Shown here: positions 1 to 64,000 of the stretch, piece after piece
Position numbering within the stretch: position 1 is the first letter of the stretch
How the letters are laid out: each line of letters starts with the position of its first letter
NCBI GenBank assembly: GCA_025359785.1
Contig: JANYET010000050.1
Coordinates: forward strand, 62,001-126,000
Length of the DNA stretch: 64,000 nt
From: Alphaproteobacteria bacterium
Lineage (GTDB): Bacteria; Pseudomonadota; Alphaproteobacteria; Caulobacterales; Caulobacteraceae
Direction of reading: 5' to 3'
Made by a program: the position numbers and the translations under genes
The notes under the pieces: model-generated
Told to the model about the DNA's origin: nothing
Seen by the model: the letters and a program-made list of their open reading frames with translations, nothing else
Databases searched by the model: none

Positions 1-9
1 GCCATAGAA

Positions 10-35
10 AAGGCCCGCCGGTTAAGGCGGGCCTT
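10..35 (-). terminator. Rho-independent-like terminator after the PuuD-like gene
   Basis: A perfect 10-bp inverted repeat (AAGGCCCGCC / GGCGGGCCTT) encloses a 6-nt loop. Read on the minus strand it follows the stop codon of the PuuD-like gene by about 27 nt and runs into a short T-run (four Ts, then C). The stem is strong and the T tract weak. It probably ends the yajC-secDF-containing minus-strand transcript. Confidence 0.65.
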
Positions 36-61
36 CCCGATCTGCGATTTTTCGCGCCGTC

Positions 62-676
62 TCAGCCGAAGACGGTCTGCGACATGGTCATGGCCACCAG
101 CATCGGCAGCGACAGCATCAGGTTGGTGCGCGACCCCAGCATGGCCATCTTGGCGGACTTGGCCTTGGTGTCGGCGTCAGCCTCGACGATACCCAGGGCG
201 CGCTTCTGGTTCGGCCAGATGATGCCCCACACGTTGAGCATCATGATGATGCCCAGCCACATGCCGAGCCCCAGCAGGGCGTACTGCTTGTGGCTCGACG
301 GATCGCTGGTCCCGGCCATGCCGAAGCTCAGCGTCTGAACCAGGTAGTGGCGCTGACCGGCGATGGCCAGGCCCATGATCACCGTGGCGAGCGCCGACCA
401 GCGGAACCAGAACAGCGCTTCGGGGGCGATGAACTTGGTGACGCCGGGCTTCAGCTCGGCCGGCACCGCCGGCATCACCCGAATCTGCACGAAGTTGAAA
501 TAGTAGAGCAGGCCGATCCACAGGATGCCGAAGAACACGTGCATCCAGCGCTCCACAGCCTGGATGAATTCCGGCCCCGTGCCCTGTGGTCCGGTGGAAT
601 AGGCCCATACCATCACGGCAGCCAGCAGGACGCCGACGATGAAGGTGTTGCGGAAATTGGAAAGTAGTCCGGCCAT
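62..676 (-). CDS. PuuD/urate-oxidase-N-like integral membrane protein
   Basis: A 204-aa multi-pass membrane protein resembling the membrane domain of urate hydroxylase PuuD (Urate_ox_N family). It shows an N-terminal hydrophobic segment, the conserved block HVFFGILWIGLLYYFNFVQ around residues 46-64, a helix near WSALATVIMGLAIAG and a late GLGMWLGIIMMLNVWGIIW segment. Full PuuD proteins carry a C-terminal cytochrome c domain; this one ends after the membrane part and has no CXXCH, so urate oxidation cannot be assumed and a purine role is only a family inference. It lies 67 nt downstream of the Mth938-like gene on the same strand and may share the yajC-secDF transcript. A strong hairpin follows it. 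Confidence 0.7.
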   Translation of the reverse strand: MAGLLSNFRNTFIVGVLLAAVMVWAYSTGPQGTGPEFIQAVERWMHVFFGILWIGLLYYFNFVQIRVMPAVPAELKPGVTKFIAPEALFWFRWSALATVIMGLAIAGQRHYLVQTLSFGMAGTSDPSSHKQYALLGLGMWLGIIMMLNVWGIIWPNQKRALGIVEADADTKAKSAKMAMLGSRTNLMLSLPMLVAMTMSQTVFG

Positions 677-743
677 CTGAGCGCCCTCGCGATTTCTACC
701 CTGAGGCTCAGCTATAGGTCGTTTCGCCGTGCGCGGAAACGTT

Positions 744-1103
744 TCAGACGGCGATCAGCGCCGCGGCCACCCGGCGGCCCTCGGACGTCAGGACATTGTA
801 GAGCTTGGCCGCCGCGGCGGTGTCCATGAATTCCAGCCCCATGCCGGCCGCCAGCAGGGCCTCGCGGACAGCGCGTGGCGGCTGGGCGTTGCGCGCGCCG
901 ACCCCCAGCAACAGGAATTCCACCTCCGCGCGGCCGGCCGCGAACACCGGCGACAGCGCATCGACCGTCAAGTCCGCGAGCGCGGCGACCGACCAGGCCT
1001 GCGCCACATCGGCGACGATCAGCAGCGAGCCGGCATGCCGCTCGCCCGACAACCGAAATCCGCCGTCGCCATAGGCGTCGATGGAGGGCGCGTCGCGGGC
1101 CAT
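744..1103 (-). CDS. Mth938-like domain (DUF498/NDUFAF3 family) protein
   Basis: A 119-aa soluble protein of the Mth938-like family, whose eukaryotic member NDUFAF3 helps assemble respiratory complex I. The bacterial function is not established. Visible family features are the central strand region VEFLLLGVGARNAQPP and the C-terminal block MDTAAAAKLYNVLTSEGRRV, at the expected length. It starts 13 nt after secF on the same strand, and this secDF neighbour is recurrent in alphaproteobacteria, suggesting co-transcription with protein export genes. No signal peptide or membrane segment is visible. Confidence 0.85.
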   Translation of the reverse strand: MARDAPSIDAYGDGGFRLSGERHAGSLLIVADVAQAWSVAALADLTVDALSPVFAAGRAEVEFLLLGVGARNAQPPRAVREALLAAGMGLEFMDTAAAAKLYNVLTSEGRRVAAALIAV

Positions 1104-1116
1104 GGCTTCGTTAGCC

Positions 1117-2088
1117 CTAGCGGACGGTGGCCGGCTTCAGCGGCACGGCCTCTTCGTCGTCGCCGCCGCGCTTGACGCCCCACAGCATGATCACCGGGGC
1201 AGCGATGTAGATCGACGAATAGGTGCCGATGGTGATGCCGAACAGCATGATCACCGACAGACCGTAGAGCGTCGGCCCTCCGAACAGCGCCAGCGCCGCC
1301 AGCGCCAGGATCGCGGTCATGCTGGTGATGATGGTCCGCGTCATCATCTCGTTGATCGACATGTCGATCACCTCGGCCAGTGGCATGCGCTTGTATTTGC
1401 GCAGGTTCTCGCGGAACCGGTCGAACACCACGACGGTGTCATTCATCGAATAGCCGATGATCGTCAGGATGGCGGCCACGGCGCGCAGGTCGAATTCGAT
1501 CCGCGTGATGGCGATCAGGCCGAAGGTCAGGAACACGTCGTGGAACAGGGCGGCCACGGCGCCCAGGCCAAACTGCAGCTCGAAGCGGAACCAGATGTAG
1601 AGCAGCATGGCCAGGATCGCGAGGCCGAGGCCGAGCAGGCCCTTGCCGAACAGCTCCTGGGAAATCTTCGGACCGACCAGATCGGTGCGGACGAACTTCA
1701 CCGCGCCCAGCGTCTGGGTGAGCCTCTGCTGGACCTTGGTCACCGCGGCGCTGGCGTCGCTGCCCGGGGCCTGCTGGAAGCGGACCAGCGCCGAGGTCGG
1801 CGCGCCGAAGCCCTGCACCTGCACGTCGCCGACTCCCAGGCCCTCAAGCGCCGAACGCGCGCGGGACAGGTCGACCGCCTTGGGCGCCGTGGAGATTTCC
1901 AGGACGGTGCCGCCCTGAAAGTCGATCCCGCAGGCCAGTCCCCCGCAGGGCGGCTTGAACGGATAGAGGCTGATCCACAGCGAGACGAGCACCGCCACGA
2001 TCGACAGCACCGAGAACACCCGGGCCAGGCGCACGAACTTGAAGTGGGTGCGGACCGGCAGGACCTTGATGAAGGGCCAGAAATTCAT
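1117..2088 (-). CDS. secF: Protein translocase subunit SecF
   Basis: A 323-aa SecF, the partner of SecD in the inner-membrane complex that uses proton-motive force to assist SecYEG export. An N-terminal membrane helix follows a short cytoplasmic segment. The characteristic GIDFQGGTVLEI motif lies near residue 55 and begins the P1 periplasmic domain. Five C-terminal helices follow, with GYSMNDTVVVFDRFREN in the membrane domain. Length is typical. It lies 12 nt downstream of secD, which supports tight co-expression. Start and stop agree with the family ends. Confidence 0.97.
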   Translation of the reverse strand: MNFWPFIKVLPVRTHFKFVRLARVFSVLSIVAVLVSLWISLYPFKPPCGGLACGIDFQGGTVLEISTAPKAVDLSRARSALEGLGVGDVQVQGFGAPTSALVRFQQAPGSDASAAVTKVQQRLTQTLGAVKFVRTDLVGPKISQELFGKGLLGLGLAILAMLLYIWFRFELQFGLGAVAALFHDVFLTFGLIAITRIEFDLRAVAAILTIIGYSMNDTVVVFDRFRENLRKYKRMPLAEVIDMSINEMMTRTIITSMTAILALAALALFGGPTLYGLSVIMLFGITIGTYSSIYIAAPVIMLWGVKRGGDDEEAVPLKPATVR

Positions 2089-2100
2089 GCGCTGGCTTCC

Positions 2101-3708
2101 TTACGCGATCGGCAGCGTCTTCGGCCGGGCGGTGCGGAACCACCAGGCGAGAAGCACTTGGGTGACCAGGACGGCCGAGAACACGGTGGTCAGAACGCCG
2201 AAGAACAGCGTCCAGGCAAAGCCTTTCACCGGTCCGGAGCCCAGGCTGAACATGATCGCGGCCGAAAAGATGTGCGTCATGTTGGCGTCGAAGATGGTGC
2301 CCCAGGCACGGCTGAAGCCGGCCTCCATGGACGCGATCAGGCTGCGGCCGGCGCGCAGTTCGTCGCGCATCCGCTCATAGATCAGCACGTTGGCGTCGAC
2401 GGCCACGGCCAGCGTCAGGATCAGGCCCGCGATGCCCGGCAGGGTCAGCGTCGCCTGGGTGAAGCTCATCACGCCGACGATCATCAGGGCGTTGACCGCC
2501 AGCGCCACCAGGGAAATGCCGCCGAACAGGCCGCCGTAGATCAGCAGCATGAAAATCATGGTGAGCACGAGGCCCACGATCGCCGAGGTCGCGCCGGCCC
2601 GGACGGCGTCGGCACCCAGTTCGGCCCCGACCGTGCGTTGTTCCTCGACCTTCATCGGCGCGGGCAGCGCGCCGGCGCGCAGCAGCACCGAGAGCTCGTT
2701 GGCGCTTTCCGGTGTGAAGTTGCCGGTGATGTTGCCGGAGCCGCCCGGGATCACGCCCTGGATGACCGGGGCGGAGATCACCTTTTTGTCGAGCACGATG
2801 GCGAACCGCTTCCCGATGTTCTGGCGGGTGATGTCGGCGAACCGCGTGGAGCCCACGCTGTTCATGCGGAAGGACACCAGGCTGCCACCGCCGCCCTGCT
2901 GGTCGAAGCCCGGCTGGGCGTCGGTGAGCATTTCGCCGGTGATCGGCGCGCGGCGTTTGACCACGTAGCTGGCCGAATGCCCATCGACCGACGCGATGAT
3001 CTCGTCGCCCGGCGGAATGCGGCCGGCGGCGATGTCGGCGGGGTCGGCGGCCTCGTCGACCATCTGGAAGGTCAGCTTGGCGGTCTGGCCGATCAGGCTT
3101 TTCAGTTTTTCCGGATCGCTCTCGCCGGCCGCCTCGATGACAATGCGGTCCTTGCCCTGGCGGACGGGGTTGACCTCCTTCGCGCCGGTGGTGTCGACGC
3201 GGCGCCGGATGACCTCGATGTTCTGTTCCACGGCGCGGGCCGCTTCGGCTTCGAACGCCTCTGGCACAAAGACCACGCGGATGCGCTGGTCCGGCAGGTT
3301 GGAGACCGTGACGTCGCGCCCGCCGGTCGTACCCGCCAGCGGCGCGCCCAGGGTGCGGCGAAGCGCGTTGACGGCGTCGTTGACCTGCGCGGGATCGGTG
3401 ATCCGCAGGCCGATCTCGCCGTTGCTGACCGCCAGATCGCTGAAATTGATCTGCTTGTCCTTGAAGGTCGAGCGAATGTCCTCGGCCATGTTGGTCAGCC
3501 GCTCGGTGCGCAGCGCCACCGTATCCACCGAATAGAGCAGGTAAGACCCGCCCTGCAGGTCGAGACCCAGGTGCAGGGTGTTCTTGGGCATGAAGCCCGG
3601 CAGGGCGTCGCGCACCTTGGCCGGAAGCAGGTTCGGCAGCGTGAACAGCGCACTGATCAACGTCACCAGAACGACGAGGATCACCTTCCAGCGGGCAAGA
3701 TTCATCAT
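2101..3708 (-). CDS. secD: Protein translocase subunit SecD
   Basis: A 535-aa SecD with one N-terminal membrane helix, the motif LGLDLQGGSYLLYSVD near residues 47-62, a large periplasmic region, and a C-terminal six-helix RND-like membrane domain containing VAVDANVLIYERMRDELRAG. It acts with SecF and YajC in the inner membrane to drive late steps of Sec export. It is shorter than E. coli SecD (about 615 aa) but normal for alphaproteobacteria. It is 17 nt downstream of yajC and 12 nt upstream of secF, consistent with a yajC-secD-secF operon. Confidence 0.97.
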   Translation of the reverse strand: MMNLARWKVILVVLVTLISALFTLPNLLPAKVRDALPGFMPKNTLHLGLDLQGGSYLLYSVDTVALRTERLTNMAEDIRSTFKDKQINFSDLAVSNGEIGLRITDPAQVNDAVNALRRTLGAPLAGTTGGRDVTVSNLPDQRIRVVFVPEAFEAEAARAVEQNIEVIRRRVDTTGAKEVNPVRQGKDRIVIEAAGESDPEKLKSLIGQTAKLTFQMVDEAADPADIAAGRIPPGDEIIASVDGHSASYVVKRRAPITGEMLTDAQPGFDQQGGGGSLVSFRMNSVGSTRFADITRQNIGKRFAIVLDKKVISAPVIQGVIPGGSGNITGNFTPESANELSVLLRAGALPAPMKVEEQRTVGAELGADAVRAGATSAIVGLVLTMIFMLLIYGGLFGGISLVALAVNALMIVGVMSFTQATLTLPGIAGLILTLAVAVDANVLIYERMRDELRAGRSLIASMEAGFSRAWGTIFDANMTHIFSAAIMFSLGSGPVKGFAWTLFFGVLTTVFSAVLVTQVLLAWWFRTARPKTLPIA

Positions 3709-3725
3709 GGCGGGAGGACGCGCCC

Positions 3726-4079
3726 TTACGTCTTGGAGTCGTTGGCCGGGGCCGGTGCGCCGCGCGCTTCCACCTCGGCGACCATTGCCTTGCGCACCTT
3801 GACGGTGACGCCGGTGGCGATCTCGACGCCGACGGTGAGATCCTCGACGCGCACGATCTTGCCGTGGACGCCGGAGTTGAGGACCACGGTGTCGCCGCGC
3901 TTCAGGCCGGCGAGCATGGCCGCGTGGGCCTTGGCGCGCTGGGACTGCGGCCGGATCATCAGGAAGTAGAAGATCAGGATCAGCGGCACGAAGAAGATCA
4001 GCGGCTGGATCATCGCTTCAATACCCCCGCCGGCGGCGGCGCCGCCGAGGGCTTGGGCGTAGGCTGGCGTGGCGAACAT
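3726..4079 (-). CDS. yajC: Preprotein translocase accessory subunit YajC
   Basis: A 117-aa YajC with a glycine/alanine-rich N-terminus, one membrane helix (PLIFFVPLILIFYFLMIRPQ, about residues 26-45) and the conserved cytoplasmic block LKRGDTVVLNSGVHGKIV. YajC associates with SecDF in the inner membrane. It is first in the yajC-secD-secF order, so the promoter is expected in the 184 bp between it and the divergent ATPase start at 4264. Confidence 0.95.
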   Translation of the reverse strand: MFATPAYAQALGGAAAGGGIEAMIQPLIFFVPLILIFYFLMIRPQSQRAKAHAAMLAGLKRGDTVVLNSGVHGKIVRVEDLTVGVEIATGVTVKVRKAMVAEVEARGAPAPANDSKT

Positions 4080-4263
4080 GGCCTCTCCGGAAAACAGTGC
4101 GGCGAGGGCCTTCAGGAGGCCCCCGCTCGAAGTCGGCGGAAGCTAAGGGGTGCGACCTCGTTTTGCAATGGAACCCCCCTCTTGCTTAAAAGAAGTTGAG
4201 CGCGTCCCTGCGGCGCAGCTCCACTTTTGCGTGGACGCGCTCCGCGGGTTAGGTGTCGGCGTG

Positions 4264-5103
4264 ATGACCGATAATCTGGAACCTGTGCTTTCGAGGATCG
4301 CTGACGCGCTGGAGCGCCTGGCGCCGCCGAGGCCCGTGACGCCGGCGTTTGGCTATGCGCGGCTGTTCCGCCACGACCCGACGACGGGAGCCTTCCATCC
4401 GGCGCCGGACTATCCCCTGCCCCTGGCGGCCTTGGTGGGCGTCGAGCGGCAGAAGGAACGGTTCGTCGAGAACCTCGAGCGGTTCGCCAAGGGCCTGCCC
4501 TGTAATCACGCCCTGCTCTGGGGCGTGCGCGGGACCGGCAAGAGCTCACTCGCCAAGGCCGCCTTCATGAGCGTCGCCAAGCACGCCAAGGACCTGAAGC
4601 TGATCGAGGTGGATCGCGACCAGGTCACCGCGCTTCCCGTCCTGTTCGACGTCCTGCGCGCGCGGGCCGAGCGGTTCCTGGTGCTCTGCGACGACCTGTC
4701 GTTCGAGGAAGGCGCGGCCGCCGCCAAGGCGCTGAAGTCGGCGCTGGAGGGCGGCGTCTCCGGACCGCCGGCCAATGTGCTGTTCACCGCCACCTCCAAC
4801 CGCCGCCACCTGATGCCGCGCAGCAATGGGGAGGACCGCGGCCTGATCGCCACCGCCGAGGACGCCGAGGAGGAGGTCAGCGTTTCCGACCGCTTCGGCC
4901 TGTGGATCGGATTCCCGCCGATGGATCAGCCGACCTACCTGGCCGCCGTGAAGGGTTATGCGAAACGCTACGGCCTGAAGACCGACAATCTTGAGCGGCG
5001 GGCGCTGCAGTGGGCGCAGTTGCGCGGCGCGCGATCCGGCCGCGTCGCCTGGCAGTTCATCCGCGACCTGGCCGGGGAGCTCGGGAAGACGTTGCCGCTC
5101 TGA
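4264..5103 (+). CDS. DUF815-family P-loop ATPase
   Basis: A 279-aa AAA-type ATPase of the DUF815 family. The Walker A motif is GVRGTGKSS (about residues 83-91) and a Walker B-like LVLCDDLSFEE follows near residue 137. VLFTATSNRRHLMPR is sensor-1-like. The frame is open upstream to 4150, but ATG 4264 gives the family-like N-terminus MTDNLEPVLSRIADALERL. Its position between yajC and the LysM/M23 gene is a familiar alphaproteobacterial arrangement. The cellular target is not known and there is no membrane segment. It is transcribed away from yajC and converges on dipM. Confidence 0.88.
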   Translation: MTDNLEPVLSRIADALERLAPPRPVTPAFGYARLFRHDPTTGAFHPAPDYPLPLAALVGVERQKERFVENLERFAKGLPCNHALLWGVRGTGKSSLAKAAFMSVAKHAKDLKLIEVDRDQVTALPVLFDVLRARAERFLVLCDDLSFEEGAAAAKALKSALEGGVSGPPANVLFTATSNRRHLMPRSNGEDRGLIATAEDAEEEVSVSDRFGLWIGFPPMDQPTYLAAVKGYAKRYGLKTDNLERRALQWAQLRGARSGRVAWQFIRDLAGELGKTLPL

Positions 5104-5254
5104 AATCATCCCTCCCCCGTTTTGGGGAGGGTGGCGAGGCGACGCCGAGGCGGGTGCGGAACTCTTGGCCGGAGCGCGGACCCGGCGACCGCTCACGCCG
5201 TCCCCACCCTGGCCGCTCGCGCGGCCTGTCCCTCACCATGACGGGGAGGGAAAA
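5104..5254. repeat. Intergenic mosaic element with two GGGGAGGG-type hairpins
   Basis: The gap between the convergent ATPase and dipM genes holds no plausible ORF. It begins with a perfect 8-bp inverted repeat CCCTCCCC/GGGGAGGG (5110-5131, 6-nt loop) and ends with a second CCCTC/GAGGG hairpin (5230-5250). The space between is GC-rich and partly self-complementary. The paired-end arrangement resembles dispersed REP/mosaic repeats of Caulobacterales, and it may also act as a bidirectional terminator. Copy number cannot be judged from one window. Confidence 0.5.
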
Positions 5255-6796
5255 CTACTTCGGCAGCACCAGCTTGGGATCGACTGAGCGGGCATGCGGC
5301 TCCTGCGGACCGGCGTAGCGGACCTCGAAATGCAGCTGCGGCTCCGAAACGCCGCCGGTGCTGCCGGCCGTGCCGACCTGCTGGCCTTGCGTCACCTTCT
5401 GCTGGTTCTTGACGTCAATGTGGCCGAGGTGGGCGTAGACCGTGGCCCAGCCGTCCGGGTGCTTGACCAGCACCAGATTGCCGAAGCCCGGCACCTGGTC
5501 GCCGGCGTAGATCACCTCGCCGTCGGCAGACGCCCGGACCGAGGCCCCGGCGTCGGCCTGGATATTGATGCCATCGTTCCGCTGGCCGCCGGGCTTGGGC
5601 CCGAAGTCCGAGAGAATCGCGCCCGTCAGCGGCCATTCGAAGCGGCCCTTGCCGAGCTGGGAAATCTGCGCGTCGCTGAGGTTGGGCGTCGGCGCCGGAA
5701 CCTGCGGGACCTGCGATCCGGCCGGCGGCACATAGGGTCGGGGCCCCGACGGCATGCCCGCATCGCCGCGCGAGGGCTGATAAGGCTGCGGATAGTTGCG
5801 CGCGGGGCGCTCCTCGGACGGATCGCGATAGCCCTCGGGCAGAAAGACTTTCTGGCCCGGACGGACGCTGACGACCTTTTTCGACATCTCGTTTTCGGCC
5901 CGCAGGCTGGCGACGCTGACGCCGAAGCGTTGGGCGATGCTGGTCAGGGTGTCGCCGGCGACGGCGGTGTAGGCGTGTTCGGCAAAGCTCGGGCCACTGT
6001 AGACCTTGCCGACCTGCACGGCCGAGCCCTTGACGTGGTTCAGACGCTTCAGGGCGCCAACGTCGGTCCCGACGCGGTCGGCGATCTTGGCCAGCGTGTC
6101 GCCCTTGCGGGCCTTGTAGGTCTCGCCCTTGGCCTGGCTGGTGACCACATGACCGGGCGCGGCGGCCGGCGCCGCGGACTCGCCCGGGAGGTTTGCGGCG
6201 GCCGCGGCCTTGCCCTTTCGGCCCTTCTTCGTCGCGGGTTCGGCCTTGTCAGCTTTCGGCGGCGTCTTGTCGGCCGCCTCTTCGTCGCCACCCGGCAGCT
6301 TCAGGTCCTGCCCAGCGTGGATCTGACCCTTGGCCGACAGGCCGTTGGCCTGACGCAAATCATCGACCGACACGCCCAGGCGCTTGGAGATCGAGAACAG
6401 GGTGTCGCCCTTGGCGACGGCATAGGTCGTGGCCGGAGCCGGCTTGGCGGACTTGCCCGCGCCGATCTTCGACGCCGGGGTCTTCGAGGCGGCTGGCTTG
6501 GTGGCCGCGGCCTTCGGGGCTGCGGGATTCTTCAGAACCTGGCCCGGCTTCAGGATGCTGGTCGCGGTCAGCTTGTTGGCGGCGGCCAACGCATCGATCG
6601 AGGTCCCGAGCTTGCCGGAAATCTTCTGCAGCGTGTCGCCAGACCTGACCTTGTAGGTCGCCGTATCGGCATCAGCCTCCGCGACCGGCGCCGGCGTTTT
6701 GGCGGCATGGTGCGCGGTGCGCGCGAGCGCCGGTGTCGCGCAGAGCGCCGTGGTCGCCAGTAGGATCAGGGCTGATCGCTGCAGGAAGTCCGTCAT
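5255..6796 (-). CDS. dipM: DipM-like LysM/LytM cell-division envelope protein
   Basis: A 513-aa exported protein. It has a signal peptide (cleavage near ALARTAHH), four LysM repeats (about residues 46-91, 124-170, 226-269, 275-321, each with a [R/K/A]xGDTL core) separated by Ala/Lys/Pro-rich linkers, then a LytM/M23 domain (about 385-513). LysM binds peptidoglycan. The metal site looks degenerate: the usual HxGxD is N407-D-G-I-N411 and the HxH motif reads QLH. It should therefore be non-catalytic and act as a scaffold or amidase activator, as reported for Caulobacter DipM. Location next to pcm and surE matches. The 160-bp upstream gap carries a 17-bp tandem repeat. Confidence 0.88.
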   Translation of the reverse strand: MTDFLQRSALILLATTALCATPALARTAHHAAKTPAPVAEADADTATYKVRSGDTLQKISGKLGTSIDALAAANKLTATSILKPGQVLKNPAAPKAAATKPAASKTPASKIGAGKSAKPAPATTYAVAKGDTLFSISKRLGVSVDDLRQANGLSAKGQIHAGQDLKLPGGDEEAADKTPPKADKAEPATKKGRKGKAAAAANLPGESAAPAAAPGHVVTSQAKGETYKARKGDTLAKIADRVGTDVGALKRLNHVKGSAVQVGKVYSGPSFAEHAYTAVAGDTLTSIAQRFGVSVASLRAENEMSKKVVSVRPGQKVFLPEGYRDPSEERPARNYPQPYQPSRGDAGMPSGPRPYVPPAGSQVPQVPAPTPNLSDAQISQLGKGRFEWPLTGAILSDFGPKPGGQRNDGINIQADAGASVRASADGEVIYAGDQVPGFGNLVLVKHPDGWATVYAHLGHIDVKNQQKVTQGQQVGTAGSTGGVSEPQLHFEVRYAGPQEPHARSVDPKLVLPK

Positions 6797-6811
6797 CGCC
6801 GCTCCGGTATT

Positions 6812-6871
6812 AAGTCTGGGCCGGTTTCAAGTCTGGGCCGGTTTTAGGTTTGGCCCGGTTTTAGGTTTGGG
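6812..6871. repeat. 17-bp tandem repeat upstream of dipM
   Basis: Three consecutive 17-bp units run from 6812 to 6862 (cores AAGTCTGGGCCGGTTTC, AAGTCTGGGCCGGTTTT, AGGTTTGGCCCGGTTTT), followed by a partial fourth (AGGTTTGGG). The array ends only 15 bp before the dipM start codon, so it lies in the promoter or 5' untranslated region. Units 1 and 2 differ at one position; unit 3 has diverged. Confidence 0.85.
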
Positions 6872-6957
6872 AAGCAGTCGCGGGATCAAGGTTGATGATG
6901 AGTTAACCCGGTCCGCCGCGCCAACCTGCAAACCGCCGCAGGCCCCACACCTCTTCG

Positions 6958-7617
6958 TCAAAGTTCTTTCGCCACGCCGTCGAGCAGGGGCACGAAACGC
7001 ACGTCGGTCAGGGCTTCTATCGCAAATCCGCCCTTGCCGTCGCCGGTATAGCGCCGAAGGCTCTGCACCGGGCCCTTGCCGATCGGCGCCACCAGGATGC
7101 CGTTCGGTTTGAGCTGCGCCAGCAGCGCCTTCGGCTCATCTGACGCCGCGGCTGTGACCATAATGCGGTCAAACGGGGCCTGTTCTGGCCAGCCCTCCCC
7201 GCCGTCGCCGAAGCGGGTGATGACATTGGTCAGGCCCAGCGTCTTGAACAGCGCCTCGGCGTCACGCATCAGGGTGCGATAGCGCTCGACGGTATAGACC
7301 AGCCGCGACAGCTTCGAGAGGATCGTCGTCTGGTAGCCGGAGCCGGTGCCGATCTCCAGAACCCGGTCGCGCCGGTCGACCTTCAGGGCCTGGGTCATCA
7401 GGCCGACGATGAACGGCTGACTGATCGTCTGGCCGCAGGCGATCGGCAACGCGCTATCCTCGAAGGCCCGCGCCTTGAACAGGTCCGGCGTGAAGCTTTC
7501 GCGCGGCGTCGTCTCGATGGCGTTCAGCACGGCGGGATCGCTGACCCCCTGCGAGCGCAGGGCGAGGATCAGGCGGGCAAGCCGCGTCTCGGCCGTGTCG
7601 TCGTCTGTCGTCGACAT
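6958..7617 (-). CDS. pcm: Protein-L-isoaspartate O-methyltransferase
   Basis: A 219-aa Pcm, which methylates abnormal isoaspartyl residues so that they can revert. Motifs include the substrate region IACGQTISQPFIVGLMTQAL and SAM motif I VLEIGTGSGYQTTIL (about residues 78-92), then the post-I acidic region YTVERY. A start at TTG 7623 would overlap surE; ATG 7617 is preferred. It directly follows surE on the same strand, the classic surE-pcm pairing of stress-survival genes, and precedes dipM by 160 bp. Confidence 0.95.
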   Translation of the reverse strand: MSTTDDDTAETRLARLILALRSQGVSDPAVLNAIETTPRESFTPDLFKARAFEDSALPIACGQTISQPFIVGLMTQALKVDRRDRVLEIGTGSGYQTTILSKLSRLVYTVERYRTLMRDAEALFKTLGLTNVITRFGDGGEGWPEQAPFDRIMVTAAASDEPKALLAQLKPNGILVAPIGKGPVQSLRRYTGDGKGGFAIEALTDVRFVPLLDGVAKEL

Positions 7618-7619
7618 CG

Positions 7620-8411
7620 TCAAATCCCCCCCTTTTTCGGGAGGTGAGGCGGCGGACCGCCCAGAAGGCCCCGCAGCTTGTGCACTGACTCGCCGTGGGT
7701 GAGATCGATATGCAGCGGCGTCACCGAAATCTTGCCGTCATAGATCGCGCGAAGGTCGGTTCCCTCGGCCGGGCTTGAGAGTTCCTGGCGATAGCCCACC
7801 CAGTAGTAGTCGCGGCCGCGCAGATCCTTGCGCTTCTCGGCGATCCGCACATGCACGTCGCGGAACCCCTGGCGGGTAACCTCCACCTCTTTGACCTCCG
7901 CCGGCGGACGGCCGGGGAAGTTGAGGTTTATGATCACGTCGTCGGGCCAGCCCACCTCGATCAGCCGGCGGATGATGCCCGGCGCGTAGGCCTCGGACGA
8001 ATCGTAGTCGGAGTCGCCCTCGTAGAAGCCGCCCTGCGACAGGGCGATGCCCGGCACGCCCAGGGACATCGCCTCGATAGCCCCGGCCACGGTGCCCGAC
8101 ATGGTCACGTCCTCGGCCAGGTTCACGCCGCGGTTGACGCCCGACAGCACCAGGTCGGGCCGGGCGTCCTTCATCAGGTCGCGGAGCGCCAGCATCACAC
8201 AGTCGGTGGGCGTGCCGGTGGTCGAGAACCGCCTGGGCCCATACTCCCGAACCCGGATCGGCTCGCTGAGCGTCAGCGCCCGGCTCGCGCCGGACCGCTC
8301 GGCCTCTGGCGCGCAGATCCAGACATCGTCGGACAGCGCAGCGGCGATCCGCTCCAGCGCGCTCAGCCCCTCGGCATGGATCCCATCATCGTTGGTGAGC
8401 AGGATGCGCAT
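7620..8411 (-). CDS. surE: 5'/3'-nucleotidase SurE
   Basis: A 263-aa SurE survival phosphatase acting on nucleoside monophosphates. The metal-binding N-terminus [16 protein letters not shown] is diagnostic, and [15 protein letters not shown] and [22 protein letters not shown] are conserved. The last 13 residues ([11 protein letters not shown] end) are encoded by a C-rich/GGGAGG hairpin-like stretch resembling the intergenic element at 5110, so the extreme C-terminus may be a recent extension by a repeat. It lies 11 nt after serS. Confidence 0.96.
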
Positions 8412-8422
8412 TTAAAACCCGC

Positions 8423-9709
8423 TCACCCCTTGCCCCCGATGTGCGTCAGGCCCGGCAGATAGGGGTGCAGCGCCTGCGGAATGGCGATGCGGCCGTCTTC
8501 GTCCTGATAGTTCTCCATCAGCGCCACCAGGGTGCGGCCCACCGCCAGGCCGGAACCGTTCAGGGTGTGGACGAACCGCGTGCCCTTCTCGCCCGCCGCC
8601 TTGGTCCGCGCGTCCATCCGCCGGGCCTGGAAGTCACCGCAGTTCGAGCACGAGCTGATCTCGCGGTAGCGGTCCTCGGACGGCAGCCAGACCTCCAGGT
8701 CGTAGGTCTTGCGCGCCCCGAACCCCATGTCGCCGGTACAGAGCAGCATGGTGCGGAACGGCAGCTCGAGGCGCTTCAGGATCGCCTCGGCGCAGCCAAC
8801 CATCCGCTCGTGCTCGGCATCGGAGCGTTCCGGCGTGGTGATCGAGACCATCTCGCACTTGTAGAACTGGTGCTGGCGGATCATCCCGCGGGTGTCGCGC
8901 CCCGAGGCGCCGGCCTCGGACCGGAAGCAGGCGGTGAGCGCCGTGTAGCGCAGCGGCAGCTCCTCTTCCGCCACGATCTGGCCCATCACCAGGCTGGTCA
9001 GCGGCACCTCCGCCGTGGGGATCAGCCAGCGGCCGTCGGTGGTCTGAAACAGCTGATCGGCGAACTTCGGCAGCTTGTCGGTGCCATAGGCCGCCGCGTC
9101 ATTGACCATCAGCGGCGGCGAGACCTCGGTATAGCCGTGCTCCTGGGTCTGCATGTCGATCATGAACTGGCCGAGCGCCCGTTCCAGCCGCGCCAACGGA
9201 CCCTTCAGAACCACAAACCGCGAGCCGCTCATCCGGGCGGCGGCCTCGAAGTCCATCAGCCCCAGCGCCTCGCCCAGCGTGGCGTGATCCTTCGGGTTGG
9301 CGATCGCGAACGGCGTACCCCAACGGCGGACTTCGACGTTGTCGTGCTCGTCGGCGCCGGCCGGCACATCGGTGGCGGGGATGTTCGGCAGGCCGGACAG
9401 CAGGTCCTGCAGCGCCTGCGTCGCCGTCGTCTCCGCCTCGCCCTCGGCCTCCAGCCGGGCCTTCAACGCCTCGACCTGAGCCATCAGCCGGGCGGCTTCG
9501 GCCTCATCCTTGGCGGCCTTGGCGGCGCCGATCTTCTTCGAGGCGTCATTGCGCTCGGCCTGGGCGGTCTGCCAGCCGTGCTGGGCGGCGCGCAGCTTGC
9601 CGTCGAGGTCGAGAATCTGGGCCACCAGCGCCGAGCCCGACAGCCCCTTCGCATCCCAGCCTTTGATGTAGGGCTCAGGTGTTTCGCGAAGGGCTCGGAT
9701 ATCGTGCAT
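8423..9709 (-). CDS. serS: Seryl-tRNA synthetase
   Basis: A 428-aa class II seryl-tRNA synthetase. The N-terminal coiled-coil arm (about residues 30-100, rich in Ala/Glu/Lys) binds the tRNA long variable arm. Catalytic motifs include [30 protein letters not shown] (motif 2) and the C-terminal [19 protein letters not shown] (motif 3). Length is standard. It lies between tatC and surE on the same strand, a conserved alphaproteobacterial order, with 81 nt after tatC and 11 nt before surE. Confidence 0.98.
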
Positions 9710-9790
9710 GGCGGCCGCAAAGTGGGAGGGAAGCGGCTTCTCTAGAGCGCGTTGGCGAAGGGGCCAACCCCCACGGACCAGGCGGCGGGA

Positions 9791-10711
9791 CTAGGCGGCG
9801 GCCGCATCCTCGCGTTTGCGTCCCCGCTCGATCAGCCAGACGCAGCCCACCGACACGAAATAGAGACCGATGATCGGCAGGGAGAGCAGCAGCTGGCTGA
9901 TCGGATCAGGGGGCGTGATGATCGCGGCGACGATGACGATGCCGACCACGGCGTAGCGCCAGCCGGCCATCAGCATCTTGGAATTCACGATGCCGGCCAT
10001 GCCGAGCAGGGCCAGGATCACCGGCAGCTGGAAGCCGAGCCCGAAGGCCAGCAGCAGCGACATGACCTGATCGAGATACTCGGAAACCTTGGGGAGGAGC
10101 TGCACGGAAATCCCCGCCGTCGCCACGATCTGCTGGGACAGCGAGAACCACAGCAGGAAGGGCATGATCATGAAATAGACCATGGCGGCGCCCGCCAGGA
10201 ACAGGACCGGCGAGGCAACCAGGAACGGGAGGAAGGCGCGGCGCTCGCGCTTGTAGAGGCCGGGGGCCACGAAGGCGTATATCTGCTGCGCCCAGATCGG
10301 AAAGCTCAGCGCCACGGCGCCCAGAACCGACAGTTTCACCTTGGTGAAAAAGAACTCCAGCGGCGCCGTGAACACCATTGTGGTGACCTGTCCGGGTGTC
10401 GGCGGCAGCTCCTTCATGCCCGCCAGGACCAGGAACATATTCTTGGTGCTGGTGAGCATTCCAAGAGCCTGATGCGCGAAGTCGCCCGATGCGCCACCTT
10501 TCGCCTCCTGCACCCGGATCGCCAACAATCCGGCCGCCACGTAGAAGGGATGGATGAGCAGGGTGAACGCCTGCTGGGAGAATGCGAAACAGATCACGAA
10601 GGCTACGAACAGCGCTACGACGCACCGGATCAACCGCGCCCGCAGCTCCACCAGGTGGTCCATCAAGGGCGCGCGGGAGGCTTCGATCTCGTCGTCGACG
10701 GCGTCGCTCAT
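9791..10711 (-). CDS. tatC: Sec-independent protein translocase subunit TatC
   Basis: A 306-aa TatC, the six-helix receptor for twin-arginine signal peptides. It has the N-terminal family motif APLMDHLVELRARLIRC (about residues 14-30) and the conserved FTAPLEFFFTKVKLS loop. The C-terminus is charged. It overlaps tatB by 4 nt (ATGA), implying translational coupling, and completes a tatA-tatB-tatC operon. Confidence 0.97.
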   Translation of the reverse strand: MSDAVDDEIEASRAPLMDHLVELRARLIRCVVALFVAFVICFAFSQQAFTLLIHPFYVAAGLLAIRVQEAKGGASGDFAHQALGMLTSTKNMFLVLAGMKELPPTPGQVTTMVFTAPLEFFFTKVKLSVLGAVALSFPIWAQQIYAFVAPGLYKRERRAFLPFLVASPVLFLAGAAMVYFMIMPFLLWFSLSQQIVATAGISVQLLPKVSEYLDQVMSLLLAFGLGFQLPVILALLGMAGIVNSKMLMAGWRYAVVGIVIVAAIITPPDPISQLLLSLPIIGLYFVSVGCVWLIERGRKREDAAAA

Positions 10712-11352
10712 GTGACGGTCGCCTTACGGGCGCGCTGCTTCGGCGCCGGGGACTTTGCGGCAGCCTTCGGCGGAGCCTTGGCGGCCGGCTTAGGCGCGGC
10801 CTTCGGCGCCGTCTTGGATTTCGCGGCGACCTTCGCCGGGGCGGCCTTCGGAGCAGCCTTCGGGGCAGCCTTCGGGGCGGCGGCTTTCGGCGAGGATGCC
10901 TTTGCCGTGGGCTTCGGCTTGGCGCCCTTCCCGGCAGGCGTCTTCGCCTTGGCCGCGCTCTTCCTGGCGCGCGGTTTCGGCGCTTGTGTGATCTCGATGT
11001 CCGAGGTCTGGGCGGCCACGTAGGGCCGCATGACCGGCTGGTTGAACTCGACGCCCACGTCGGAAAGGCCCTGGCTGATCTCGTTGAAGGCCTGGTTGAG
11101 CTCCGGCGCATGGGTCTCGATGTCGGCGAGCTGGCCCTGGCGCATGGCCTCGACCTCCTTGCGCAGTTCGTCGAGTTCCGACTGGCGGGCCATCTCGTCG
11201 AAGCTGGCGCGGAACTCGGCGGCCATGGAGCGCACCTTGGCCATGAACTGGCCGAGCTTGCGCAACAGCACCGGCAGGTCCTTGGGACCCACCACGATCA
11301 GCGCCACGATCGCGGCGATCAGGAATTCGAGAGCGCGTCCTTCGGGGAACAT
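10708..11352 (-). CDS. tatB: Sec-independent protein translocase subunit TatB
   Basis: A 214-aa TatB with one short N-terminal membrane helix (LIAAIVALIVVGPKDLPVLL, about residues 10-29), the hinge region and an amphipathic helix (LGQFMAKVRSMAAEF). The remaining half is a low-complexity Lys/Ala/Pro tail (repeated APKAA/AKAP units), longer than in E. coli TatB and probably disordered. It works with TatC in signal-peptide recognition. It is 68 nt after tatA and overlaps tatC. Confidence 0.94.
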   Translation of the reverse strand: MFPEGRALEFLIAAIVALIVVGPKDLPVLLRKLGQFMAKVRSMAAEFRASFDEMARQSELDELRKEVEAMRQGQLADIETHAPELNQAFNEISQGLSDVGVEFNQPVMRPYVAAQTSDIEITQAPKPRARKSAAKAKTPAGKGAKPKPTAKASSPKAAAPKAAPKAAPKAAPAKVAAKSKTAPKAAPKPAAKAPPKAAAKSPAPKQRARKATVT

Positions 11353-11420
11353 GGCCGTGGGCTTAGCGCGGTTTCAGGCGCGGTGGAAATCAGGCCTGAG
11401 ATCAGGCGCGCGGGTGAAGC

Positions 11421-11657
11421 TCAGGCCTTGGTCTTGGCGCGGGTCGAAGACGCGGTCTTCGCGGCGGCCTTGGGCAACGGCTTGGCCGGGGGCGCTTCTT
11501 CCTCGTGCGCCTCTTCCTCGCCCTTCAGGCCTTCGCGGAAGGCTTTGATGCCCTTGGCGGTGTCACCCATGATGCCGGAGATCTTGCCGCGGCCGCCGAA
11601 CAGCAGCAGCGCGACCACCGCGATGAGCAGGATGTGCCAGATCGAAAGAGCGCCCAT
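11421..11657 (-). CDS. tatA: Sec-independent protein translocase subunit TatA
   Basis: A 78-aa TatA, the pore-forming subunit. [20 protein letters not shown] forms the membrane helix, followed by [24 protein letters not shown], the typical amphipathic helix. The tail is acidic and then Lys/Ala rich. The frame is open to 11699, but ATG 11657 gives the expected family N-terminus. It begins the tat gene set, 97 nt downstream of scpB; whether it has its own promoter there is unclear. Confidence 0.95.
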
Positions 11658-11754
11658 AGCGTCGAAAACTCCAAACCCGTCGCGTCCCGGCGACATCACC
11701 TACAGCGCTATATAGTCGGTCTCGCGGCGCCGCGCCACGCGGCAATCCGGCCCG

Positions 11755-12399
11755 CTAAGCGGTTTCCTCGCCGAGGAAGTCAGTGTGGAACTCCGGAGCG
11801 TCGCCGTCGTCCAGCGGGTCTTCGTCGGCGGTCAGCGCATTGGGGTCCGGCACCGCGAAGTCGGCCGGCAGGTCGAGCGACAACAGGCCCGCCGCGCGCA
11901 TCTCGGCCGCGCCGGGCAGATCGCCGACGCTGGCCAGGCCATAGTGTTCCAGGAAGGCGTCGGTGGTGCCGTAGGTGATCGGTCGGCCCGGCGTGCGACG
12001 GCGGCCGCGCATCCGCACCAGGCCCAGCTCCAGCAGCACGTCCAGCGTCCCCTTGCTGGCCTGCACGCCGCGCACCGCCTCGATCTCCGCACGGGTCACC
12101 GGCTGGTGGTAGGCGATGATCGCCAGCGTCTCCTGGGCGGCCTTCGACAGGCGCCGGGGCTCCTCGCGCTCGTCGGTCATCAGCCAGGCCAGATCCTCGG
12201 CGGTCTGGAACCGCCAGCGGCCGGCCACCGCCACAAGCTCCACGCCGCGTCCCGCATAGCGCGCCCGCAGGCCGGCAATAGCCCCGGCCACATCCGCGCC
12301 CTCCGGCAGGCGCTTGGCGAGGTCGGCGTCACTCAGCGGTCCGCCCGCGGCGAACAGCAAGGCCTCGACCTCCCGCTCGGTGTCGGCGAGGTCGGTCAC
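11755..12399 (-). CDS. scpB: Segregation and condensation protein B
   Basis: A 214-aa ScpB, the winged-helix partner of ScpA in the SMC condensin complex. The N-terminus REVEALLFAAGGPLSD and the central SKAAQETLAIIAYHQPVTRAEIEAVRG are diagnostic, followed by YGTTDAFLEHYGL. It starts with GTG at 12399, 46 nt after scpA, in a nagZ-scpA-scpB-tatA order. A CTCCC/GGGAG hairpin lies in the scpA-scpB gap (12409-12425). Confidence 0.95.
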   Translation of the reverse strand: MTDLADTEREVEALLFAAGGPLSDADLAKRLPEGADVAGAIAGLRARYAGRGVELVAVAGRWRFQTAEDLAWLMTDEREEPRRLSKAAQETLAIIAYHQPVTRAEIEAVRGVQASKGTLDVLLELGLVRMRGRRRTPGRPITYGTTDAFLEHYGLASVGDLPGAAEMRAAGLLSLDLPADFAVPDPNALTADEDPLDDGDAPEFHTDFLGEETA

Positions 12400-12445
12400 G
12401 GATAGACGCTCCCTGTCAGGGGGAGAATCTGGAAGCGCGCAGTAT

Positions 12446-13279
12446 TCACGCCGCGCTCGCCCTGCGGCTGCGCAGATAGATGTCGGCGAAGGCTTCGAGT
12501 TGTCGCGCCTCCAGCGCGCCTTCCTTGACCAGTTCCAGGCCCGCCGAAAGCGTCGAGGCGATGTAAGACGCGCGGCTGGGTCCCGGCCCGGTCGCCGAGG
12601 GTCGAGCCAGTCCGCTTGAGGGCCCGAACGGCGCGACGCCGGTCAGCGGGGTCCAGCGGTCCAGTTCGGGCAGCATGCGGCGCAGGCGGTCGCGCGCCTC
12701 TTCCAGCGGATAGGCGGTGGGCAGGGCCGGCGTGTAGCGGCGGCTGACGTCCTTGGTCCGCTGGCCGATATAGGCGCTCATCAGGCCATAGAGATCGCCT
12801 TCGATGCGCCCGGACGGGATCACCAGGATCGCCTCGGGATCGCCGCGGCCGAACACGTCGCGGCCCAGTTGCGGGCGGGTGCGCAGGCCCTCGGCGGCGG
12901 TGCGCATGGCGTCCAGCTTGGCGAGGCGGAAGGCCAGGCGCGCGGCGATCTCGTCGGCCGGGGCTTCGTCGGCCCTTGGCTGCTCAGGCTTCGGCAGCAG
13001 CAGGCGGGATTTCAGATAGGCCAGCCACGAGGCCATCACCAGATAGTCGGCGGCCAGCGAGAACTGCGCGCGCCGCGCCTGTTGCACGAAGGCCAGATAC
13101 TGCTCGGCGAGCTTCAGGATCGAGAGCTGCAGAAGGTCGACCTTCTGGCTCCGCGCCAGGGCCAGCAGGACGTGCAGCGGCCCCTCGTAGCCGTCAATGT
13201 CGACAATCAGCGCCTCGCCATCCTCGGCGGCGGTGACCGCGGCGTTGAAGTCGAGATTGGGCTGGAAGGTCTCGCTCAC
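12446..13279 (-). CDS. scpA: Segregation and condensation protein A
   Basis: A 277-aa kleisin ScpA bridging SMC heads in the bacterial condensin. Family blocks are IDGYEGPLHVLLALARSQKVDLLQLSI and the AADYLVMASWLAYLKSRLLLP segment, with a C-terminal winged-helix region. The frame is open to 13474, but GTG 13279 gives the proper N-terminus (SETFQPNLDF) and overlaps the nagZ stop as GTGA, which decides the start. Co-translated with nagZ and followed by scpB. Confidence 0.94.
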   Translation of the reverse strand: MSETFQPNLDFNAAVTAAEDGEALIVDIDGYEGPLHVLLALARSQKVDLLQLSILKLAEQYLAFVQQARRAQFSLAADYLVMASWLAYLKSRLLLPKPEQPRADEAPADEIAARLAFRLAKLDAMRTAAEGLRTRPQLGRDVFGRGDPEAILVIPSGRIEGDLYGLMSAYIGQRTKDVSRRYTPALPTAYPLEEARDRLRRMLPELDRWTPLTGVAPFGPSSGLARPSATGPGPSRASYIASTLSAGLELVKEGALEARQLEAFADIYLRSRRASAA

Positions 13280-14301
13280 GCCGCGAATTTCCCTTCGAAG
13301 GCCGCATCGAGGCGCGCGCGCCCTTCGGCCGCGTCGAAGGGTTCCGGCGTCTTCGCGATCCGCGCCAACGCCGCCTTGGCCCGCGCCGCCGCCCGGCCCT
13401 TCAGCTCGCCGGCGCCGGCGACAACCGCCTTCATCTCCGCCATGCCGCCGTTGCAGTGCAGGACCACGTCGCATCCGGCCGCGCGGCTCGACTCGGCCCG
13501 CTCTCTGAAATCACCGGACAGCGCCTTCATCGACAGATCGTCGCTCATCACCAGCCCGTCGAAGCCGATCGCGCCGCGGATCACCCGGCGCATGACCTTC
13601 TTGGAGGTCGTGGCGGGACGCTTCTTGTCGATCGCCGAATAGATCACGTGCGCGGTCATCGCCATGGGCATGTCGGAGAGCACCCGGAAAGGCGGGAAGT
13701 CGCGGGCGTCCAAATCTTCGTAGCTCGCGTCCACCACCGGCAGTTCCAGATGGCTGTCGCTCATCGCCCGGCCGTGACCCGGAATGTGCTTGATCACCGG
13801 CAGCACGCCGCCGGCGATCAGCCCCTCGGCGGCGGCGCGGCCCAGCAGGGCCACCTCCTCATGGGTCCTGCCATAGGCGCGGTCGCCGATGATCTCGTGG
13901 CCGTTCGGGTCGGGCACGTCCAACACCGGCACACAGTCGACATTGATGCCCAGCGCCGCCAGATCATGGGCCATCAGCCGCGCGCCCAGTCGGGTGATCT
14001 CCCGGCGGACCAGCGGATCGTTGCCGGCCAGGTCGCCGAACGCCCGACCCGGCGGATAGCGGCCCCAGTGCGGCGGCCCGAGCCGCTGCACGCGGCCGCC
14101 TTCCTGGTCGATCAGCACCGGCGCGTCGGCGCGGCCCACCGTGTCGCGCAGGGCATCGACCAGGGTCCGCACCTGGTCCGGCGTCTCGACGTTGCGCTTG
14201 AACAGGATGAAACCCCAGGGCTTCACCCGCCGAAAGAACGTGCGCTCTTCCGCCGTCAGGATCGGGCCTGAACAGCCCAGGATGGCCGCCCCAATGCTCA
14301 T
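13276..14301 (-). CDS. nagZ: Beta-N-acetylhexosaminidase NagZ (GH3)
   Basis: A 341-aa cytoplasmic GH3 enzyme removing GlcNAc from anhydro-muropeptides in cell-wall recycling. It carries PVLIDQEGGRVQRL, the catalytic-loop signature KHIPGHGRAMSDSHLELPVV (about residues 167-186) and MSDDLSMKAL. There is no signal peptide, as expected. It is 13 nt downstream of the SPOR-domain gene and overlaps scpA by 4 nt. Confidence 0.95.
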   Translation of the reverse strand: MSIGAAILGCSGPILTAEERTFFRRVKPWGFILFKRNVETPDQVRTLVDALRDTVGRADAPVLIDQEGGRVQRLGPPHWGRYPPGRAFGDLAGNDPLVRREITRLGARLMAHDLAALGINVDCVPVLDVPDPNGHEIIGDRAYGRTHEEVALLGRAAAEGLIAGGVLPVIKHIPGHGRAMSDSHLELPVVDASYEDLDARDFPPFRVLSDMPMAMTAHVIYSAIDKKRPATTSKKVMRRVIRGAIGFDGLVMSDDLSMKALSGDFRERAESSRAAGCDVVLHCNGGMAEMKAVVAGAGELKGRAAARAKAALARIAKTPEPFDAAEGRARLDAAFEGKFAA

Positions 14302-14314
14302 GCGGAAAACGGCG

Positions 14315-15223
14315 TCACTTGACGAAGCAGGCCTTCCCCGCGGCCTTCAGCTTGTCGCAGAAGGCCGTCGCGTCGGCGCGGCTGGCGAAGCCGGTCACCT
14401 GGGTGCGGAACAGGGTCTTGCCGTTCACGTCGACCTTTTCCACGCTCTTGCCCTTGCCGGCGGCCGGGCCGGGCGCCAGCGCGGCGGCTTCGCTCCACCC
14501 CTTGTCGGCCAGGGTCTGAGAGGAGAAGGCCCCGATCTGCACCGCGGCGGCACCACCCCCTGCCTTCGCGGCCGGGGTCGGGGTCGAGGCCGGAGCCGGG
14601 GCGGCGGCCTTGGCCTCCGCCTTGACCGGCGCAGTCTTCGTGGGCGCGGCTTTCGCGGGTTCCGGTTTGACGGTCGCGGCCTTCACCGCCGGCGCGGGCT
14701 TCGCAGCCGGAGTCTCGACCTTCAGAGCGGGCTTCGCAGTCTCGGCCTTCGGCGCAGTCGCCGCGGCGGCCGGCGGGGCGGCGGCGGGGATCGAGGGCCG
14801 CAGGGTGGGCGCGGCGGCGGCCGGCGCGGCGGGCGTCACCACGACCTTCGGGGCCGCAGCCTCCGCTCGGGCCTGCGGCTGTTCCGGCGGCGGGGTGAAT
14901 TGCGGCGCGCCACCCCCAGCGGCCTTGCCGCCTTCGGTCTTGTAGATCTGCAGACCCGCGGCCGGGTCCTGCGGCTGGCCCTCCGCGGGGGCGGCGGCCT
15001 TCATGCCGGTGACGGGCGCGCCCACCGCCTGCGGCGGCGCGCCGGCCTGGCGGACGCCGGAATGGTAGAAATAGGCGATCGCGCCGCCCAGCCCCACCAG
15101 CACCAGGATCGAGACGATCAGGGTGAAGGGCGCGGGCCTGGCCCCGCGCACCGGCTGGCGCGCATCGAAGGTCAGCGGAGCATCGGTTGGCGGCGTGTAG
15201 GCGCCACGCTCATGATCGGACAT
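14315..15223 (-). CDS. SPOR-domain bitopic membrane protein
   Basis: A 302-aa protein with a short cytoplasmic N-terminus, one membrane helix (FTLIVSILVLVGLGGAIAYFY, near residues 30-50), a long Ala/Pro/Lys-rich periplasmic linker and a C-terminal SPOR domain (about 228-302, VQIGAFSSQTLADKGW to KAAGKACFVK). SPOR domains bind denuded septal peptidoglycan, so it likely localises to the division site. The start is ATG 15223, preceded by GGGAGA at suitable spacing. It heads the nagZ-scpA-scpB series; with dipM at the other end this block is bracketed by division and wall functions. Confidence 0.88.
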   Translation of the reverse strand: MSDHERGAYTPPTDAPLTFDARQPVRGARPAPFTLIVSILVLVGLGGAIAYFYHSGVRQAGAPPQAVGAPVTGMKAAAPAEGQPQDPAAGLQIYKTEGGKAAGGGAPQFTPPPEQPQARAEAAAPKVVVTPAAPAAAAPTLRPSIPAAAPPAAAATAPKAETAKPALKVETPAAKPAPAVKAATVKPEPAKAAPTKTAPVKAEAKAAAPAPASTPTPAAKAGGGAAAVQIGAFSSQTLADKGWSEAAALAPGPAAGKGKSVEKVDVNGKTLFRTQVTGFASRADATAFCDKLKAAGKACFVK

Positions 15224-15522
15224 TGAAGTCTCCCGCTGACGGCGCGTCCGGCGGACCGAATCGCGCGCTAGAGGCGGTAGTCTAGCCGAGCGCGCGCCCG
15301 CCGAACTGCCGCCCACGGCTTTTTCTGTGGGCGGACAGCGCCGGAATTGAGGCCGCGACGGCCGGCGCGGACTGTCCTTCATCCCGCCCGGCCGATCGTC
15401 GCAAAGCCGCGGCAGGTCTGCGCGGAGCCATCGTCTTACCTCTGAGCGGCGAGCCGCCTTTGGCTCTATCGTGACTTCCGGAATCCGAAGACCTAGGCTC
15501 CTCGGCAAACGGGGATGACGCG
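15224..15522. other. Divergent intergenic region, SPOR gene / amidohydrolase
   Basis: These 299 bp separate two divergent starts and should hold both promoters. No convincing gene is visible. An 8-bp inverted repeat CCGCCCAC/GTGGGCGG (15309-15334) encloses a 10-nt T-rich loop. From the gene order I know in related alphaproteobacteria, argS would be expected near here; nothing resembling it remains. Confidence 0.5.
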
Positions 15523-18825
<3,303 letters not shown>

Positions 18826-18836
18826 GGCGCCAAACC

Positions 18837-18870
18837 CCTTACCTCCCCCGCGAAGCTGCGGGAGGTAAGG
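18837..18870. terminator. Bidirectional hairpin between amidohydrolase and dgt
   Basis: CCTTACCTCCC (18837-18847) pairs perfectly with GGGAGGTAAGG (18860-18870), an 11-bp stem in the 46-bp gap between two convergent genes. There is no T tract on either side. Placement argues for a shared terminator; the CTCCC/GGGAG core also resembles the dispersed hairpins at 5110 and 12409. Confidence 0.6.
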
Positions 18871-18871
18871 C

Positions 18872-20041
18872 TCAGTGCAGGGAGTCCAGGTGGAAGAGCT
18901 TGCGGTGCTCTTCGATGGCGTAGCGGTCGGTCATGCCGGCGATGTAGTCGCAGACCACGCGCGCGCGGCCGGCGTCGGGCTTTCCCAGGGTTCGGGCGTA
19001 CCATTCGGCGGGCAGGACGTCCGGCTCGGCCATGAACAACTGGAACATCTCGGCCAACATCCGCCGGGCCTGGCTGCGGGTGCGGTTGACCTTCCAGTGG
19101 CGGTACATCCGCTCCATCAGGAAGGCCCGCAGCGCCGAAAGATCCTCGGCCATGTCGCGGGAAAAGGCCACCAGGGCATGGCCCAACTCGCGGACTTCCT
19201 CGGCTGAGCTGACGTTTTCGGCCGCCGCGCGCCGGCGCGTCTCGGCCATCACGTCGGCGACCATCGCCCCGATCATCCGACGGACGGCCTCAAGCCGCTG
19301 GATGCCGATGTCGACGCTGGGATAGTCGGCCACGGCGCTGGCCACATGCGGCCCGATCAGCGGGATCGCACGAAGCTCGTCGAGCTGGAACAGGCCGGCC
19401 TGCACCCCGTCGTCCACGTCGTGGTTGTTGTAGGCGATGTCGTCGGCGAGCGCGGCCACCTGCGCCTCCGCCGAGGCCCAGCCGTCGAGCCTGAGCCCAT
19501 ATTCGGCGTCGAACTCGGCGATGGCGCTCCACGACGGCTTTTCGAGCTTATCGGTCACCGGGCCGTTGTGTTTGATGATCCCCTCGAGGGTTTCCCAGGT
19601 GAGATTCAGCCCCTCCCAGCGCGGATAGCGGCGCTCCAGCTTGGTCACCACGCGGAACGTCTGCACATTGTGGTCGAAGCCGCCGAAGGCCTGCATCTGC
19701 ACCTGCAGTTCGTCCTCGCCGGCATGTCCGAATGGCGGATGGCCGAGGTCATGGGCCAGCGCGATGGTCTCGGCGAGGTCGGCGTCGAGGCCCAGGGCGG
19801 TCGCCAGCGACCGGGCGATCTGGGCCACTTCGAGGCTATGGGTCAGGCGGGTGCGGAAATGGTCGCCTTCGTGGGCGACGAACACCTGGGTCTTTTCCTT
19901 GAGGCGCCGGAAGGCTGAGGCGTGGATGATCCGGTCGCGGTCGCGGGCGAACGGCGTGCGCGTCGAACTCTCCGCTTCGGCCACCTTGCGGCCCCGGGAT
20001 TTGGCGGCGTCTTCCGCGTAAGGAGCCTTCGTGGAGGTCAT
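18872..20041 (-). CDS. dgt: Deoxyguanosinetriphosphate triphosphohydrolase-like protein
   Basis: A 389-aa HD-domain dNTP triphosphohydrolase-like enzyme. It shows [18 protein letters not shown], the metal residues in [15 protein letters not shown] and [17 protein letters not shown] (HD motif, about residues 100-116), and [13 protein letters not shown]. These enzymes cleave dNTPs to deoxynucleosides and triphosphate, controlling pool balance. Start ATG 20041, divergent from erpA with an 84-bp shared promoter region. In related genomes it is followed by argS; here the convergent amidohydrolase comes next instead. Confidence 0.94.
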
Positions 20042-20125
20042 CTTGGGTGGCTATCGTTCCGGCAGGGCTTGGTCGAAGCCGCGAGCGCCCTCATATAGGA
20101 CAGGCGTTTCATTCTTCTAACTGTC

Positions 20126-20464
20126 ATGGCCTCACAAGACTTGACCCTCACCCTAAGCCCAGCGGCCGCGCAACGCATCCACGCCATCGGCAAGGCCGAA
20201 GGCCGGGCGCTGATGCTGCGCGTGGCGGTGGAAGGCGGCGGCTGCTCGGGCTTCCAGTACCAGTTTGACCTGGTTGAGGCCGCCCAGCCCGACGACCTGC
20301 GCATCGAGCGCGATGGCGCCGCCGCCCTGGTCGATGAGATGTCCCTGGTCCTGCTGAAGGGTTCGGAGATCGACTTCATCGACGAACTGGCCGGCGCCGA
20401 GTTCCGCATCCGCAATCCCAACGCCAAGACCAGCTGCGGTTGCGGCGTCAGCTTCTCGATCTGA
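20126..20464 (+). CDS. erpA: Iron-sulfur cluster insertion protein ErpA/IscA family
   Basis: A 112-aa A-type Fe-S carrier. The three conserved cysteines are present: VEGGGCSGFQYQF (C near residue 43) and the C-terminal pair in TSCGCGVSF. It delivers Fe-S clusters to apoproteins. It is divergent from dgt, and its 3' end overlaps by 17 nt the convergent HATPase gene. In Rhizobiales-type synteny xthA commonly follows; here xthA appears only at 25890. Confidence 0.94.
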   Translation: MASQDLTLTLSPAAAQRIHAIGKAEGRALMLRVAVEGGGCSGFQYQFDLVEAAQPDDLRIERDGAAALVDEMSLVLLKGSEIDFIDELAGAEFRIRNPNAKTSCGCGVSFSI

Positions 20465-20864
20465 GCCGCAGCCGGTTGCGACCGCGACGGCGGCGGTAGT
20501 CCTCGATCTCGCTCCAGGCCCCGATCAGCGCGATCCCGGCCCCGCCGCCGCGCTCTGGATTCGGGCCGCCATGCTCGGCGTCCCGTGGATCGAAGGCGAT
20601 GCCCGCGTCGGTGAAGGTCAGGCAGACCCGAGATCCGTCTTGCTCCAGCCGCAGGACGATCAGGCTGCCAGCCGGGGCCTGGCCGTGTTCGACGACGTTG
20701 GCCGCCCATTCCTCAACCACCACGGCCAGCCGGTCGGCGGCGTCGTGCGCCAGCCCGGCGTCCTCCGCGAACAGCCGCGCCACCGCCAGCAGCCGCACGA
20801 CTGCGCCCGCGCCTACCGGCGCGCGGACGGTCCTGGCCGGTTGAGAGTGGGCGTTGGCGGCCAG
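20448..20864 (-). CDS. RsbW-like HATPase (serine kinase/anti-sigma type) protein
   Basis: A HATPase_c_2 domain protein of about 117-139 aa. Visible motifs are the N box (EEWAANVVEHG), the G1 region (FTDAGIAFDP) and the G2 box (GGGAGIALIG). Such proteins phosphorylate STAS anti-anti-sigma factors and bind a partner such as a sigma factor. The 5' end is uncertain: no ATG exists between the domain and the divergent fecR-like gene. GTG 20798 clips the first strand of the domain, so I give the limit as CTG 20864. The stop overlaps the erpA 3' end. It is read in the same direction as the STAS-MBL-phosphatase operon but separated from it by the FecR/OmpA pair. Confidence 0.72.
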   Translation of the reverse strand: MAANAHSQPARTVRAPVGAGAVVRLLAVARLFAEDAGLAHDAADRLAVVVEEWAANVVEHGQAPAGSLIVLRLEQDGSRVCLTFTDAGIAFDPRDAEHGGPNPERGGGAGIALIGAWSEIEDYRRRRGRNRLRLRSRS

Positions 20865-20906
20865 CTTTGTTATGACGGTGCGCCTATCGGCTGTGGGGGA
20901 CTTGCG

Positions 20907-21341
20907 ATGTTGAGATCGTTCGCGGCAGGATTGCTGATCGCAGCGGCTGTGTCGACGCAGGCGCTGGCCGCCGACATCGGCCGCATCAAATCGGTCACAG
21001 GCCAGGCCAGCGTCGTGCGCGGGACGAGCGTACTGCCCGCCACGCCCGGCCAGACACTCAGCGTCAAGGATGTGCTCACCACCGGCAAGGACGGCCGCAT
21101 CGGCATCACCTTCGTCGACAACAGCCGGTTCGCGATCGGCCCCAATGCCCATGTGGCCCTGGCCGAATTCGAATTCGACGACACTACCCACAAGGGCGCG
21201 TCGCTAACCCAGGTCGACCGCGGCTCGCTGGCCATCGTTTCCGGCCAGATCGCCAAGGAAAACAAGGACGCCATGAAGGTGCGCACGCCCACCTCCCTGC
21301 TGGCCGCCCGCGGCACCCGCTTCGTGGTCGACGTTCCGTGA
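20907..21341 (+). CDS. FecR-domain periplasmic protein
   Basis: A 144-aa exported protein with a signal peptide (cleavage after ALAAD) and one FecR-like domain: IGRIKSVTGQASVVRG, GQTLSVKDVLTTGKDGRIGITFVDNS and TPTSLLAARGTRFVVDV. FecR domains occur in envelope signal-transfer proteins and frequently beside CHASE2 proteins. Start ATG 20907 has GGGGGA 8 nt upstream; the upstream-open frame is a shadow of the opposite-strand HATPase. It overlaps the OmpA-like gene by 4 nt (GTGA), so the two are probably co-translated. Confidence 0.85.
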   Translation: MLRSFAAGLLIAAAVSTQALAADIGRIKSVTGQASVVRGTSVLPATPGQTLSVKDVLTTGKDGRIGITFVDNSRFAIGPNAHVALAEFEFDDTTHKGASLTQVDRGSLAIVSGQIAKENKDAMKVRTPTSLLAARGTRFVVDVP

Positions 21342-21934
21342 AGGCTCTGGGCTTACGCGGCCTGGCGCTTGCCGCCCTGCTGCCGCTGCTCGCCGCCTGC
21401 GCCTCGGCCGGCGGCTCGGTGACCCTGCTGCCCGGCGAGGCCGGCGCGGGCGTTGGCGCCGTGGCGGTGTTCGATCCCAGGAGCGGCGCCGAACAGGGCG
21501 CGCTCACCGCCGCCAACACCCAGGCCGCGCTCGGTGGCAAGTTCGCGGCCAAGGCGGCCGACCCAAAGCTCTATGCCGCCCTCACCGAGGCCTTGCCGCC
21601 ACCGGTCGCCCACTTCACGCTCTATTTCGTCGAAGGCACGACCAAGCTCACCCCGCAGTCGGAGCCGGAGCTGAAAAAAGTCTTCGCCGAGGTCGCGCGA
21701 CGTGCTGGCGCCGAGGTCCAGATCACCGGCCATACCGACACCGTGGGCTCGGAATATGACAACGACACCCTGTCCCTGAAGCGGGCCCGCGAGATCCGGG
21801 AGGCGCTGATCGCCCAGGGCCTCAACCCGACCATCAGCCGCGCGGTCGGGCGCGGCGAGCGCGAGCTGCTGGTCCAGACCCCGCGGAACACCGCCGAGCC
21901 CCGCAACCGGCGCGTCGAGATCACGGTGCGCTAA
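21338..21934 (+). CDS. OmpA-family lipoprotein
   Basis: A 198-aa lipoprotein. The lipobox LAAC lies near residue 21, followed by a linker and a C-terminal OmpA/MotB peptidoglycan-binding domain (about 92-198) with HFTLYFVEGTTKLTPQS, the TGHTDTVGSEYDNDTLS signature and the terminal NRRVEITV. It should anchor in the outer membrane and hold peptidoglycan. It starts with GTG, overlapping the FecR gene, and its stop overlaps the convergent CHASE2 phosphatase stop by 4 nt with no room for a terminator. The FecR+OmpA pair is likely the periplasmic input of the adjacent signalling genes. Confidence 0.86.
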   Translation: MKALGLRGLALAALLPLLAACASAGGSVTLLPGEAGAGVGAVAVFDPRSGAEQGALTAANTQAALGGKFAAKAADPKLYAALTEALPPPVAHFTLYFVEGTTKLTPQSEPELKKVFAEVARRAGAEVQITGHTDTVGSEYDNDTLSLKRAREIREALIAQGLNPTISRAVGRGERELLVQTPRNTAEPRNRRVEITVR

Positions 21935-23946
21935 CCCGGCCGCCGCACCGCCAGCACGGTCAGGTCGTCGCTGGGGTCCTCGCCGGCCTCGAACACGCGC
22001 ACGGCGGACACCAGGTCCTCGATCAACACCGCCAGCGGCCGGCCAGCGCCGCCTGCCAGCACCGCCATGGCGGCTGCACGCGTAAACAGCGCTCCGGCCG
22101 TATCCTGCGCCTCGGTGACGCCGTCGCTGTAGACCACCAGGGTCTCGCCCGGAGCCAAGCCGTGAATCTCGACGGGATAGGGATAGCTATCGACCACGCA
22201 GAGCGCCGGCCCGCCCTCCAGTTTCAGCTCGCGCACCCCGCCTGAAGCATCGATCAGCAGCGGATTCTCAAAGCCCGCGTTACAAAGCTCCAGCCGCCCG
22301 TCTGTGGTGTCGAGCACCCCGACCAGCAACGAGAGCGCCATCATCTCTCCGTTGTCGTGGCTCAGCTCGGCGTTGATGTTCGCCAGCGCCACGTCGAGGG
22401 CCACGGGCGGCCGCATCAGCAGGCTGCGCGACAAGGCCTTGCCGAGCGCCATGAACAGTGCGGCCGCCAAGCCCTTGCCCGTCACATCGCCGACCAGAAA
22501 GCAGAGCCGGGTCTCGTCGATCATGAAGGCGTCGTAGAGGTCGCCGCCGACCGCCTTGGCCGGATGCACCACCGCATCGACATCGACGCCCTTCGCCAGG
22601 CGGTGCAGCGCCTCGCGGGGCAGCAGCATGCCGGCCTGGATTTCCGCCGCCGCCGAGAGCTCGCCCGCGACCTTGGCCGCCGTCAGCCGCTCCTCGTCCA
22701 GCGCTGCGCGCAGGCGCGCCTGCACCTTGCCGCCCTCGACGAACAGCAGCGCGATCATCGTCCCGGCCGTGGCCACGCCTGGCAGGATCATCGGTCCAGG
22801 GTCGATCAGCGCGCCGGACAGGAAGGCCGCGTAGGCGCCAGAAACCGCCACCGCCGTCAGGCCCAGGGCCGCCGCGACGATCGCTGTGAGCCCCAGGCGC
22901 GGGACCAGCAGCCAGGCGGCGAGCGCGATCAGCAGGCTCAGCGTCCACTCCAGCGGAACCGCCCAGTCCGGGCGGCTCAGCGCAACATCCGCCAGGATGT
23001 CGTTGGCGGCTTCGGCCTGGACCAGCACCCCGAAGGTCTCGCTGAGACGCGGCGTCGTCACCACGTCGGAGGTGCCGGCCGCCGTGAGGCCCACCACCAC
23101 GATCTTGCCCGCGAAATCCCGGCTCGCGCGGCCGCCGCGCAGCAGATCGACCGCCGAGGTGACAGCGGGACCGGCCAGACCTTGAAACCGCAGGGTCATC
23201 CGGCCCTCGGCGTCGACCGGCAGGCGGTGACGGCCCAGCCGCACGGCCTGCAGCCGCCCGCCGTCGCCTTCCAACGCGACCTTGTCCTCGCCCTCCGCGA
23301 TCCGCACCAGTTCCAGCGCGAAGCCCGGCGTGAGCGCGCCGGCCGCGCGGGCGACCAGGGGCACGCGGCGCATGACACCGTCGGGGTCCTTGGGCCCGTT
23401 CACCAGCCCGTGGCCCAGGGCTGCGCCGTCGAGGATCGGCAGGTTGGCCACCACCTCCGGATAGGCGGCGATGCGGTTGGACCGCGGCCCGACAAACTGC
23501 GCTTCCGGCGGCAGGGGCGCGGCCGCGTCCAAGGTGTCGTAGGAGCCCCTGTCCACGCCGGCGCGGGCCAGCACCACCGGGCTGCGGCCGATCACGCGCG
23601 CGAACACAGCGTCCATCGAGGGCAACTTGCGGATTTCGTCAGCGGTCGCGGGCGGCAGTTCCGGATAGAGGCTCGCGAACAGCTGCGGCGTCAGCCGGTC
23701 GGCCTCGGGGAACAGGAAATCGTAGCCGATGACCTTGGCCCCGCGCGCGGCGATCGCCTCGGTCAGCCGGGCCATGGTGTAGCGCGACCAGGGCCAGCCG
23801 CCGACAGCCGCCAGGCTTGGCGCGTCGATCGTCACCACCTGCACCCTCGCCGGCTCCGCCGATTGCGGGGCCATGCGCTGGAAGAGATCGTAGAGCGGCT
23901 GGCGGATCGCCGAACCCGCCGAGAGCACCGCCAGGACCACCGCCAC
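21931..23946 (-). CDS. CHASE2-sensor PP2C (SpoIIE/RsbU-type) phosphatase
   Basis: A 671-aa inner-membrane signalling protein. An N-terminal helix leads into an extracytoplasmic CHASE2 domain (about residues 30-325, with VVTIDAPSLAAVGGWPWSR and GYDFLFPEADR), then three helices (about 330-410), a short coiled linker (ALDEERLTAAKVAGEL) and a PP2C phosphatase (about 450-671) with GGDLYDAF, GDVTGKGLAAALFM, YSDGVTEAQD and DDLTVLAV. Metal-binding aspartates are intact. It should dephosphorylate the STAS protein encoded two genes upstream. The start is GTG 23946; an in-frame extension toward 24000 is possible but has no ATG/GTG. Confidence 0.88.
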   Translation of the reverse strand: MAVVLAVLSAGSAIRQPLYDLFQRMAPQSAEPARVQVVTIDAPSLAAVGGWPWSRYTMARLTEAIAARGAKVIGYDFLFPEADRLTPQLFASLYPELPPATADEIRKLPSMDAVFARVIGRSPVVLARAGVDRGSYDTLDAAAPLPPEAQFVGPRSNRIAAYPEVVANLPILDGAALGHGLVNGPKDPDGVMRRVPLVARAAGALTPGFALELVRIAEGEDKVALEGDGGRLQAVRLGRHRLPVDAEGRMTLRFQGLAGPAVTSAVDLLRGGRASRDFAGKIVVVGLTAAGTSDVVTTPRLSETFGVLVQAEAANDILADVALSRPDWAVPLEWTLSLLIALAAWLLVPRLGLTAIVAAALGLTAVAVSGAYAAFLSGALIDPGPMILPGVATAGTMIALLFVEGGKVQARLRAALDEERLTAAKVAGELSAAAEIQAGMLLPREALHRLAKGVDVDAVVHPAKAVGGDLYDAFMIDETRLCFLVGDVTGKGLAAALFMALGKALSRSLLMRPPVALDVALANINAELSHDNGEMMALSLLVGVLDTTDGRLELCNAGFENPLLIDASGGVRELKLEGGPALCVVDSYPYPVEIHGLAPGETLVVYSDGVTEAQDTAGALFTRAAAMAVLAGGAGRPLAVLIEDLVSAVRVFEAGEDPSDDLTVLAVRRPG

Positions 23947-24002
23947 CGCCGCGACGATCCCGCCCAGCCGGACCCGCCACCGGGCCGAGGGATCGAGCTC
24001 GT

Positions 24003-24965
24003 TCAGACCGTGACCTCGAGACCGTCGTAGGCGCAGAGCACCTCAAGCGCCGGACGGTCGCCGCGCACCAGCTCCTCGTAACGCACGGTCTCGGCGTGCA
24101 TGCGCTGGATATCCTCGTCGGTGTAGCTGGGTTCATGATGGAACAGCGCCAGCCGCTTGGCCTCGGCGGCGTGGCACAGGTCCACGGCCACGATGTTCGA
24201 GGAATGGCCCCAGTCCTGCTTCAGGCTGACGCTGTCGCCCAGCGAATACATGGTGTCGCAGATCACCAGGTCCGCGCCGGCGAAGAAGGCTTCGAACGCG
24301 GCCTCGGCCTCCATGTTGTCGAGCTTGTGCTCGCTGTCGGTCGAATAGATCACCGAGCGGCCATCGCGCTGGAACTGGAAGCCGTAGGACTCGTGGCTGT
24401 GGTGCTGTCGGATCAGGGTCACCGTGACCCCGGCCACCTCAAATGGCTCATTCCGGCCATGGGTCACGAAGCTGATCTTCGCCTTCAGCCAGTCGAAGGG
24501 CACCGGGAAGGAAATCTCCTCCTGCTGGCGGCGCAGCGCCGCCTCGGCGTCCGGATGGCCGGCGTGGATGATAAGGGTCGCGGCAGGGTCGAAGGCCGGT
24601 CCGAAGAACGGAAAGCCCATGATGTGGTCCCAGTGCATGTGGGACAGAAAGATGTGCCAGGTCCGCGCGTGACCCTTTGCGCAGCGCCGCAGCGAATTGA
24701 CCCCGAATTCCCGGGCCCCGGAGCCCAGGTCGCAGACCATGAAGACGTCGTCGCCCCCTTCGATCTCCACGCAGGAGGTCGCCCCGCCGTAGGAGCCATA
24801 GGTCGCGAAATCGAGATTGGCCTCCGCGAAGGCCGCCGCCTCGGCCTCATCGGCGAAGGTCCGGCCACCGGCGGCCACCAGGGCGCGGGCGATCTTGGCC
24901 TGCACCGGCAGCGCCTGTGGCGCGACGGGCAGAGATCCCCGTGTGCCCCAGAAACGCACCAGCAT
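24003..24965 (-). CDS. Metallo-beta-lactamase-fold hydrolase (PhnP-like, COG1235 type)
   Basis: A 320-aa MBL-fold metallo-hydrolase. The N-terminus MLVRFWGTRGSLPV, the metal motif LSHMHWDHIMGFP (HxHxDH, about residues 110-122), YSTDSEH and LFHHEPSYTDEDI match the PhnP-like branch that cleaves cyclic phosphodiesters. No signal peptide. It lies between the STAS gene (TGATG, 1-nt overlap) and the CHASE2 phosphatase in one operon. Placing such an enzyme inside a partner-switching operon suggests it makes or removes a small-molecule signal; that is inference. Confidence 0.85.
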   Translation of the reverse strand: MLVRFWGTRGSLPVAPQALPVQAKIARALVAAGGRTFADEAEAAAFAEANLDFATYGSYGGATSCVEIEGGDDVFMVCDLGSGAREFGVNSLRRCAKGHARTWHIFLSHMHWDHIMGFPFFGPAFDPAATLIIHAGHPDAEAALRRQQEEISFPVPFDWLKAKISFVTHGRNEPFEVAGVTVTLIRQHHSHESYGFQFQRDGRSVIYSTDSEHKLDNMEAEAAFEAFFAGADLVICDTMYSLGDSVSLKQDWGHSSNIVAVDLCHAAEAKRLALFHHEPSYTDEDIQRMHAETVRYEELVRGDRPALEVLCAYDGLEVTV

Positions 24966-25297
24966 CAGGCCACGGAACCCAGGCTGTCGGTCACCTCGAA
25001 CAGCTTGTCGTAGCGGCTGATCGCCAGAATTTCGCGCATCGGCGCGTTGGGGCCGGCCAGGGTGATCTTGACCACCTCGCCCGCCTCCCGCTTGGCCATG
25101 GTCAGCGCCCGCAGGCCCCGGGAGGACATGTAGTCGAGGCCCGAGAGATCGACCACCAGCGGCAGACCGCCGGCGTCGGCCGCGTCACGCACCGCCGAGG
25201 TCAGGGCCTGCGAAAAGGCCTCCCAGGTGGTCTCGTCGACCCGGCCACGCGGCCGCGCGACCAGACGTCCGGCCGACCGCTCAAGCTCCCAATCCAT
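24965..25297 (-). CDS. STAS-domain anti-anti-sigma-like protein
   Basis: A 110-aa single STAS domain, similar to SpoIIAA/RsbV. The key loop reads VVDLSGLDYMSSRGLRAL; Ser59 aligns with the phosphorylated serine of RsbV, while the usual preceding Asp is Ser58. It should cycle between a kinase-phosphorylated form (by the HATPase at 20448) and a form dephosphorylated by the CHASE2/PP2C protein. It is first in the minus-strand operon STAS-MBL-phosphatase, so the promoter should lie at 25298-25400. Confidence 0.86.
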   Translation of the reverse strand: MDWELERSAGRLVARPRGRVDETTWEAFSQALTSAVRDAADAGGLPLVVDLSGLDYMSSRGLRALTMAKREAGEVVKITLAGPNAPMREILAISRYDKLFEVTDSLGSVA

Positions 25298-25476
25298 GCC
25301 GCCTCCCCTGACGCTACGGATGCTGCCATAGTTAAGGTGCGGGCGACAGGCCTGAGCACCGGTCTTGCGCGGCGCTGCATCGTCTTGCGCCAGGTTGCCT
25401 CGCGCGGCCGTGCATCCAAATCACCGCGTGGCGGCATCCAACCTCTGAGAACCACAGCATCCGCGAAGGAATTCCC

Positions 25477-25854
25477 ATGAACCTCGCCGCCACCCGCCGC
25501 GCCATCATCGGCCTCGCCGCCGCGTTCGCGCTTACTGGCCCCGCCTGGGCCCAGCCTCCCATGGCCCAGACCTACGACGGCGATTGGGCGGGCACGCTGA
25601 AGGCCGGCAACCAGAACCTGCGGCTGGAGCTGCACCTGAAGACCGCGAACGGCGTCACCGCCGGCGAACTCAACAGTCTGGACCAGGACGCGGTGATTCC
25701 GGCCACCGCGGTGAAAACCGACGGCGGCGAGCTGTCGATCATGTTCCTGGCGGTTGGCGGCGAGTTGAAGGCCAAGCTTTCGCCGGACGGCAAGACGCTG
25801 GACGGCACGTGGAGCCAGGGCGCCAGCCTGCCGTTGACGCTGACAAGGAAATAG
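25477..25854 (+). CDS. Small secreted protein resembling the N-domain of alpha/beta hydrolases
   Basis: A 125-aa protein with a signal peptide (cleavage after AWAQ). The mature part, DGDWAGTLKAGNQNLRLELHL and ELNSLDQDAVIPATAV, resembles the N-terminal beta domain that precedes the catalytic domain in some Caulobacterales secreted alpha/beta hydrolases. No catalytic serine motif (GxSxG) follows, so here the domain stands alone. Function unknown. It precedes xthA by 35 nt on the same strand. Confidence 0.75.
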   Translation: MNLAATRRAIIGLAAAFALTGPAWAQPPMAQTYDGDWAGTLKAGNQNLRLELHLKTANGVTAGELNSLDQDAVIPATAVKTDGGELSIMFLAVGGELKAKLSPDGKTLDGTWSQGASLPLTLTRK

Positions 25855-25889
25855 ACGCCTACGCATCGGATCGGTTTGGGAGCCTCTCG

Positions 25890-26669
25890 ATGCGCATCGC
25901 CACCTGGAATGTGAACTCGGTCAACGCCCGTCTGGAGACGGTGTTGAAGTGGTTCGAGGCCGCCCAGCCCGACGTCGCCTGCCTGCAGGAAATCAAGTGC
26001 GTCGACGAGAAGTTTCCCACCGAAGCCTTTGAGCGGCTTGGCTATAATGTCGCCGTGCATGGCCAGAAATCCTACAACGGTGTGGCGCTGCTTTCGAAGA
26101 CCCCGCTGGAGGACGTCCGCCGCGGCCTGCCCGATCCGGGAGCCGAGGAGCAGTCGCGCTATCTGGAGGCGGTGATCGCCGGCCCGATGCCGGTCCGCGT
26201 GGCCTCGATCTATCTGCCCAACGGCAATCCAGTGGACACCGAGAAGTATCCCTACAAGCTCGACTGGATGGGCCGGCTGACCCGCCACGCCCGCGATCTG
26301 CTGGCGCTGGAGGAGCCGCTGGTGCTGACCGGTGACTTCAACGTGATCCCGGAGGCCCGCGACGCCGAATTCCCGGCCAACTGGGAAGGCGACGCCCTGT
26401 TCCGTCCACAGACCCGCGAGGCCTTCCGGACGCTGAAATACCTGGGCCTCACCGACGCCTATCTGGAAGCCGACGGCGCGCCAGGCGCCTATACCTTCTG
26501 GGACTATCAGGCCGGCGCCTGGCAGCGGAACAACGGCATCCGTATCGACCACGCCCTGCTCTCGCCGCAAGCCGTGGACCTGCTCGCGGGCGTCAGCATC
26601 CACCGCGACGTGCGCGGCTGGGACAAGCCTTCCGACCACGTGCCGTTCGTCATCGAGCTGGACGTCTGA
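25890..26669 (+). CDS. xthA: Exodeoxyribonuclease III
   Basis: A 259-aa ExoIII/AP endonuclease for base-excision repair. Motifs: MRIATWNVNSVNARL, CLQEIKCVDEKFP (catalytic Glu), LTGDFNVIPEARD and the terminal GWDKPSDHVPFVIELD (catalytic Asp-His). The frame is open far upstream, but ATG 25890 gives the exact family N-terminus. In related genomes it is next to erpA; here about 5.4 kb separates them. Confidence 0.96.
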   Translation: MRIATWNVNSVNARLETVLKWFEAAQPDVACLQEIKCVDEKFPTEAFERLGYNVAVHGQKSYNGVALLSKTPLEDVRRGLPDPGAEEQSRYLEAVIAGPMPVRVASIYLPNGNPVDTEKYPYKLDWMGRLTRHARDLLALEEPLVLTGDFNVIPEARDAEFPANWEGDALFRPQTREAFRTLKYLGLTDAYLEADGAPGAYTFWDYQAGAWQRNNGIRIDHALLSPQAVDLLAGVSIHRDVRGWDKPSDHVPFVIELDV

Positions 26670-26728
26670 GGCGAGCCCGATTTGGGCCGATTTGGGGAGA
26701 CTCAGCAGGTCGGCTTAGCTTGACCGCC

Positions 26729-27454
26729 ATGGACGAGATCACCCGACTTCTGGCGTTGCTCGGCGTGGCCGGGATCGCCGTCACGGTTCTGGCGGGCGTC
26801 GCGCGGTGGCAGATGAACGAGACGCGCCGTATCCGCCGCGGCCTGAAGGCCGTGCTGAAGGGCGACACCCACGGCTTTCTGGTGGCGCTGGGCCGCGGCC
26901 GTGGCGTCGGCTTCAACTTCACTCGCAACCAGGTGGCCGTGGTCTGGGATGCCGGCGCCTGGGGCCTGGTCTATGCGCTCGACGAGTTGATGGGCGCCGA
27001 GGTGATCGTCGACGGTCTGGTGGTGGGCCGGGTGCATCGCGGCGAGACCCGGCGCGCGCTCGACGCCTTCGACGCGGTCGAGAGGGTGGCGCTGCGCCTG
27101 GTGTTCGACGATCCGGGAAGCCCGGATTTCATCCTCGAACTTTGGCTTCCCGAAGACGAGGGCCGTCGCGACGAGCTGCCTCCGGGCGAGGCCATCGCCG
27201 AGGCCAACCGCTGGCTCGCCCGCATCGAAGCCCTGCTGCGCCGCCCGATCACCACGCGGCGCCCGCCGCAGACGCCGGGCGGCGCGCCCGTTGTCGCGGC
27301 GGCGCCGGGGATCGTCGCCACACCGCCGCCGGCCGTGGCGGAGCCGCCGCCCACCTTCCGCCTGCTTGCCGAGGACCGGGACGAGGGGGCGGAAGACGAC
27401 GAGCACGAGGACGAAAACCATGGCGCGGCCATGTCGGGCGGCCCGCGGACCTAA
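26729..27454 (+). CDS. Conserved hypothetical protein with one N-terminal membrane helix
   Basis: A 241-aa protein of unknown function. One membrane helix (LLALLGVAGIAVTVLAGVA) is followed by a basic segment (RRIRRGLKAVLKGD), a globular region (VGFNFTRNQVAVVWD to LELWLPEDEG) and a Pro/Ala then Asp/Glu-rich C-terminal tail, likely disordered. I do not recognise a named domain. TTG 26720 is an alternative start; ATG 26729 is preferred. Its end overlaps the convergent racemase stop by 4 nt. Confidence 0.75.
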   Translation: MDEITRLLALLGVAGIAVTVLAGVARWQMNETRRIRRGLKAVLKGDTHGFLVALGRGRGVGFNFTRNQVAVVWDAGAWGLVYALDELMGAEVIVDGLVVGRVHRGETRRALDAFDAVERVALRLVFDDPGSPDFILELWLPEDEGRRDELPPGEAIAEANRWLARIEALLRRPITTRRPPQTPGGAPVVAAAPGIVATPPPAVAEPPPTFRLLAEDRDEGAEDDEHEDENHGAAMSGGPRT

Positions 27455-28140
27455 CCCAGCGCGAAATCCACCGCCGCTTCGCAATGGGCGATCGCGGTGT
27501 CCACCGTCGGCGCGGGCATCGCCGCGGGATCGAGCAGCAGGCCGATCTCGGTGCAGCCGAAGATGATTCCATCCGCGCCGGCTGCGAGGCCCCTGTCGAT
27601 CATCGCCAGCACGGCGGCCCTCGAGGCCTCGGTGATCACGCCCACCACCAGCTCGTCGTAGATGATCGCGTGCAGCCGCTCGCGGTCCGTCGGATCGGGG
27701 GTCAGCACGCCCAGGCCCGCAGCCTCGAGCCGTTCGGCGTAAAACGGCTTTTCCATCGTAAAGCGGGTGCCGAGCAACAGAGCCTTGGTGACGCCCCTTG
27801 CCTTCAGCGCCTCGGCGGTCGCGTCGCCAATATGGATCAGCGGACAGCGCACGGCCGCCTGAACCTGCGGCGCGTTCAGATGCATGGTGTTGGCGCAGAT
27901 CAGGATCGCCTCGGCGCCGGCCGCCTCCAGCCTGGCCGCGGCGTCGGCCAGGATCACGCCCGTGGCGTCCCAGTCGCCGGCGCTCTGCAACTTGGCGATC
28001 GGCGCGAAGTCCAGGGACCGCAACAGAATCTGGGCCGAGTGCAGGCCGCCCAGCCGCGCGCGGACCAGCCCGTTGAGGGTCTGATAGTAGACCGTCGTGC
28101 TCTCGGCGCTCATCCCGCCGATCAGGCCCAAGATCTTCAT
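27451..28140 (-). CDS. Aspartate/glutamate racemase family protein
   Basis: A 229-aa cofactor-independent racemase. The N-terminus MKILGLIGGMSAESTTVYY and both catalytic cysteine motifs (LICANTMHLNAP near residue 82; GIIFGCTEIGLLL near residue 190) are intact, so it should be active on an amino acid such as aspartate. The substrate is not certain. It lies 19 nt downstream of the ilvD-like gene and is probably co-transcribed. The longer frame to 28269 overlaps ilvD and is rejected. Confidence 0.9.
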   Translation of the reverse strand: MKILGLIGGMSAESTTVYYQTLNGLVRARLGGLHSAQILLRSLDFAPIAKLQSAGDWDATGVILADAAARLEAAGAEAILICANTMHLNAPQVQAAVRCPLIHIGDATAEALKARGVTKALLLGTRFTMEKPFYAERLEAAGLGVLTPDPTDRERLHAIIYDELVVGVITEASRAAVLAMIDRGLAAGADGIIFGCTEIGLLLDPAAMPAPTVDTAIAHCEAAVDFALG

Positions 28141-28159
28141 CGGCAAAGACCTGTCCGCG

Positions 28160-29896
28160 TCAGATGTCGGCGTAAACGTGCCGTTCGACCTTCGCGCCTG
28201 GGTGCGTGACCGCGCCCAGGTGGGCCGGACCGACGCCCTGGGCGAACTTCCAGAGGGCCCCTGAGGCATAGTCGGTCACGCGGGGCTGCCAGTGGCGTTG
28301 CCGGTTTTCCAACTCGATAGGGTCCACCTCCAGGTCGATCGTCCCGGCGCCGCAGTCGATGGAGATCATGTCGCCATCCTTCACCAGGCCGATCGGGCCG
28401 CCCTCCTGGGCCTCAGGCCCGACGTGGCCGATGCAGAGACCGCGCGTGGCTCCCGAGAAACGGCCATCGGTGATCAGCGCCACGTTCGCGCCCCGGCCCT
28501 GCCCGGAGATCGCCGCGGTGGTCGATAGCATCTCGCGCATCCCTGGGCCGCCCTTGGGCCCCTCGTAGCGGATGACGATGACGTCGCCGTCCTGGTAGTC
28601 GCCGGCCTCGACCGCCTCGAAACACGCTTGTTCGCCGTCGAACACCCGGGCGGGGCCACGGTGCTTCAGGTGGGTGGTGTTGCCGGCGATCTTGACGATG
28701 GCGCCGTCGGGGGCGAGCGAGCCCCACAGCCCGACCACGCCGCCGGTCTCGGAGAGCGGGTTGGAGACCGGGCGGATCACCACCTGGTCATCGCGCCAGG
28801 TCACGTCCTTCAGGTTCTCGGCGATGGTCTTGCCGGTGACGGTCATGCAGTCGCCGTGGAGATAGCCGCCGTCCAGCAAGGTGCGCAGGAGCATGGGCAC
28901 GCCGCCGGACTCGCCCATGTGCTTGGCCACAAACCGGCCGCCGGGCATCAGGTCGGCCAGATAGGGCGTGGCGCGCATGATCTCGCAGACGTCGCGCATG
29001 GTGAATTCGATGCCGCACTCGTGGGCCATGGCCGGCAGGTGCAGCCCCCCGTTGGTGGAGCCGCCGGTGGCCGCCACCACGCGCGCGGCGTTCTCGAAGG
29101 CCTTGCGGGTGCAGATGTCGCGCGGACGGATGTTCTCCTCGATCAGCCGCATCACCGCCTCGCCGGAGGCGATGGCGTACTGGTCGCGATCCAGGTAGGG
29201 CGCGGGCAGCGCCGAGGACAGCGGCAGCGCCAGGCCGATCGCCTCGGACACGCAGGCCATGGTGTTGGCGGTGTACTGACCGCCGCACGCGCCGTCCCCG
29301 GGACAGGCGTGCTGTTCCAGGTCGCAGAGGTCTTCGAGGCTCATCTTCCCGGCGGAATGCATGCCGACGCCTTCGAAGACGTCCTGCACGGTGACTTCGC
29401 GGCCCTGATAGGCGCCCGGAAGGATGGACCCGCCATAGAGGAAGACGCTGGGCACGTTCAGCCGCAGCATGGCCATCATCATCCCCGGCAGGGATTTGTC
29501 ACAGCCGGCGACGCCGACCAGGGCGTCATAGGCGTGGCCGCGGATGGTCAGTTCGACGGAGTCAGCGATCACCTCGCGGCTGACCAGGGACGAACGCATG
29601 CCCTCATGGCCCATGGCGATGCCGTCGGTGACGGTGATGGTGCAGAATTCGCGCGGCGTGCCGCCGGCGTTCTTCACCCCGATCGAAACCGCATGGGCCT
29701 GACGCATCAGGGCGGTGTTGCAGGGCGCCGCCTCGTTCCAGCAGGAGGCCACGCCAACGAAGGGCTGGGCGATCTCACGGCTGCCGAGACCCATGGCGTA
29801 GAGATACGAACGGTGCGGCGCCCGGCTCGGCCCCTCGGTCACGTGACGGCTGGGCAGTCGGGTCTTGTCCCAGCTTCCATCGGGCTTGCGGTGCAT
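28160..29896 (-). CDS. IlvD/Edd family dehydratase (dihydroxy-acid dehydratase-like)
   Basis: A 578-aa dehydratase. Fe-S ligand cysteines are visible in ASCWNEAAPC, VGVAGCDKSLPGMMMA and CPGDGACGGQYTANTM, and DGRFSGATRGLCIGHVGPEA is conserved near the C-terminus. The family removes water from dihydroxy acids in branched-chain amino acid synthesis or from sugar acids. Its pairing with a racemase and two distant receptors leaves the substrate open, so I do not assign the ilvD symbol with full confidence. A GGAGGAGG ribosome-binding site precedes the start. Confidence 0.85.
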   Translation of the reverse strand: MHRKPDGSWDKTRLPSRHVTEGPSRAPHRSYLYAMGLGSREIAQPFVGVASCWNEAAPCNTALMRQAHAVSIGVKNAGGTPREFCTITVTDGIAMGHEGMRSSLVSREVIADSVELTIRGHAYDALVGVAGCDKSLPGMMMAMLRLNVPSVFLYGGSILPGAYQGREVTVQDVFEGVGMHSAGKMSLEDLCDLEQHACPGDGACGGQYTANTMACVSEAIGLALPLSSALPAPYLDRDQYAIASGEAVMRLIEENIRPRDICTRKAFENAARVVAATGGSTNGGLHLPAMAHECGIEFTMRDVCEIMRATPYLADLMPGGRFVAKHMGESGGVPMLLRTLLDGGYLHGDCMTVTGKTIAENLKDVTWRDDQVVIRPVSNPLSETGGVVGLWGSLAPDGAIVKIAGNTTHLKHRGPARVFDGEQACFEAVEAGDYQDGDVIVIRYEGPKGGPGMREMLSTTAAISGQGRGANVALITDGRFSGATRGLCIGHVGPEAQEGGPIGLVKDGDMISIDCGAGTIDLEVDPIELENRQRHWQPRVTDYASGALWKFAQGVGPAHLGAVTHPGAKVERHVYADI

Positions 29897-30429
29897 CGAA
29901 AACGCCTCCTCCGTCTAGGGGCCCTCCTTAAGCGTGCGGCGCAGCGTGGGGAAGACCCGCGGCGCCAAGCCTGCTGCGAGGGCCCCTCTCGGCGGTCCAT
30001 GGGTTGAACGGCGCCGCAACGCCGTTCGCGCATGCAGCAAAGCCGCGCCCTTGCCGGACAGACGCCCCGCCGGTGATATTTCATGCCCGCAATGCCTGTC
30101 GTGCAGAGGGCGAAACGCCTCGACTTCTCTCACAAATCGAGAGGCTTCGGCCTTGCCGCCGCAAGCTGCCGGTTCGGACGATTGCAATATCAGCACATCA
30201 GCGCCGCTGACTTTGGACGTCGGTGGCGTTGTTGCGGCGCCTCCAAGATTTTTATAGTCGCTTGATGCGCTCATCGCGCCTCCGGATCATTGCGACGTCT
30301 TGGGAGTTCCGTCAGGTCATCAATAAATCTTCACGATCCAATTGACGAATTTCGATCTGTGCCGCAGCTTCCCCCCAAGCGCAAAAAATTGCGCACTAGA
30401 AACAAATACGCTGCGGGGAGGCGGCTCAG
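29897..30429. other. Gene-poor 533-bp divergent region
   Basis: This gap lies between the divergent ilvD-like gene and the first TonB receptor and must hold both promoters. No convincing gene was found; a 119-aa minus-strand frame (29915-30274) lacks any recognisable domain. Two overlapping, mutually exclusive small stems occur (CTCGA/TCGAG at 30119-30141; CTCTC/GAGAG at 30127-30143). The stretch 30270-30420 is clearly less GC-rich than the surroundings, as expected for a promoter. Confidence 0.5.
30379..30394 (+). promoter_or_regulatory. GCGCAA-AAAA-TTGCGC inverted repeat before TonB receptor 1
   Basis: A perfect 6-bp inverted repeat with an A-tract spacer lies 35 bp before the receptor start. 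The second receptor (33911) has a similar AAGCGC-A-tract-GCGC arrangement at 33868-33888. It may be an operator or an mRNA leader stem; no regulator is identified here. Confidence 0.45.
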
Positions 30430-33045
30430 ATGCAACTCAAACACACCCTCATGGCGTCCGGCGCCGTGCTCTTCGCCGTCATCGGCTCACAGGCCCACGC
30501 GCAATCACGCCCGAGTTCAGCGGCAGCCGCGGCCACCAACACCATCGAAGAGCTGGTGGTCACCGCCGAAAAGCGCGCGCAGAGCCTGCAGGACGTCCCG
30601 GTGGCCGTCTCGGCCTTCACGTCGGAGAAGCGGGACCTGGTGGGGATCAACACCGTCCAGGACATCACCAACTTCACGCCCGGCCTGCAGTACTCGACCC
30701 AGACCGACCGCATCTCGCTGCGCGGCGTCGGCCGTCTGAACAACTCGCACGCCGCCGACTCGTCTGTGGCCGTCTATGCGGACGGCATCTATTCGACCTC
30801 CACCGTGCAGGCTGGCGAGACCCCACTGTTTATCGACCGCATCGAAGTGCTTCGCGGACCCCAGGGGACGCTGTACGGGCGCAATTCCATCGGCGGGGCC
30901 ATCAATGTCGTCTCGCGTCGACCGACCGAGGACTTCTACGCCGAGGTGCGCGGCACCTACGCGAACTACAACCACTCCCTGGTCGAAGCGGCGGTTTCCG
31001 GCCCGATCACCGAGGGCATCCAGTTCCGCCTGGTCGGAAACCACGAACATCAGAGCAAGGGCTGGTTCAAGAACCTCAGCACCACGGGCGCCCCGGACGA
31101 AGGCAACGTCATCGACACGACCTTCCTAGAGGCCCAGCTGAACTTCAAGTTCAACGACCGGCTGGAAACCTGGATGAAGCTCAGCGTCATCCGGTGGGAC
31201 AACGGCGGCGGCGGGCCTGGCTCGCGGTCGAGCTATGCGCCGTCGCCCTATAATCTCGCCCAGCAGTCACAGGCCAACAACCTGGTGCCGAACGCCGGCT
31301 TCGGCTACAGCGGCTTGGCCACCAACGTGGTGTCCGGCTGCGGCCCGACCAATCCCGCGATCAATAATCCGCGCGAGTTCTGCGCCGACACGCCCGGCAC
31401 GGTGACGCTGCACAATACTTACATCTTCGCGAACCACTGGACCTATCACGCCGACAAGTTCGACCTGAAGTACGTCACGGGCGGCACCCGCTATGACTAC
31501 AACCTGACAGGTGATCAGGACGGGACGGCGGTTGGCCAGTATTCGACCTGCTACACGCTCGCGGCCGCCTCGATACCCGGCTGTCAGGCCGGTACGGTGG
31601 CGCCAAATACCTATCCGACCAAATATTCCTTCAACTACACGGAAAATCTCCGTTGGTGGAGCCACGAGTTCAACCTGGTCTCCACGGGATCCGGGAACTT
31701 CCAGTACCTGGTCGGCGTGTATCTCTACAACGAGAGCTACGTACAGCCGGTCTTCACGACCCTGCCGAACGAGGCCCGCCTGGCGGGTGTGGTGATCAAT
31801 GCCGCGACGGGCGGCCTGGCGCCGGCCGACACTCTGCTGCGGCCCTATGACGACCGCCCGTCCCTGCGGACCCGTTCGCAAGCCGTCTTCGGTCAGATCG
31901 ACTGGGCCTTCGCGCCCCAGTGGAAGACCACCCTCGGCATCCGCTTCGGCGAGGATCGCAAGCACGGCGAGGAATCCACCCGCGTCGTGTTCGCGCCCGG
32001 CACGCTCAACGGCACACTGCCGATCGACGTCACGCCGGTCCTGGGCCTCGTCGGCGGCGCCGGCGTCAAGGGCGTCACCTCGGATCCCAACGGCTTCAAG
32101 ACCCGCACCTATGCCGACAAATGGTCGGCGGTCACCGGGACGGCGGGCCTGGAATGGAAACCGAACGAAGACACCCTGGCCTTCGCGAAATACAGCCGAG
32201 GCTACAAGTCGGGCGGCTTCCGGATCGGCATCGACACGTCGCTGGGCGGTGACCCGGAGACCAAGAAGGAGACGCTCGACTCCTTCGAGATCGGCCTGAA
32301 GACGACGCTGTCCAAGACCCTGCAGATCAACGGCGATATCTTCTACTACGACTACAGCAACGCTCAGGTGCCGTTGTCCCAGCCGTCAGCCACCGCGGGC
32401 ACGGCCGCGAACTCCATCCTGTTCAATGTTCCCAAGGCCGTGTCGAAGGGCGTCGAGTTCGAGACGATCTGGCAGCCGATCGATAATCTGCAGATCCTGG
32501 CGAACTATTCCTACCTCGACGCGCACGTCACGTCGGGCCGCGCCATCGACCCCGCCGACTCCTGTGCTCAAGCTCCGGGGGCGCGACGCACCGCCCTGGC
32601 GGGCGTCAACGACGCCTTCTGCGGCGGTCCGCAGTACTTCCAGGACCTGAGCGGCTACAGCCTGCCCAACTCAGCCAAGAACCGGGTGACCTTGAATGCG
32701 AACTACACCTGGAGGATGGACGCCGGCAGCCTGACGGCCTCCGGCACCTATATCTGGCGCAGCGCCCAGTTCGGCAGCATCTTCGACCGCAGCTACTACA
32801 AGGCTCCGTCCTACGATCAGGTGGACGCCCGCCTGACCTGGAAGCCGACCAGCGGCAAATACACGCTGATCGCCTTCGCCAAGAACATTGGCGACACCCT
32901 CGGGTACGCCAATGGGGCCACCGCCGGCCGTCGCGCCGGCAACACGCCCACCGTCGCCGGTCTCAGCGGCGTGTTCGGCCAGAACACCACCTACGAGCTG
33001 ACCCCGCCGCGCACCTACGGCGTCGAGGTCCAGTACCGCTTCTAA
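30430..33045 (+). CDS. TonB-dependent receptor (paralogue 1)
   Basis: An 871-aa outer-membrane receptor. Signal peptide (cleavage after AHAQ), a TonB-box-like IEELVVTAEKR near residues 38-48, a plug domain with LRGVGRLNN and LRGPQGTLYGRNSIGGAINV, and a 22-strand-type barrel ending in YGVEVQYRF. It should import a ligand with TonB-ExbBD energy; the ligand is unknown. It is strongly similar to the receptor at 33911 across the first 150 residues. A 9-bp stem terminator follows. The start is supported by a GGGGAGG ribosome-binding site. Confidence 0.93.
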   Translation: MQLKHTLMASGAVLFAVIGSQAHAQSRPSSAAAAATNTIEELVVTAEKRAQSLQDVPVAVSAFTSEKRDLVGINTVQDITNFTPGLQYSTQTDRISLRGVGRLNNSHAADSSVAVYADGIYSTSTVQAGETPLFIDRIEVLRGPQGTLYGRNSIGGAINVVSRRPTEDFYAEVRGTYANYNHSLVEAAVSGPITEGIQFRLVGNHEHQSKGWFKNLSTTGAPDEGNVIDTTFLEAQLNFKFNDRLETWMKLSVIRWDNGGGGPGSRSSYAPSPYNLAQQSQANNLVPNAGFGYSGLATNVVSGCGPTNPAINNPREFCADTPGTVTLHNTYIFANHWTYHADKFDLKYVTGGTRYDYNLTGDQDGTAVGQYSTCYTLAAASIPGCQAGTVAPNTYPTKYSFNYTENLRWWSHEFNLVSTGSGNFQYLVGVYLYNESYVQPVFTTLPNEARLAGVVINAATGGLAPADTLLRPYDDRPSLRTRSQAVFGQIDWAFAPQWKTTLGIRFGEDRKHGEESTRVVFAPGTLNGTLPIDVTPVLGLVGGAGVKGVTSDPNGFKTRTYADKWSAVTGTAGLEWKPNEDTLAFAKYSRGYKSGGFRIGIDTSLGGDPETKKETLDSFEIGLKTTLSKTLQINGDIFYYDYSNAQVPLSQPSATAGTAANSILFNVPKAVSKGVEFETIWQPIDNLQILANYSYLDAHVTSGRAIDPADSCAQAPGARRTALAGVNDAFCGGPQYFQDLSGYSLPNSAKNRVTLNANYTWRMDAGSLTASGTYIWRSAQFGSIFDRSYYKAPSYDQVDARLTWKPTSGKYTLIAFAKNIGDTLGYANGATAGRRAGNTPTVAGLSGVFGQNTTYELTPPRTYGVEVQYRF

Positions 33046-33053
33046 AACTCTGG

Positions 33054-33092
33054 CGAAGGCGCTCCGTCCCCAGCGGGGCGCCTTCGTTATTT
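33054..33092 (+). terminator. Terminator of TonB receptor 1
   Basis: CGAAGGCGC (33054-33062) pairs perfectly with GCGCCTTCG (33078-33086), followed by TTATTTTC. The 9-bp GC-rich stem directly after the stop codon is a good intrinsic terminator. Confidence 0.75.
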
Positions 33093-33120
33093 TCAGCCAA
33101 GGCCCTTTCGTTATTTTCAG
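33083..33120 (+). repeat. Short direct repeat TTCGTTATTTTCAG
   Basis: The 14-nt sequence TTCGTTATTTTCAG occurs at 33083-33096 and again at 33107-33120, spaced 24 nt start to start. It looks like a local duplication of the terminator T tract. Confidence 0.7.
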
Positions 33121-33168
33121 ACGAGGTCTGGGGGCCGACGCCGACGCCGGCCCAAAGCGCCCGTTCGC

Positions 33169-33648
33169 CTAAAGCGCCTGTTCGATCGCCGCGGCGATCT
33201 CCGGCGCCGCCGGCTCGGTGCGGGGGCCGAAGGCCTGGATCGCCTCGCCCTGCTTGCCGATCAGGATCTTGTGGAAGTTCCACACCGGCACGGCCGACTC
33301 GCCGAGCTCGCCTTGCGCCCATTTGTAGAACGGGTGCGCGCCCTCCCCTTTCACATCGGCCTTCGCGGTCAGCGGGAAGTCGATGTTGAAACGCGTCTCG
33401 CAGAAGGCCTTGATCTCGGCCTCCGTCCCCGGTTCTTGACCTGCAAACTGATTGCAGGGCACGCCCAGAACCACGAGGCCGCGGTCCTTATAGTCGGAGT
33501 AGAGCTTCTCAAGCCCGTCATACTGCGGGGTCAGGCCACAGGCCGACGCCGTATTCACCACCAGGACCACCTTGTCCCTGAACGTGGTCAGCGGCAGCGC
33601 GGCGCCGTCGATGGTTTTGAACTCATAGTCATAGGCTGTGGCGGTCAT
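33169..33648 (-). CDS. Glutathione peroxidase-family thiol peroxidase
   Basis: A 159-aa GPx-family peroxidase. The catalytic cysteine is in NTASACGLTPQYDGLE (near residue 37), with the Gln of CNQFAGQEPG and Trp of WNFHKILI completing the active site. It is a cysteine rather than selenocysteine enzyme and reduces peroxides with thioredoxin or glutathione. It sits on the opposite strand between two paralogous receptors and diverges from the second. Confidence 0.93.
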   Translation of the reverse strand: MTATAYDYEFKTIDGAALPLTTFRDKVVLVVNTASACGLTPQYDGLEKLYSDYKDRGLVVLGVPCNQFAGQEPGTEAEIKAFCETRFNIDFPLTAKADVKGEGAHPFYKWAQGELGESAVPVWNFHKILIGKQGEAIQAFGPRTEPAAPEIAAAIEQAL

Positions 33649-33778
33649 CGGCGTTCTCCGGAGTTTCGCGCCACGCTAGCGCCGCGCGCCGTCGCTGACG
33701 AGATGAAAGCCTCGCGGCCTCCAGGGTCCGAGGCGGCCTCTCGGACACCGGGTTGGTCGGACCTCCGCCATCGAACAA

Positions 33779-33798
33779 CCGTGTTTTTCGAAACACGG
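33779..33798. promoter_or_regulatory. 8-bp stem with TTCG loop between gpx and TonB receptor 2
   Basis: CCGTGTTT-TTCG-AAACACGG forms a perfect 8-bp hairpin with a stable UUCG tetraloop, followed by GTATTTTG. It lies midway between the divergent starts of the peroxidase and receptor 2, so it may be an operator-like inverted repeat rather than a gene-end terminator. Confidence 0.45.
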
Positions 33799-33910
33799 GT
33801 ATTTTGTTTCCGGCTCGCGGCTCTTTTGCGTTGACGGCGCCCTCGGCGAGGCTCAGCTTTTTGGCGTAAGCGCGAAAAAAACAGCGCTACTCGCCATCGG
33901 GAGGCTAGCC

Positions 33911-36661
<2,751 letters not shown>

Positions 36662-36680
36662 CCGACGACCTTTCGATGAG

Positions 36681-36712
36681 AGGGCGCTTCGCTTCGGCGG
36701 AGCGCCCTTTTT
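36681..36712 (+). terminator. Terminator of TonB receptor 2
   Basis: AGGGCGCT (36681-36688) pairs with AGCGCCCT (36701-36708), followed directly by a run of five Ts. A clear intrinsic terminator 19 nt after the stop. Confidence 0.85.
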
Positions 36713-36720
36713 CGTTGGCG

Positions 36721-37644
36721 CTAAGCGCCGCTGGCCAGGGCCTGCTCGACGGCCAAGGCCAGATCGAGCGCGGCGATCGCCTCGCCGGCGTTGACCACCG
36801 GCCGCGCCGCCTCGCCCCGCACCGCCGCCAGGAACCCCGCGACGCTTGCGCCCAGCGGATCGGCGCCGGCCGGCGTATCGGCGAAGTCGGCGTTCAGCGC
36901 GAAGGGGGTGGTGTTGCGTAAGGTCCGCGCCACGAAATCGATCTCCACCTCGCCCGACGGATAGACCACCAGCATGGTGCGTTTGCGCGCCGGGGCCTGG
37001 CGCGAAACATCGAAGATCGCCGTGAAGCCGTCTTCGAAACTGACCTCGGCGCGGGCAACGTCCCAGACCCCGTCGGCGCTGAGCTGGCCCTCGCCTTCGG
37101 CGGTCACCGGCGCCAAGGCCGAGATCGCCAGGGCCAGGTCGATGTCGTGGATCATCAGGTCGAGCACCGCGGAGACATCGCGGCTGCGGTCCGACGGCGG
37201 CCCGTGGCGCAGCGCCTCCAGGCGGAGCGGCTGTTGCGGCACATCCAGCAGGCCCATGGCCTGGAACACCACCCGCTCCTGGTGCCCGCAGGCCACGACC
37301 AGGCCCTTGGCGGCGGCCGCCGCGCGCACCCTCTCGCCGTCAGCGACCGAGGTCGCGATGGGCTTTTCGATATAGACGTGCCGGCCCGCGGCCAGGGCCG
37401 CCAGGGCGTGTTCGGCGTGGAAGGTCGCGGGCGAGGCCACCGTAACCACGTCCACCGCCGCCAGGAACTCGGCCATGTCGGTGAACCCTCGGCCGCCCAG
37501 GGGCATGGCGACCTGGGCCGCCCGGTCGGGATGGGTATCCAGCACGCCGGACAGCACGGCGCCGGACAGCGTGGCGTACTGGCGCGCATGATAGCCGCCG
37601 AACACGCCCGCGCCGATGACGCCGCCCCGGATGGGTTCAGACAT
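36721..37644 (-). CDS. Gfo/Idh/MocA-family oxidoreductase
   Basis: A 307-aa NAD(P)-dependent oxidoreductase. The Rossmann motif GVIGAGVFGGYHARQY lies at the N-terminus and the family lysine motif YIEKPIATS near residue 90. DLMIHDIDLAL is the conserved helix in the C-terminal domain. Substrates are usually sugars or sugar-like; not resolved. The start is ATG 37644; the extended frame to 37725 lacks support. It converges on receptor 2's terminator. Confidence 0.88.
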   Translation of the reverse strand: MSEPIRGGVIGAGVFGGYHARQYATLSGAVLSGVLDTHPDRAAQVAMPLGGRGFTDMAEFLAAVDVVTVASPATFHAEHALAALAAGRHVYIEKPIATSVADGERVRAAAAAKGLVVACGHQERVVFQAMGLLDVPQQPLRLEALRHGPPSDRSRDVSAVLDLMIHDIDLALAISALAPVTAEGEGQLSADGVWDVARAEVSFEDGFTAIFDVSRQAPARKRTMLVVYPSGEVEIDFVARTLRNTTPFALNADFADTPAGADPLGASVAGFLAAVRGEAARPVVNAGEAIAALDLALAVEQALASGA

Positions 37645-37811
37645 TTGCCGGACTCGCCCCTGGACCGCTTCGAAACAAGGCCCGCCGCCTATCAGGTCAT
37701 GGCGCTCGACGCCACCCGCGCCCACGCGCCAGCCCCCCTAGCTAGATGGCGGGGCACCAGCTAAACAGTTGTTTGAACGGGCCGCTGAAGGCCCGAGGGA
37801 GCCAAACCGCC

Positions 37812-38813
37812 ATGCCGAGCGTCCGCGAGATCCGCCTGAAGAGCCGTCCGTCCGGCCTGCCGACCCACGACAACTTCGAGCTGGCGACCGTCGAGCTGGC
37901 CGCGCCCGGCGCCGGCGAGGTGCAGGTCCAGAACCTCTGGATGACCGTCGATCCCTACATGCGCGGCCGCATGAACGACGTGAAGAGCTATGCCCCGCCG
38001 TTTCAGCTCGGCAGGGTGATGGATGGCGGGGCCATCGGCCAGGTCGTGGCCTCCAACGACCCGAGCCTGTCGGTGGGCGATCTGGTGCAGTCCGGCTTCG
38101 GCTGGCGCGAGGGCTTCAATGCGCCCGCCAGCGCGATGCAGAAGCTCAACCCTGGGAAGCTCCCGATCCAGACCTTCCTGGGCGCGGCGGGCATGCCGGG
38201 CCTGACCGCCTACGCGGGCCTGCTGAAGGTCGCGGCGCTGAAGGACGGCGACGTGGTCTTCGTCTCCGGCGCCGCGGGCGCGGTCGGCGCCATGGTCTGC
38301 CAGATCGCCAAGGCCAAGGGCCACACGGTGATCGGCTCGGCCGGCGGCGCCGACAAGGTGGCCTATCTGAAGTCCATCGGGGTCGACCACGTGATCGACT
38401 ACAAGGCCGAGAAGAACCTCAATGCCGCGCTGGCCGCCGCGGCGCCGGACGGCATCGACGTCTATTTCGACAACGTCGGCGGCGCCCATCTGGAGGCTGC
38501 GCTCAACTCGGCGAAGATGTTCGCCCGCTTCGCTATCTGCGGGATGATCTCGATCTACAACGCCACCGCGCCGGAACCCGGCCCGTCGAACCTCGCCCAG
38601 CTGATCGGCAAGAACATCCGCATGGAAGGCTTCATCGTCAGCCACCACTTCGGGATGATGCCGCAGTACATCGCCGAACTGTCGCAATGGGTCGCCGACG
38701 GCAAGGTGAGCTGGAAGGAGACAGTCTTCGAAGGCATCGAAAAGGCGCCCGACGCCTTCATCGGCCTCTTCAAGGGCGAGAACCTCGGCAAGATGCTGGT
38801 GAAGCTGACCTAG
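37812..38813 (+). CDS. NADP-dependent MDR-family oxidoreductase (CurA/LTB4DH-like)
   Basis: A 333-aa zinc-independent medium-chain reductase. Family blocks: VDPYMRGRMND near residue 45, MPGLTAYAGLL near residue 133, the nucleotide motif VSGAAGAVGAMVCQIAKAKG and YFDNVGGAHLEAAL. Likely reduces alkenals or enones with NADPH. ATG 37812 gives the family start (MPSVREIRLKSRP). Stand-alone transcript divergent from the Gfo/Idh/MocA gene. Confidence 0.92.
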   Translation: MPSVREIRLKSRPSGLPTHDNFELATVELAAPGAGEVQVQNLWMTVDPYMRGRMNDVKSYAPPFQLGRVMDGGAIGQVVASNDPSLSVGDLVQSGFGWREGFNAPASAMQKLNPGKLPIQTFLGAAGMPGLTAYAGLLKVAALKDGDVVFVSGAAGAVGAMVCQIAKAKGHTVIGSAGGADKVAYLKSIGVDHVIDYKAEKNLNAALAAAAPDGIDVYFDNVGGAHLEAALNSAKMFARFAICGMISIYNATAPEPGPSNLAQLIGKNIRMEGFIVSHHFGMMPQYIAELSQWVADGKVSWKETVFEGIEKAPDAFIGLFKGENLGKMLVKLT

Positions 38814-38910
38814 TCAGTCCGGCCCCGTCACGGCCGCCATTGGCCGGTCACACTCCAGGGGGTAGAAGGCTCCGTCGCCAGCTACCCTCGACTGCCTCCC
38901 GGAGCCTGCC

Positions 38911-39810
38911 GTGCCGCGCCTGTTCAGCGCCTATGTGATTGTGGATTGGAGCGCCGCCTCCAAGCCGACGACGGGGGCGGATTCCATCTGGATCGGCGTC
39001 ATGAAGCGCGACCTGCGCTTCCGGCTGACCTTCGAAAGCTACAACGAGGCGACCCGCACGGCCGCCGAGGCGCGCCTGACCGCCATCCTGGCCGATCTGA
39101 AGAAGCGGTCGGAGCGCGCGCTGGTGGGGTTCGATTTCCCGCTGGGCTTCCCGCGCGGGTTCGCGGGCGCGCTCAAACTGAAGGGCGAGCCCTGGCGAGC
39201 GGCCTGGGACGAGCTTGGCAAGCGGGTCGTCGACAAGCCCACCAACGTCAACAACCGCTTCAATGTGGCGGCCCAGCTGAACCGCCTGCTGACCGACGGG
39301 CCGTTCCCCTTCTGGGGCGCACCGCCCAAGGACGTGCAGACGACACTGACCGCCACCAAGCTGCGGCCTCATGGTCCCGGCGACCTGCCCGAATTCCGCC
39401 ACGCCGACCTCGCGGCCAAGGGCGCGGCCTCGATCTGGAAGACCTATTACAACGGCTCGGTCGGCGGCCAGGCGATCATGGGCATTCCCCTGGTGCGCCG
39501 GCTGAAGGACGCCCGCGCCGAGGCCGCCAAGGTCTGGCCCTTCGAGACCGGCTTCAAGGGGCTGACCGAGGCCGATCTGGACGGCGTCGATGTGGTCTTC
39601 GCCGAGGTCTATCCCTCGCTGATCAAGGCCGCCTCGCTTCCCGGCGAGGTTAAGGACCTGACCCAGGTCCGCACCACCGCCGAGCATTTCGCCAAGCTGG
39701 ACGAGGCGAGCAAGCTGGGCGAGGTGTTCGGCCCGCCCAAGGGCGCCGCCGCCGACACGGTGCTCGACGCGGAGCGCGAGGAAGGCTGGATCCTGGGGGC
39801 CGGCCGCTAG
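38911..39810 (+). CDS. Conserved hypothetical protein with N-terminal VDWSAA motif
   Basis: A 299-aa soluble protein starting with GTG. The N-terminus AYVIVDWSAASKP and the segment ALVGFDFPLGFPRGF recall RNase H-fold (DUF429-like) proteins; DVVFAEVYPSLI and DAEREEGWILG are also conserved-looking. Related proteins sometimes carry cobalamin- or molybdopterin-related names, which nothing here supports. Its stop overlaps the convergent MATE gene by 4 nt. Confidence 0.75.
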   Translation: MPRLFSAYVIVDWSAASKPTTGADSIWIGVMKRDLRFRLTFESYNEATRTAAEARLTAILADLKKRSERALVGFDFPLGFPRGFAGALKLKGEPWRAAWDELGKRVVDKPTNVNNRFNVAAQLNRLLTDGPFPFWGAPPKDVQTTLTATKLRPHGPGDLPEFRHADLAAKGAASIWKTYYNGSVGGQAIMGIPLVRRLKDARAEAAKVWPFETGFKGLTEADLDGVDVVFAEVYPSLIKAASLPGEVKDLTQVRTTAEHFAKLDEASKLGEVFGPPKGAAADTVLDAEREEGWILGAGR

Positions 39811-41180
39811 GTTCGGCGCGCGAGGATCCAGAACCGGCCGAGCAGCAGAACGCCCGAGACGAAGCTGGCGAACACCACCGACCAGACCATCCCCATGATC
39901 CCCATATGGCGCGGGATCGCCAGCCACCAGGCAAGTGGCATCATCAGCACGATGTAGCTGGTCAGGTGCGTGCCGGTCGGCAGCCAGACGTCGCCGCGCG
40001 CCCGCAGCGCCTGGGCGCAGACCACCTGCAACGAGTCCGGGAAATACATCAGGGCCGAAAGCGCCAGCGCCGGGATCGCCATGGCCAGGGTCAGCGGGTT
40101 GGTGGTGTAGGCGGTGGAGATCCAGGCCGCGTTCGGCCAGACCACCAGCCCGACGAGGGCGCCGAACAGGCCGGTCACGCCGAACGCCACCAGGCCCGCC
40201 CGGATCACGCCAACCGGATCGCGCGCGCCATAGGCCCGGCCGACTCGCACCGCGGCTCCGGTCGACAGCCCGAGAGGCACCATGAAGACGATCGCCGCCA
40301 CGTTCAGCACGATAGTCCAGGCCGCCACCGCCAGGCCACCGATCCAGCCGGCGATGATGTTCATGCTGGCGAAGGCCGCCACCTCGAAGAAGTTCGAAGC
40401 CCCCGCCCCGAACCCGATCCGCCGCTGCTCCGCCTCCGACGCGCGGTCGCGGATCGGCTTGTTGAAGACCCCCAACGAGCCGGCCTCGGGCATGAAGAGG
40501 ATGTAGCTCAGCATGAACACCGCCAGGAATGTCCGCGCGATGGTCGTGGCCCAGGCGCCACCCATGGCGCCCATGGCCGGCAGGCCGAACAGCCCCGGCA
40601 CCAGGACAAGATCGACGCCCAGGTTGACGGCGTTAGCGATCCACATGGCCCAGGCGCCGGGTCCAGGCCGCGACAGGCCCTCCATCCAGAAGCTCGCGCT
40701 GACGCTCAGCGCATAGCCCGGCAGCGACAGGCAGAAGATCAGCAGCACCCGGCTCGCGCCGTCGGCGAGGCTCTTCTCCAGCCCGATGACATGCAGGAAC
40801 AGCGGTCCCAGGACCGCCAGCAGCGCCGCCGAGATGAACCCGATCCACAGGCTGTAGACAATGCCCCGCCGCAGCACCGCGCCGGTCTCGTGCCGCTTGC
40901 CCTGGCCGATGGCGCGCGCGGTCATCACCTGCACGCCGGACAGCAGGCCGATGGACATGGTCACCACCACGCTCGACGGGGCCCAGCCCAGCGCGTGATA
41001 GCTGAGCTCGGTCGCCGAATAGCGGCCCACCACGATGGCGTCCGACAGGCCCATGGCCATGATGCCCAGGCGCGAGATCACCACCGGCCCGGAAAGCTTC
41101 ATCAGCTCGGCCAGTTCAGTGCGGACGGGGCTGGGACGCCCTCCGCCAACGGAAGGCGTCTGGGCCGCGGAACGGTCCAT
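39807..41180 (-). CDS. MATE-family efflux transporter
   Basis: A 457-aa, 12-helix exporter. Typical features are ELMKLSGPVVISRLGIMAMGLSD at the N-terminus, VMTARAIGQGKRHE after helix 2, and the pseudo-repeat PLGLSTGAAVRVGRAYGARD in the second half. MATE proteins expel cationic compounds using Na+ or H+ gradients; the substrate is unknown. Confidence 0.9.
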   Translation of the reverse strand: MDRSAAQTPSVGGGRPSPVRTELAELMKLSGPVVISRLGIMAMGLSDAIVVGRYSATELSYHALGWAPSSVVVTMSIGLLSGVQVMTARAIGQGKRHETGAVLRRGIVYSLWIGFISAALLAVLGPLFLHVIGLEKSLADGASRVLLIFCLSLPGYALSVSASFWMEGLSRPGPGAWAMWIANAVNLGVDLVLVPGLFGLPAMGAMGGAWATTIARTFLAVFMLSYILFMPEAGSLGVFNKPIRDRASEAEQRRIGFGAGASNFFEVAAFASMNIIAGWIGGLAVAAWTIVLNVAAIVFMVPLGLSTGAAVRVGRAYGARDPVGVIRAGLVAFGVTGLFGALVGLVVWPNAAWISTAYTTNPLTLAMAIPALALSALMYFPDSLQVVCAQALRARGDVWLPTGTHLTSYIVLMMPLAWWLAIPRHMGIMGMVWSVVFASFVSGVLLLGRFWILARRT

Positions 41181-41341
41181 GACGCTGACACCTGATTTTC
41201 AAAGAGGCGCGGACACTGGCGCCCGCGCCGGGCTTCGGCAAGCCAAGCTTGGCCGGTTTCCGGTCACTGCATCGCGGCGTGACGCGGAAGGCACATCCGA
41301 AATCCCCTGTTCGGCTGTATCGTTCGGAAACGGAGAGTTCC

Positions 41342-41827
41342 ATGGCCAAGACGATCAACCGGCGGGTTTGCGCGCAAATGGACGGCGGCTTCGTCGTCTT
41401 CCTGATCGGCATGCGGGTGAACAAGCCCTGGAAATTCTGGAAATGGCTGCCCGTCGCGCAGGCCATGCCCAGGATGCTGATCGAGCTCGCCAGACAGCCG
41501 GAGCTCGGCCTGCTGCACGCCGAGAGCCAGTTCAGTTTCCCGAACGTGACGGTCACCCAATACTGGAAAAGCTTCGAGGCGCTGGAGGCCTACGCCAAGG
41601 CCCGCGACCACGCCCACCTGCCCGCCTGGCAGGCCTTCAGCAAGGCCGTCGCCTCCAACGGCGACGTCGGCATCTGGCATGAGACCTATGTCATCGAGCC
41701 CGGCAAGTACGAGAACATCTACAACAACATGCCCCCCTACGGCCTGGGCAAGGTCGGCCGCATCGTCGACGCCGTCGGCGGTCGGCAGGAGGCCAGGCAG
41801 CGGGTGAAGGGGAAGGTGGCGGCCTGA
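41342..41827 (+). CDS. DUF4188 (monooxygenase-like) protein
   Basis: A 161-aa DUF4188 protein. The conserved parts are GGFVVFLIGMRVNKPWKFWKW and VTQYWKSFEALEAYAKARDH, with WHETYVI later. This family has a ferredoxin-like fold and is annotated as monooxygenase-like; activity is unproven. ATG 41342 follows a GGAGA ribosome-binding site. Confidence 0.85.
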   Translation: MAKTINRRVCAQMDGGFVVFLIGMRVNKPWKFWKWLPVAQAMPRMLIELARQPELGLLHAESQFSFPNVTVTQYWKSFEALEAYAKARDHAHLPAWQAFSKAVASNGDVGIWHETYVIEPGKYENIYNNMPPYGLGKVGRIVDAVGGRQEARQRVKGKVAA

Positions 41828-41879
41828 CCCCTCAGTCAGTCTTCGCTGACAGCTCCCCCTACGGGCAGCATCTGGGAAC

Positions 41880-43262
41880 TCAACCCGCCGCCGCCCGCGC
41901 CGCCGCATCGCCCCGCTGGTCCTTCAGCTTTTCCGCCACCAGGAACGCCAGCTCCAGCGCCTGCTCGCCGTTCAGCCTGGGGTCGCAGTGGGTGTGGTAG
42001 CGGTCGCCGAGGTCGCCTTCGGTGACTTCGCGGGCGCCGCCGGTGCATTCGGTGACGTTCTGGCCGGTCATCTCCAGGTGGACGCCGCCGGGGTGGACGC
42101 CCTCGGCGCGGCAGATCTCCACGAAGGACTTCACCTCCGACAGGATCCGCTCGAAGGGCCGCGTCTTGTAGCCGTTGGTGGCGGTCAGCGTATTGCCGTG
42201 CATCGGGTCGATGGCCCAGACCACCGACTTGCCGGCCGCCTTGGTGGCGCGCAGCAAGGCTGGCAGCCGCGCGGCGATCTTGTCGTGGCCAAACCGCCCG
42301 TAGAGCGTCAGCCGGCCGGGCTCGTTCGCAGGCGACAAGGCGTCGGCTAGCCGCATCAGCTCGTCCGGCTCCATCGTCGGGCCGCACTTCACGCCGATGG
42401 GGTTCTTGATGCCCTTGAAGAACTCCACATGCGCGCCATCCAGGTCCCGCGTGCGCTCACCGATCCACACCAGATGGGCCGAGGTGTCGTACCAGTCGCC
42501 CGAGGTGCTATCGACGCGAGTCATCGCCTCCTCGAGGTTGAGCAGCAGCGCCTCGTGGCTGGTGAAGAACTCCACCTGGTGCAGCGCCGGCTGGCTCTCC
42601 GGCGTCACCCCGATGGCTTCCATGAACATCAGGGTCTCGCTGATCTTCTCGGCCATCTCGCGGTAGCGCGCGCCCTGCGGGCTGTCGGCGACGAAGCCCA
42701 GGGTCCAACGGTGGACGTTGTGCAGGTCCGCATAGCCGCCGGTGGCGAAGGCGCGCAGCAGGTTCAGCGTCGAGGCCGACTGGCTGTAGGCCTGGATCAG
42801 CCGCTGCGGGTCCGGAAGTCGGGCCTCCGCAGTGAACTCCATGCCGTTGATGATGTCGCCGCGATAGGACGGCAGCGTCACGCCGCCGAGGGTCTCGGTG
42901 GGCGCCGAGCGCGGCTTGGCGAACTGGCCGGCCATGCGGCCCACCTTCACCACCGGCTTGCCGCCGGCGAAGGTCAGCACCACCGCCATCTGCAGAATCA
43001 GGCGGAAGGTGTCGCGGATATTGTCGGCGGCGAATTCCTTGAAGCTCTCGGCGCAGTCGCCGCCCTGCAACAGGAACGCGCGCCCCTGCGACACATCGCC
43101 CAGCAGGCTCTTCAGCCGTCGCGCCTCGCCGGCGAACACCAGCGGCGGCATGCCTCGCAGCGTCTGCTCGACCTTGGTCAGGGCCTGGGCGTCCGGATAG
43201 TCCGCGGGCATGTGCTTGGCGGGCTTTGCGCGCCAGGAGGCGGGCGTCCACGGTTCGGTCAT
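41880..43262 (-). CDS. Class II 3-deoxy-7-phosphoheptulonate synthase
   Basis: A 460-aa class II (plant-type) DAHP synthase, first enzyme of the shikimate pathway, condensing PEP with erythrose-4-phosphate. Motifs: [15 protein letters not shown] (metal cysteine), [24 protein letters not shown] and [10 protein letters not shown], with the C-terminal [15 protein letters not shown]-like block ([19 protein letters not shown]). It is last in a minus-strand run behind an O-antigen-ligase-like gene, with a 102-nt gap containing a 9-bp inverted repeat. Confidence 0.95.
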
Positions 43263-43275
43263 CGATCCAGCTCCA

Positions 43276-43345
43276 CGCCCCCATTTACGCCAAAGGGCGT
43301 CGGGCCGACCTCAAAGGCCGGACCTTCTACGCCAAGATGGGGGCG
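43276..43345 (-). repeat. Inverted repeat CGCCCCCAT ... ATGGGGGCG upstream of DAHP synthase
   Basis: Two perfect 9-bp arms (43276-43284 and 43337-43345) enclose 52 nt within the 102-nt gap upstream of the DAHP synthase start at 43262. TACGCCAA also occurs near each arm. It could fold the leader of the aro message; no leader peptide was found. Confidence 0.55.
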
Positions 43346-43364
43346 AAGGTCGATATTCGGCGCG

Positions 43365-44564
43365 TCAGGCCTCCGCCTCGCGCGGCGCGGCGTTCATCGC
43401 CGCCAGCATCGCCACCAGCGCGCCCAGCGCCAGCCACCAGTCCTGCCAGACCCCGAAGTTGACCCCGAACAGCAGATAGGCGGCGACGCAGGCCCCCGTG
43501 GCGGCGGTGGCGAGGCTGGGCTCTGGCCGCGACAGCCGGGTCAGCGCGACGCCCCAGAAGGCCGCCGCGGCGACTGCGCCGATTGCGCCCAGCTCCAGCC
43601 AGATCTGCAAGGGATTGTTGTGCGGATGCAGCACGATGCCGGGGCCAAACTCGCGGCTCGCGTCCAGGCCCCAACCGCGGAACGGCCGGTCACGGATCCA
43701 GTCGATGGCGTGGCTCCAGTAGCCCAGGCGCAGGGCGTCGGTCCTGGGCAGGGCGCGCTGGATCGCCTCGTAGTCCAGGAAATGCCGCACCGCCCAGATC
43801 GCCGCCGGCGTGAGCAGGAACAGCGCCGCCGCCGCCAGGGCCATCAGCCTCGGCGCACCCACCGGCCAACGCCAGACGCACAGCGCGACCAGGGGCGCCA
43901 GAACAAGGCCAAGCACCGAGGAGTCATACCCGAAGGCCAGCGCCGCGGCGCCGGCGCCGACGAACATCGCCAGTGCGAACCAGGGCCGCAGGGTTCGCGG
44001 CGCGCCGCAGGCCGCCAGCGGCCAGATCAGCCCCAGCACCTGGGTCGAATGGCCGACGTTGGACTCCGCCAGGTCCGCGCGGATCGGTTCATAGGCGACG
44101 TGCAGGGTTTTATAGATCGCGCCCTGGCTCAGGGCCTCGACGATCAGCACCGCGCCGAACAGCGCGCAGCCCCAGGCCACGATGTGCAGCGCGCGCTCGC
44201 GGAGCCTGGGATCGGCCCGCCGCGCCGCCGAGATCGCGCTCCAGAATAGCGGCAGCTCCAGCGCCAGCTTCAAGATCGTGGTCTGGCCGAGCTTGGTCGG
44301 GTGATACGGGCTCCAGGTCGTCGAGACCGCCGCCCAGATCAGCACCGCGAACAGGATGATCGCCGCCGGCCGGTCGTCGTCATCGATGCGCACCGCCGGC
44401 AGGCAGAGCAGGCCCACCAGCGCCACCAGCGCCGCCAGACCCAGGGGCGCGAGATAGCCCAGGGCCGGAAACAGCGGCGCCGCGGCGATCAGCACCCAGC
44501 CGCACCAGACGTCGATGCCCCTTCCGGGGCTTCGACGTACGGGCCGGGCAGAATTGTCCGTCAC
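43365..44564 (-). CDS. O-antigen ligase/polymerase-family (Wzy_C) membrane protein
   Basis: A 399-aa multi-pass membrane protein with about ten hydrophobic segments and the Wzy_C/WaaL periplasmic signature HPHNNPLQIWLELGAIGA (near residue 310), preceded by FRGWGLDAS. This family attaches or polymerises surface glycans or glycosylates proteins. The frame extends to 44639 inside gor; GTG 44564 gives a 34-nt gap after gor and is preferred. Confidence 0.85.
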   Translation of the reverse strand: MTDNSARPVRRSPGRGIDVWCGWVLIAAAPLFPALGYLAPLGLAALVALVGLLCLPAVRIDDDDRPAAIILFAVLIWAAVSTTWSPYHPTKLGQTTILKLALELPLFWSAISAARRADPRLRERALHIVAWGCALFGAVLIVEALSQGAIYKTLHVAYEPIRADLAESNVGHSTQVLGLIWPLAACGAPRTLRPWFALAMFVGAGAAALAFGYDSSVLGLVLAPLVALCVWRWPVGAPRLMALAAAALFLLTPAAIWAVRHFLDYEAIQRALPRTDALRLGYWSHAIDWIRDRPFRGWGLDASREFGPGIVLHPHNNPLQIWLELGAIGAVAAAAFWGVALTRLSRPEPSLATAATGACVAAYLLFGVNFGVWQDWWLALGALVAMLAAMNAAPREAEA

Positions 44565-44598
44565 CGGCCTTGTCCTTCGAAGCCTTGGCGAAGCAGGA

Positions 44599-45981
44599 TC
44601 ATGCCACCTGGCCCAGGCCCATCGGCATGGACTTCTCACGCATGGTCACCAGCTCTTCCGACAGGGTCGGGTGAACCGCGCAGGTCGCGTCCCACTGGGT
44701 CTTGGTGACGCCCATCTTCATGGCGATCGCCGCCATCTGGATGATCTCCGGGGCGTCCGGTCCGACCACATGACAGCCGACCACCTTCTCACTGGCGCAA
44801 TCCACCACCAGCTTCAGCAGCGCGCGCTCGTCACTGTGACTGAAGGCGTATTTCATCGGCTTCAGGCGGGCGAGGTAGATATCGACCTTGCCGTACTGCT
44901 TGCGCGCGTCGGCTTCAGACAGGCCCACCGACCCGATCGGCGGCTGGGAGAATACCGCCGAGGCCACCATCTCGTGGTCGAAGCTGGTCGGCCGGTTGTT
45001 GAACACCGTCTCGGCGAAGGCCGCGCCCTCGCGGATCGCCACTGGCGTCAGGTTGATCCGGTCAGTGACATCGCCCACCGCCCAGATGTTTTCGACATTG
45101 GTCCGGGAGAACGCATCCACCTTCACCGCCCCCTTTTCCGTCAGTTCGACCCCGGCTTTTTCCAGGCCCAGGCCTTCGACGTAAGGCTCGCGGCCCAGAC
45201 AGAACATCACCACGTCGCTCTCGCAGTCGTGGCCGTTGCTGAGCCTGTTGAGGACTCCGCCGGCGGTCTTCTCGATCGCCGTGTGCTGGGCGCCCAGAAC
45301 GACGGTGATGCCGCGTTTCTCCATCTCCTCGGCCAGGTGGCTGCGCACGTCGTCGTCGAAACCCCGCAGCACATTGGGGCCGCGATGCACCAAGGTCGTC
45401 TCAACGCCTAGCCCGTTGAAGATGCCGGCGAACTCGACCGCGATATAGCCGCCGCCGGCGATCACGATGCGCTTGGGCAGCTCCGGCAGGTGGAAGGCCT
45501 CGTTGGAGGTGATGGCGTGCTCCGCCCCCGGCAGATCTTTCGGAGTCCAGGGCCGCCCGCCTGTGGCGATCAGGATCTTGTCGGCGGTGCGCGTCCCGAG
45601 CTTCTCGATCTCGACGGTGTGAGCATCGACCAGCCGGGCCTTGCCGTGGCCCAGCTCGGCGCCGGCGTTCTGCAGATTGCGGACGTAGATGCCCGACAGC
45701 CGCGCGATCTCCTTGTCCTTCTCCGCCAGGAACTGCGGCCAGTCGAAGGTAGCGTCGCCAACAGTCCAGCCGTAGCTCGCGGCTGTCTTGAAATGGTGCG
45801 CGAATTCAGAGGCGTAGACCATGAACTTCTTGGGCACGCAGCCGCGGATCACACAGGTGCCGCCGACCCGGTCTTCCTCGGCGATCGCCACCTTGGCGCC
45901 CGACATGGCAGCCATGCGCGCGGCGCGCACGCCGCCCGAGCCCGCGCCGATCACAAACAGGTCGTAGTCGTACTTGGCCAC
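44599..45981 (-). CDS. gor: Glutathione-disulfide reductase
   Basis: A 460-aa FAD/NADPH reductase. FAD-binding GAGSGGVRAARMAA, redox motif GGTCVIRGCVPKKFM (two cysteines), NADPH-binding AGGGYIAVEFAGIFNGLG and the C-terminal HPTLSEELVTM with the catalytic histidine. Regenerates GSH. It is 18 nt downstream of rpiA on the same strand. Confidence 0.96.
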   Translation of the reverse strand: MAKYDYDLFVIGAGSGGVRAARMAAMSGAKVAIAEEDRVGGTCVIRGCVPKKFMVYASEFAHHFKTAASYGWTVGDATFDWPQFLAEKDKEIARLSGIYVRNLQNAGAELGHGKARLVDAHTVEIEKLGTRTADKILIATGGRPWTPKDLPGAEHAITSNEAFHLPELPKRIVIAGGGYIAVEFAGIFNGLGVETTLVHRGPNVLRGFDDDVRSHLAEEMEKRGITVVLGAQHTAIEKTAGGVLNRLSNGHDCESDVVMFCLGREPYVEGLGLEKAGVELTEKGAVKVDAFSRTNVENIWAVGDVTDRINLTPVAIREGAAFAETVFNNRPTSFDHEMVASAVFSQPPIGSVGLSEADARKQYGKVDIYLARLKPMKYAFSHSDERALLKLVVDCASEKVVGCHVVGPDAPEIIQMAAIAMKMGVTKTQWDATCAVHPTLSEELVTMREKSMPMGLGQVA

Positions 45982-45999
45982 CGAAGGCCTCCTTGGTTC

Positions 46000-46686
46000 C
46001 TAGGGCTCGAGCGTCGTGACGCCGTCCGCCGTGCCGATCAACGCCTGGTCGGCCAGGTCGAGAAAGAGGCCGTGCTCGACGACCCCGGTGAGGCTTTTCA
46101 GGGCCGCCCCGAGCGCCGCGGGCTCCTCGATCCGGCCGCAGGCTGCGTCATAGATGAGGTTGCCGCCGTCCGTCCGCACCGGCGCGCCGTCTTTCACACG
46201 CAGGCGCGGCATCATGGCGATCTCGAATTCGCTCAGCGTGTCGCAGATCCGCAAGGAGGTGGTCTTGTGCCCGAAGGCCACCACCTCGATCGACAACGGG
46301 AATTTTCCGAGCGTCGTCACAGACTTGGCGGCGTCTGCTATCACCACGCAGCGGCGTGAAGCCTCCCACACCAGCTTCTCCCGCAGCAGCGCCCCGCCGG
46401 CGCCCTTGATCAGCGAAAGGCCTGGCCCGATCTCGTCGGCCCCGTCGACCGTGAGGTCGATGGTCCGGGTCTCCCCCAGTTCGCCCACCGTCATGCCCAG
46501 GCTCGACGCCAGGTCGGCGGTCGCCTGCGACGTCGCCACGCAGACGATGTCGAGGCCCCGCGCGCCCAGCGCCTTGACGAACCACGCCGCTGTCGAGCCG
46601 GTGCCCAGGCCCACGACCATACCGCTTTCGACCAGCGCGGCGGCGGCCTCGCCCGCGGCGCGCTTCTGAGCGTCCACGTCGCTCAT
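46000..46686 (-). CDS. rpiA: Ribose-5-phosphate isomerase A
   Basis: A 228-aa RpiA interconverting ribose-5-P and ribulose-5-P. Signature [15 protein letters not shown] near residue 25, [28 protein letters not shown] with catalytic residues, and [12 protein letters not shown] 46686 overlaps the glmU stop by 4 nt (ATGA), which decides the start over the longer frame. Confidence 0.96.
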
Positions 46687-48050
46687 GCCTTTCCCTTCGC
46701 CGCCCGCTCGGCCAGCTTCCGCTCGCGGAATCGCGCGGCCCAGCCGGGCTTCTCGAACTGGCTCGACCGCTCGACGGCCAGGGCGTCGGCCGCCACCGGC
46801 TTGGTGATCACCGAGCCCGATCCAGTGTAGGCGCCCGCCCCGATGGTCACCGGCGCCACCAGCGCGGTGTTGGACCCGATGAAGGCGCCGTCGCCGACAT
46901 GGGTCTGCCATTTGTCAAAGCCGTCGTAGTTGCAGAAGATCGTGCCGGCCCCGATGTTCGCGCCCGCGCCGATGGAACCGTCCCCGAGATAGCTCAGGTG
47001 GTTCGCCTTGGCGCCCTTGCCGACCGTGACCTTCTTCACCTCCACGAAGTTGCCGATGTGGGCCTCCTCACCGATGTCGGCGCCCGGCCGCAGGCGCGCA
47101 TAGGGGCCGATCAGGGCGCCCGAGCGCACCACCGCGCCCTCCAGATGGCTGAAGGCCCGGATCACCGCGCCGGTCTCGATGCTGACGCCCGGCGCGAACA
47201 CCACGAACTGCTCGACGGCGACGCCGGCCGCGATCTCGGTGTCAAAGGCGAAATGCACGGTCTCCGGGGCGAGCATGGCCACGCCCTGCGCCAGGAAGTG
47301 CGCGCGGCGCGCGTCCTGCCAGATCCGCTCGGCCTGGGAGAGCTGCATCGGCGTGTCGCAACCCATGACCGCGCTTTCCGGCACGATGGCGGCCTTGGTC
47401 AGCGCGGCGTCGGCGGCCGCCAGCGCCACGATCTGGGTCAGGTAATATTCGCCCTTGGCGTTCTCGTTGTCCGTGCGGTCCAGCCAGCCGAACAGCTTGC
47501 CCTTGTTGGCGCACAACATGCCGGCATAGCAGGCCTTGAGGGCGAGCTCTGCGGGCGTGGCCTCCTTCGCCTCGACAATGCGGCTCACCCGGCCGTCGCC
47601 ATCGCTGAGCATCCGACCGTAGAGCAGCGCATCCTGGGGCTCGAATCCCAGCAGCGCCAGATCGACGCCGCGCCCGCGCAGATCGAACAGCGGCTCCAGG
47701 TCGGCCGGTGTCAGCAGCGGGCAGTCGCCGTTGGTCACCAGAACGTCGCCGTCGAAACCGCTGAGCGCCTCGCGCGCCGCCATCACCGCATGGCCCGTGC
47801 CCTGCGGCGGGTCCTGCACCGCCACCGCGCCCTCGCCCAGCCGGCGCACCACCAGATCGCGCACCGCCGAGGCGCCCGCGCCGACGACAACCACGATCTT
47901 CTGGCAGCCGGTCGCCTCGACCGTATCGATCACCCGGTCCAGCAGCGTTCGACCGCCGACCTTGTGCAGCACCTTGGGGAGCGGGGACTTCATCCGCGTA
48001 CCCTGGCCGGCGGCGAGGATCACGGCGGCGCGGGCGGTCATCTGGGGCAT
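46683..48050 (-). CDS. glmU: Bifunctional UDP-N-acetylglucosamine pyrophosphorylase/GlcN-1-P acetyltransferase
   Basis: A 455-aa GlmU making UDP-GlcNAc for peptidoglycan and LPS. N-terminal uridyltransferase motif [21 protein letters not shown]-terminal left-handed beta-helix hexapeptides ([21 protein letters not shown]-like [22 protein letters not shown]) with acetyltransferase residues. It heads the glmU-rpiA-gor series; divergent from the M28 peptidase with a 101-bp promoter region. MTARAAV three codons in is an alternative start. Confidence 0.97.
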
Positions 48051-48151
48051 CCTTGGGGCCGAGTCAGCAATCGTGCTTGGCGAGGCTTACCAAGCCTTGT
48101 CGTCGGGGGCGAGAAGCGGCTAGCGTCGCGGCCTGTTCGGGGGAGTAGTTC

Positions 48152-50458
48152 ATGCAACGTCGTCACGGTATCGCCGCCCTTCTGTCCGCCTGCGCTGTCG
48201 CAGCGGTCACCACCGCCTGGGCCGCGCCCGCGCCCGCGCCAGACAAGACTGCGCCCGGGATGGACGCCAAGGCCCTGGAAGCCAAGTTCGACGCCCAGAT
48301 CGACCCCGCCGAGATGGGCCGCTGGCTGCAGCAGTTGGCGTCGGAGCCCAATCACGTCGGCTCGGCCCACAACAAGGCCAACGCCGAATGGATCGCCGCC
48401 CAGCTGAAATCCTGGGGCTGGGACTCCAAGATCGAGACCTTCGACGTCCTCTATCCGACCCCGATCAGCGAGGCGCTCGAACTGGTCGCCGGCCCCGGCG
48501 CGCCGTTCAAGGCGACGCTGACCGAAGCGCCGATCCCTGGCGACCTGCCGACCTACACGAAGGACGCACTGCCGGCCTACGTCGCTTTCCAGGGTGACGG
48601 CGACGTCACCGCGCCGCTGGTCTACGCCAACTACGGCATGCCCGAGGACTACCTGGCGCTGGAGCGCATGGGCGTCTCGGTGAAGGGCAAGATCGTCATC
48701 ACCCGTTACGGCGGCGGCTGGCGTGGCCTGAAGCCCTTGCTGGCCCAGATGCACGGCGCGGCCGGCGCGCTGATCTATTCCGACCCGAAGGACGACGGCT
48801 ACGCCACCGACGACGTCTATCCGAAGGGCGCGGCGCGTCCGAGGCAGGGGTTCCAGCGCGGCTCCGTCGCCGACATGCCGATCTATCCGGGCGATCCGCT
48901 GACCCCAGGGATCGGCGCGACCAAGGACGCCAAGCGGCTCGACCGCAAGGACGCCGTCACCATCCTGAAGATCCCCTGCCTGCCGATCTCCTATGGCGAC
49001 GCCCAGGTGCTGCTGGCCTCGCTGGACGGCCCGGTGGCGCCGGCCAATTTCCGCGGCTCCCTGCCGATCACCTACCACATCGGCGGCTCCGAGGCGGGCG
49101 GCAAGGTTCACCTGGCGGTGAAATCCGACTGGTCGCTGAAGACGCTCTATGACGTGATCGGGACCCTCAAGGGCTCGGAGGCTCCCAACGACTGGATCGT
49201 GCGCGGCAACCACCACGACGGCTGGGTCATGGGCGCATCCGACCCGCTGTCCGGCCAGGTCGCGCTGCTCGCCGAGGCCAAGGCCTTCGGTATCTTGATG
49301 AAGGGCGGCTGGAAGCCCAAGCGGACCATCGTCTACACCAGCTGGGACGGTGAGGAGCCGATGCTGCTGGGCTCCACCGAATGGGCCGAGACCCACGCCG
49401 CGGAGTTGAAGGCCAAGGGTGTCGTCTACATCAATTCCGACGGCAACGGCCGCGGCTTCTTCCGCGCCGAGGGCAGCCACGCCTTCCAGCACTTCGTGAA
49501 CGGGATCAGCGCCGACGTGAAGGACCCGGAGACCGGCGTCCCGGTCCGCGACCGCGCCCGCGCCCGCCTCGCGGTGACCCTCGCCGAGGCCGGGAACGGC
49601 GGCGGCGGACGCGACATGGGCGGCCCGGCGGCCAAGGCCGCGGCCAACGATCCCACCAAGGACCTGCCGATCGGGGCGCTCGGCTCCGGCTCGGACTACT
49701 CCGCCTTCCTGCAGCACCTGGGCCTGCCATCCATCGACTTCGGCTACGGCGGCGAGGGCGAGAGCGGCGGCGTCTATCACTCGCTCTACGACGACTTCCA
49801 GCACCACGCGACCTTCGTCGACCCGGGCTTCGCCTATGACGCCCTGCTGGCCAAGACTGTGGGCCGCGCGGTGATGCGGCTGGCCGACACCGACCTGCCG
49901 GTGCAGCGCTACGGCGACTTCGCCGATACCGTGGCCACCTACCTCGACGAGGTGAAGAAGCTCGCCGACACCCGCCGCGACGAGGCCCGCGCCCAGGCCA
50001 GGCTGCTCGGCTCCAACGCCTACAATCTGGCCGCCGACCCCACCAAGCCGCACGCCAACCCGGCGCCGTTCACGCCATCGCCGCCGATGAACTTCGGCGC
50101 CTTGGAGAGCGCGGTCGCAAAGCTGAAGGCCAGTTCGGCGGCCTTCGACGCTGCGCTCGCCGCCAAGGGTGAAGGCCTGGGCAAGGCCCAGCGCGCCAAG
50201 CTGAACGCCGTGATCAAGCCCCTCGACCAGACCCTGCTGCGCCCCGAGGGCCTGCCGGGCCGGCCCTGGTACATGAACATGGTCTATGCCCCCGGCCGCT
50301 TCACCGGCTATGGCGCCAAGACCCTGCCGGGGGTGCGCGAGGCCATCGAGGAGCGCCGCTTCGAGGACGCCCAGACCTATGTCGGCGTCACCGGCCTGGC
50401 GCTCAGCGCCTACGCCGCCGAACTCGACAAGGCGACCGCCATCGTCAATGGGGGCTGA
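48152..50458 (+). CDS. M28-family metallopeptidase (glutamate carboxypeptidase II-like)
   Basis: A 768-aa exported peptidase. Signal peptide (cleavage after AWA), an M28 catalytic domain with inserted PA domain (about residues 130-290, EDYLALERMGVSVKGKIVITRYG) and a C-terminal dimerisation-type domain. The metal ligands expected of the GCPII group are present: GNHHDGWVMGASDPLSG, SWDGEEPMLLGSTEW, INSD and YHSLYDDF. Likely a periplasmic peptidase acting on acidic peptides. It overlaps gph by 11 nt. Confidence 0.92.
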   Translation: MQRRHGIAALLSACAVAAVTTAWAAPAPAPDKTAPGMDAKALEAKFDAQIDPAEMGRWLQQLASEPNHVGSAHNKANAEWIAAQLKSWGWDSKIETFDVLYPTPISEALELVAGPGAPFKATLTEAPIPGDLPTYTKDALPAYVAFQGDGDVTAPLVYANYGMPEDYLALERMGVSVKGKIVITRYGGGWRGLKPLLAQMHGAAGALIYSDPKDDGYATDDVYPKGAARPRQGFQRGSVADMPIYPGDPLTPGIGATKDAKRLDRKDAVTILKIPCLPISYGDAQVLLASLDGPVAPANFRGSLPITYHIGGSEAGGKVHLAVKSDWSLKTLYDVIGTLKGSEAPNDWIVRGNHHDGWVMGASDPLSGQVALLAEAKAFGILMKGGWKPKRTIVYTSWDGEEPMLLGSTEWAETHAAELKAKGVVYINSDGNGRGFFRAEGSHAFQHFVNGISADVKDPETGVPVRDRARARLAVTLAEAGNGGGGRDMGGPAAKAAANDPTKDLPIGALGSGSDYSAFLQHLGLPSIDFGYGGEGESGGVYHSLYDDFQHHATFVDPGFAYDALLAKTVGRAVMRLADTDLPVQRYGDFADTVATYLDEVKKLADTRRDEARAQARLLGSNAYNLAADPTKPHANPAPFTPSPPMNFGALESAVAKLKASSAAFDAALAAKGEGLGKAQRAKLNAVIKPLDQTLLRPEGLPGRPWYMNMVYAPGRFTGYGAKTLPGVREAIEERRFEDAQTYVGVTGLALSAYAAELDKATAIVNGG

Positions 50459-51182
50459 GACGGCGGCGGCTGACCAAAGCAAGGCGGCGCCAGGAAGCGT
50501 TTTGGCGGGCGCCGTCGTCGCCTTCGACCTGGACGGCACCCTGGTCGACACCGCCCACGACCTGGTCGGCACGCTGAACTGGCTGCTGGCCGCCGAAGGC
50601 CTGGCGCCCCTGCCCCTGAACGCGGCCCGCCCGTTCATCGGCAAGGGCGCGCGCTGGCTGATCGAACGCGGCTTTCAGGCCGCCGGCGCGCCCCTGGCCG
50701 TCGGCGACATCCAGCCCTTCTTCGACCGCTTCCTCGTCCGCTACGAGGCTCACATCGCCGACGAAAGCCGCCCGTTCCCCGGCTGCATCGCCGCGCTTGA
50801 GGCCCTGAAGGCCAAAGGCGCCACGCTCGTCGTCTGCACCAACAAGCTCACCGGCCTGTCCACCCGCCTGCTCGACGCGCTCGACATGACCCGCCTGTTC
50901 GCGGCCGTCGTCGGCGCCGACCGGGCGCCGGCCATCAAGCCCGACCCGCGCCACCTGCTCACCGCCATCGCCGAGGTCGGCGGCGATCGCGCCCGCGCCA
51001 TCATGGTCGGCGACGCCGCCACCGACGCCGGGGCCGCCCGCGCCGCGGACGTCCCCCTGATCCTCGTCAGCTTCGGCTACACCGAGACCCCGGCCGCGGA
51101 CCTCGCCCCCGACCTCCTCATCGACCACTTCGACGACCTGCCCACCGCCTGCGAACGCCTGCTCGGCGCTTGCGAGCCGTAA
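50448..51182 (+). CDS. gph: Phosphoglycolate phosphatase-like HAD hydrolase
   Basis: A 244-aa HAD phosphatase. Motif I AFDLDGTLVDTAHD, motif II VVCTNK, motif III lysine in AIKPDPRHL and motif IV MVGDAATDAGAARAA. Size and sequence fit Gph, which clears 2-phosphoglycolate from DNA repair. ATG 50448 overlaps the M28 gene; an upstream-open frame is shadow. Confidence 0.9.
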   Translation: MGAETAAADQSKAAPGSVLAGAVVAFDLDGTLVDTAHDLVGTLNWLLAAEGLAPLPLNAARPFIGKGARWLIERGFQAAGAPLAVGDIQPFFDRFLVRYEAHIADESRPFPGCIAALEALKAKGATLVVCTNKLTGLSTRLLDALDMTRLFAAVVGADRAPAIKPDPRHLLTAIAEVGGDRARAIMVGDAATDAGAARAADVPLILVSFGYTETPAADLAPDLLIDHFDDLPTACERLLGACEP

Positions 51183-51242
51183 GCCGTCGGGCTATACGCC
51201 CCATCCTTCGCGGGGCGGCGACACACCAGTCCCTCGCGCGGC

Positions 51243-51317
51243 GGATGCTTAGCTCAGCGGGAGAGCACCTCGTTCACACCGAGGGGGTCGCAGGTTCAAT
51301 CCCTGCAGCATCCACCA
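51243..51317 (+). tRNA. tRNA-Val (anticodon CAC)
   Basis: Acceptor GGATGCT (51243-51249) pairs with AGCATCC (51307-51313); D arm GCTC/GAGC, anticodon stem CCTCG/CGAGG around loop TTCACAC giving CAC, and T arm GCAGG-TTCAATC-CCTGC. A genome-encoded CCA follows at 51315-51317. Reads codon GTG. Confidence 0.97.
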
Positions 51318-51337
51318 TTCTGCTCTTGCCTGCCAAG

Positions 51338-51442
51338 GTGGCGACGTCGACGCCCAACCCCGAACTGATTGACCGCAAAAACCCAGAATGGGCGGACGAG
51401 ATGTTCGCCTGCGCGGGTTCGGCCGCCGATGGGCGAGGTTGA
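51338..51442 (+). pseudogene. Possible BrnA-type antitoxin remnant beside tRNA-Val
   Basis: A 34-codon frame (GTG 51338 to TGA 51442), 20 nt after the tRNA, encodes PNPELIDRKNPEWADEMFA. This resembles the NPEWTDEDFARARP-type motif of BrnA/COG3514 antitoxins, but the frame stops soon after the motif. It looks like a truncated relic; no toxin gene is nearby. The match is short, so confidence is modest. Confidence 0.4.
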
Positions 51443-51528
51443 TTGCTGACGGCACGCCATGGCTCTCCCCGCCGGTCCTCCTGAGCCCACGTTCTGGCTG
51501 CCTGGTCCGGCCGTGATATGCCTGCCCG

Positions 51529-52464
51529 ATGTCCAACGAGTTCGCGGCCCTGATCGAGCGCGGCAACGCCGCCCGCTACGCCGGCGATTTTGCCGGCGCC
51601 GAGGCCGCCTATCGCGGCGCGCTGGCGATGAAGCCGGATAACGCCCCGGTCCAGTCGGCGCTGGGCCTCAACGCCCTCGCCCAGGGCCGCTACGCCGAGG
51701 GTTGGCCGCTCTACGAGCAGCGCCGGCATGCTCAGCCCCTGCCCATCGAGCGGGCCGGCATCCCGGAGTGGCGCGACGAGGCCCTGGCCGGCAAGAGCCT
51801 GATCGTCTGGCCCGAACAGGGGCTCGGCGACGAAATCCAGATGGCCCGCTATGCGCCGCTGCTGCGGATCATCGGCGCCGGCGTGGTGCTGGTCTGCTCG
51901 CCGCCGCTGGTCGAGCTGTTCCGGCCGCTGGGCGTCAGGATCGCGGCCCTGGCGGACGACACCGCCCTGCCGCGCACGGATTTCTATTGCCGCAATTTCT
52001 CGCTGCCCGCGCGGTTCAACACGACGCTGGAGAGTATCCCGGCCGCGCCCTATCTCGCAGCGCCCTCGGAGACCAGGACCGGCGGCGTGGGCATCGTCTG
52101 GCGCGGCAATCCAGCCCATCCGAACGACGCCGGCCGTTCCCTGCCCTCGGCGGACCTGCTGACGCCCTTGGCGGCGAAGGCAAGGCTCATCGACCTGCAG
52201 ACGCCGCGCGGCGACTTCCGCGACACCGCCGCCCGCGTCCAGGCGCTGGACCTGGTGATCACGGTCGACACCGCCATGGCCCACCTCTGTGGCGCGCTGG
52301 GCGTGCGCTGCTGGGTGATGTTGCCCGCCGAACGATGCGACTGGCGCTGGATGACCGGCCGCGATGACAGCCCCTGGTACCCGTCTCTGCGCCTGTTCCG
52401 CCAGACCACGCCCGGAGACTGGGCCGGCGTGGTCGATCGGATGCTTGAAGCCCTGCCGGCCTAG
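51529..52464 (+). CDS. TPR plus GT9-like protein
   Basis: A 311-aa protein. Residues 1-65 form about two TPR-like helices (RGNAARYAGDFAGAEAAYRG, LGLNALAQGRYAEG); the rest resembles the glycosyltransferase-9-like domain found fused to TPRs in alphaproteobacteria (WPEQGLGDEIQMARYAPLL, VGIVWRGNP, ITVDTAMAHLCGALG). Likely a glycan-related enzyme, but substrate unknown. Isolated transcript between tRNA-Val and a convergent gene. Confidence 0.8.
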   Translation: MSNEFAALIERGNAARYAGDFAGAEAAYRGALAMKPDNAPVQSALGLNALAQGRYAEGWPLYEQRRHAQPLPIERAGIPEWRDEALAGKSLIVWPEQGLGDEIQMARYAPLLRIIGAGVVLVCSPPLVELFRPLGVRIAALADDTALPRTDFYCRNFSLPARFNTTLESIPAAPYLAAPSETRTGGVGIVWRGNPAHPNDAGRSLPSADLLTPLAAKARLIDLQTPRGDFRDTAARVQALDLVITVDTAMAHLCGALGVRCWVMLPAERCDWRWMTGRDDSPWYPSLRLFRQTTPGDWAGVVDRMLEALPA

Positions 52465-52470
52465 CCGGTC

Positions 52471-53118
52471 CTACCGCCGCGCCAGGCCGGCTTGCGCCAT
52501 CCGCCATTTCAGCTGATCGAAGCGGTCCTGGCCGAAGAAGGCCTCGCCGTCGAACACCATCATCGGCACGCCCCAGTGACCGGCGGCCCGCTGGGCGATC
52601 TGATTGGCCTCGACGATCGCCACGTGGTGGTCCGGGTCGGCGTCGACCGCCGCCGCCAGCTCGGCGAAATCGAGGCCGGCGCGGCTCGCGGCCTCAGACA
52701 GGCAGTCGCCCTCATGCCAGTTGTCCACCGACCCGCCCCAGATCGCGCGGCTGACCTCGTCGAGGAAGGCCAGGCCCTGGCCGCGTTCGACGGCGGCGAC
52801 GCCCAGGTGCGTCAGGCGGTGGATATAGGGCTGCGGCATCCGGTAGCCCGCGTCCGGCGAGCGCTGCACCGGATCCGGCCTCGGCCAGCGGAGCGGCAGG
52901 CCCAGAAACGCCGCCTCGCGAAAGACGTCGGTCATGAAATAGGAAAGCCACAGCGGGTCCTGTTGCTCGAAGAATTCCGGCGTGCGGACCGCCAGCGGAT
53001 AGACCGGCCGCACCTGGCACGCGACATCGAACTCGCGCTCCAAAGCCACGAGCCGGCTCATCACCATGTAGGAATAGGGCGAGCGGAAGGACCAATAGAG
53101 GTCGTAACGGAGCGTCAT
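52471..53118 (-). CDS. 2-hydroxychromene-2-carboxylate isomerase-like DsbA-family protein
   Basis: A 215-aa thioredoxin-fold protein. YWSFRSPYSYMVMSRLV near the N-terminus replaces the CXXC with a Ser-containing site, as in HCCA isomerases and kappa GSTs; GVPMMVFDGEAFFGQDRFDQL is the typical C-terminal motif. Likely glutathione dependent; aromatic degradation is a family inference only. The frame is open to 53613 but ATG 53118 fits the family. Confidence 0.88.
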   Translation of the reverse strand: MTLRYDLYWSFRSPYSYMVMSRLVALEREFDVACQVRPVYPLAVRTPEFFEQQDPLWLSYFMTDVFREAAFLGLPLRWPRPDPVQRSPDAGYRMPQPYIHRLTHLGVAAVERGQGLAFLDEVSRAIWGGSVDNWHEGDCLSEAASRAGLDFAELAAAVDADPDHHVAIVEANQIAQRAAGHWGVPMMVFDGEAFFGQDRFDQLKWRMAQAGLARR

Positions 53119-53177
53119 GCGGCAAGCTCTACCACACGCCGTCCGCAGCGCTGAACTACCGGCGCCGAAGGCGCCCC

Positions 53178-53594
53178 TCAGCCCGCGTTCATCGGCGGTT
53201 CGTGCTCGGCGATCAGGTCGGTGCGCTCGGCCTCGCGGACCGCGCGCGTGACGTTGAGGCGGGTCAGGATCGCCGCGTCGCCATAGGCCGCCCGCGCCTT
53301 CTCCAGCGTCCCGCGCCAGGTTTGGTTGGCGAGGTTGTCGGTCTCGCCGGCGTAGACCACCGTCGGGCCGTCCTTGGTCAGCTTGGCGATCACAAAGTTC
53401 GCCCCTGCCGGCGGCAGGAAGCGATCCTCCTCGAAGGAGGTGTAGCGGTAGCGAGCGCCGGACTTGCCGGCGAGTTCGTACTGGCGGGACACTGAAACTC
53501 TCCACCCCTGGACAACGCGATCTTCGGCCCGTCCGACAGGCCGTCCGTCCTTGTCGCCCGGCGGCTTGGCCAAAAAGGGGCCTAGCTTGGCCAT
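53178..53594 (-). CDS. Conserved hypothetical small protein, GIY-YIG-like
   Basis: A 138-aa soluble protein. YRYTSFEEDRFLPPAGANFVIAKL-like region, then TVVYAGETDNLANQTW and REAERTDLIAEHEPPMN. The VVYAGETDNL ... E(R)xDLI ... PPMN pattern resembles a minimal GIY-YIG-type fold (vYvGeTdnL ... E.dLi...pPlN), but I cannot confirm a catalytic set. Function unknown. ATG 53594; divergent from the mla operon. Confidence 0.6.
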   Translation of the reverse strand: MAKLGPFLAKPPGDKDGRPVGRAEDRVVQGWRVSVSRQYELAGKSGARYRYTSFEEDRFLPPAGANFVIAKLTKDGPTVVYAGETDNLANQTWRGTLEKARAAYGDAAILTRLNVTRAVREAERTDLIAEHEPPMNAG

Positions 53595-53707
53595 GGTCGA
53601 GTCTCCTGCCCAAAACGTCGGCGAACGCGCCCGAAAGGCGGCCACGGGAACAACCGGCGCCGTAAGACGTTCGGGCGTTGCGCCGTCTCTGTTAGGGTCA
53701 CATCTCC

Positions 53708-54889
53708 GTGGGGAGCGCGACTCGAAAGTCGGTCGCCCCGACGTTGGAGACCGCGAAGCCTGTGGAGAGAACCGCCGAGTTCAGCGTCAACGCCGGCGGC
53801 CAGCGCGCCACCGTCGCCCTGACCGGCGACTGGACGGCCAACGCCCTGGCCGACGCACCGGCGCGCCTGGCGGCGGCCTTGCGCGCCGATAGCCAGGCGA
53901 CGATCGACATCCGCGGCGTCCACCGCTTCGACACCGCCGGGGCCTACGCCGTGGTCCGCGCGGTGGGCTACGACTACGACCTGAAGCAGGTTCAGGCGCG
54001 ACCGGAGAGCGCGCGGCTGCTGGAACTGGTGGGTGCGGCCTACAAGGTCCAGCCGATCCTGGCGCCGCCACCGCGCGGCTTCCACGAACTCACCGTGCGC
54101 ATCGGCAAGGGCGTGATGAATGTCGGGTACGAGGGCCTCGACACCATGGCCTTCCTCGGCCACCTGCTGGTCGTCGTCGCGCGTTCGTTTGTCTATCTGT
54201 TCACCCAGCCCCGGCGCATCCGCTGGGCCGCGATCTTCTCGCTCGCCGAACGCGCTGGCCTCGACGCCATCCCGATCGTCGCCGTCACCTCGTTCTTCAT
54301 CGGCGCGGTGGTGGGCCTGCTGGGCGCCAACATGCTCCGCCAGTTCGGGGCCGAGGTGTTCGCCGTCGAGCTGATCGGCGTCGCGGTGCTGCGCGAGTTC
54401 AACATCATCATCACCGCCATCCTGCTGGCTGGCCGCTCGGCCTCCAGCTTCGCCGCCGAGCTGGGGTCGATGAAGATGAACCAGGAAGTCGACGCCATGC
54501 AGGTGATGGGCGTCGATCCGTTCGAGGCCCTGGTGCTGCCGCGCTTCGTGGCCCTGCTCTTCACCATCCCGCTGCTCACCTTCGTCGCCACCCTGGCGGG
54601 CCTGCTGGGCGGACTGGTCGTGGTGTGGTCGGTCCTCAACATCGGCCCGGCCTTCTTCCTGCAGCGGATCGTCGACGACGTGGGCCCGACCCATTTCTTC
54701 ATCGGCATGGTCAAGGCGCCGGTGATGGCCATGGTGATCGCCGGCATCGGCTGCCGCCAGGGGCTCGAGGTCGGCGGGGACGTGGAATCGCTGGGCCGGC
54801 GGGTTACCGCGGCCGTCGTCCACGCCATCTTCGCGATCATCATGATCGACGCGTTGTTCGCGCTGCTGTTCATGAAGCTGAACATATGA
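53708..54889 (+). CDS. mlaE: MlaE-type lipid ABC permease with N-terminal STAS domain
   Basis: A 393-aa permease. Residues about 20-115 are a STAS domain (RATVALTGDWTANAL; FDTAGAYAVVRAV, with Thr in the place of the RsbV serine, as in MlaB), fused to an MlaE domain (about 150-393) with IVAVTSFFIGAVVGLLGA and REFNIIITAILLAGRS. The fusion combines MlaB and MlaE roles. Starts with GTG; the stop overlaps mlaF as ATGA. The operon should move phospholipid between membranes. Confidence 0.92.
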   Translation: MGSATRKSVAPTLETAKPVERTAEFSVNAGGQRATVALTGDWTANALADAPARLAAALRADSQATIDIRGVHRFDTAGAYAVVRAVGYDYDLKQVQARPESARLLELVGAAYKVQPILAPPPRGFHELTVRIGKGVMNVGYEGLDTMAFLGHLLVVVARSFVYLFTQPRRIRWAAIFSLAERAGLDAIPIVAVTSFFIGAVVGLLGANMLRQFGAEVFAVELIGVAVLREFNIIITAILLAGRSASSFAAELGSMKMNQEVDAMQVMGVDPFEALVLPRFVALLFTIPLLTFVATLAGLLGGLVVVWSVLNIGPAFFLQRIVDDVGPTHFFIGMVKAPVMAMVIAGIGCRQGLEVGGDVESLGRRVTAAVVHAIFAIIMIDALFALLFMKLNI

Positions 54890-55728
54890 GCGAGACCGCA
54901 CCGCCTCAGTCTGTCGTCGCCAGGGATGACACGCCGCTTGACGAGGACCACCCCGACCGGGGGGCGGCCGTGCAGGTGCGCGGTCTGGTGTCCGCGTTTG
55001 GGGACAACGTGATCCACGACGGGCTCGATCTGACCGTCCGGCATGGCGAGGTGCTGGGCGTCGTCGGCGGCTCGGGCGCCGGGAAATCCGTGCTGCTGAA
55101 CACCGTCATCGGCCTGCGGCGGCCCCAGGCTGGGGTGGTCAAGGTGTTCGGCCAGAACCTCGATCAGGCCTCGCGCCGCCGCTGGACGGTGATCGAACGC
55201 CGCTGGGGCGTGCTCTTCCAGCAGGGCGCGCTGTTCTCCAATCTCACCGTCCGCGAGAACGTCGCCTCGCCGATGTTCGAACACACCCGGATGTCACGCG
55301 CCGAAATCAACGATCTGTCGGACCTGAAGATCGCGCTGGTCGGCCTGCCGCCCAACGCCGGCGACCTGAAGCCGGCGGAGCTGTCCGGCGGCATGCGCAA
55401 GCGCGCGGGCCTGGCCCGCGCGCTGGCGCTCGATCCGGAACTGCTGTTCCTCGACGAGCCCACCGCCGGTCTCGACCCGATCAGCGCCGCGGCCTTCGAC
55501 GAGCTGATCAAGGACCTCTCCGACAGCCTGGACCTGACGGTGTTCATGATCACCCACGATCTGGACACCCTCTATGAAATCACTGACCGCGTGGCGGTGA
55601 TCGCCGACAAGAAGGTGGTCGCCACCGCGCCGGTGCGCGAACTCGAGCATGCGGACCACCCCTGGATCCGCGAATATTTCCTGGGACCGCGCGGCCGCGC
55701 CGCGTCCAAGGTGAAGACGGAAGCCTGA
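54886..55728 (+). CDS. mlaF: MlaF-type lipid ABC ATPase
   Basis: A 280-aa ABC ATPase: Walker A VGGSGAGKSVLLN, Q-loop FQQGALFSNLTV, signature LSGGMRKRAGLARAL, Walker B ELLFLDEPTAGLDPI and switch His in ITHDLDTL. Energises the MlaE permease. ATG 54886 overlaps mlaE; an upstream-open frame belongs to mlaE shadow. Confidence 0.95.
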   Translation: MSETAPPQSVVARDDTPLDEDHPDRGAAVQVRGLVSAFGDNVIHDGLDLTVRHGEVLGVVGGSGAGKSVLLNTVIGLRRPQAGVVKVFGQNLDQASRRRWTVIERRWGVLFQQGALFSNLTVRENVASPMFEHTRMSRAEINDLSDLKIALVGLPPNAGDLKPAELSGGMRKRAGLARALALDPELLFLDEPTAGLDPISAAAFDELIKDLSDSLDLTVFMITHDLDTLYEITDRVAVIADKKVVATAPVRELEHADHPWIREYFLGPRGRAASKVKTEA

Positions 55729-56693
55729 TGGAAAAAAACGCCAACTACGCCCTGGTGGGCCTCTCCTCCCTGATCCTCTTCGTGGGGATCGTGGTGTTCA
55801 TCGTCTGGCTGGCCCGTGTCTCCTTCTCCCAGGAGTACGACCTCTACGACATCGTCTTCGACGGGCCGGTGCGCGGCCTGAACCAGGGCGGCGAGGTCCA
55901 CTTCAACGGCATCAAGGTGGGCGAGGTCACCAAGATCGCGCTCGACCGCACCAATCCCAGCCGGGTCATCGCGCGGGCCCGCGTCACCTCTGACGTGCCG
56001 ATCCGGGTCGATAGCTATGCGACGCTGGAGCCGCAGGGCATCACCGGCGTCAACTACGTCCAGATCACCGCCGGTGCGGCCTCCAAGCCACTCCTCAAGG
56101 TCGTCGAGAAGGCCAAGTGCCAGTCCAACGGGCTGACCACCGAGTGCATCCCCATCCTGAAGACCCAGCGCGGGGCGCTGGCCGACCTGCTGGAAGGCGG
56201 CGGCACGGTGCTCACCCGCACCATCGAGGCGCTGGACCGGGTCAACCGCGTGCTCTCCGACCAGAACATCAAGACCTTCGGAGCGACGCTCTCGGACGCC
56301 CAGGCCTTCACCGCCCAGATGCGCGAGCGCAAGGAGATCATCAGCGACGCTCAGAAGCTGATCCAGGATCTCGACACCGCCACCCAGCATGCCGACGGCA
56401 TCCTCAAGTCGACGCAGGGCCTGATGGACGGTGACGGCAAGCGCAGCCTGAAGAACATCGGCGACGCGGCCGAGGAGGCGAAGGGCGCCGCCCATGACCT
56501 GCGCGGCATGATCGACAAGCTGCAGGGCCCCACCGCCGACTTCGCCAACAATGGCCTGCCGCAGATCACCTCGGCCGTGGTGGAGTTGCAGCGGGCTGCG
56601 GAATCGCTCGAGCGCCTGGTCAGCGAAATCCAGAGAAGTCCGACCGGCGCGCTCGGCAAGGGCGCCGCCGAAGAAGTGAAGGTGAAGCCATGA
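55728..56693 (+). CDS. mlaD: MlaD-family (MCE) lipid-binding protein
   Basis: A 321-aa protein anchored by an N-terminal helix (ALVGLSSLILFVGIVVFIVWLA), followed by the MCE domain (about residues 40-120; VRGLNQGGEVHFNGIKVGEVTKI, VNYVQITAG) and a long helical region. It binds lipid in the periplasm for the MlaEF transporter. TGATG overlap with mlaF and ATGA with the lipoprotein gene indicate a coupled operon. Confidence 0.93.
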   Translation: MEKNANYALVGLSSLILFVGIVVFIVWLARVSFSQEYDLYDIVFDGPVRGLNQGGEVHFNGIKVGEVTKIALDRTNPSRVIARARVTSDVPIRVDSYATLEPQGITGVNYVQITAGAASKPLLKVVEKAKCQSNGLTTECIPILKTQRGALADLLEGGGTVLTRTIEALDRVNRVLSDQNIKTFGATLSDAQAFTAQMRERKEIISDAQKLIQDLDTATQHADGILKSTQGLMDGDGKRSLKNIGDAAEEAKGAAHDLRGMIDKLQGPTADFANNGLPQITSAVVELQRAAESLERLVSEIQRSPTGALGKGAAEEVKVKP

Positions 56694-57313
56694 TCCGCCC
56701 CATCCCTCGCGTCCCGGCGCTTCGCCTCGCGGGCCTCGCGCTCTGCGCCTTCGCCCTGAGCGGCTGCATCTCGCTGCTGCCCAAATCGAAGCCGGCGCAG
56801 CTCTACACCTTCGTGCCGGCGCCGGGCGCGGCGCAGGCGATGGCCGCACGCGCCGCCATCGGGGTGTTTCGCACCAACGGCAGCTTCCAGAACGAGTCCG
56901 CCGACGACCGGCTGCTCACCGTCACCAACGGCAAAAACGCCTATATCGCCGACACCCGCTGGGTGGCGCCGGCATCGGTGTTGTTCGACCAGGCGGTGTC
57001 GCAGGCGTTCGATGCGAGCCCGATCCGGCTCATTGCGCGGGGCCAGCAGGGACGCTCAGCCTACGGGCTGCGGCTCGACGTCCGGAACTTCGAGACGCGC
57101 TACGACAAGGGTGAAAAGGCCGCCCCCACGGTTGTGGTCCGGATTCACGTCGCGCTGAACAAGGCCGACCAGAGCCCGGTCGGCGAGCAGATCTTCGAGG
57201 CTAAGGCCACAGCCTCGGACAACCGGGTCGGCGCGATCGTGACCGCCTATGACAAGGCCATGGCCGAGGTGATCGGGAATCTGGTCGCCTGGACCGAGAA
57301 GAACGCTGTCTAA
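56690..57313 (+). CDS. ABC-type transport auxiliary lipoprotein (PqiC-like)
   Basis: A 207-aa lipoprotein with lipobox LSGC (near residue 26) and the ABC-transport-auxiliary domain (LYTFVPAPG, TRWVAPASVLFDQAVSQAF, VRIHVALNKAD). It probably forms the outer-membrane end of the Mla-type system. Overlaps mlaD by 4 nt; converges on folD with a 12-bp gap. Confidence 0.88.
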   Translation: MIRPIPRVPALRLAGLALCAFALSGCISLLPKSKPAQLYTFVPAPGAAQAMAARAAIGVFRTNGSFQNESADDRLLTVTNGKNAYIADTRWVAPASVLFDQAVSQAFDASPIRLIARGQQGRSAYGLRLDVRNFETRYDKGEKAAPTVVVRIHVALNKADQSPVGEQIFEAKATASDNRVGAIVTAYDKAMAEVIGNLVAWTEKNAV

Positions 57314-57325
57314 CGCCACGCAATC

Positions 57326-58228
57326 CTAGGCCTCGATCCCCGCCTGCCGCTTGGCGGCCGTGACCGTGTTCTGCAGCAGGACCGCGACGGTCATCGGCCC
57401 GACGCCACCCGGCGCCGGCGTCAGCCAGCCGGCCACCTGGCTCGCCTGCTTGAAATCCACGTCTCCCACCACCTTGGTGCGCCCTGCGGCGGCCTTCACC
57501 GGGTCGTCGAAGGGCACCCGGTTGATGCCCACGTCGATCACCGCCGCGCCCGGCTTGATCCAGTCGCCCTTGATCATCCGGGGACGGCCCACGGCGGCCA
57601 CCAGGATATCGGCCTCGCGGCAGATCGCCGGCAGGTCGCGGCTGCGGGAGTGGGCGATGGTCACCGTGCAGTCGGCCTGCAGCAGCAGCTGGGCGACCGG
57701 CCGGCCCACCAGCACGGAGCGACCGACCACAACGGCGCGCAGGCCGCTCAGGTCGCCCACCGTCTCGCGCAGCAGGATCATGCAGCCGAGCGGCGTGCAG
57801 GGCACCAGCGCCGGCAGGCCGCTGGCGAGGCGCCCGGCGTTGATCACATGCAGCCCATCGACGTCCTTGTCGGGGTTCAGCAGGGCCAGCACCGGCCGCT
57901 CATCCAGGGGCTTGGGCAACGGCAGTTGCACCAGGATGCCGTGGATCAGCGGATCGACGTTCAGCTCGGCGACAAGCCGCTCCAGCTCGGCCTGCGTCGT
58001 GTCGGCGGGCAACCGGTGGGTCACCGAATGCATGCCCGCGGCCAGCGACTGCTCGCCCTTGGAGCGCACATAGATCTGGCTGGCCGGGTCATCGCCCACC
58101 AGCACGACCGCCAGACCGGGCTGGATTCCGTGGCTCGCATGCAGCGCCGCCACCTCGGCGGCCACCGTCGCGCGCAGGCGCTCGGCATAGACCTTGCCGT
58201 CGATCAGCTTGGCGGAAGACTCAGCCAT
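57326..58228 (-). CDS. folD: Methylenetetrahydrofolate dehydrogenase/cyclohydrolase
   Basis: A 300-aa Fol[16 protein letters not shown] (catalytic Tyr and Lys region), [49 protein letters not shown] and [19 protein letters not shown] are all present. Provides C1 units for purines and formyl-Met. AGGAGG precedes ATG 58228. 34 nt downstream of the NUDIX gene. Confidence 0.96.
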
Positions 58229-58262
58229 CGGGCCTCCTGGAATTGGCGCTCCGACTAGCCCG

Positions 58263-58724
58263 TCAGGCTTCCGCACGCAAACCCCGCAGCCATGCGGCAA
58301 GCGCCCAGGCGTGGGACTCGCGGTCCAGAGCGACCAGGGCCTCGTCCGGCGCCATCCAGGCCAGGGCGTGGTCGGCCTCGGTCTTCAGCTCCGGCGCCGC
58401 GGCCTCCAGCCGGGCCGCGAAGAAGGTCCCGCGCGTGTTGTTGTCGAAACCCTCCTCGTTGACGAAGAAGTGGTCAGCCCGGACGAAGGGCTCCCCGACC
58501 GTCACCTTCAAGCCGGCTTCCTCGCCGCACTCGCGCACGGCGGCCTGCGCTGCCGTCTCGCCGGGATCGAGGCCGCCGCCCGGCAGGTCCAGTCGTCCGC
58601 CGCCCTTGGCGAAACTCACCCGCACCACCGCGATCAATCCGTTCCGTTCGACCACGACAAAGGCCGCCGGCCGGTCGGCGTAGGCGCGTCCCGGTTCGCG
58701 TCGGCCGAACTGCGGGACGCTCAT
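58263..58724 (-). CDS. NUDIX hydrolase
   Basis: A 153-aa NUDIX protein. The box [22 protein letters not shown] matches GX5EX7REUXEEXGU (written here in part: [18 protein letters not shown]). LDLPGGGLD precedes it. Hydrolyses a nucleoside diphosphate derivative, substrate unknown. ATG 58724 overlaps the S1/P1 nuclease stop by one base (TGATG). Confidence 0.9.
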
Positions 58725-59731
58725 CAATCGACGCCGTAAAGCGCCAGATAGGGATCGACCTTGCCGGCGACCACATCGGCCACCGACACCGGCTTGTAGC
58801 CCACCGTCTGGCTCAGGCTCATCTTCCAGGCGTCGACGATCAGGTCGCGCAGCTCCGAGGCGCCAACCGCGATCCGCTGGGTGGCGAAGGCCGGCCCGCG
58901 TGGGTCGCCGGGCGCGAACCCGCCGGCCTTTTCCAGCTGATAGAGCGGAACCACCTGCGCCCCCGTCGCGGCCAGATAGTCCGCAACCCGCCTCTGTACG
59001 GCGCAGTGACAGTCCTTGGGCGGCGGCATAGCGGCCATCACCCCGGCGGCGGCGACGCTGGCCTGCACCAGGTCGCCCTCGAAGGGGCCGTGGATCTTGG
59101 CGTTGGTATAGCCGCCGGGATTCGGGAAATCGCCCCAGCCGTTGAAGTGCACCGTGACGTGCAGCGGCTGACTACCGTCGCCGACGAAATGCGACAGCTC
59201 GCCGATAGCGATCAGGATCTGGCCTTCCCGGCGCCGGCGGTCAGCGGTGAAGAACGCTCTGTGGGCCTTCCACGCCGGATTGGCCTCCGCGGCGCTCAGC
59301 ACCCGCCAATAGGCCAGATCCTTGGCCAGCTGCTGCCACCGATCGACGATCGAATAGGGCAGATAGCCGGCTTTCCAGCTGTCCTGGCCCACGGCGCGCA
59401 ACGCCGCGTCATAGTCGGCCCGCGTGGTCGGCAGGGCTGACAGCTTCGGACCGCCAAGCGCCGTGCCGTCGTCACTAAGGTCCAGGAAATGGCCTGGATC
59501 GCGGTCGGCGTCGTGCTCGCGGCCGGCGCCCTTCGTGCGGTCGGGCTCGCGGGAATATTCACCGACGTCGATCGCCGCGCGCGCGGTATGCAGGAACCCC
59601 GGCAGCTCGGCCGGCAAGCTCTTCATCGCCAGCTCGCCCACGAAGCGGTGGCCCGTGCCGCCCCAGGCGAACACTGAGCCAGGAACAGCAAGGGCGAGGG
59701 CCGCGAGGCCTGCGATGAGGGCGCGTTTCAT
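58724..59731 (-). CDS. S1/P1-like zinc nuclease
   Basis: A 335-aa exported protein. After the signal peptide the mature N-terminus begins WGGTGHRFVGELA, supplying the Trp and His zinc ligands; GHFLDL and LSHFVGDGSQPLHVTVHF give further ligands. The last ligand motif is HGPFEGD where H-x3-D is usual, and the WxD block near residue 65 reads GEYSREPD, so the trinuclear site may differ. Likely a periplasmic nuclease/phosphatase. GST upstream (40 nt), NUDIX downstream. Confidence 0.85.
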   Translation of the reverse strand: MKRALIAGLAALALAVPGSVFAWGGTGHRFVGELAMKSLPAELPGFLHTARAAIDVGEYSREPDRTKGAGREHDADRDPGHFLDLSDDGTALGGPKLSALPTTRADYDAALRAVGQDSWKAGYLPYSIVDRWQQLAKDLAYWRVLSAAEANPAWKAHRAFFTADRRRREGQILIAIGELSHFVGDGSQPLHVTVHFNGWGDFPNPGGYTNAKIHGPFEGDLVQASVAAAGVMAAMPPPKDCHCAVQRRVADYLAATGAQVVPLYQLEKAGGFAPGDPRGPAFATQRIAVGASELRDLIVDAWKMSLSQTVGYKPVSVADVVAGKVDPYLALYGVD

Positions 59732-59771
59732 GCCTCCGGTTTGTCGACTGGCGCGCGGCTTGGCAAGGCCC

Positions 59772-60356
59772 TCAGGCGGCGATGTGCAGCGCGGCTTCGA
59801 CGCGGCCGATCCAGGCCCGGACCCGCGGATAGGCCTTCAGGTCGAACCCGCCCTCGTGGGCGACCCGGGTGTAGGCGACCAGCGCCACGTCGGCCAGGCT
59901 GACCGCCGCGCCGACCAGGAACGGCGTGTCCGCCAGCGCGTCCTCCATCCGCTGCAGAGCGGCCCGGCCGCGCTCGAAGATCTTCGGATCGAGCGCGCTG
60001 GCGGTCTTGCCCAGATAGGCGAGCTGGAACCGCGCGACGGCGATATAGGGCTCGTGGCTGTATTGCTCCCAGAACATCCACTCGAGCATCCGGGCCCGCG
60101 CATAGGCGTCGGCGGGGATCAGGGCCGAGCCTTCCGCCAGATACAGGATGATGGCGTTGGACTGGGCCAGCGGGCGGCCGTCGTCGAGGATCACCGCCGG
60201 CACCTGGCTCGCCGGGTTCATCGCCAGGAACTCCGGCGTGCGGCTCTGCGACGCCAGCACCGAGGTCTCGATCCAGTCGTAGGAACGGCCCAGCGAGTCG
60301 GCGACCCATTTCACCTTCAGGCAGTTTCCCGAGATGGAATCCCCATAGATTTTCAC
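59772..60356 (-). CDS. Glutathione S-transferase family protein
   Basis: A 194-aa GST with thioredoxin-fold N-terminus (VKIYGDSISGNCLKVKW, NPASQVPAVILDDGRPLAQSNAI) and helical C-domain (LADTPFLVGAAVSLADVAL). Catalytic residue likely Ser in GDSISGN. The start is GTG 60356; the frame is open to 60413. It may lead a GST-nuclease-NUDIX-folD transcript. Confidence 0.9.
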   Translation of the reverse strand: MKIYGDSISGNCLKVKWVADSLGRSYDWIETSVLASQSRTPEFLAMNPASQVPAVILDDGRPLAQSNAIILYLAEGSALIPADAYARARMLEWMFWEQYSHEPYIAVARFQLAYLGKTASALDPKIFERGRAALQRMEDALADTPFLVGAAVSLADVALVAYTRVAHEGGFDLKAYPRVRAWIGRVEAALHIAA

Positions 60357-60545
60357 GGCTCTGGCCCTCCCCGGTCGCGCACGGATAGAGCGGTGATCCA
60401 CCTTGCAGAGCAAGCTATCTCGTCTGCCGTGGGCTGTTAGAAATGCTGACAGGGCGCCACGCCATACCCCGCAAGGGGTTGGCCGACCTGCCCGTCCGGG
60501 CTAAAAGGCGGGCCTCACCAGCTAAACGACGAAGGAGGAGCCGTC

Positions 60546-61028
60546 TTGCGACGCCGCCTCGCCGCCCTGGCAATGCTTCCCGCCCTCCTCCTCAGCTCCG
60601 GCGCCCAAGCGGCGTCCACGAGCGATCCGGTGGGCGACCTGATCATGTCGGTGGTCACCGGCGCCCTGCCCTCCGGCCCCGGCTGGAACCTCAAGGCGAC
60701 GCTCTATCATGCCGGCGCCCGTGGCGTGGGCGCGCTCGACTCGCTCGGCTGCAAGGTTGTCGCCATGCGCACCGTCGCCGTCGATCGCCGCCTGATCGCG
60801 GCGCGCAGCGTGCTGTTCATCAAGGAAACCGTCGGTCTGAAGATGCCGGACGGCACGGCGCATGACGGCTACTGGTATGCGTCCGACATCGGCAGCGCGA
60901 TCAAGGGTCCCCGGATCGACCTGTTCACCGGCGCGGGCGCCGGTTCCATGGGCCCGGCCCGCGCGATCAATCTCGACAAGCTGACGGCGGTGAAGGTGGG
61001 CGACTTCAAGGGCTGCCCGCCGGGCTAG
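60546..61028 (+). CDS. Secreted 3D-domain protein
   Basis: A 160-aa protein with signal peptide (cleavage after AQAAS). The C-terminal half is a 3D (double-psi beta-barrel) domain; the three aspartates are in AHDGYWYASDIGSAIKG and PRIDLFTG. Such domains occur in MltA-type lytic transglycosylases and Rpf-like wall enzymes. The start is TTG 60546, chosen because a strong AAGGAGGAG lies 6-14 nt upstream. Peptidoglycan cleavage is likely but unproven. Confidence 0.82.
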   Translation: MRRRLAALAMLPALLLSSGAQAASTSDPVGDLIMSVVTGALPSGPGWNLKATLYHAGARGVGALDSLGCKVVAMRTVAVDRRLIAARSVLFIKETVGLKMPDGTAHDGYWYASDIGSAIKGPRIDLFTGAGAGSMGPARAINLDKLTAVKVGDFKGCPPG

Positions 61029-61332
61029 GCGCTCGCCGGGCCACCTCGAGAATCCGCAGACTTTCGACCTGCGAGTCCCGAATTCACGCATCGCGATCGC
61101 CTGAGCGGGTTTTTCCCACAGCGGGGAACACGCCTTAAACGCGAAAGCTGTGCCATTACGACGCAATCGTACGTGGTCTGATCGTTTTCGGAACAATTGG
61201 CTCCCGCTACAGGCGAGTCCGATTGCGCCAAAGCTTAACCGCCTGCTAACCCTGCGAACGGATGCCGGACCGGTCTGGTTTGGCGAGAGAATGCGTGGGC
61301 CGCGGCCCCGTTCGATGTTTGGGGGTTTAGTA
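61029..61332. other. 304-bp leader/promoter region of the PEPxxWA-CTERM gene
   Basis: No gene is visible. A CtrA-like box TTAAC-CGCCTG-CTAAC lies at 61235-61250 (one mismatch from TTAAC-N6-TTAAC). An AT-richer stretch (61150-61200) may hold a promoter. In-frame upstream codons from 61150 to 61332 do not look like protein. Confidence 0.5.
61235..61250 (+). promoter_or_regulatory. CtrA-like binding box
   Basis: TTAACCGCCTGCTAAC matches the CtrA consensus TTAA-N7-TTAA at all but one base. It is 83 bp upstream of the PEPxxWA-CTERM start. CtrA is the master cell-cycle regulator in Caulobacterales. Confidence 0.4.
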
Positions 61333-62142
61333 GTGTTCAAGCGTGATACGAAGACGGCGAGGCGCGCGCTCGGTCTGGCCGCCGCGGCCGGATTCGCGGC
61401 TCTGTCGATGGCCTCGCAGGCCTTGGCGGCCCAGGAAATCCACATCACCAATGTCCAGATGGACACCAAGTTCCAGGCCACGCTCTCGAACTTCAACGGC
61501 GCCGTCTATTCGAACGGCGTGCAGTTCACCGCGACCTTCATGGGCAACGGTCCGCTGGGCCTGAACGGCGCGGCCGTGCCGGATCTGTTCGGGTTCTGCA
61601 TCGATATCTTCCACGAGATCAACCTGGGCGCGCAGTCGCTGTTCTATATGGACAACCAGGGGGATCCCAACCCGCTGACGATCGACTATCACACCGCCAA
61701 CGGCACGGTGCTGACCAACGCCCAGAAGACGGCGATGACCAACCTGATCGACACCGGCTTCATCCTGCATCAGCATGAAACCGTCGCGAACTACGCCGAA
61801 ACCGAGATGCGCATCGCCGCGATCCAGGCCGCCATCTGGCAGGTCGAGGTTCCCGCGGTCACCGTCAACGTGATCTCCGCCAACCTGACCACCGGCGTGG
61901 GCAGCGAGTTCGCGACGTACCAGTCCTATTTCAACGCCTACAAGACCGGCGCCTACGTGCCGCTGGGCGACGCCAACGACCGGGTGTTCACGATCACTTC
62001 GCTGAACGGCAACCAGAACTTCGCCATCGGCTGGCCGATCCCCGGCGTGCCGGAGCCGAGCACCTGGGCGATGATGCTGCTGGGCTTCGGCGGCCTGGGC
62101 GCCATGCTCCGCCGCCGCCGCGCCGTGGCGCTCGCCGCCTAG
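61333..62142 (+). CDS. PEPxxWA-CTERM surface protein with thioester-domain-like motifs
   Basis: A 269-aa exported protein. Signal peptide (cleavage after ALAA), a central domain, and a C-terminal PEP-CTERM sorting signal PEPSTWAMMLLGFGG followed by RRRR. The central region has FGFCIDIFHEINLG (Cys about residue 86) and IAAIQAAIWQVE (Gln about residue 172), matching the Cys and QxAIW motifs of internal thioester adhesin domains. If so, it could bind covalently to host or surface amines. GTG 61333 has GGGGGTTT upstream; ATG 61315 is an alternative. An exosortase is not in the window. Confidence 0.8.
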   Translation: MFKRDTKTARRALGLAAAAGFAALSMASQALAAQEIHITNVQMDTKFQATLSNFNGAVYSNGVQFTATFMGNGPLGLNGAAVPDLFGFCIDIFHEINLGAQSLFYMDNQGDPNPLTIDYHTANGTVLTNAQKTAMTNLIDTGFILHQHETVANYAETEMRIAAIQAAIWQVEVPAVTVNVISANLTTGVGSEFATYQSYFNAYKTGAYVPLGDANDRVFTITSLNGNQNFAIGWPIPGVPEPSTWAMMLLGFGGLGAMLRRRRAVALAA

Positions 62143-62169
62143 GGCGTCCGGCCACCGCGAAACGACAAG

Positions 62170-62199
62170 ACCCCGGGGCCACGCGGCGCCTGGGTTTTT
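62170..62199 (+). terminator. Terminator after the PEPxxWA-CTERM gene
   Basis: ACCC (62170-62173) pairs with GGGT (62192-62195), with inner pairs GG/CC and GCC/GGC around an ACGC loop and two mismatches, followed by a T run (62195-62199). It lies 28 nt after the stop. Confidence 0.6.
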
Positions 62200-62392
62200 C
62201 TTTGTCCGCCGCCTGACGCAAGGCCCGGCGCGCCGCCACCCGATGGCTCGACGGCACAACTTCGTTCGCGGAACATGGCGATGGTGGCTTGCCAGGATTT
62301 CGAATTCAGTCCTAGGTTGCGCTTGACCGCAGTCATACCAACTTTGGCGAGTGCCTTGCCGGTCGGCCCGCCACACTGCCCGGAGGCGCGAG

Positions 62393-63955
62393 ATGACCGG
62401 CCCAACCCCAGTCCGCCCGCATGGCGGCGTCCGCGGCGCCAATCTGTCGCGCAGCTCCGTACTGTTCGGCGGACCATTCGGCCGCATCTTCCGAGCCTTG
62501 CCGCCCGCCGACTTCGGTCCCGATGACGCGGCGAGCCTGGCGGCGCTGAAGAAGCTGGCTGCCGGAATGCTGGCCGGCGTCGATCCGATCCGCAACGGAC
62601 CCGACGCGGAGGAGAGCGGCATCCCGGCGGCCTACACCTATTTCGGTCAGTTCATCGACCACGACCTGACCTTCGATCCGGCCAGCAGCCTGCAGAAGCA
62701 GAACGATCCCGACGCCCTGGTGGACTACCGCACGCCGCGCTTCGACCTGGACAATGTCTACGGCCGGGGCCCGGACGATCAGCCCTATCTCTACGAGGAC
62801 GGAAAGACGTTCATCCTCGGCCGGCCGCTGACCGGCGCGGCGAAGAACCCCAAGGCCCAGGACCTGCCCCGCAGCTCCCCCGCCACGGTTGGCGCCAACA
62901 AGCGCGCCATCATCGGCGACCCGCGCAACGACGAGAACGTCATCGTCTCGCAGCTGCAGGGCCTGTTCCTGCGCTTCCACAACCGGATGGCCGTCAAGTA
63001 CGGCGACTTCGCCACGGCCCAGCGCAAGGTGCGCTTCCACTACCAGTGGGTGGTGCTCAACGATTTCCTGCCGAAGCTGATCGCGCCTGACGTGCTGGCC
63101 GAAGTGCTGCCGCACATCGCCGCCGGAACCGACCCGGTCCGCGATCCGCCGAAACTCAAATTCTACCACGCGCGCGACGAGGCCTTCATGCCGCTGGAGT
63201 TCTCCGCCGCGGCCTATCGGTTCGGGCATTCCATGGTGCGGCCCGAGTATCAGCTGAACGAGACGCTGCCGAAGCCGTTCGGGATCTTCGCCGGCGATTC
63301 CGCGACCCTCAACCTGCGCGGCTTCCGCGAATTCCCGGCGAGCTGGGCCATCGACTGGCGCTTCTTCATCGACCTGGAGGTGCTGGACTACGGCGACGAA
63401 AACAATCCCGCCGATCCGCGCAACAAGAACCGCACCCAGTTCGCCTACAAGATCGACACCTCGCTGGTGAACCCGCTGGGCCATCTGCCGAAGGATATCG
63501 CCGCCGACCCGCACGCGCTGGCGACCCGCAACCTTGAGCGCGGTTGGCGCATGCGCCTGCCAAGCGGCCAGACCGTGGCCCGCGCCATGGGCGAGGTCCC
63601 CCTCGCCGACGCCGACATCATTATCGGAAAGCGCACCGGCGACCCCGCCGACGTGGTCGGGCCGATCACCCAGTTCGGTGCGGCCTTCGCGGGCAACTGT
63701 CCGCTCTGGACCTATATCCTCGCCGAGACGGTGGAGGTCCCGGTCACCGTGAAAACCACTCAGGGCGACCAGGCCTTGACGGCCTGCCTGCTGGGCCCAG
63801 TCGGCGGGCGGATCGTCGCCGAGACCATGGTCGGGCTGATGCTGGCCGACTCCAGCTCGTTCCTGGCCCAGGACCCGCTCTGGCAGCCGGACACCGACCT
63901 GATGGTCGCCGGCAAGTTCGGCCTGCGCGAACTGATCGCCGCAGCGTTGGCTTAG
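62393..63955 (+). CDS. Animal-type (peroxidase-cyclooxygenase superfamily) haem peroxidase
   Basis: A 520-aa protein of the animal haem peroxidase family. The distal histidine motif is YFGQFIDHDLTFDP (about residues 84-97), GDPRNDENVIVSQLQGLFLRF follows with the catalytic arginine/glutamate region, and AYRFGHSMVRPEYQ has the proximal histidine. It has no signal peptide or membrane helix, so it is either cytoplasmic or exported by a non-Sec route. GGAGG precedes ATG 62393. Bacterial members are uncommon; substrate unknown. Confidence 0.9.
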   Translation: MTGPTPVRPHGGVRGANLSRSSVLFGGPFGRIFRALPPADFGPDDAASLAALKKLAAGMLAGVDPIRNGPDAEESGIPAAYTYFGQFIDHDLTFDPASSLQKQNDPDALVDYRTPRFDLDNVYGRGPDDQPYLYEDGKTFILGRPLTGAAKNPKAQDLPRSSPATVGANKRAIIGDPRNDENVIVSQLQGLFLRFHNRMAVKYGDFATAQRKVRFHYQWVVLNDFLPKLIAPDVLAEVLPHIAAGTDPVRDPPKLKFYHARDEAFMPLEFSAAAYRFGHSMVRPEYQLNETLPKPFGIFAGDSATLNLRGFREFPASWAIDWRFFIDLEVLDYGDENNPADPRNKNRTQFAYKIDTSLVNPLGHLPKDIAADPHALATRNLERGWRMRLPSGQTVARAMGEVPLADADIIIGKRTGDPADVVGPITQFGAAFAGNCPLWTYILAETVEVPVTVKTTQGDQALTACLLGPVGGRIVAETMVGLMLADSSSFLAQDPLWQPDTDLMVAGKFGLRELIAAALA

Positions 63956-64000
63956 GTCTCGACGAAGGCGCGTTCCAGCACAAAGTCGCCGGGGCTGGCG
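63952..64000 (-). CDS. 3' end of an unidentified minus-strand gene (partial)
   Basis: The last 49 bases read, on the minus strand, ASPGDFVLERAFVET then TAA (63952-63954), overlapping the peroxidase stop. The rest lies outside the window. The short tail is not enough to identify the protein. Confidence 0.5.
   Translation of the reverse strand, partial: ASPGDFVLERAFVET

Follow-up and report, generated by a model that had tools for sequence, protein, structure and literature searches.

A conserved six-gene unit encoding a candidate envelope-sensing partner-switching module with a proposed metallo-phosphodiesterase output

Partner switching is known mostly from the control of sigma factors, and RsbW/SpoIIAB-like kinases usually hold a sigma factor, in sigma-B and sigma-F type switches mostly one whose gene lies nearby. 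To our knowledge its direct enzyme outputs are few, SiaABCD being one of them. SiaA carries a HAMP domain, SiaB departs from the typical RsbW, and we know of no FecR, OmpA or CHASE2 component in that system. Here we describe a six-gene locus from a relative of Phenylobacterium (Caulobacteraceae). Set beside RsbU/RsbV/RsbW and SpoIIE/SpoIIAA/SpoIIAB of Bacillus, the locus encodes the same three protein families with their key residues kept, but it has a transmembrane CHASE2 input, an MBL gene in the operon and no sigma factor. Published work on SiaABCD of Pseudomonas aeruginosa describes SiaC, an anti-sigma-antagonist-like protein under the control of a PP2C phosphatase and a kinase, as directly activating the enzyme SiaD, so that an enzyme rather than a sigma factor is governed (PMC8457831, PMC7647112). 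SiaD is a diguanylate cyclase and the phosphosite of SiaC is Thr68, whereas our locus encodes an MBL hydrolase, and no GGDEF match was found by Pfam in its six proteins. By analogy, the module may still work in the SiaABCD manner.

The sensory side of the locus also has precedents. Clusters in Campylobacterota are described as combining a CHASE2-adenylate cyclase, a phosphodiesterase, FecR and TPR proteins (PMC9239204). They resemble the present locus in associating CHASE2 with FecR and a phosphodiesterase, but their CHASE2 domain sits on the cyclase and no HATPase or STAS protein is named for them, whereas here CHASE2 is fused to PP2C. The Burkholderia BiofilmReg operon joins a LysM-FecR protein to a CHASE2 histidine kinase and a response regulator (PMC5192318); it shares a FecR-type peptidoglycan-binding partner and a CHASE2 sensor with our locus and differs in its two-component output. 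An earlier sequence-only reading of this DNA had called FecR with CHASE2 a recurrent pairing, and the pairing is indeed in print, with other outputs (PMC9239204, PMC5192318). Among the matches listed in open-licence literature for combinations of its domain names, the six-gene unit itself was not described, the nearest being the Campylobacterota clusters (PMC9239204).

Six genes and their products

The unit spans positions 20448..25297 of the window, that is, of the whole 64,000-nucleotide stretch analysed. By coordinate the order is HAT (minus strand), FecR (plus), OmpA (plus), CHASE2-PP2C (minus), MBL (minus) and STAS (minus), without a sigma-factor gene. All six genes lie where the sequence-only reading had placed them and carry the domains it named, each above the Pfam cut-offs. 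HAT (20448..20873, minus strand) is an RsbW/SpoIIAB-type serine kinase (HATPase_c_2 PF13581, E 1.1e-15) whose closest PDB sequence is RsbW (profile E 2.2e-11). Its N-box Glu and Asn, E52 and N56, and also D86, G107 and G110, are invariant in 22/22 aligned homologues, and its own ATPase domain is its only nucleotide-binding Pfam domain. The genome holds 25 HATPase_c_2 matches. The three next-best loci after HAT carry HisKA_2 matches, that of L096 below the cut-off, and so look like histidine kinases; on the ground of these three, scanned out of the 24 matches besides HAT, other RsbW-type kinases in the genome were put aside.

The STAS protein (24965..25297, minus strand; STAS_2 PF13466, E 2.7e-11; STAS PF01740, E 2.4e-10) is RsbV/SpoIIAA-like, with TM1442 and SpoIIAA among its closest PDB sequences. 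Ser59 of its phospho-loop aligns with the first S of the SpoIIAA motif MDSSGL, in agreement with the earlier assignment of this residue to the key loop; the position is Ser in 23 of the 24 aligned STAS proteins and Thr in L025. The genome contains no second PF01740 match. The membrane sensor and SpoIIE-type phosphatase CHASE2-PP2C (21931..24006, minus strand; CHASE2 PF05226, E 1.3e-48; SpoIIE PF07228, E 3.3e-41) has hydrophobic segments on both sides of its CHASE2 domain, and is both the sole SpoIIE and the sole CHASE2 match of the genome. The metal aspartates reported as intact are present in GGDLYD, GDVTGKG, SDG and DDLT of the window sequence, and a loose pattern found each of the four motifs in 32-35 of 36 proteins. 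Pfam gave no nucleotide-binding domain for CHASE2-PP2C. Kinase, STAS protein and phosphatase all retain their catalytic or key residues, and the sequences support reading the three as a partner-switching circuit.

On the plus strand, the 144-residue FecR-domain protein (20907..21341; PF04773, E 8.4e-09) begins with MLRSFAAGLLIAAAVSTQALA..., which by eye resembles a signal peptide, and is read as periplasmic. The OmpA-domain lipoprotein (21338..21934; PF00691, E 1.3e-18) starts at GTG and has, again by eye, the lipobox LLAAC. The coupled overlap claimed for these two genes measures 4 nt, and in L025 a single ORF holds both domains. OmpA and CHASE2-PP2C are convergent, their stops overlapping by 4 nt, while STAS and MBL overlap by 1 nt.

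The MBL-fold protein (24003..24965, minus strand; Lactamase_B_2 PF12706, E 4.5e-17) is a putative metallo-phosphodiesterase and the proposed output. Its metal ligands H109, H111, D113, H114, H189, D210 and H277 are invariant in 34/34 sequences, and a two-helix insertion lies at about residues 14-56. The AF2 model (pLDDT 87, pTM 0.86) has YhfI (6kns, E 4e-14) as its best Foldseek match, a protein that has been placed in the atypical class-II PDE group (PMC9293780). The motif SHMHWDH together with PF12706 fits this group, whose motif is [T/S]HXHXDH, and in these respects and in fold the protein is like Rv1339, YhfI and CpdA (PMC9293780). Unlike them, it is encoded with a STAS switch and has the insertion; it is remote from them in sequence, scoring 46.1 bits against the atypical class-II NCBIfam equivalog NF041851, whose cut-off is 400. 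RNase Z proper (56.9 bits against TIGR02651, cut-off 293) and PhnP proper (18.1 bits against TIGR03307, cut-off 272) were both rejected. The earlier label "PhnP-like" was thus a loose one: PhnP stands among several distant matches, and RNase Z and YhfI are nearer by fold. Its fold and motif point to the group formed by RNase Z, YhfI and the atypical class-II PDEs, and so to phosphodiesterase activity with two metals; from this placement a cyclic nucleotide is perhaps the likeliest substrate.

Conservation of the unit and of the STAS-MBL pair

If the six genes formed a functional unit, as the sequence-only reading supposed, they should co-occur in other genomes, and they do so strongly. Searching with the window's MBL gave 28 module-type loci (the remote L050, E 5e-5, was excluded, and L039-L049, of another clade, were handled separately) that span Alpha-, Beta- and Gammaproteobacteria and Desulfobacterota, with MBL identity down to 44%. 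All six genes are together in 21 of the 28, and STAS adjoins MBL in 26. When the search began from CHASE2-PP2C and covered 385 genomes of the class, MBL lay directly upstream in 10/11 full-length homologues outside the own genome. STAS precedes MBL in 9 of these 11 loci, and in a tenth (G253) it lies on the apparent other half of a split contig. The unit is nevertheless patchy: module-type MBL is present in 7/36 genomes of the window's genus, the own genome included, and in 0/24 other genomes of the order. The six genes are a conserved signalling unit whose recurrence is far beyond chance. Where the unit is divided, its halves stay partly together. Four long loci (L085-L087, L091) have STAS-MBL-CHASE2-PP2C without adjacent HAT, FecR and OmpA, five genomes have HAT away from STAS, and L160 has the STAS-MBL pair with the other four genes not found within the 14 kb covered.

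No two genes of the unit stay together more constantly than STAS and MBL. In L035 one 515-codon ORF comprises both, its STAS tail resembling those of its relatives. A search of 369 genomes from another class for further fusions gave three matches, none fused, two of them in the L030 and L033 genomes. An AlphaFold model of the natural fusion reached a pTM of 0.66, with docking and interface not confident; it was built on a 15-row alignment, since larger MAFFT alignments seemed, from identities and consensus, to put STAS rows onto MBL.

The insertion separates MBL proteins of the module type from their siblings. Between the two N-terminal MBL motifs lie 43-48 residues in 53/53 distinct module-type loci and exactly 11 in 29/29 sibling loci, so that the two-helix insertion is found in all 53 of the former against none of the latter. 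Of the 53 insertion-bearing MBLs, 40 have STAS as a neighbour and 7 more a STAS-like ORF, and none of the 29 siblings has STAS beside it. In L016, STAS is 14 bp upstream although a midpoint rule had missed it. Left out of the count were L037 (MBL in two frames), L090 (truncated), and L009/L093 and L050 (motif not found). Identical copies were removed (L001-L004, L008, L105 and L161, with L010 a copy of L092), while L109 and L110, which have identical proteins, were counted as two loci. Among the 29 siblings, seven are fusions of a receiver to MBL, all confirmed by Pfam (L092, L112, L114-L116, L123 and L124). In these a sibling MBL family serves as signalling output, with a receiver in place of STAS and with the insertion lacking. 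The enzyme family would accordingly be one already used as a phospho-signalling output.

Since MBL travels tightest with STAS, even where none of the other four genes was found within 14 kb, the output is better read as the MBL enzyme, as we propose here. The sequence-only reading had called the output unclear and supposed a target freed from the HATPase. Against that part stand both the STAS-MBL linkage and the flanks: 78 flanking ORFs, hand-picked from 159, gave 124 families, and the 25 most frequent, which take in every family present in at least 3 of these ORFs, include no sigma-factor family. A linked sigma factor, none being frequent among these 78 of 159, was put aside as target, though a rarer or unlinked one may exist. 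What stood of the earlier interpretation is a partner-switching circuit accompanied by an envelope sensor of FecR, OmpA and CHASE2, all of them conserved together.

Proposed mechanism and alternatives

On balance we favour, by a narrow judgement, reading the locus as a self-contained partner-switching module that senses the envelope and would act through the MBL enzyme and not a sigma factor. Periplasmic FecR and the outer-membrane, peptidoglycan-binding OmpA lipoprotein would report the state of the envelope to the periplasmic CHASE2 domain, which would set the activity of the cytoplasmic PP2C. From the conserved catalytic residues, PP2C is expected to dephosphorylate STAS Ser59 and the RsbW-like HATPase to rephosphorylate it. 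Dephosphorylated STAS would then bind MBL and change its activity, the contact probably being the module-specific two-helix insertion, and MBL as a two-metal phosphodiesterase would act on, likeliest, a cyclic nucleotide. The full form of this proposal, a taxonomically wide envelope-to-enzyme relay in which a private kinase-STAS-phosphatase set would switch the MBL phosphodiesterase on or off through STAS docking on the insertion, is held more tentatively, at slightly less than even confidence.

If the module instead followed the canonical Rsb scheme, unphosphorylated STAS would sequester HAT and free an unlinked HAT target, a sigma factor or other regulator, with MBL as an accessory. The RsbW/SpoIIAB-like character of HAT suits this scheme, and the separation of HAT from STAS in five genomes means that its target could be unlinked too. 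We nevertheless consider it rather unlikely: besides the lack of a frequent sigma-factor family in the flanks, it leaves unexplained the tight STAS-MBL pair, the L035 fusion, the insertion and the receiver-MBL siblings. MBL might also act upstream or in feedback, making or removing a small molecule by which the activity of CHASE2-PP2C or HAT is adjusted, with the output elsewhere. The MBL gene does sit between STAS and CHASE2-PP2C, class III cyclases are matched twice in the genome, and the Campylobacterota CHASE2/FecR clusters contain a cAMP phosphodiesterase along with an adenylate cyclase (PMC9239204). But the receiver-fused siblings are presumably downstream of phosphorylation, and neither CHASE2-PP2C nor HAT, its ATPase domain aside, offers a nucleotide-binding Pfam domain, so we regard this reading as quite improbable.

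A sub-case of MBL as output, overlapping with it in probability, is that the enzyme is RNase Z-like and the switch controls RNA decay or maturation; with family scores far under the cut-offs and YhfI placed first by Foldseek, we think this unlikely. That the genes are chance neighbours without common function could be argued from their patchiness within the genus, but six genes together in 21/28 loci from four taxa, at MBL identities down to 44%, and divided units whose halves still partly cohere, refute it, and we give it almost no credence.

If the MBL-output reading is true, partner switching would here act on nucleotide second messengers, or on RNA, and not on transcription initiation, and the module would represent one branch of a broader class of MBL phosphodiesterases that phospho-signals govern through a receiver or STAS. 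A role is thereby suggested for a large unassigned family of MBL hydrolases, as receiver-fused or STAS-controlled phosphodiesterase outputs of phospho-signalling. The identity of the substrate would tie envelope state in Caulobacteraceae and Sphingomonads to a second messenger or to an RNA process. Because sensor, switch and enzyme adjoin and no further PF01740 STAS or SpoIIE match occurs in the genome, the locus is a clean test system.

Translation starts of HAT and CHASE2-PP2C

Two of the genes probably have non-standard starts. No ATG, GTG or TTG stands where the conserved N-terminus of HAT begins; the codon there is ATA (20873-20871, minus strand), the probable start, and the first GTG, at 20798, is already within the conserved domain. 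The conserved N-terminus of CHASE2-PP2C likewise begins without ATG, GTG or TTG. A frameshift fusion of MBL and CHASE2-PP2C was rejected because, in our reading, their relative frame varies among loci. The codon at that point is CTG (24006-24004), which overlaps the MBL stop and is the probable start.

Gene arrangement and active sites

The six genes proved to lie between positions 20448 and 25297 as the sequence-only reading had described them, and every domain scored above its Pfam cut-off. On the minus strand, the RsbV/SpoIIAA-like switch protein (STAS, 24965-25297) is followed by the MBL-fold hydrolase (MBL, 24003-24965) across a tight junction of 1 nt overlap, and then by the membrane phosphatase CHASE2-PP2C (21931 to about 24006). 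The plus strand carries the FecR-domain protein (FecR, 20907-21341) and the OmpA-domain lipoprotein (OmpA, 21338-21934), which overlap by 4 nt, as do the stops of OmpA and CHASE2-PP2C. Beyond this pair, again on the minus strand, lies the RsbW/SpoIIAB-type HATPase (HAT, 20448 to about 20873). The gene convergent with HAT, with a 17-nt overlap, is erpA (20126-20464), whose iron-sulfur cluster insertion protein scored above the NCBIfam cut-off.

The switch circuit appears to be private within the window's genome (4.2 Mb in 75 contigs; closest named relatives Phenylobacterium and other Caulobacteraceae). SpoIIE, STAS (PF01740) and CHASE2 each gave a single match there. HATPase_c_2 gave 25, the best being the window's HAT; the three next-best loci (L095-L097) also match HisKA_2, L096 with a score below cut-off. 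Class III cyclase gave two matches. The closest solved sequence to HAT is RsbW, and HAT residues E52, N56, D86, G107 and G110 were kept in 22/22 homologues. STAS position 59, in a loop that aligns with that of SpoIIAA, is Ser in 23 of 24 sequences and Thr in one. The window's PP2C has all its motifs intact, and a loose pattern for each motif matches 32-35 of 36 homologues; the metal-ligand positions of MBL are invariant (34/34).

Two of the start codons appear unusual. The conserved N-terminus of HAT lacks ATG, GTG or TTG in 8 Caulobacteraceae loci (L012 and L020 left out); the codon is ATA in 7 of these (20871-20873, minus strand, in the window; likewise L011, L013, L015-L017 and L019) and ATC in L014. 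In five of six sphingomonad loci an ATA stands in frame 12 nt ahead of the HAT ATG/GTG. The ATA at the HAT N-terminus may serve as a rare AUA start or else belong to a promoter element of the divergently transcribed fecR. No ATG, GTG or TTG precedes the first membrane segment of CHASE2-PP2C in the window or in L011; its likeliest start is the CTG at 24004-24006 (minus), overlapping the MBL stop (CTGA), and the codon at this position is not constant among other Caulobacteraceae.

Conservation of the unit and of its two halves

Public genomes were searched with the window's MBL protein, and the ORFs of the resulting 40 loci were scanned with profiles made from the window proteins and their matches. 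The sequence-only reading had put the six genes forward as a candidate module, and this held up: all six occurred together in 21 of the 28 window-type loci (L011-L038), spanning Caulobacteraceae, Sphingomonas, Hyphomicrobiales, Rhodospirillales, Beta- and Gammaproteobacteria and Desulfobacterota. STAS adjoins MBL in 26 of the 28, the exceptions being L034 (contig edge) and L026, which kept MBL, yet no STAS was found in its genome. CHASE2-PP2C is present in 24 (one of them, L032, shows CHASE2 only, where its contig stops). Of the other four, L018 and L037 break off before reaching it, L026 is without it, and L023 lacks it and keeps the other five genes. FecR with OmpA, and likewise HAT, were found in 23; L018, L032 and L037 end too early, and none of the three is near MBL in L026 or L030. 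Gene order is fixed, barring L036 and L038 (HAT upstream of STAS) and L034 (HAT/FecR/OmpA block inverted). The pairing of FecR with OmpA is supported by L025, where a single ORF (13143-14597) carries both domains as a natural fusion. The betaproteobacterial MAG locus L030 also holds a second STAS/HAT/PP2C cluster with an OmpA-domain ORF (18602-20940), ~5.5 kb away from its STAS-MBL-CHASE2-PP2C operon.

As a second, independent start we searched 385 genomes from the same class as the window for CHASE2-PP2C, which gave 11 full-length matches in 11 genomes besides the window's own. MBL lies directly upstream in 10, and STAS precedes it in 9; in the tenth (genome G253), a separate contig ends with STAS and the initial portion of MBL. 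The exception, L088, comes from a genome (81% complete) in which no MBLs but sibling-type ones were found, siblings being related MBL loci without the two-helix insertion described below. Of the 11 loci, 5 have FecR and OmpA next to these genes and 4 have HAT there (L088 ends on that side). HAT was then sought in six of these genomes, five without an adjacent HAT and G252, which has one, as control. Each gave exactly one match at E <= 1e-6, that of G252 being the linked HAT. Where HAT is unlinked, it runs divergently from FecR-OmpA in G288 and from FecR in G141 and G255 (one genus), and no FecR or OmpA stands beside it within the stretch examined in G139 and G339. Since HAT was found unlinked in five genomes, partly with FecR(-OmpA), the unit consists of two separable halves, STAS-MBL-CHASE2-PP2C and HAT with FecR(-OmpA). 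In L015 an additional 1 kb separates them. L160 has STAS and MBL, the other four genes being absent from the surrounding 14 kb (some 7 kb on the downstream side and 5 kb on the upstream side); a cNMP-binding-domain protein (L160:2220-2837) lies about 4 kb off this pair.

Proposed circuit and known systems

We regard the kinase-STAS-phosphatase switch itself as very probable and the envelope as its probable input, and we lean towards MBL as its direct output. An envelope signal would act through FecR/OmpA on CHASE2 and so on PP2C, which would take the phosphate off STAS Ser59, an action that HAT would reverse. Once dephosphorylated, STAS would bind MBL and thereby alter hydrolysis of nucleotide or RNA phosphodiesters. 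The scheme resembles SiaABCD, where, according to two papers (PMC7647112, PMC8457831), a switch protein governed by a PP2C and a kinase can likewise drive an enzyme. Pairing of CHASE2 and FecR is already published with cyclases (PMC9239204) and with histidine kinases (PMC5192318). Since these systems are known, while no description of the six-gene unit was found among the open-licence papers listed for combinations of its domain names, we call the unit a new variant of partner switching.

MBL as candidate output

A sigma factor would be an alternative output. The sequence-only reading had remarked that none lies nearby, and the homologous loci agree: of 124 families from 78 flanking ORFs, the 25 most frequent include every family present in at least 3 of these ORFs, and none of the 25 is a sigma-factor family. 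STAS-MBL is the most constant gene pair in the unit. In one MAG (L035) the two form a single 515-codon ORF, in which the STAS tail ahead of the fusion junction is similar to relatives' tails. An AlphaFold model of this fusion formed both domains (STAS blocks at pLDDT 89-98) with a pTM of 0.66, and therefore does not give the STAS-MBL interface. This counts against MBL as the output, as do L026, with MBL but no STAS found in its genome, and L023, with the unit lacking CHASE2-PP2C.

The window-type MBL proteins also carry an insertion. Between the GTRGS and GGxTSC strands lie 43-48 residues in 53/53 distinct window-type loci and exactly 11 residues in 29/29 siblings (the best 28 matches of one search plus L092). 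The model of the window's MBL folds this stretch into two helices (18-32 and 40-50). STAS adjoins MBL in 40 of the 53. Seven more, all Oligoflexia-type, have beside MBL a STAS-like ORF that includes a zinc ribbon and is remotely similar to STAS (hhalign probability 48%, Ser position aligned). In the remaining six, MBL adjoins neither kind of gene (L026, L034 at a contig edge, L042, L043, L047, L048). STAS is absent from the flanks of all 29 siblings, the flank examined being 1.5 kb or less in most. This association is a correlation and not a set of independent trials, since the two MBL groups belong to separate clades and it was resemblance to the window's MBL that brought most of the 53 into the set.

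Among the siblings, 7 of 29 have a receiver domain, N- or C-terminal and Pfam-confirmed in each case, in the same ORF as MBL (L092, L112, L114-L116, L123, L124), and in L115 and L116 a histidine kinase adjoins it. These fusions are phosphodiesterase-type MBL domains serving as response-regulator outputs. Because the family is a response-regulator output in that branch, it may plausibly, by analogy, be a STAS-controlled output in the window's branch. The Oligoflexia-type MBL homologues (L039-L049) adjoin rpsP-rimM-trmD-like genes, named by eye, and 7 of the 11 are divergent from the STAS-like protein, whose zinc ribbon is C-terminal.
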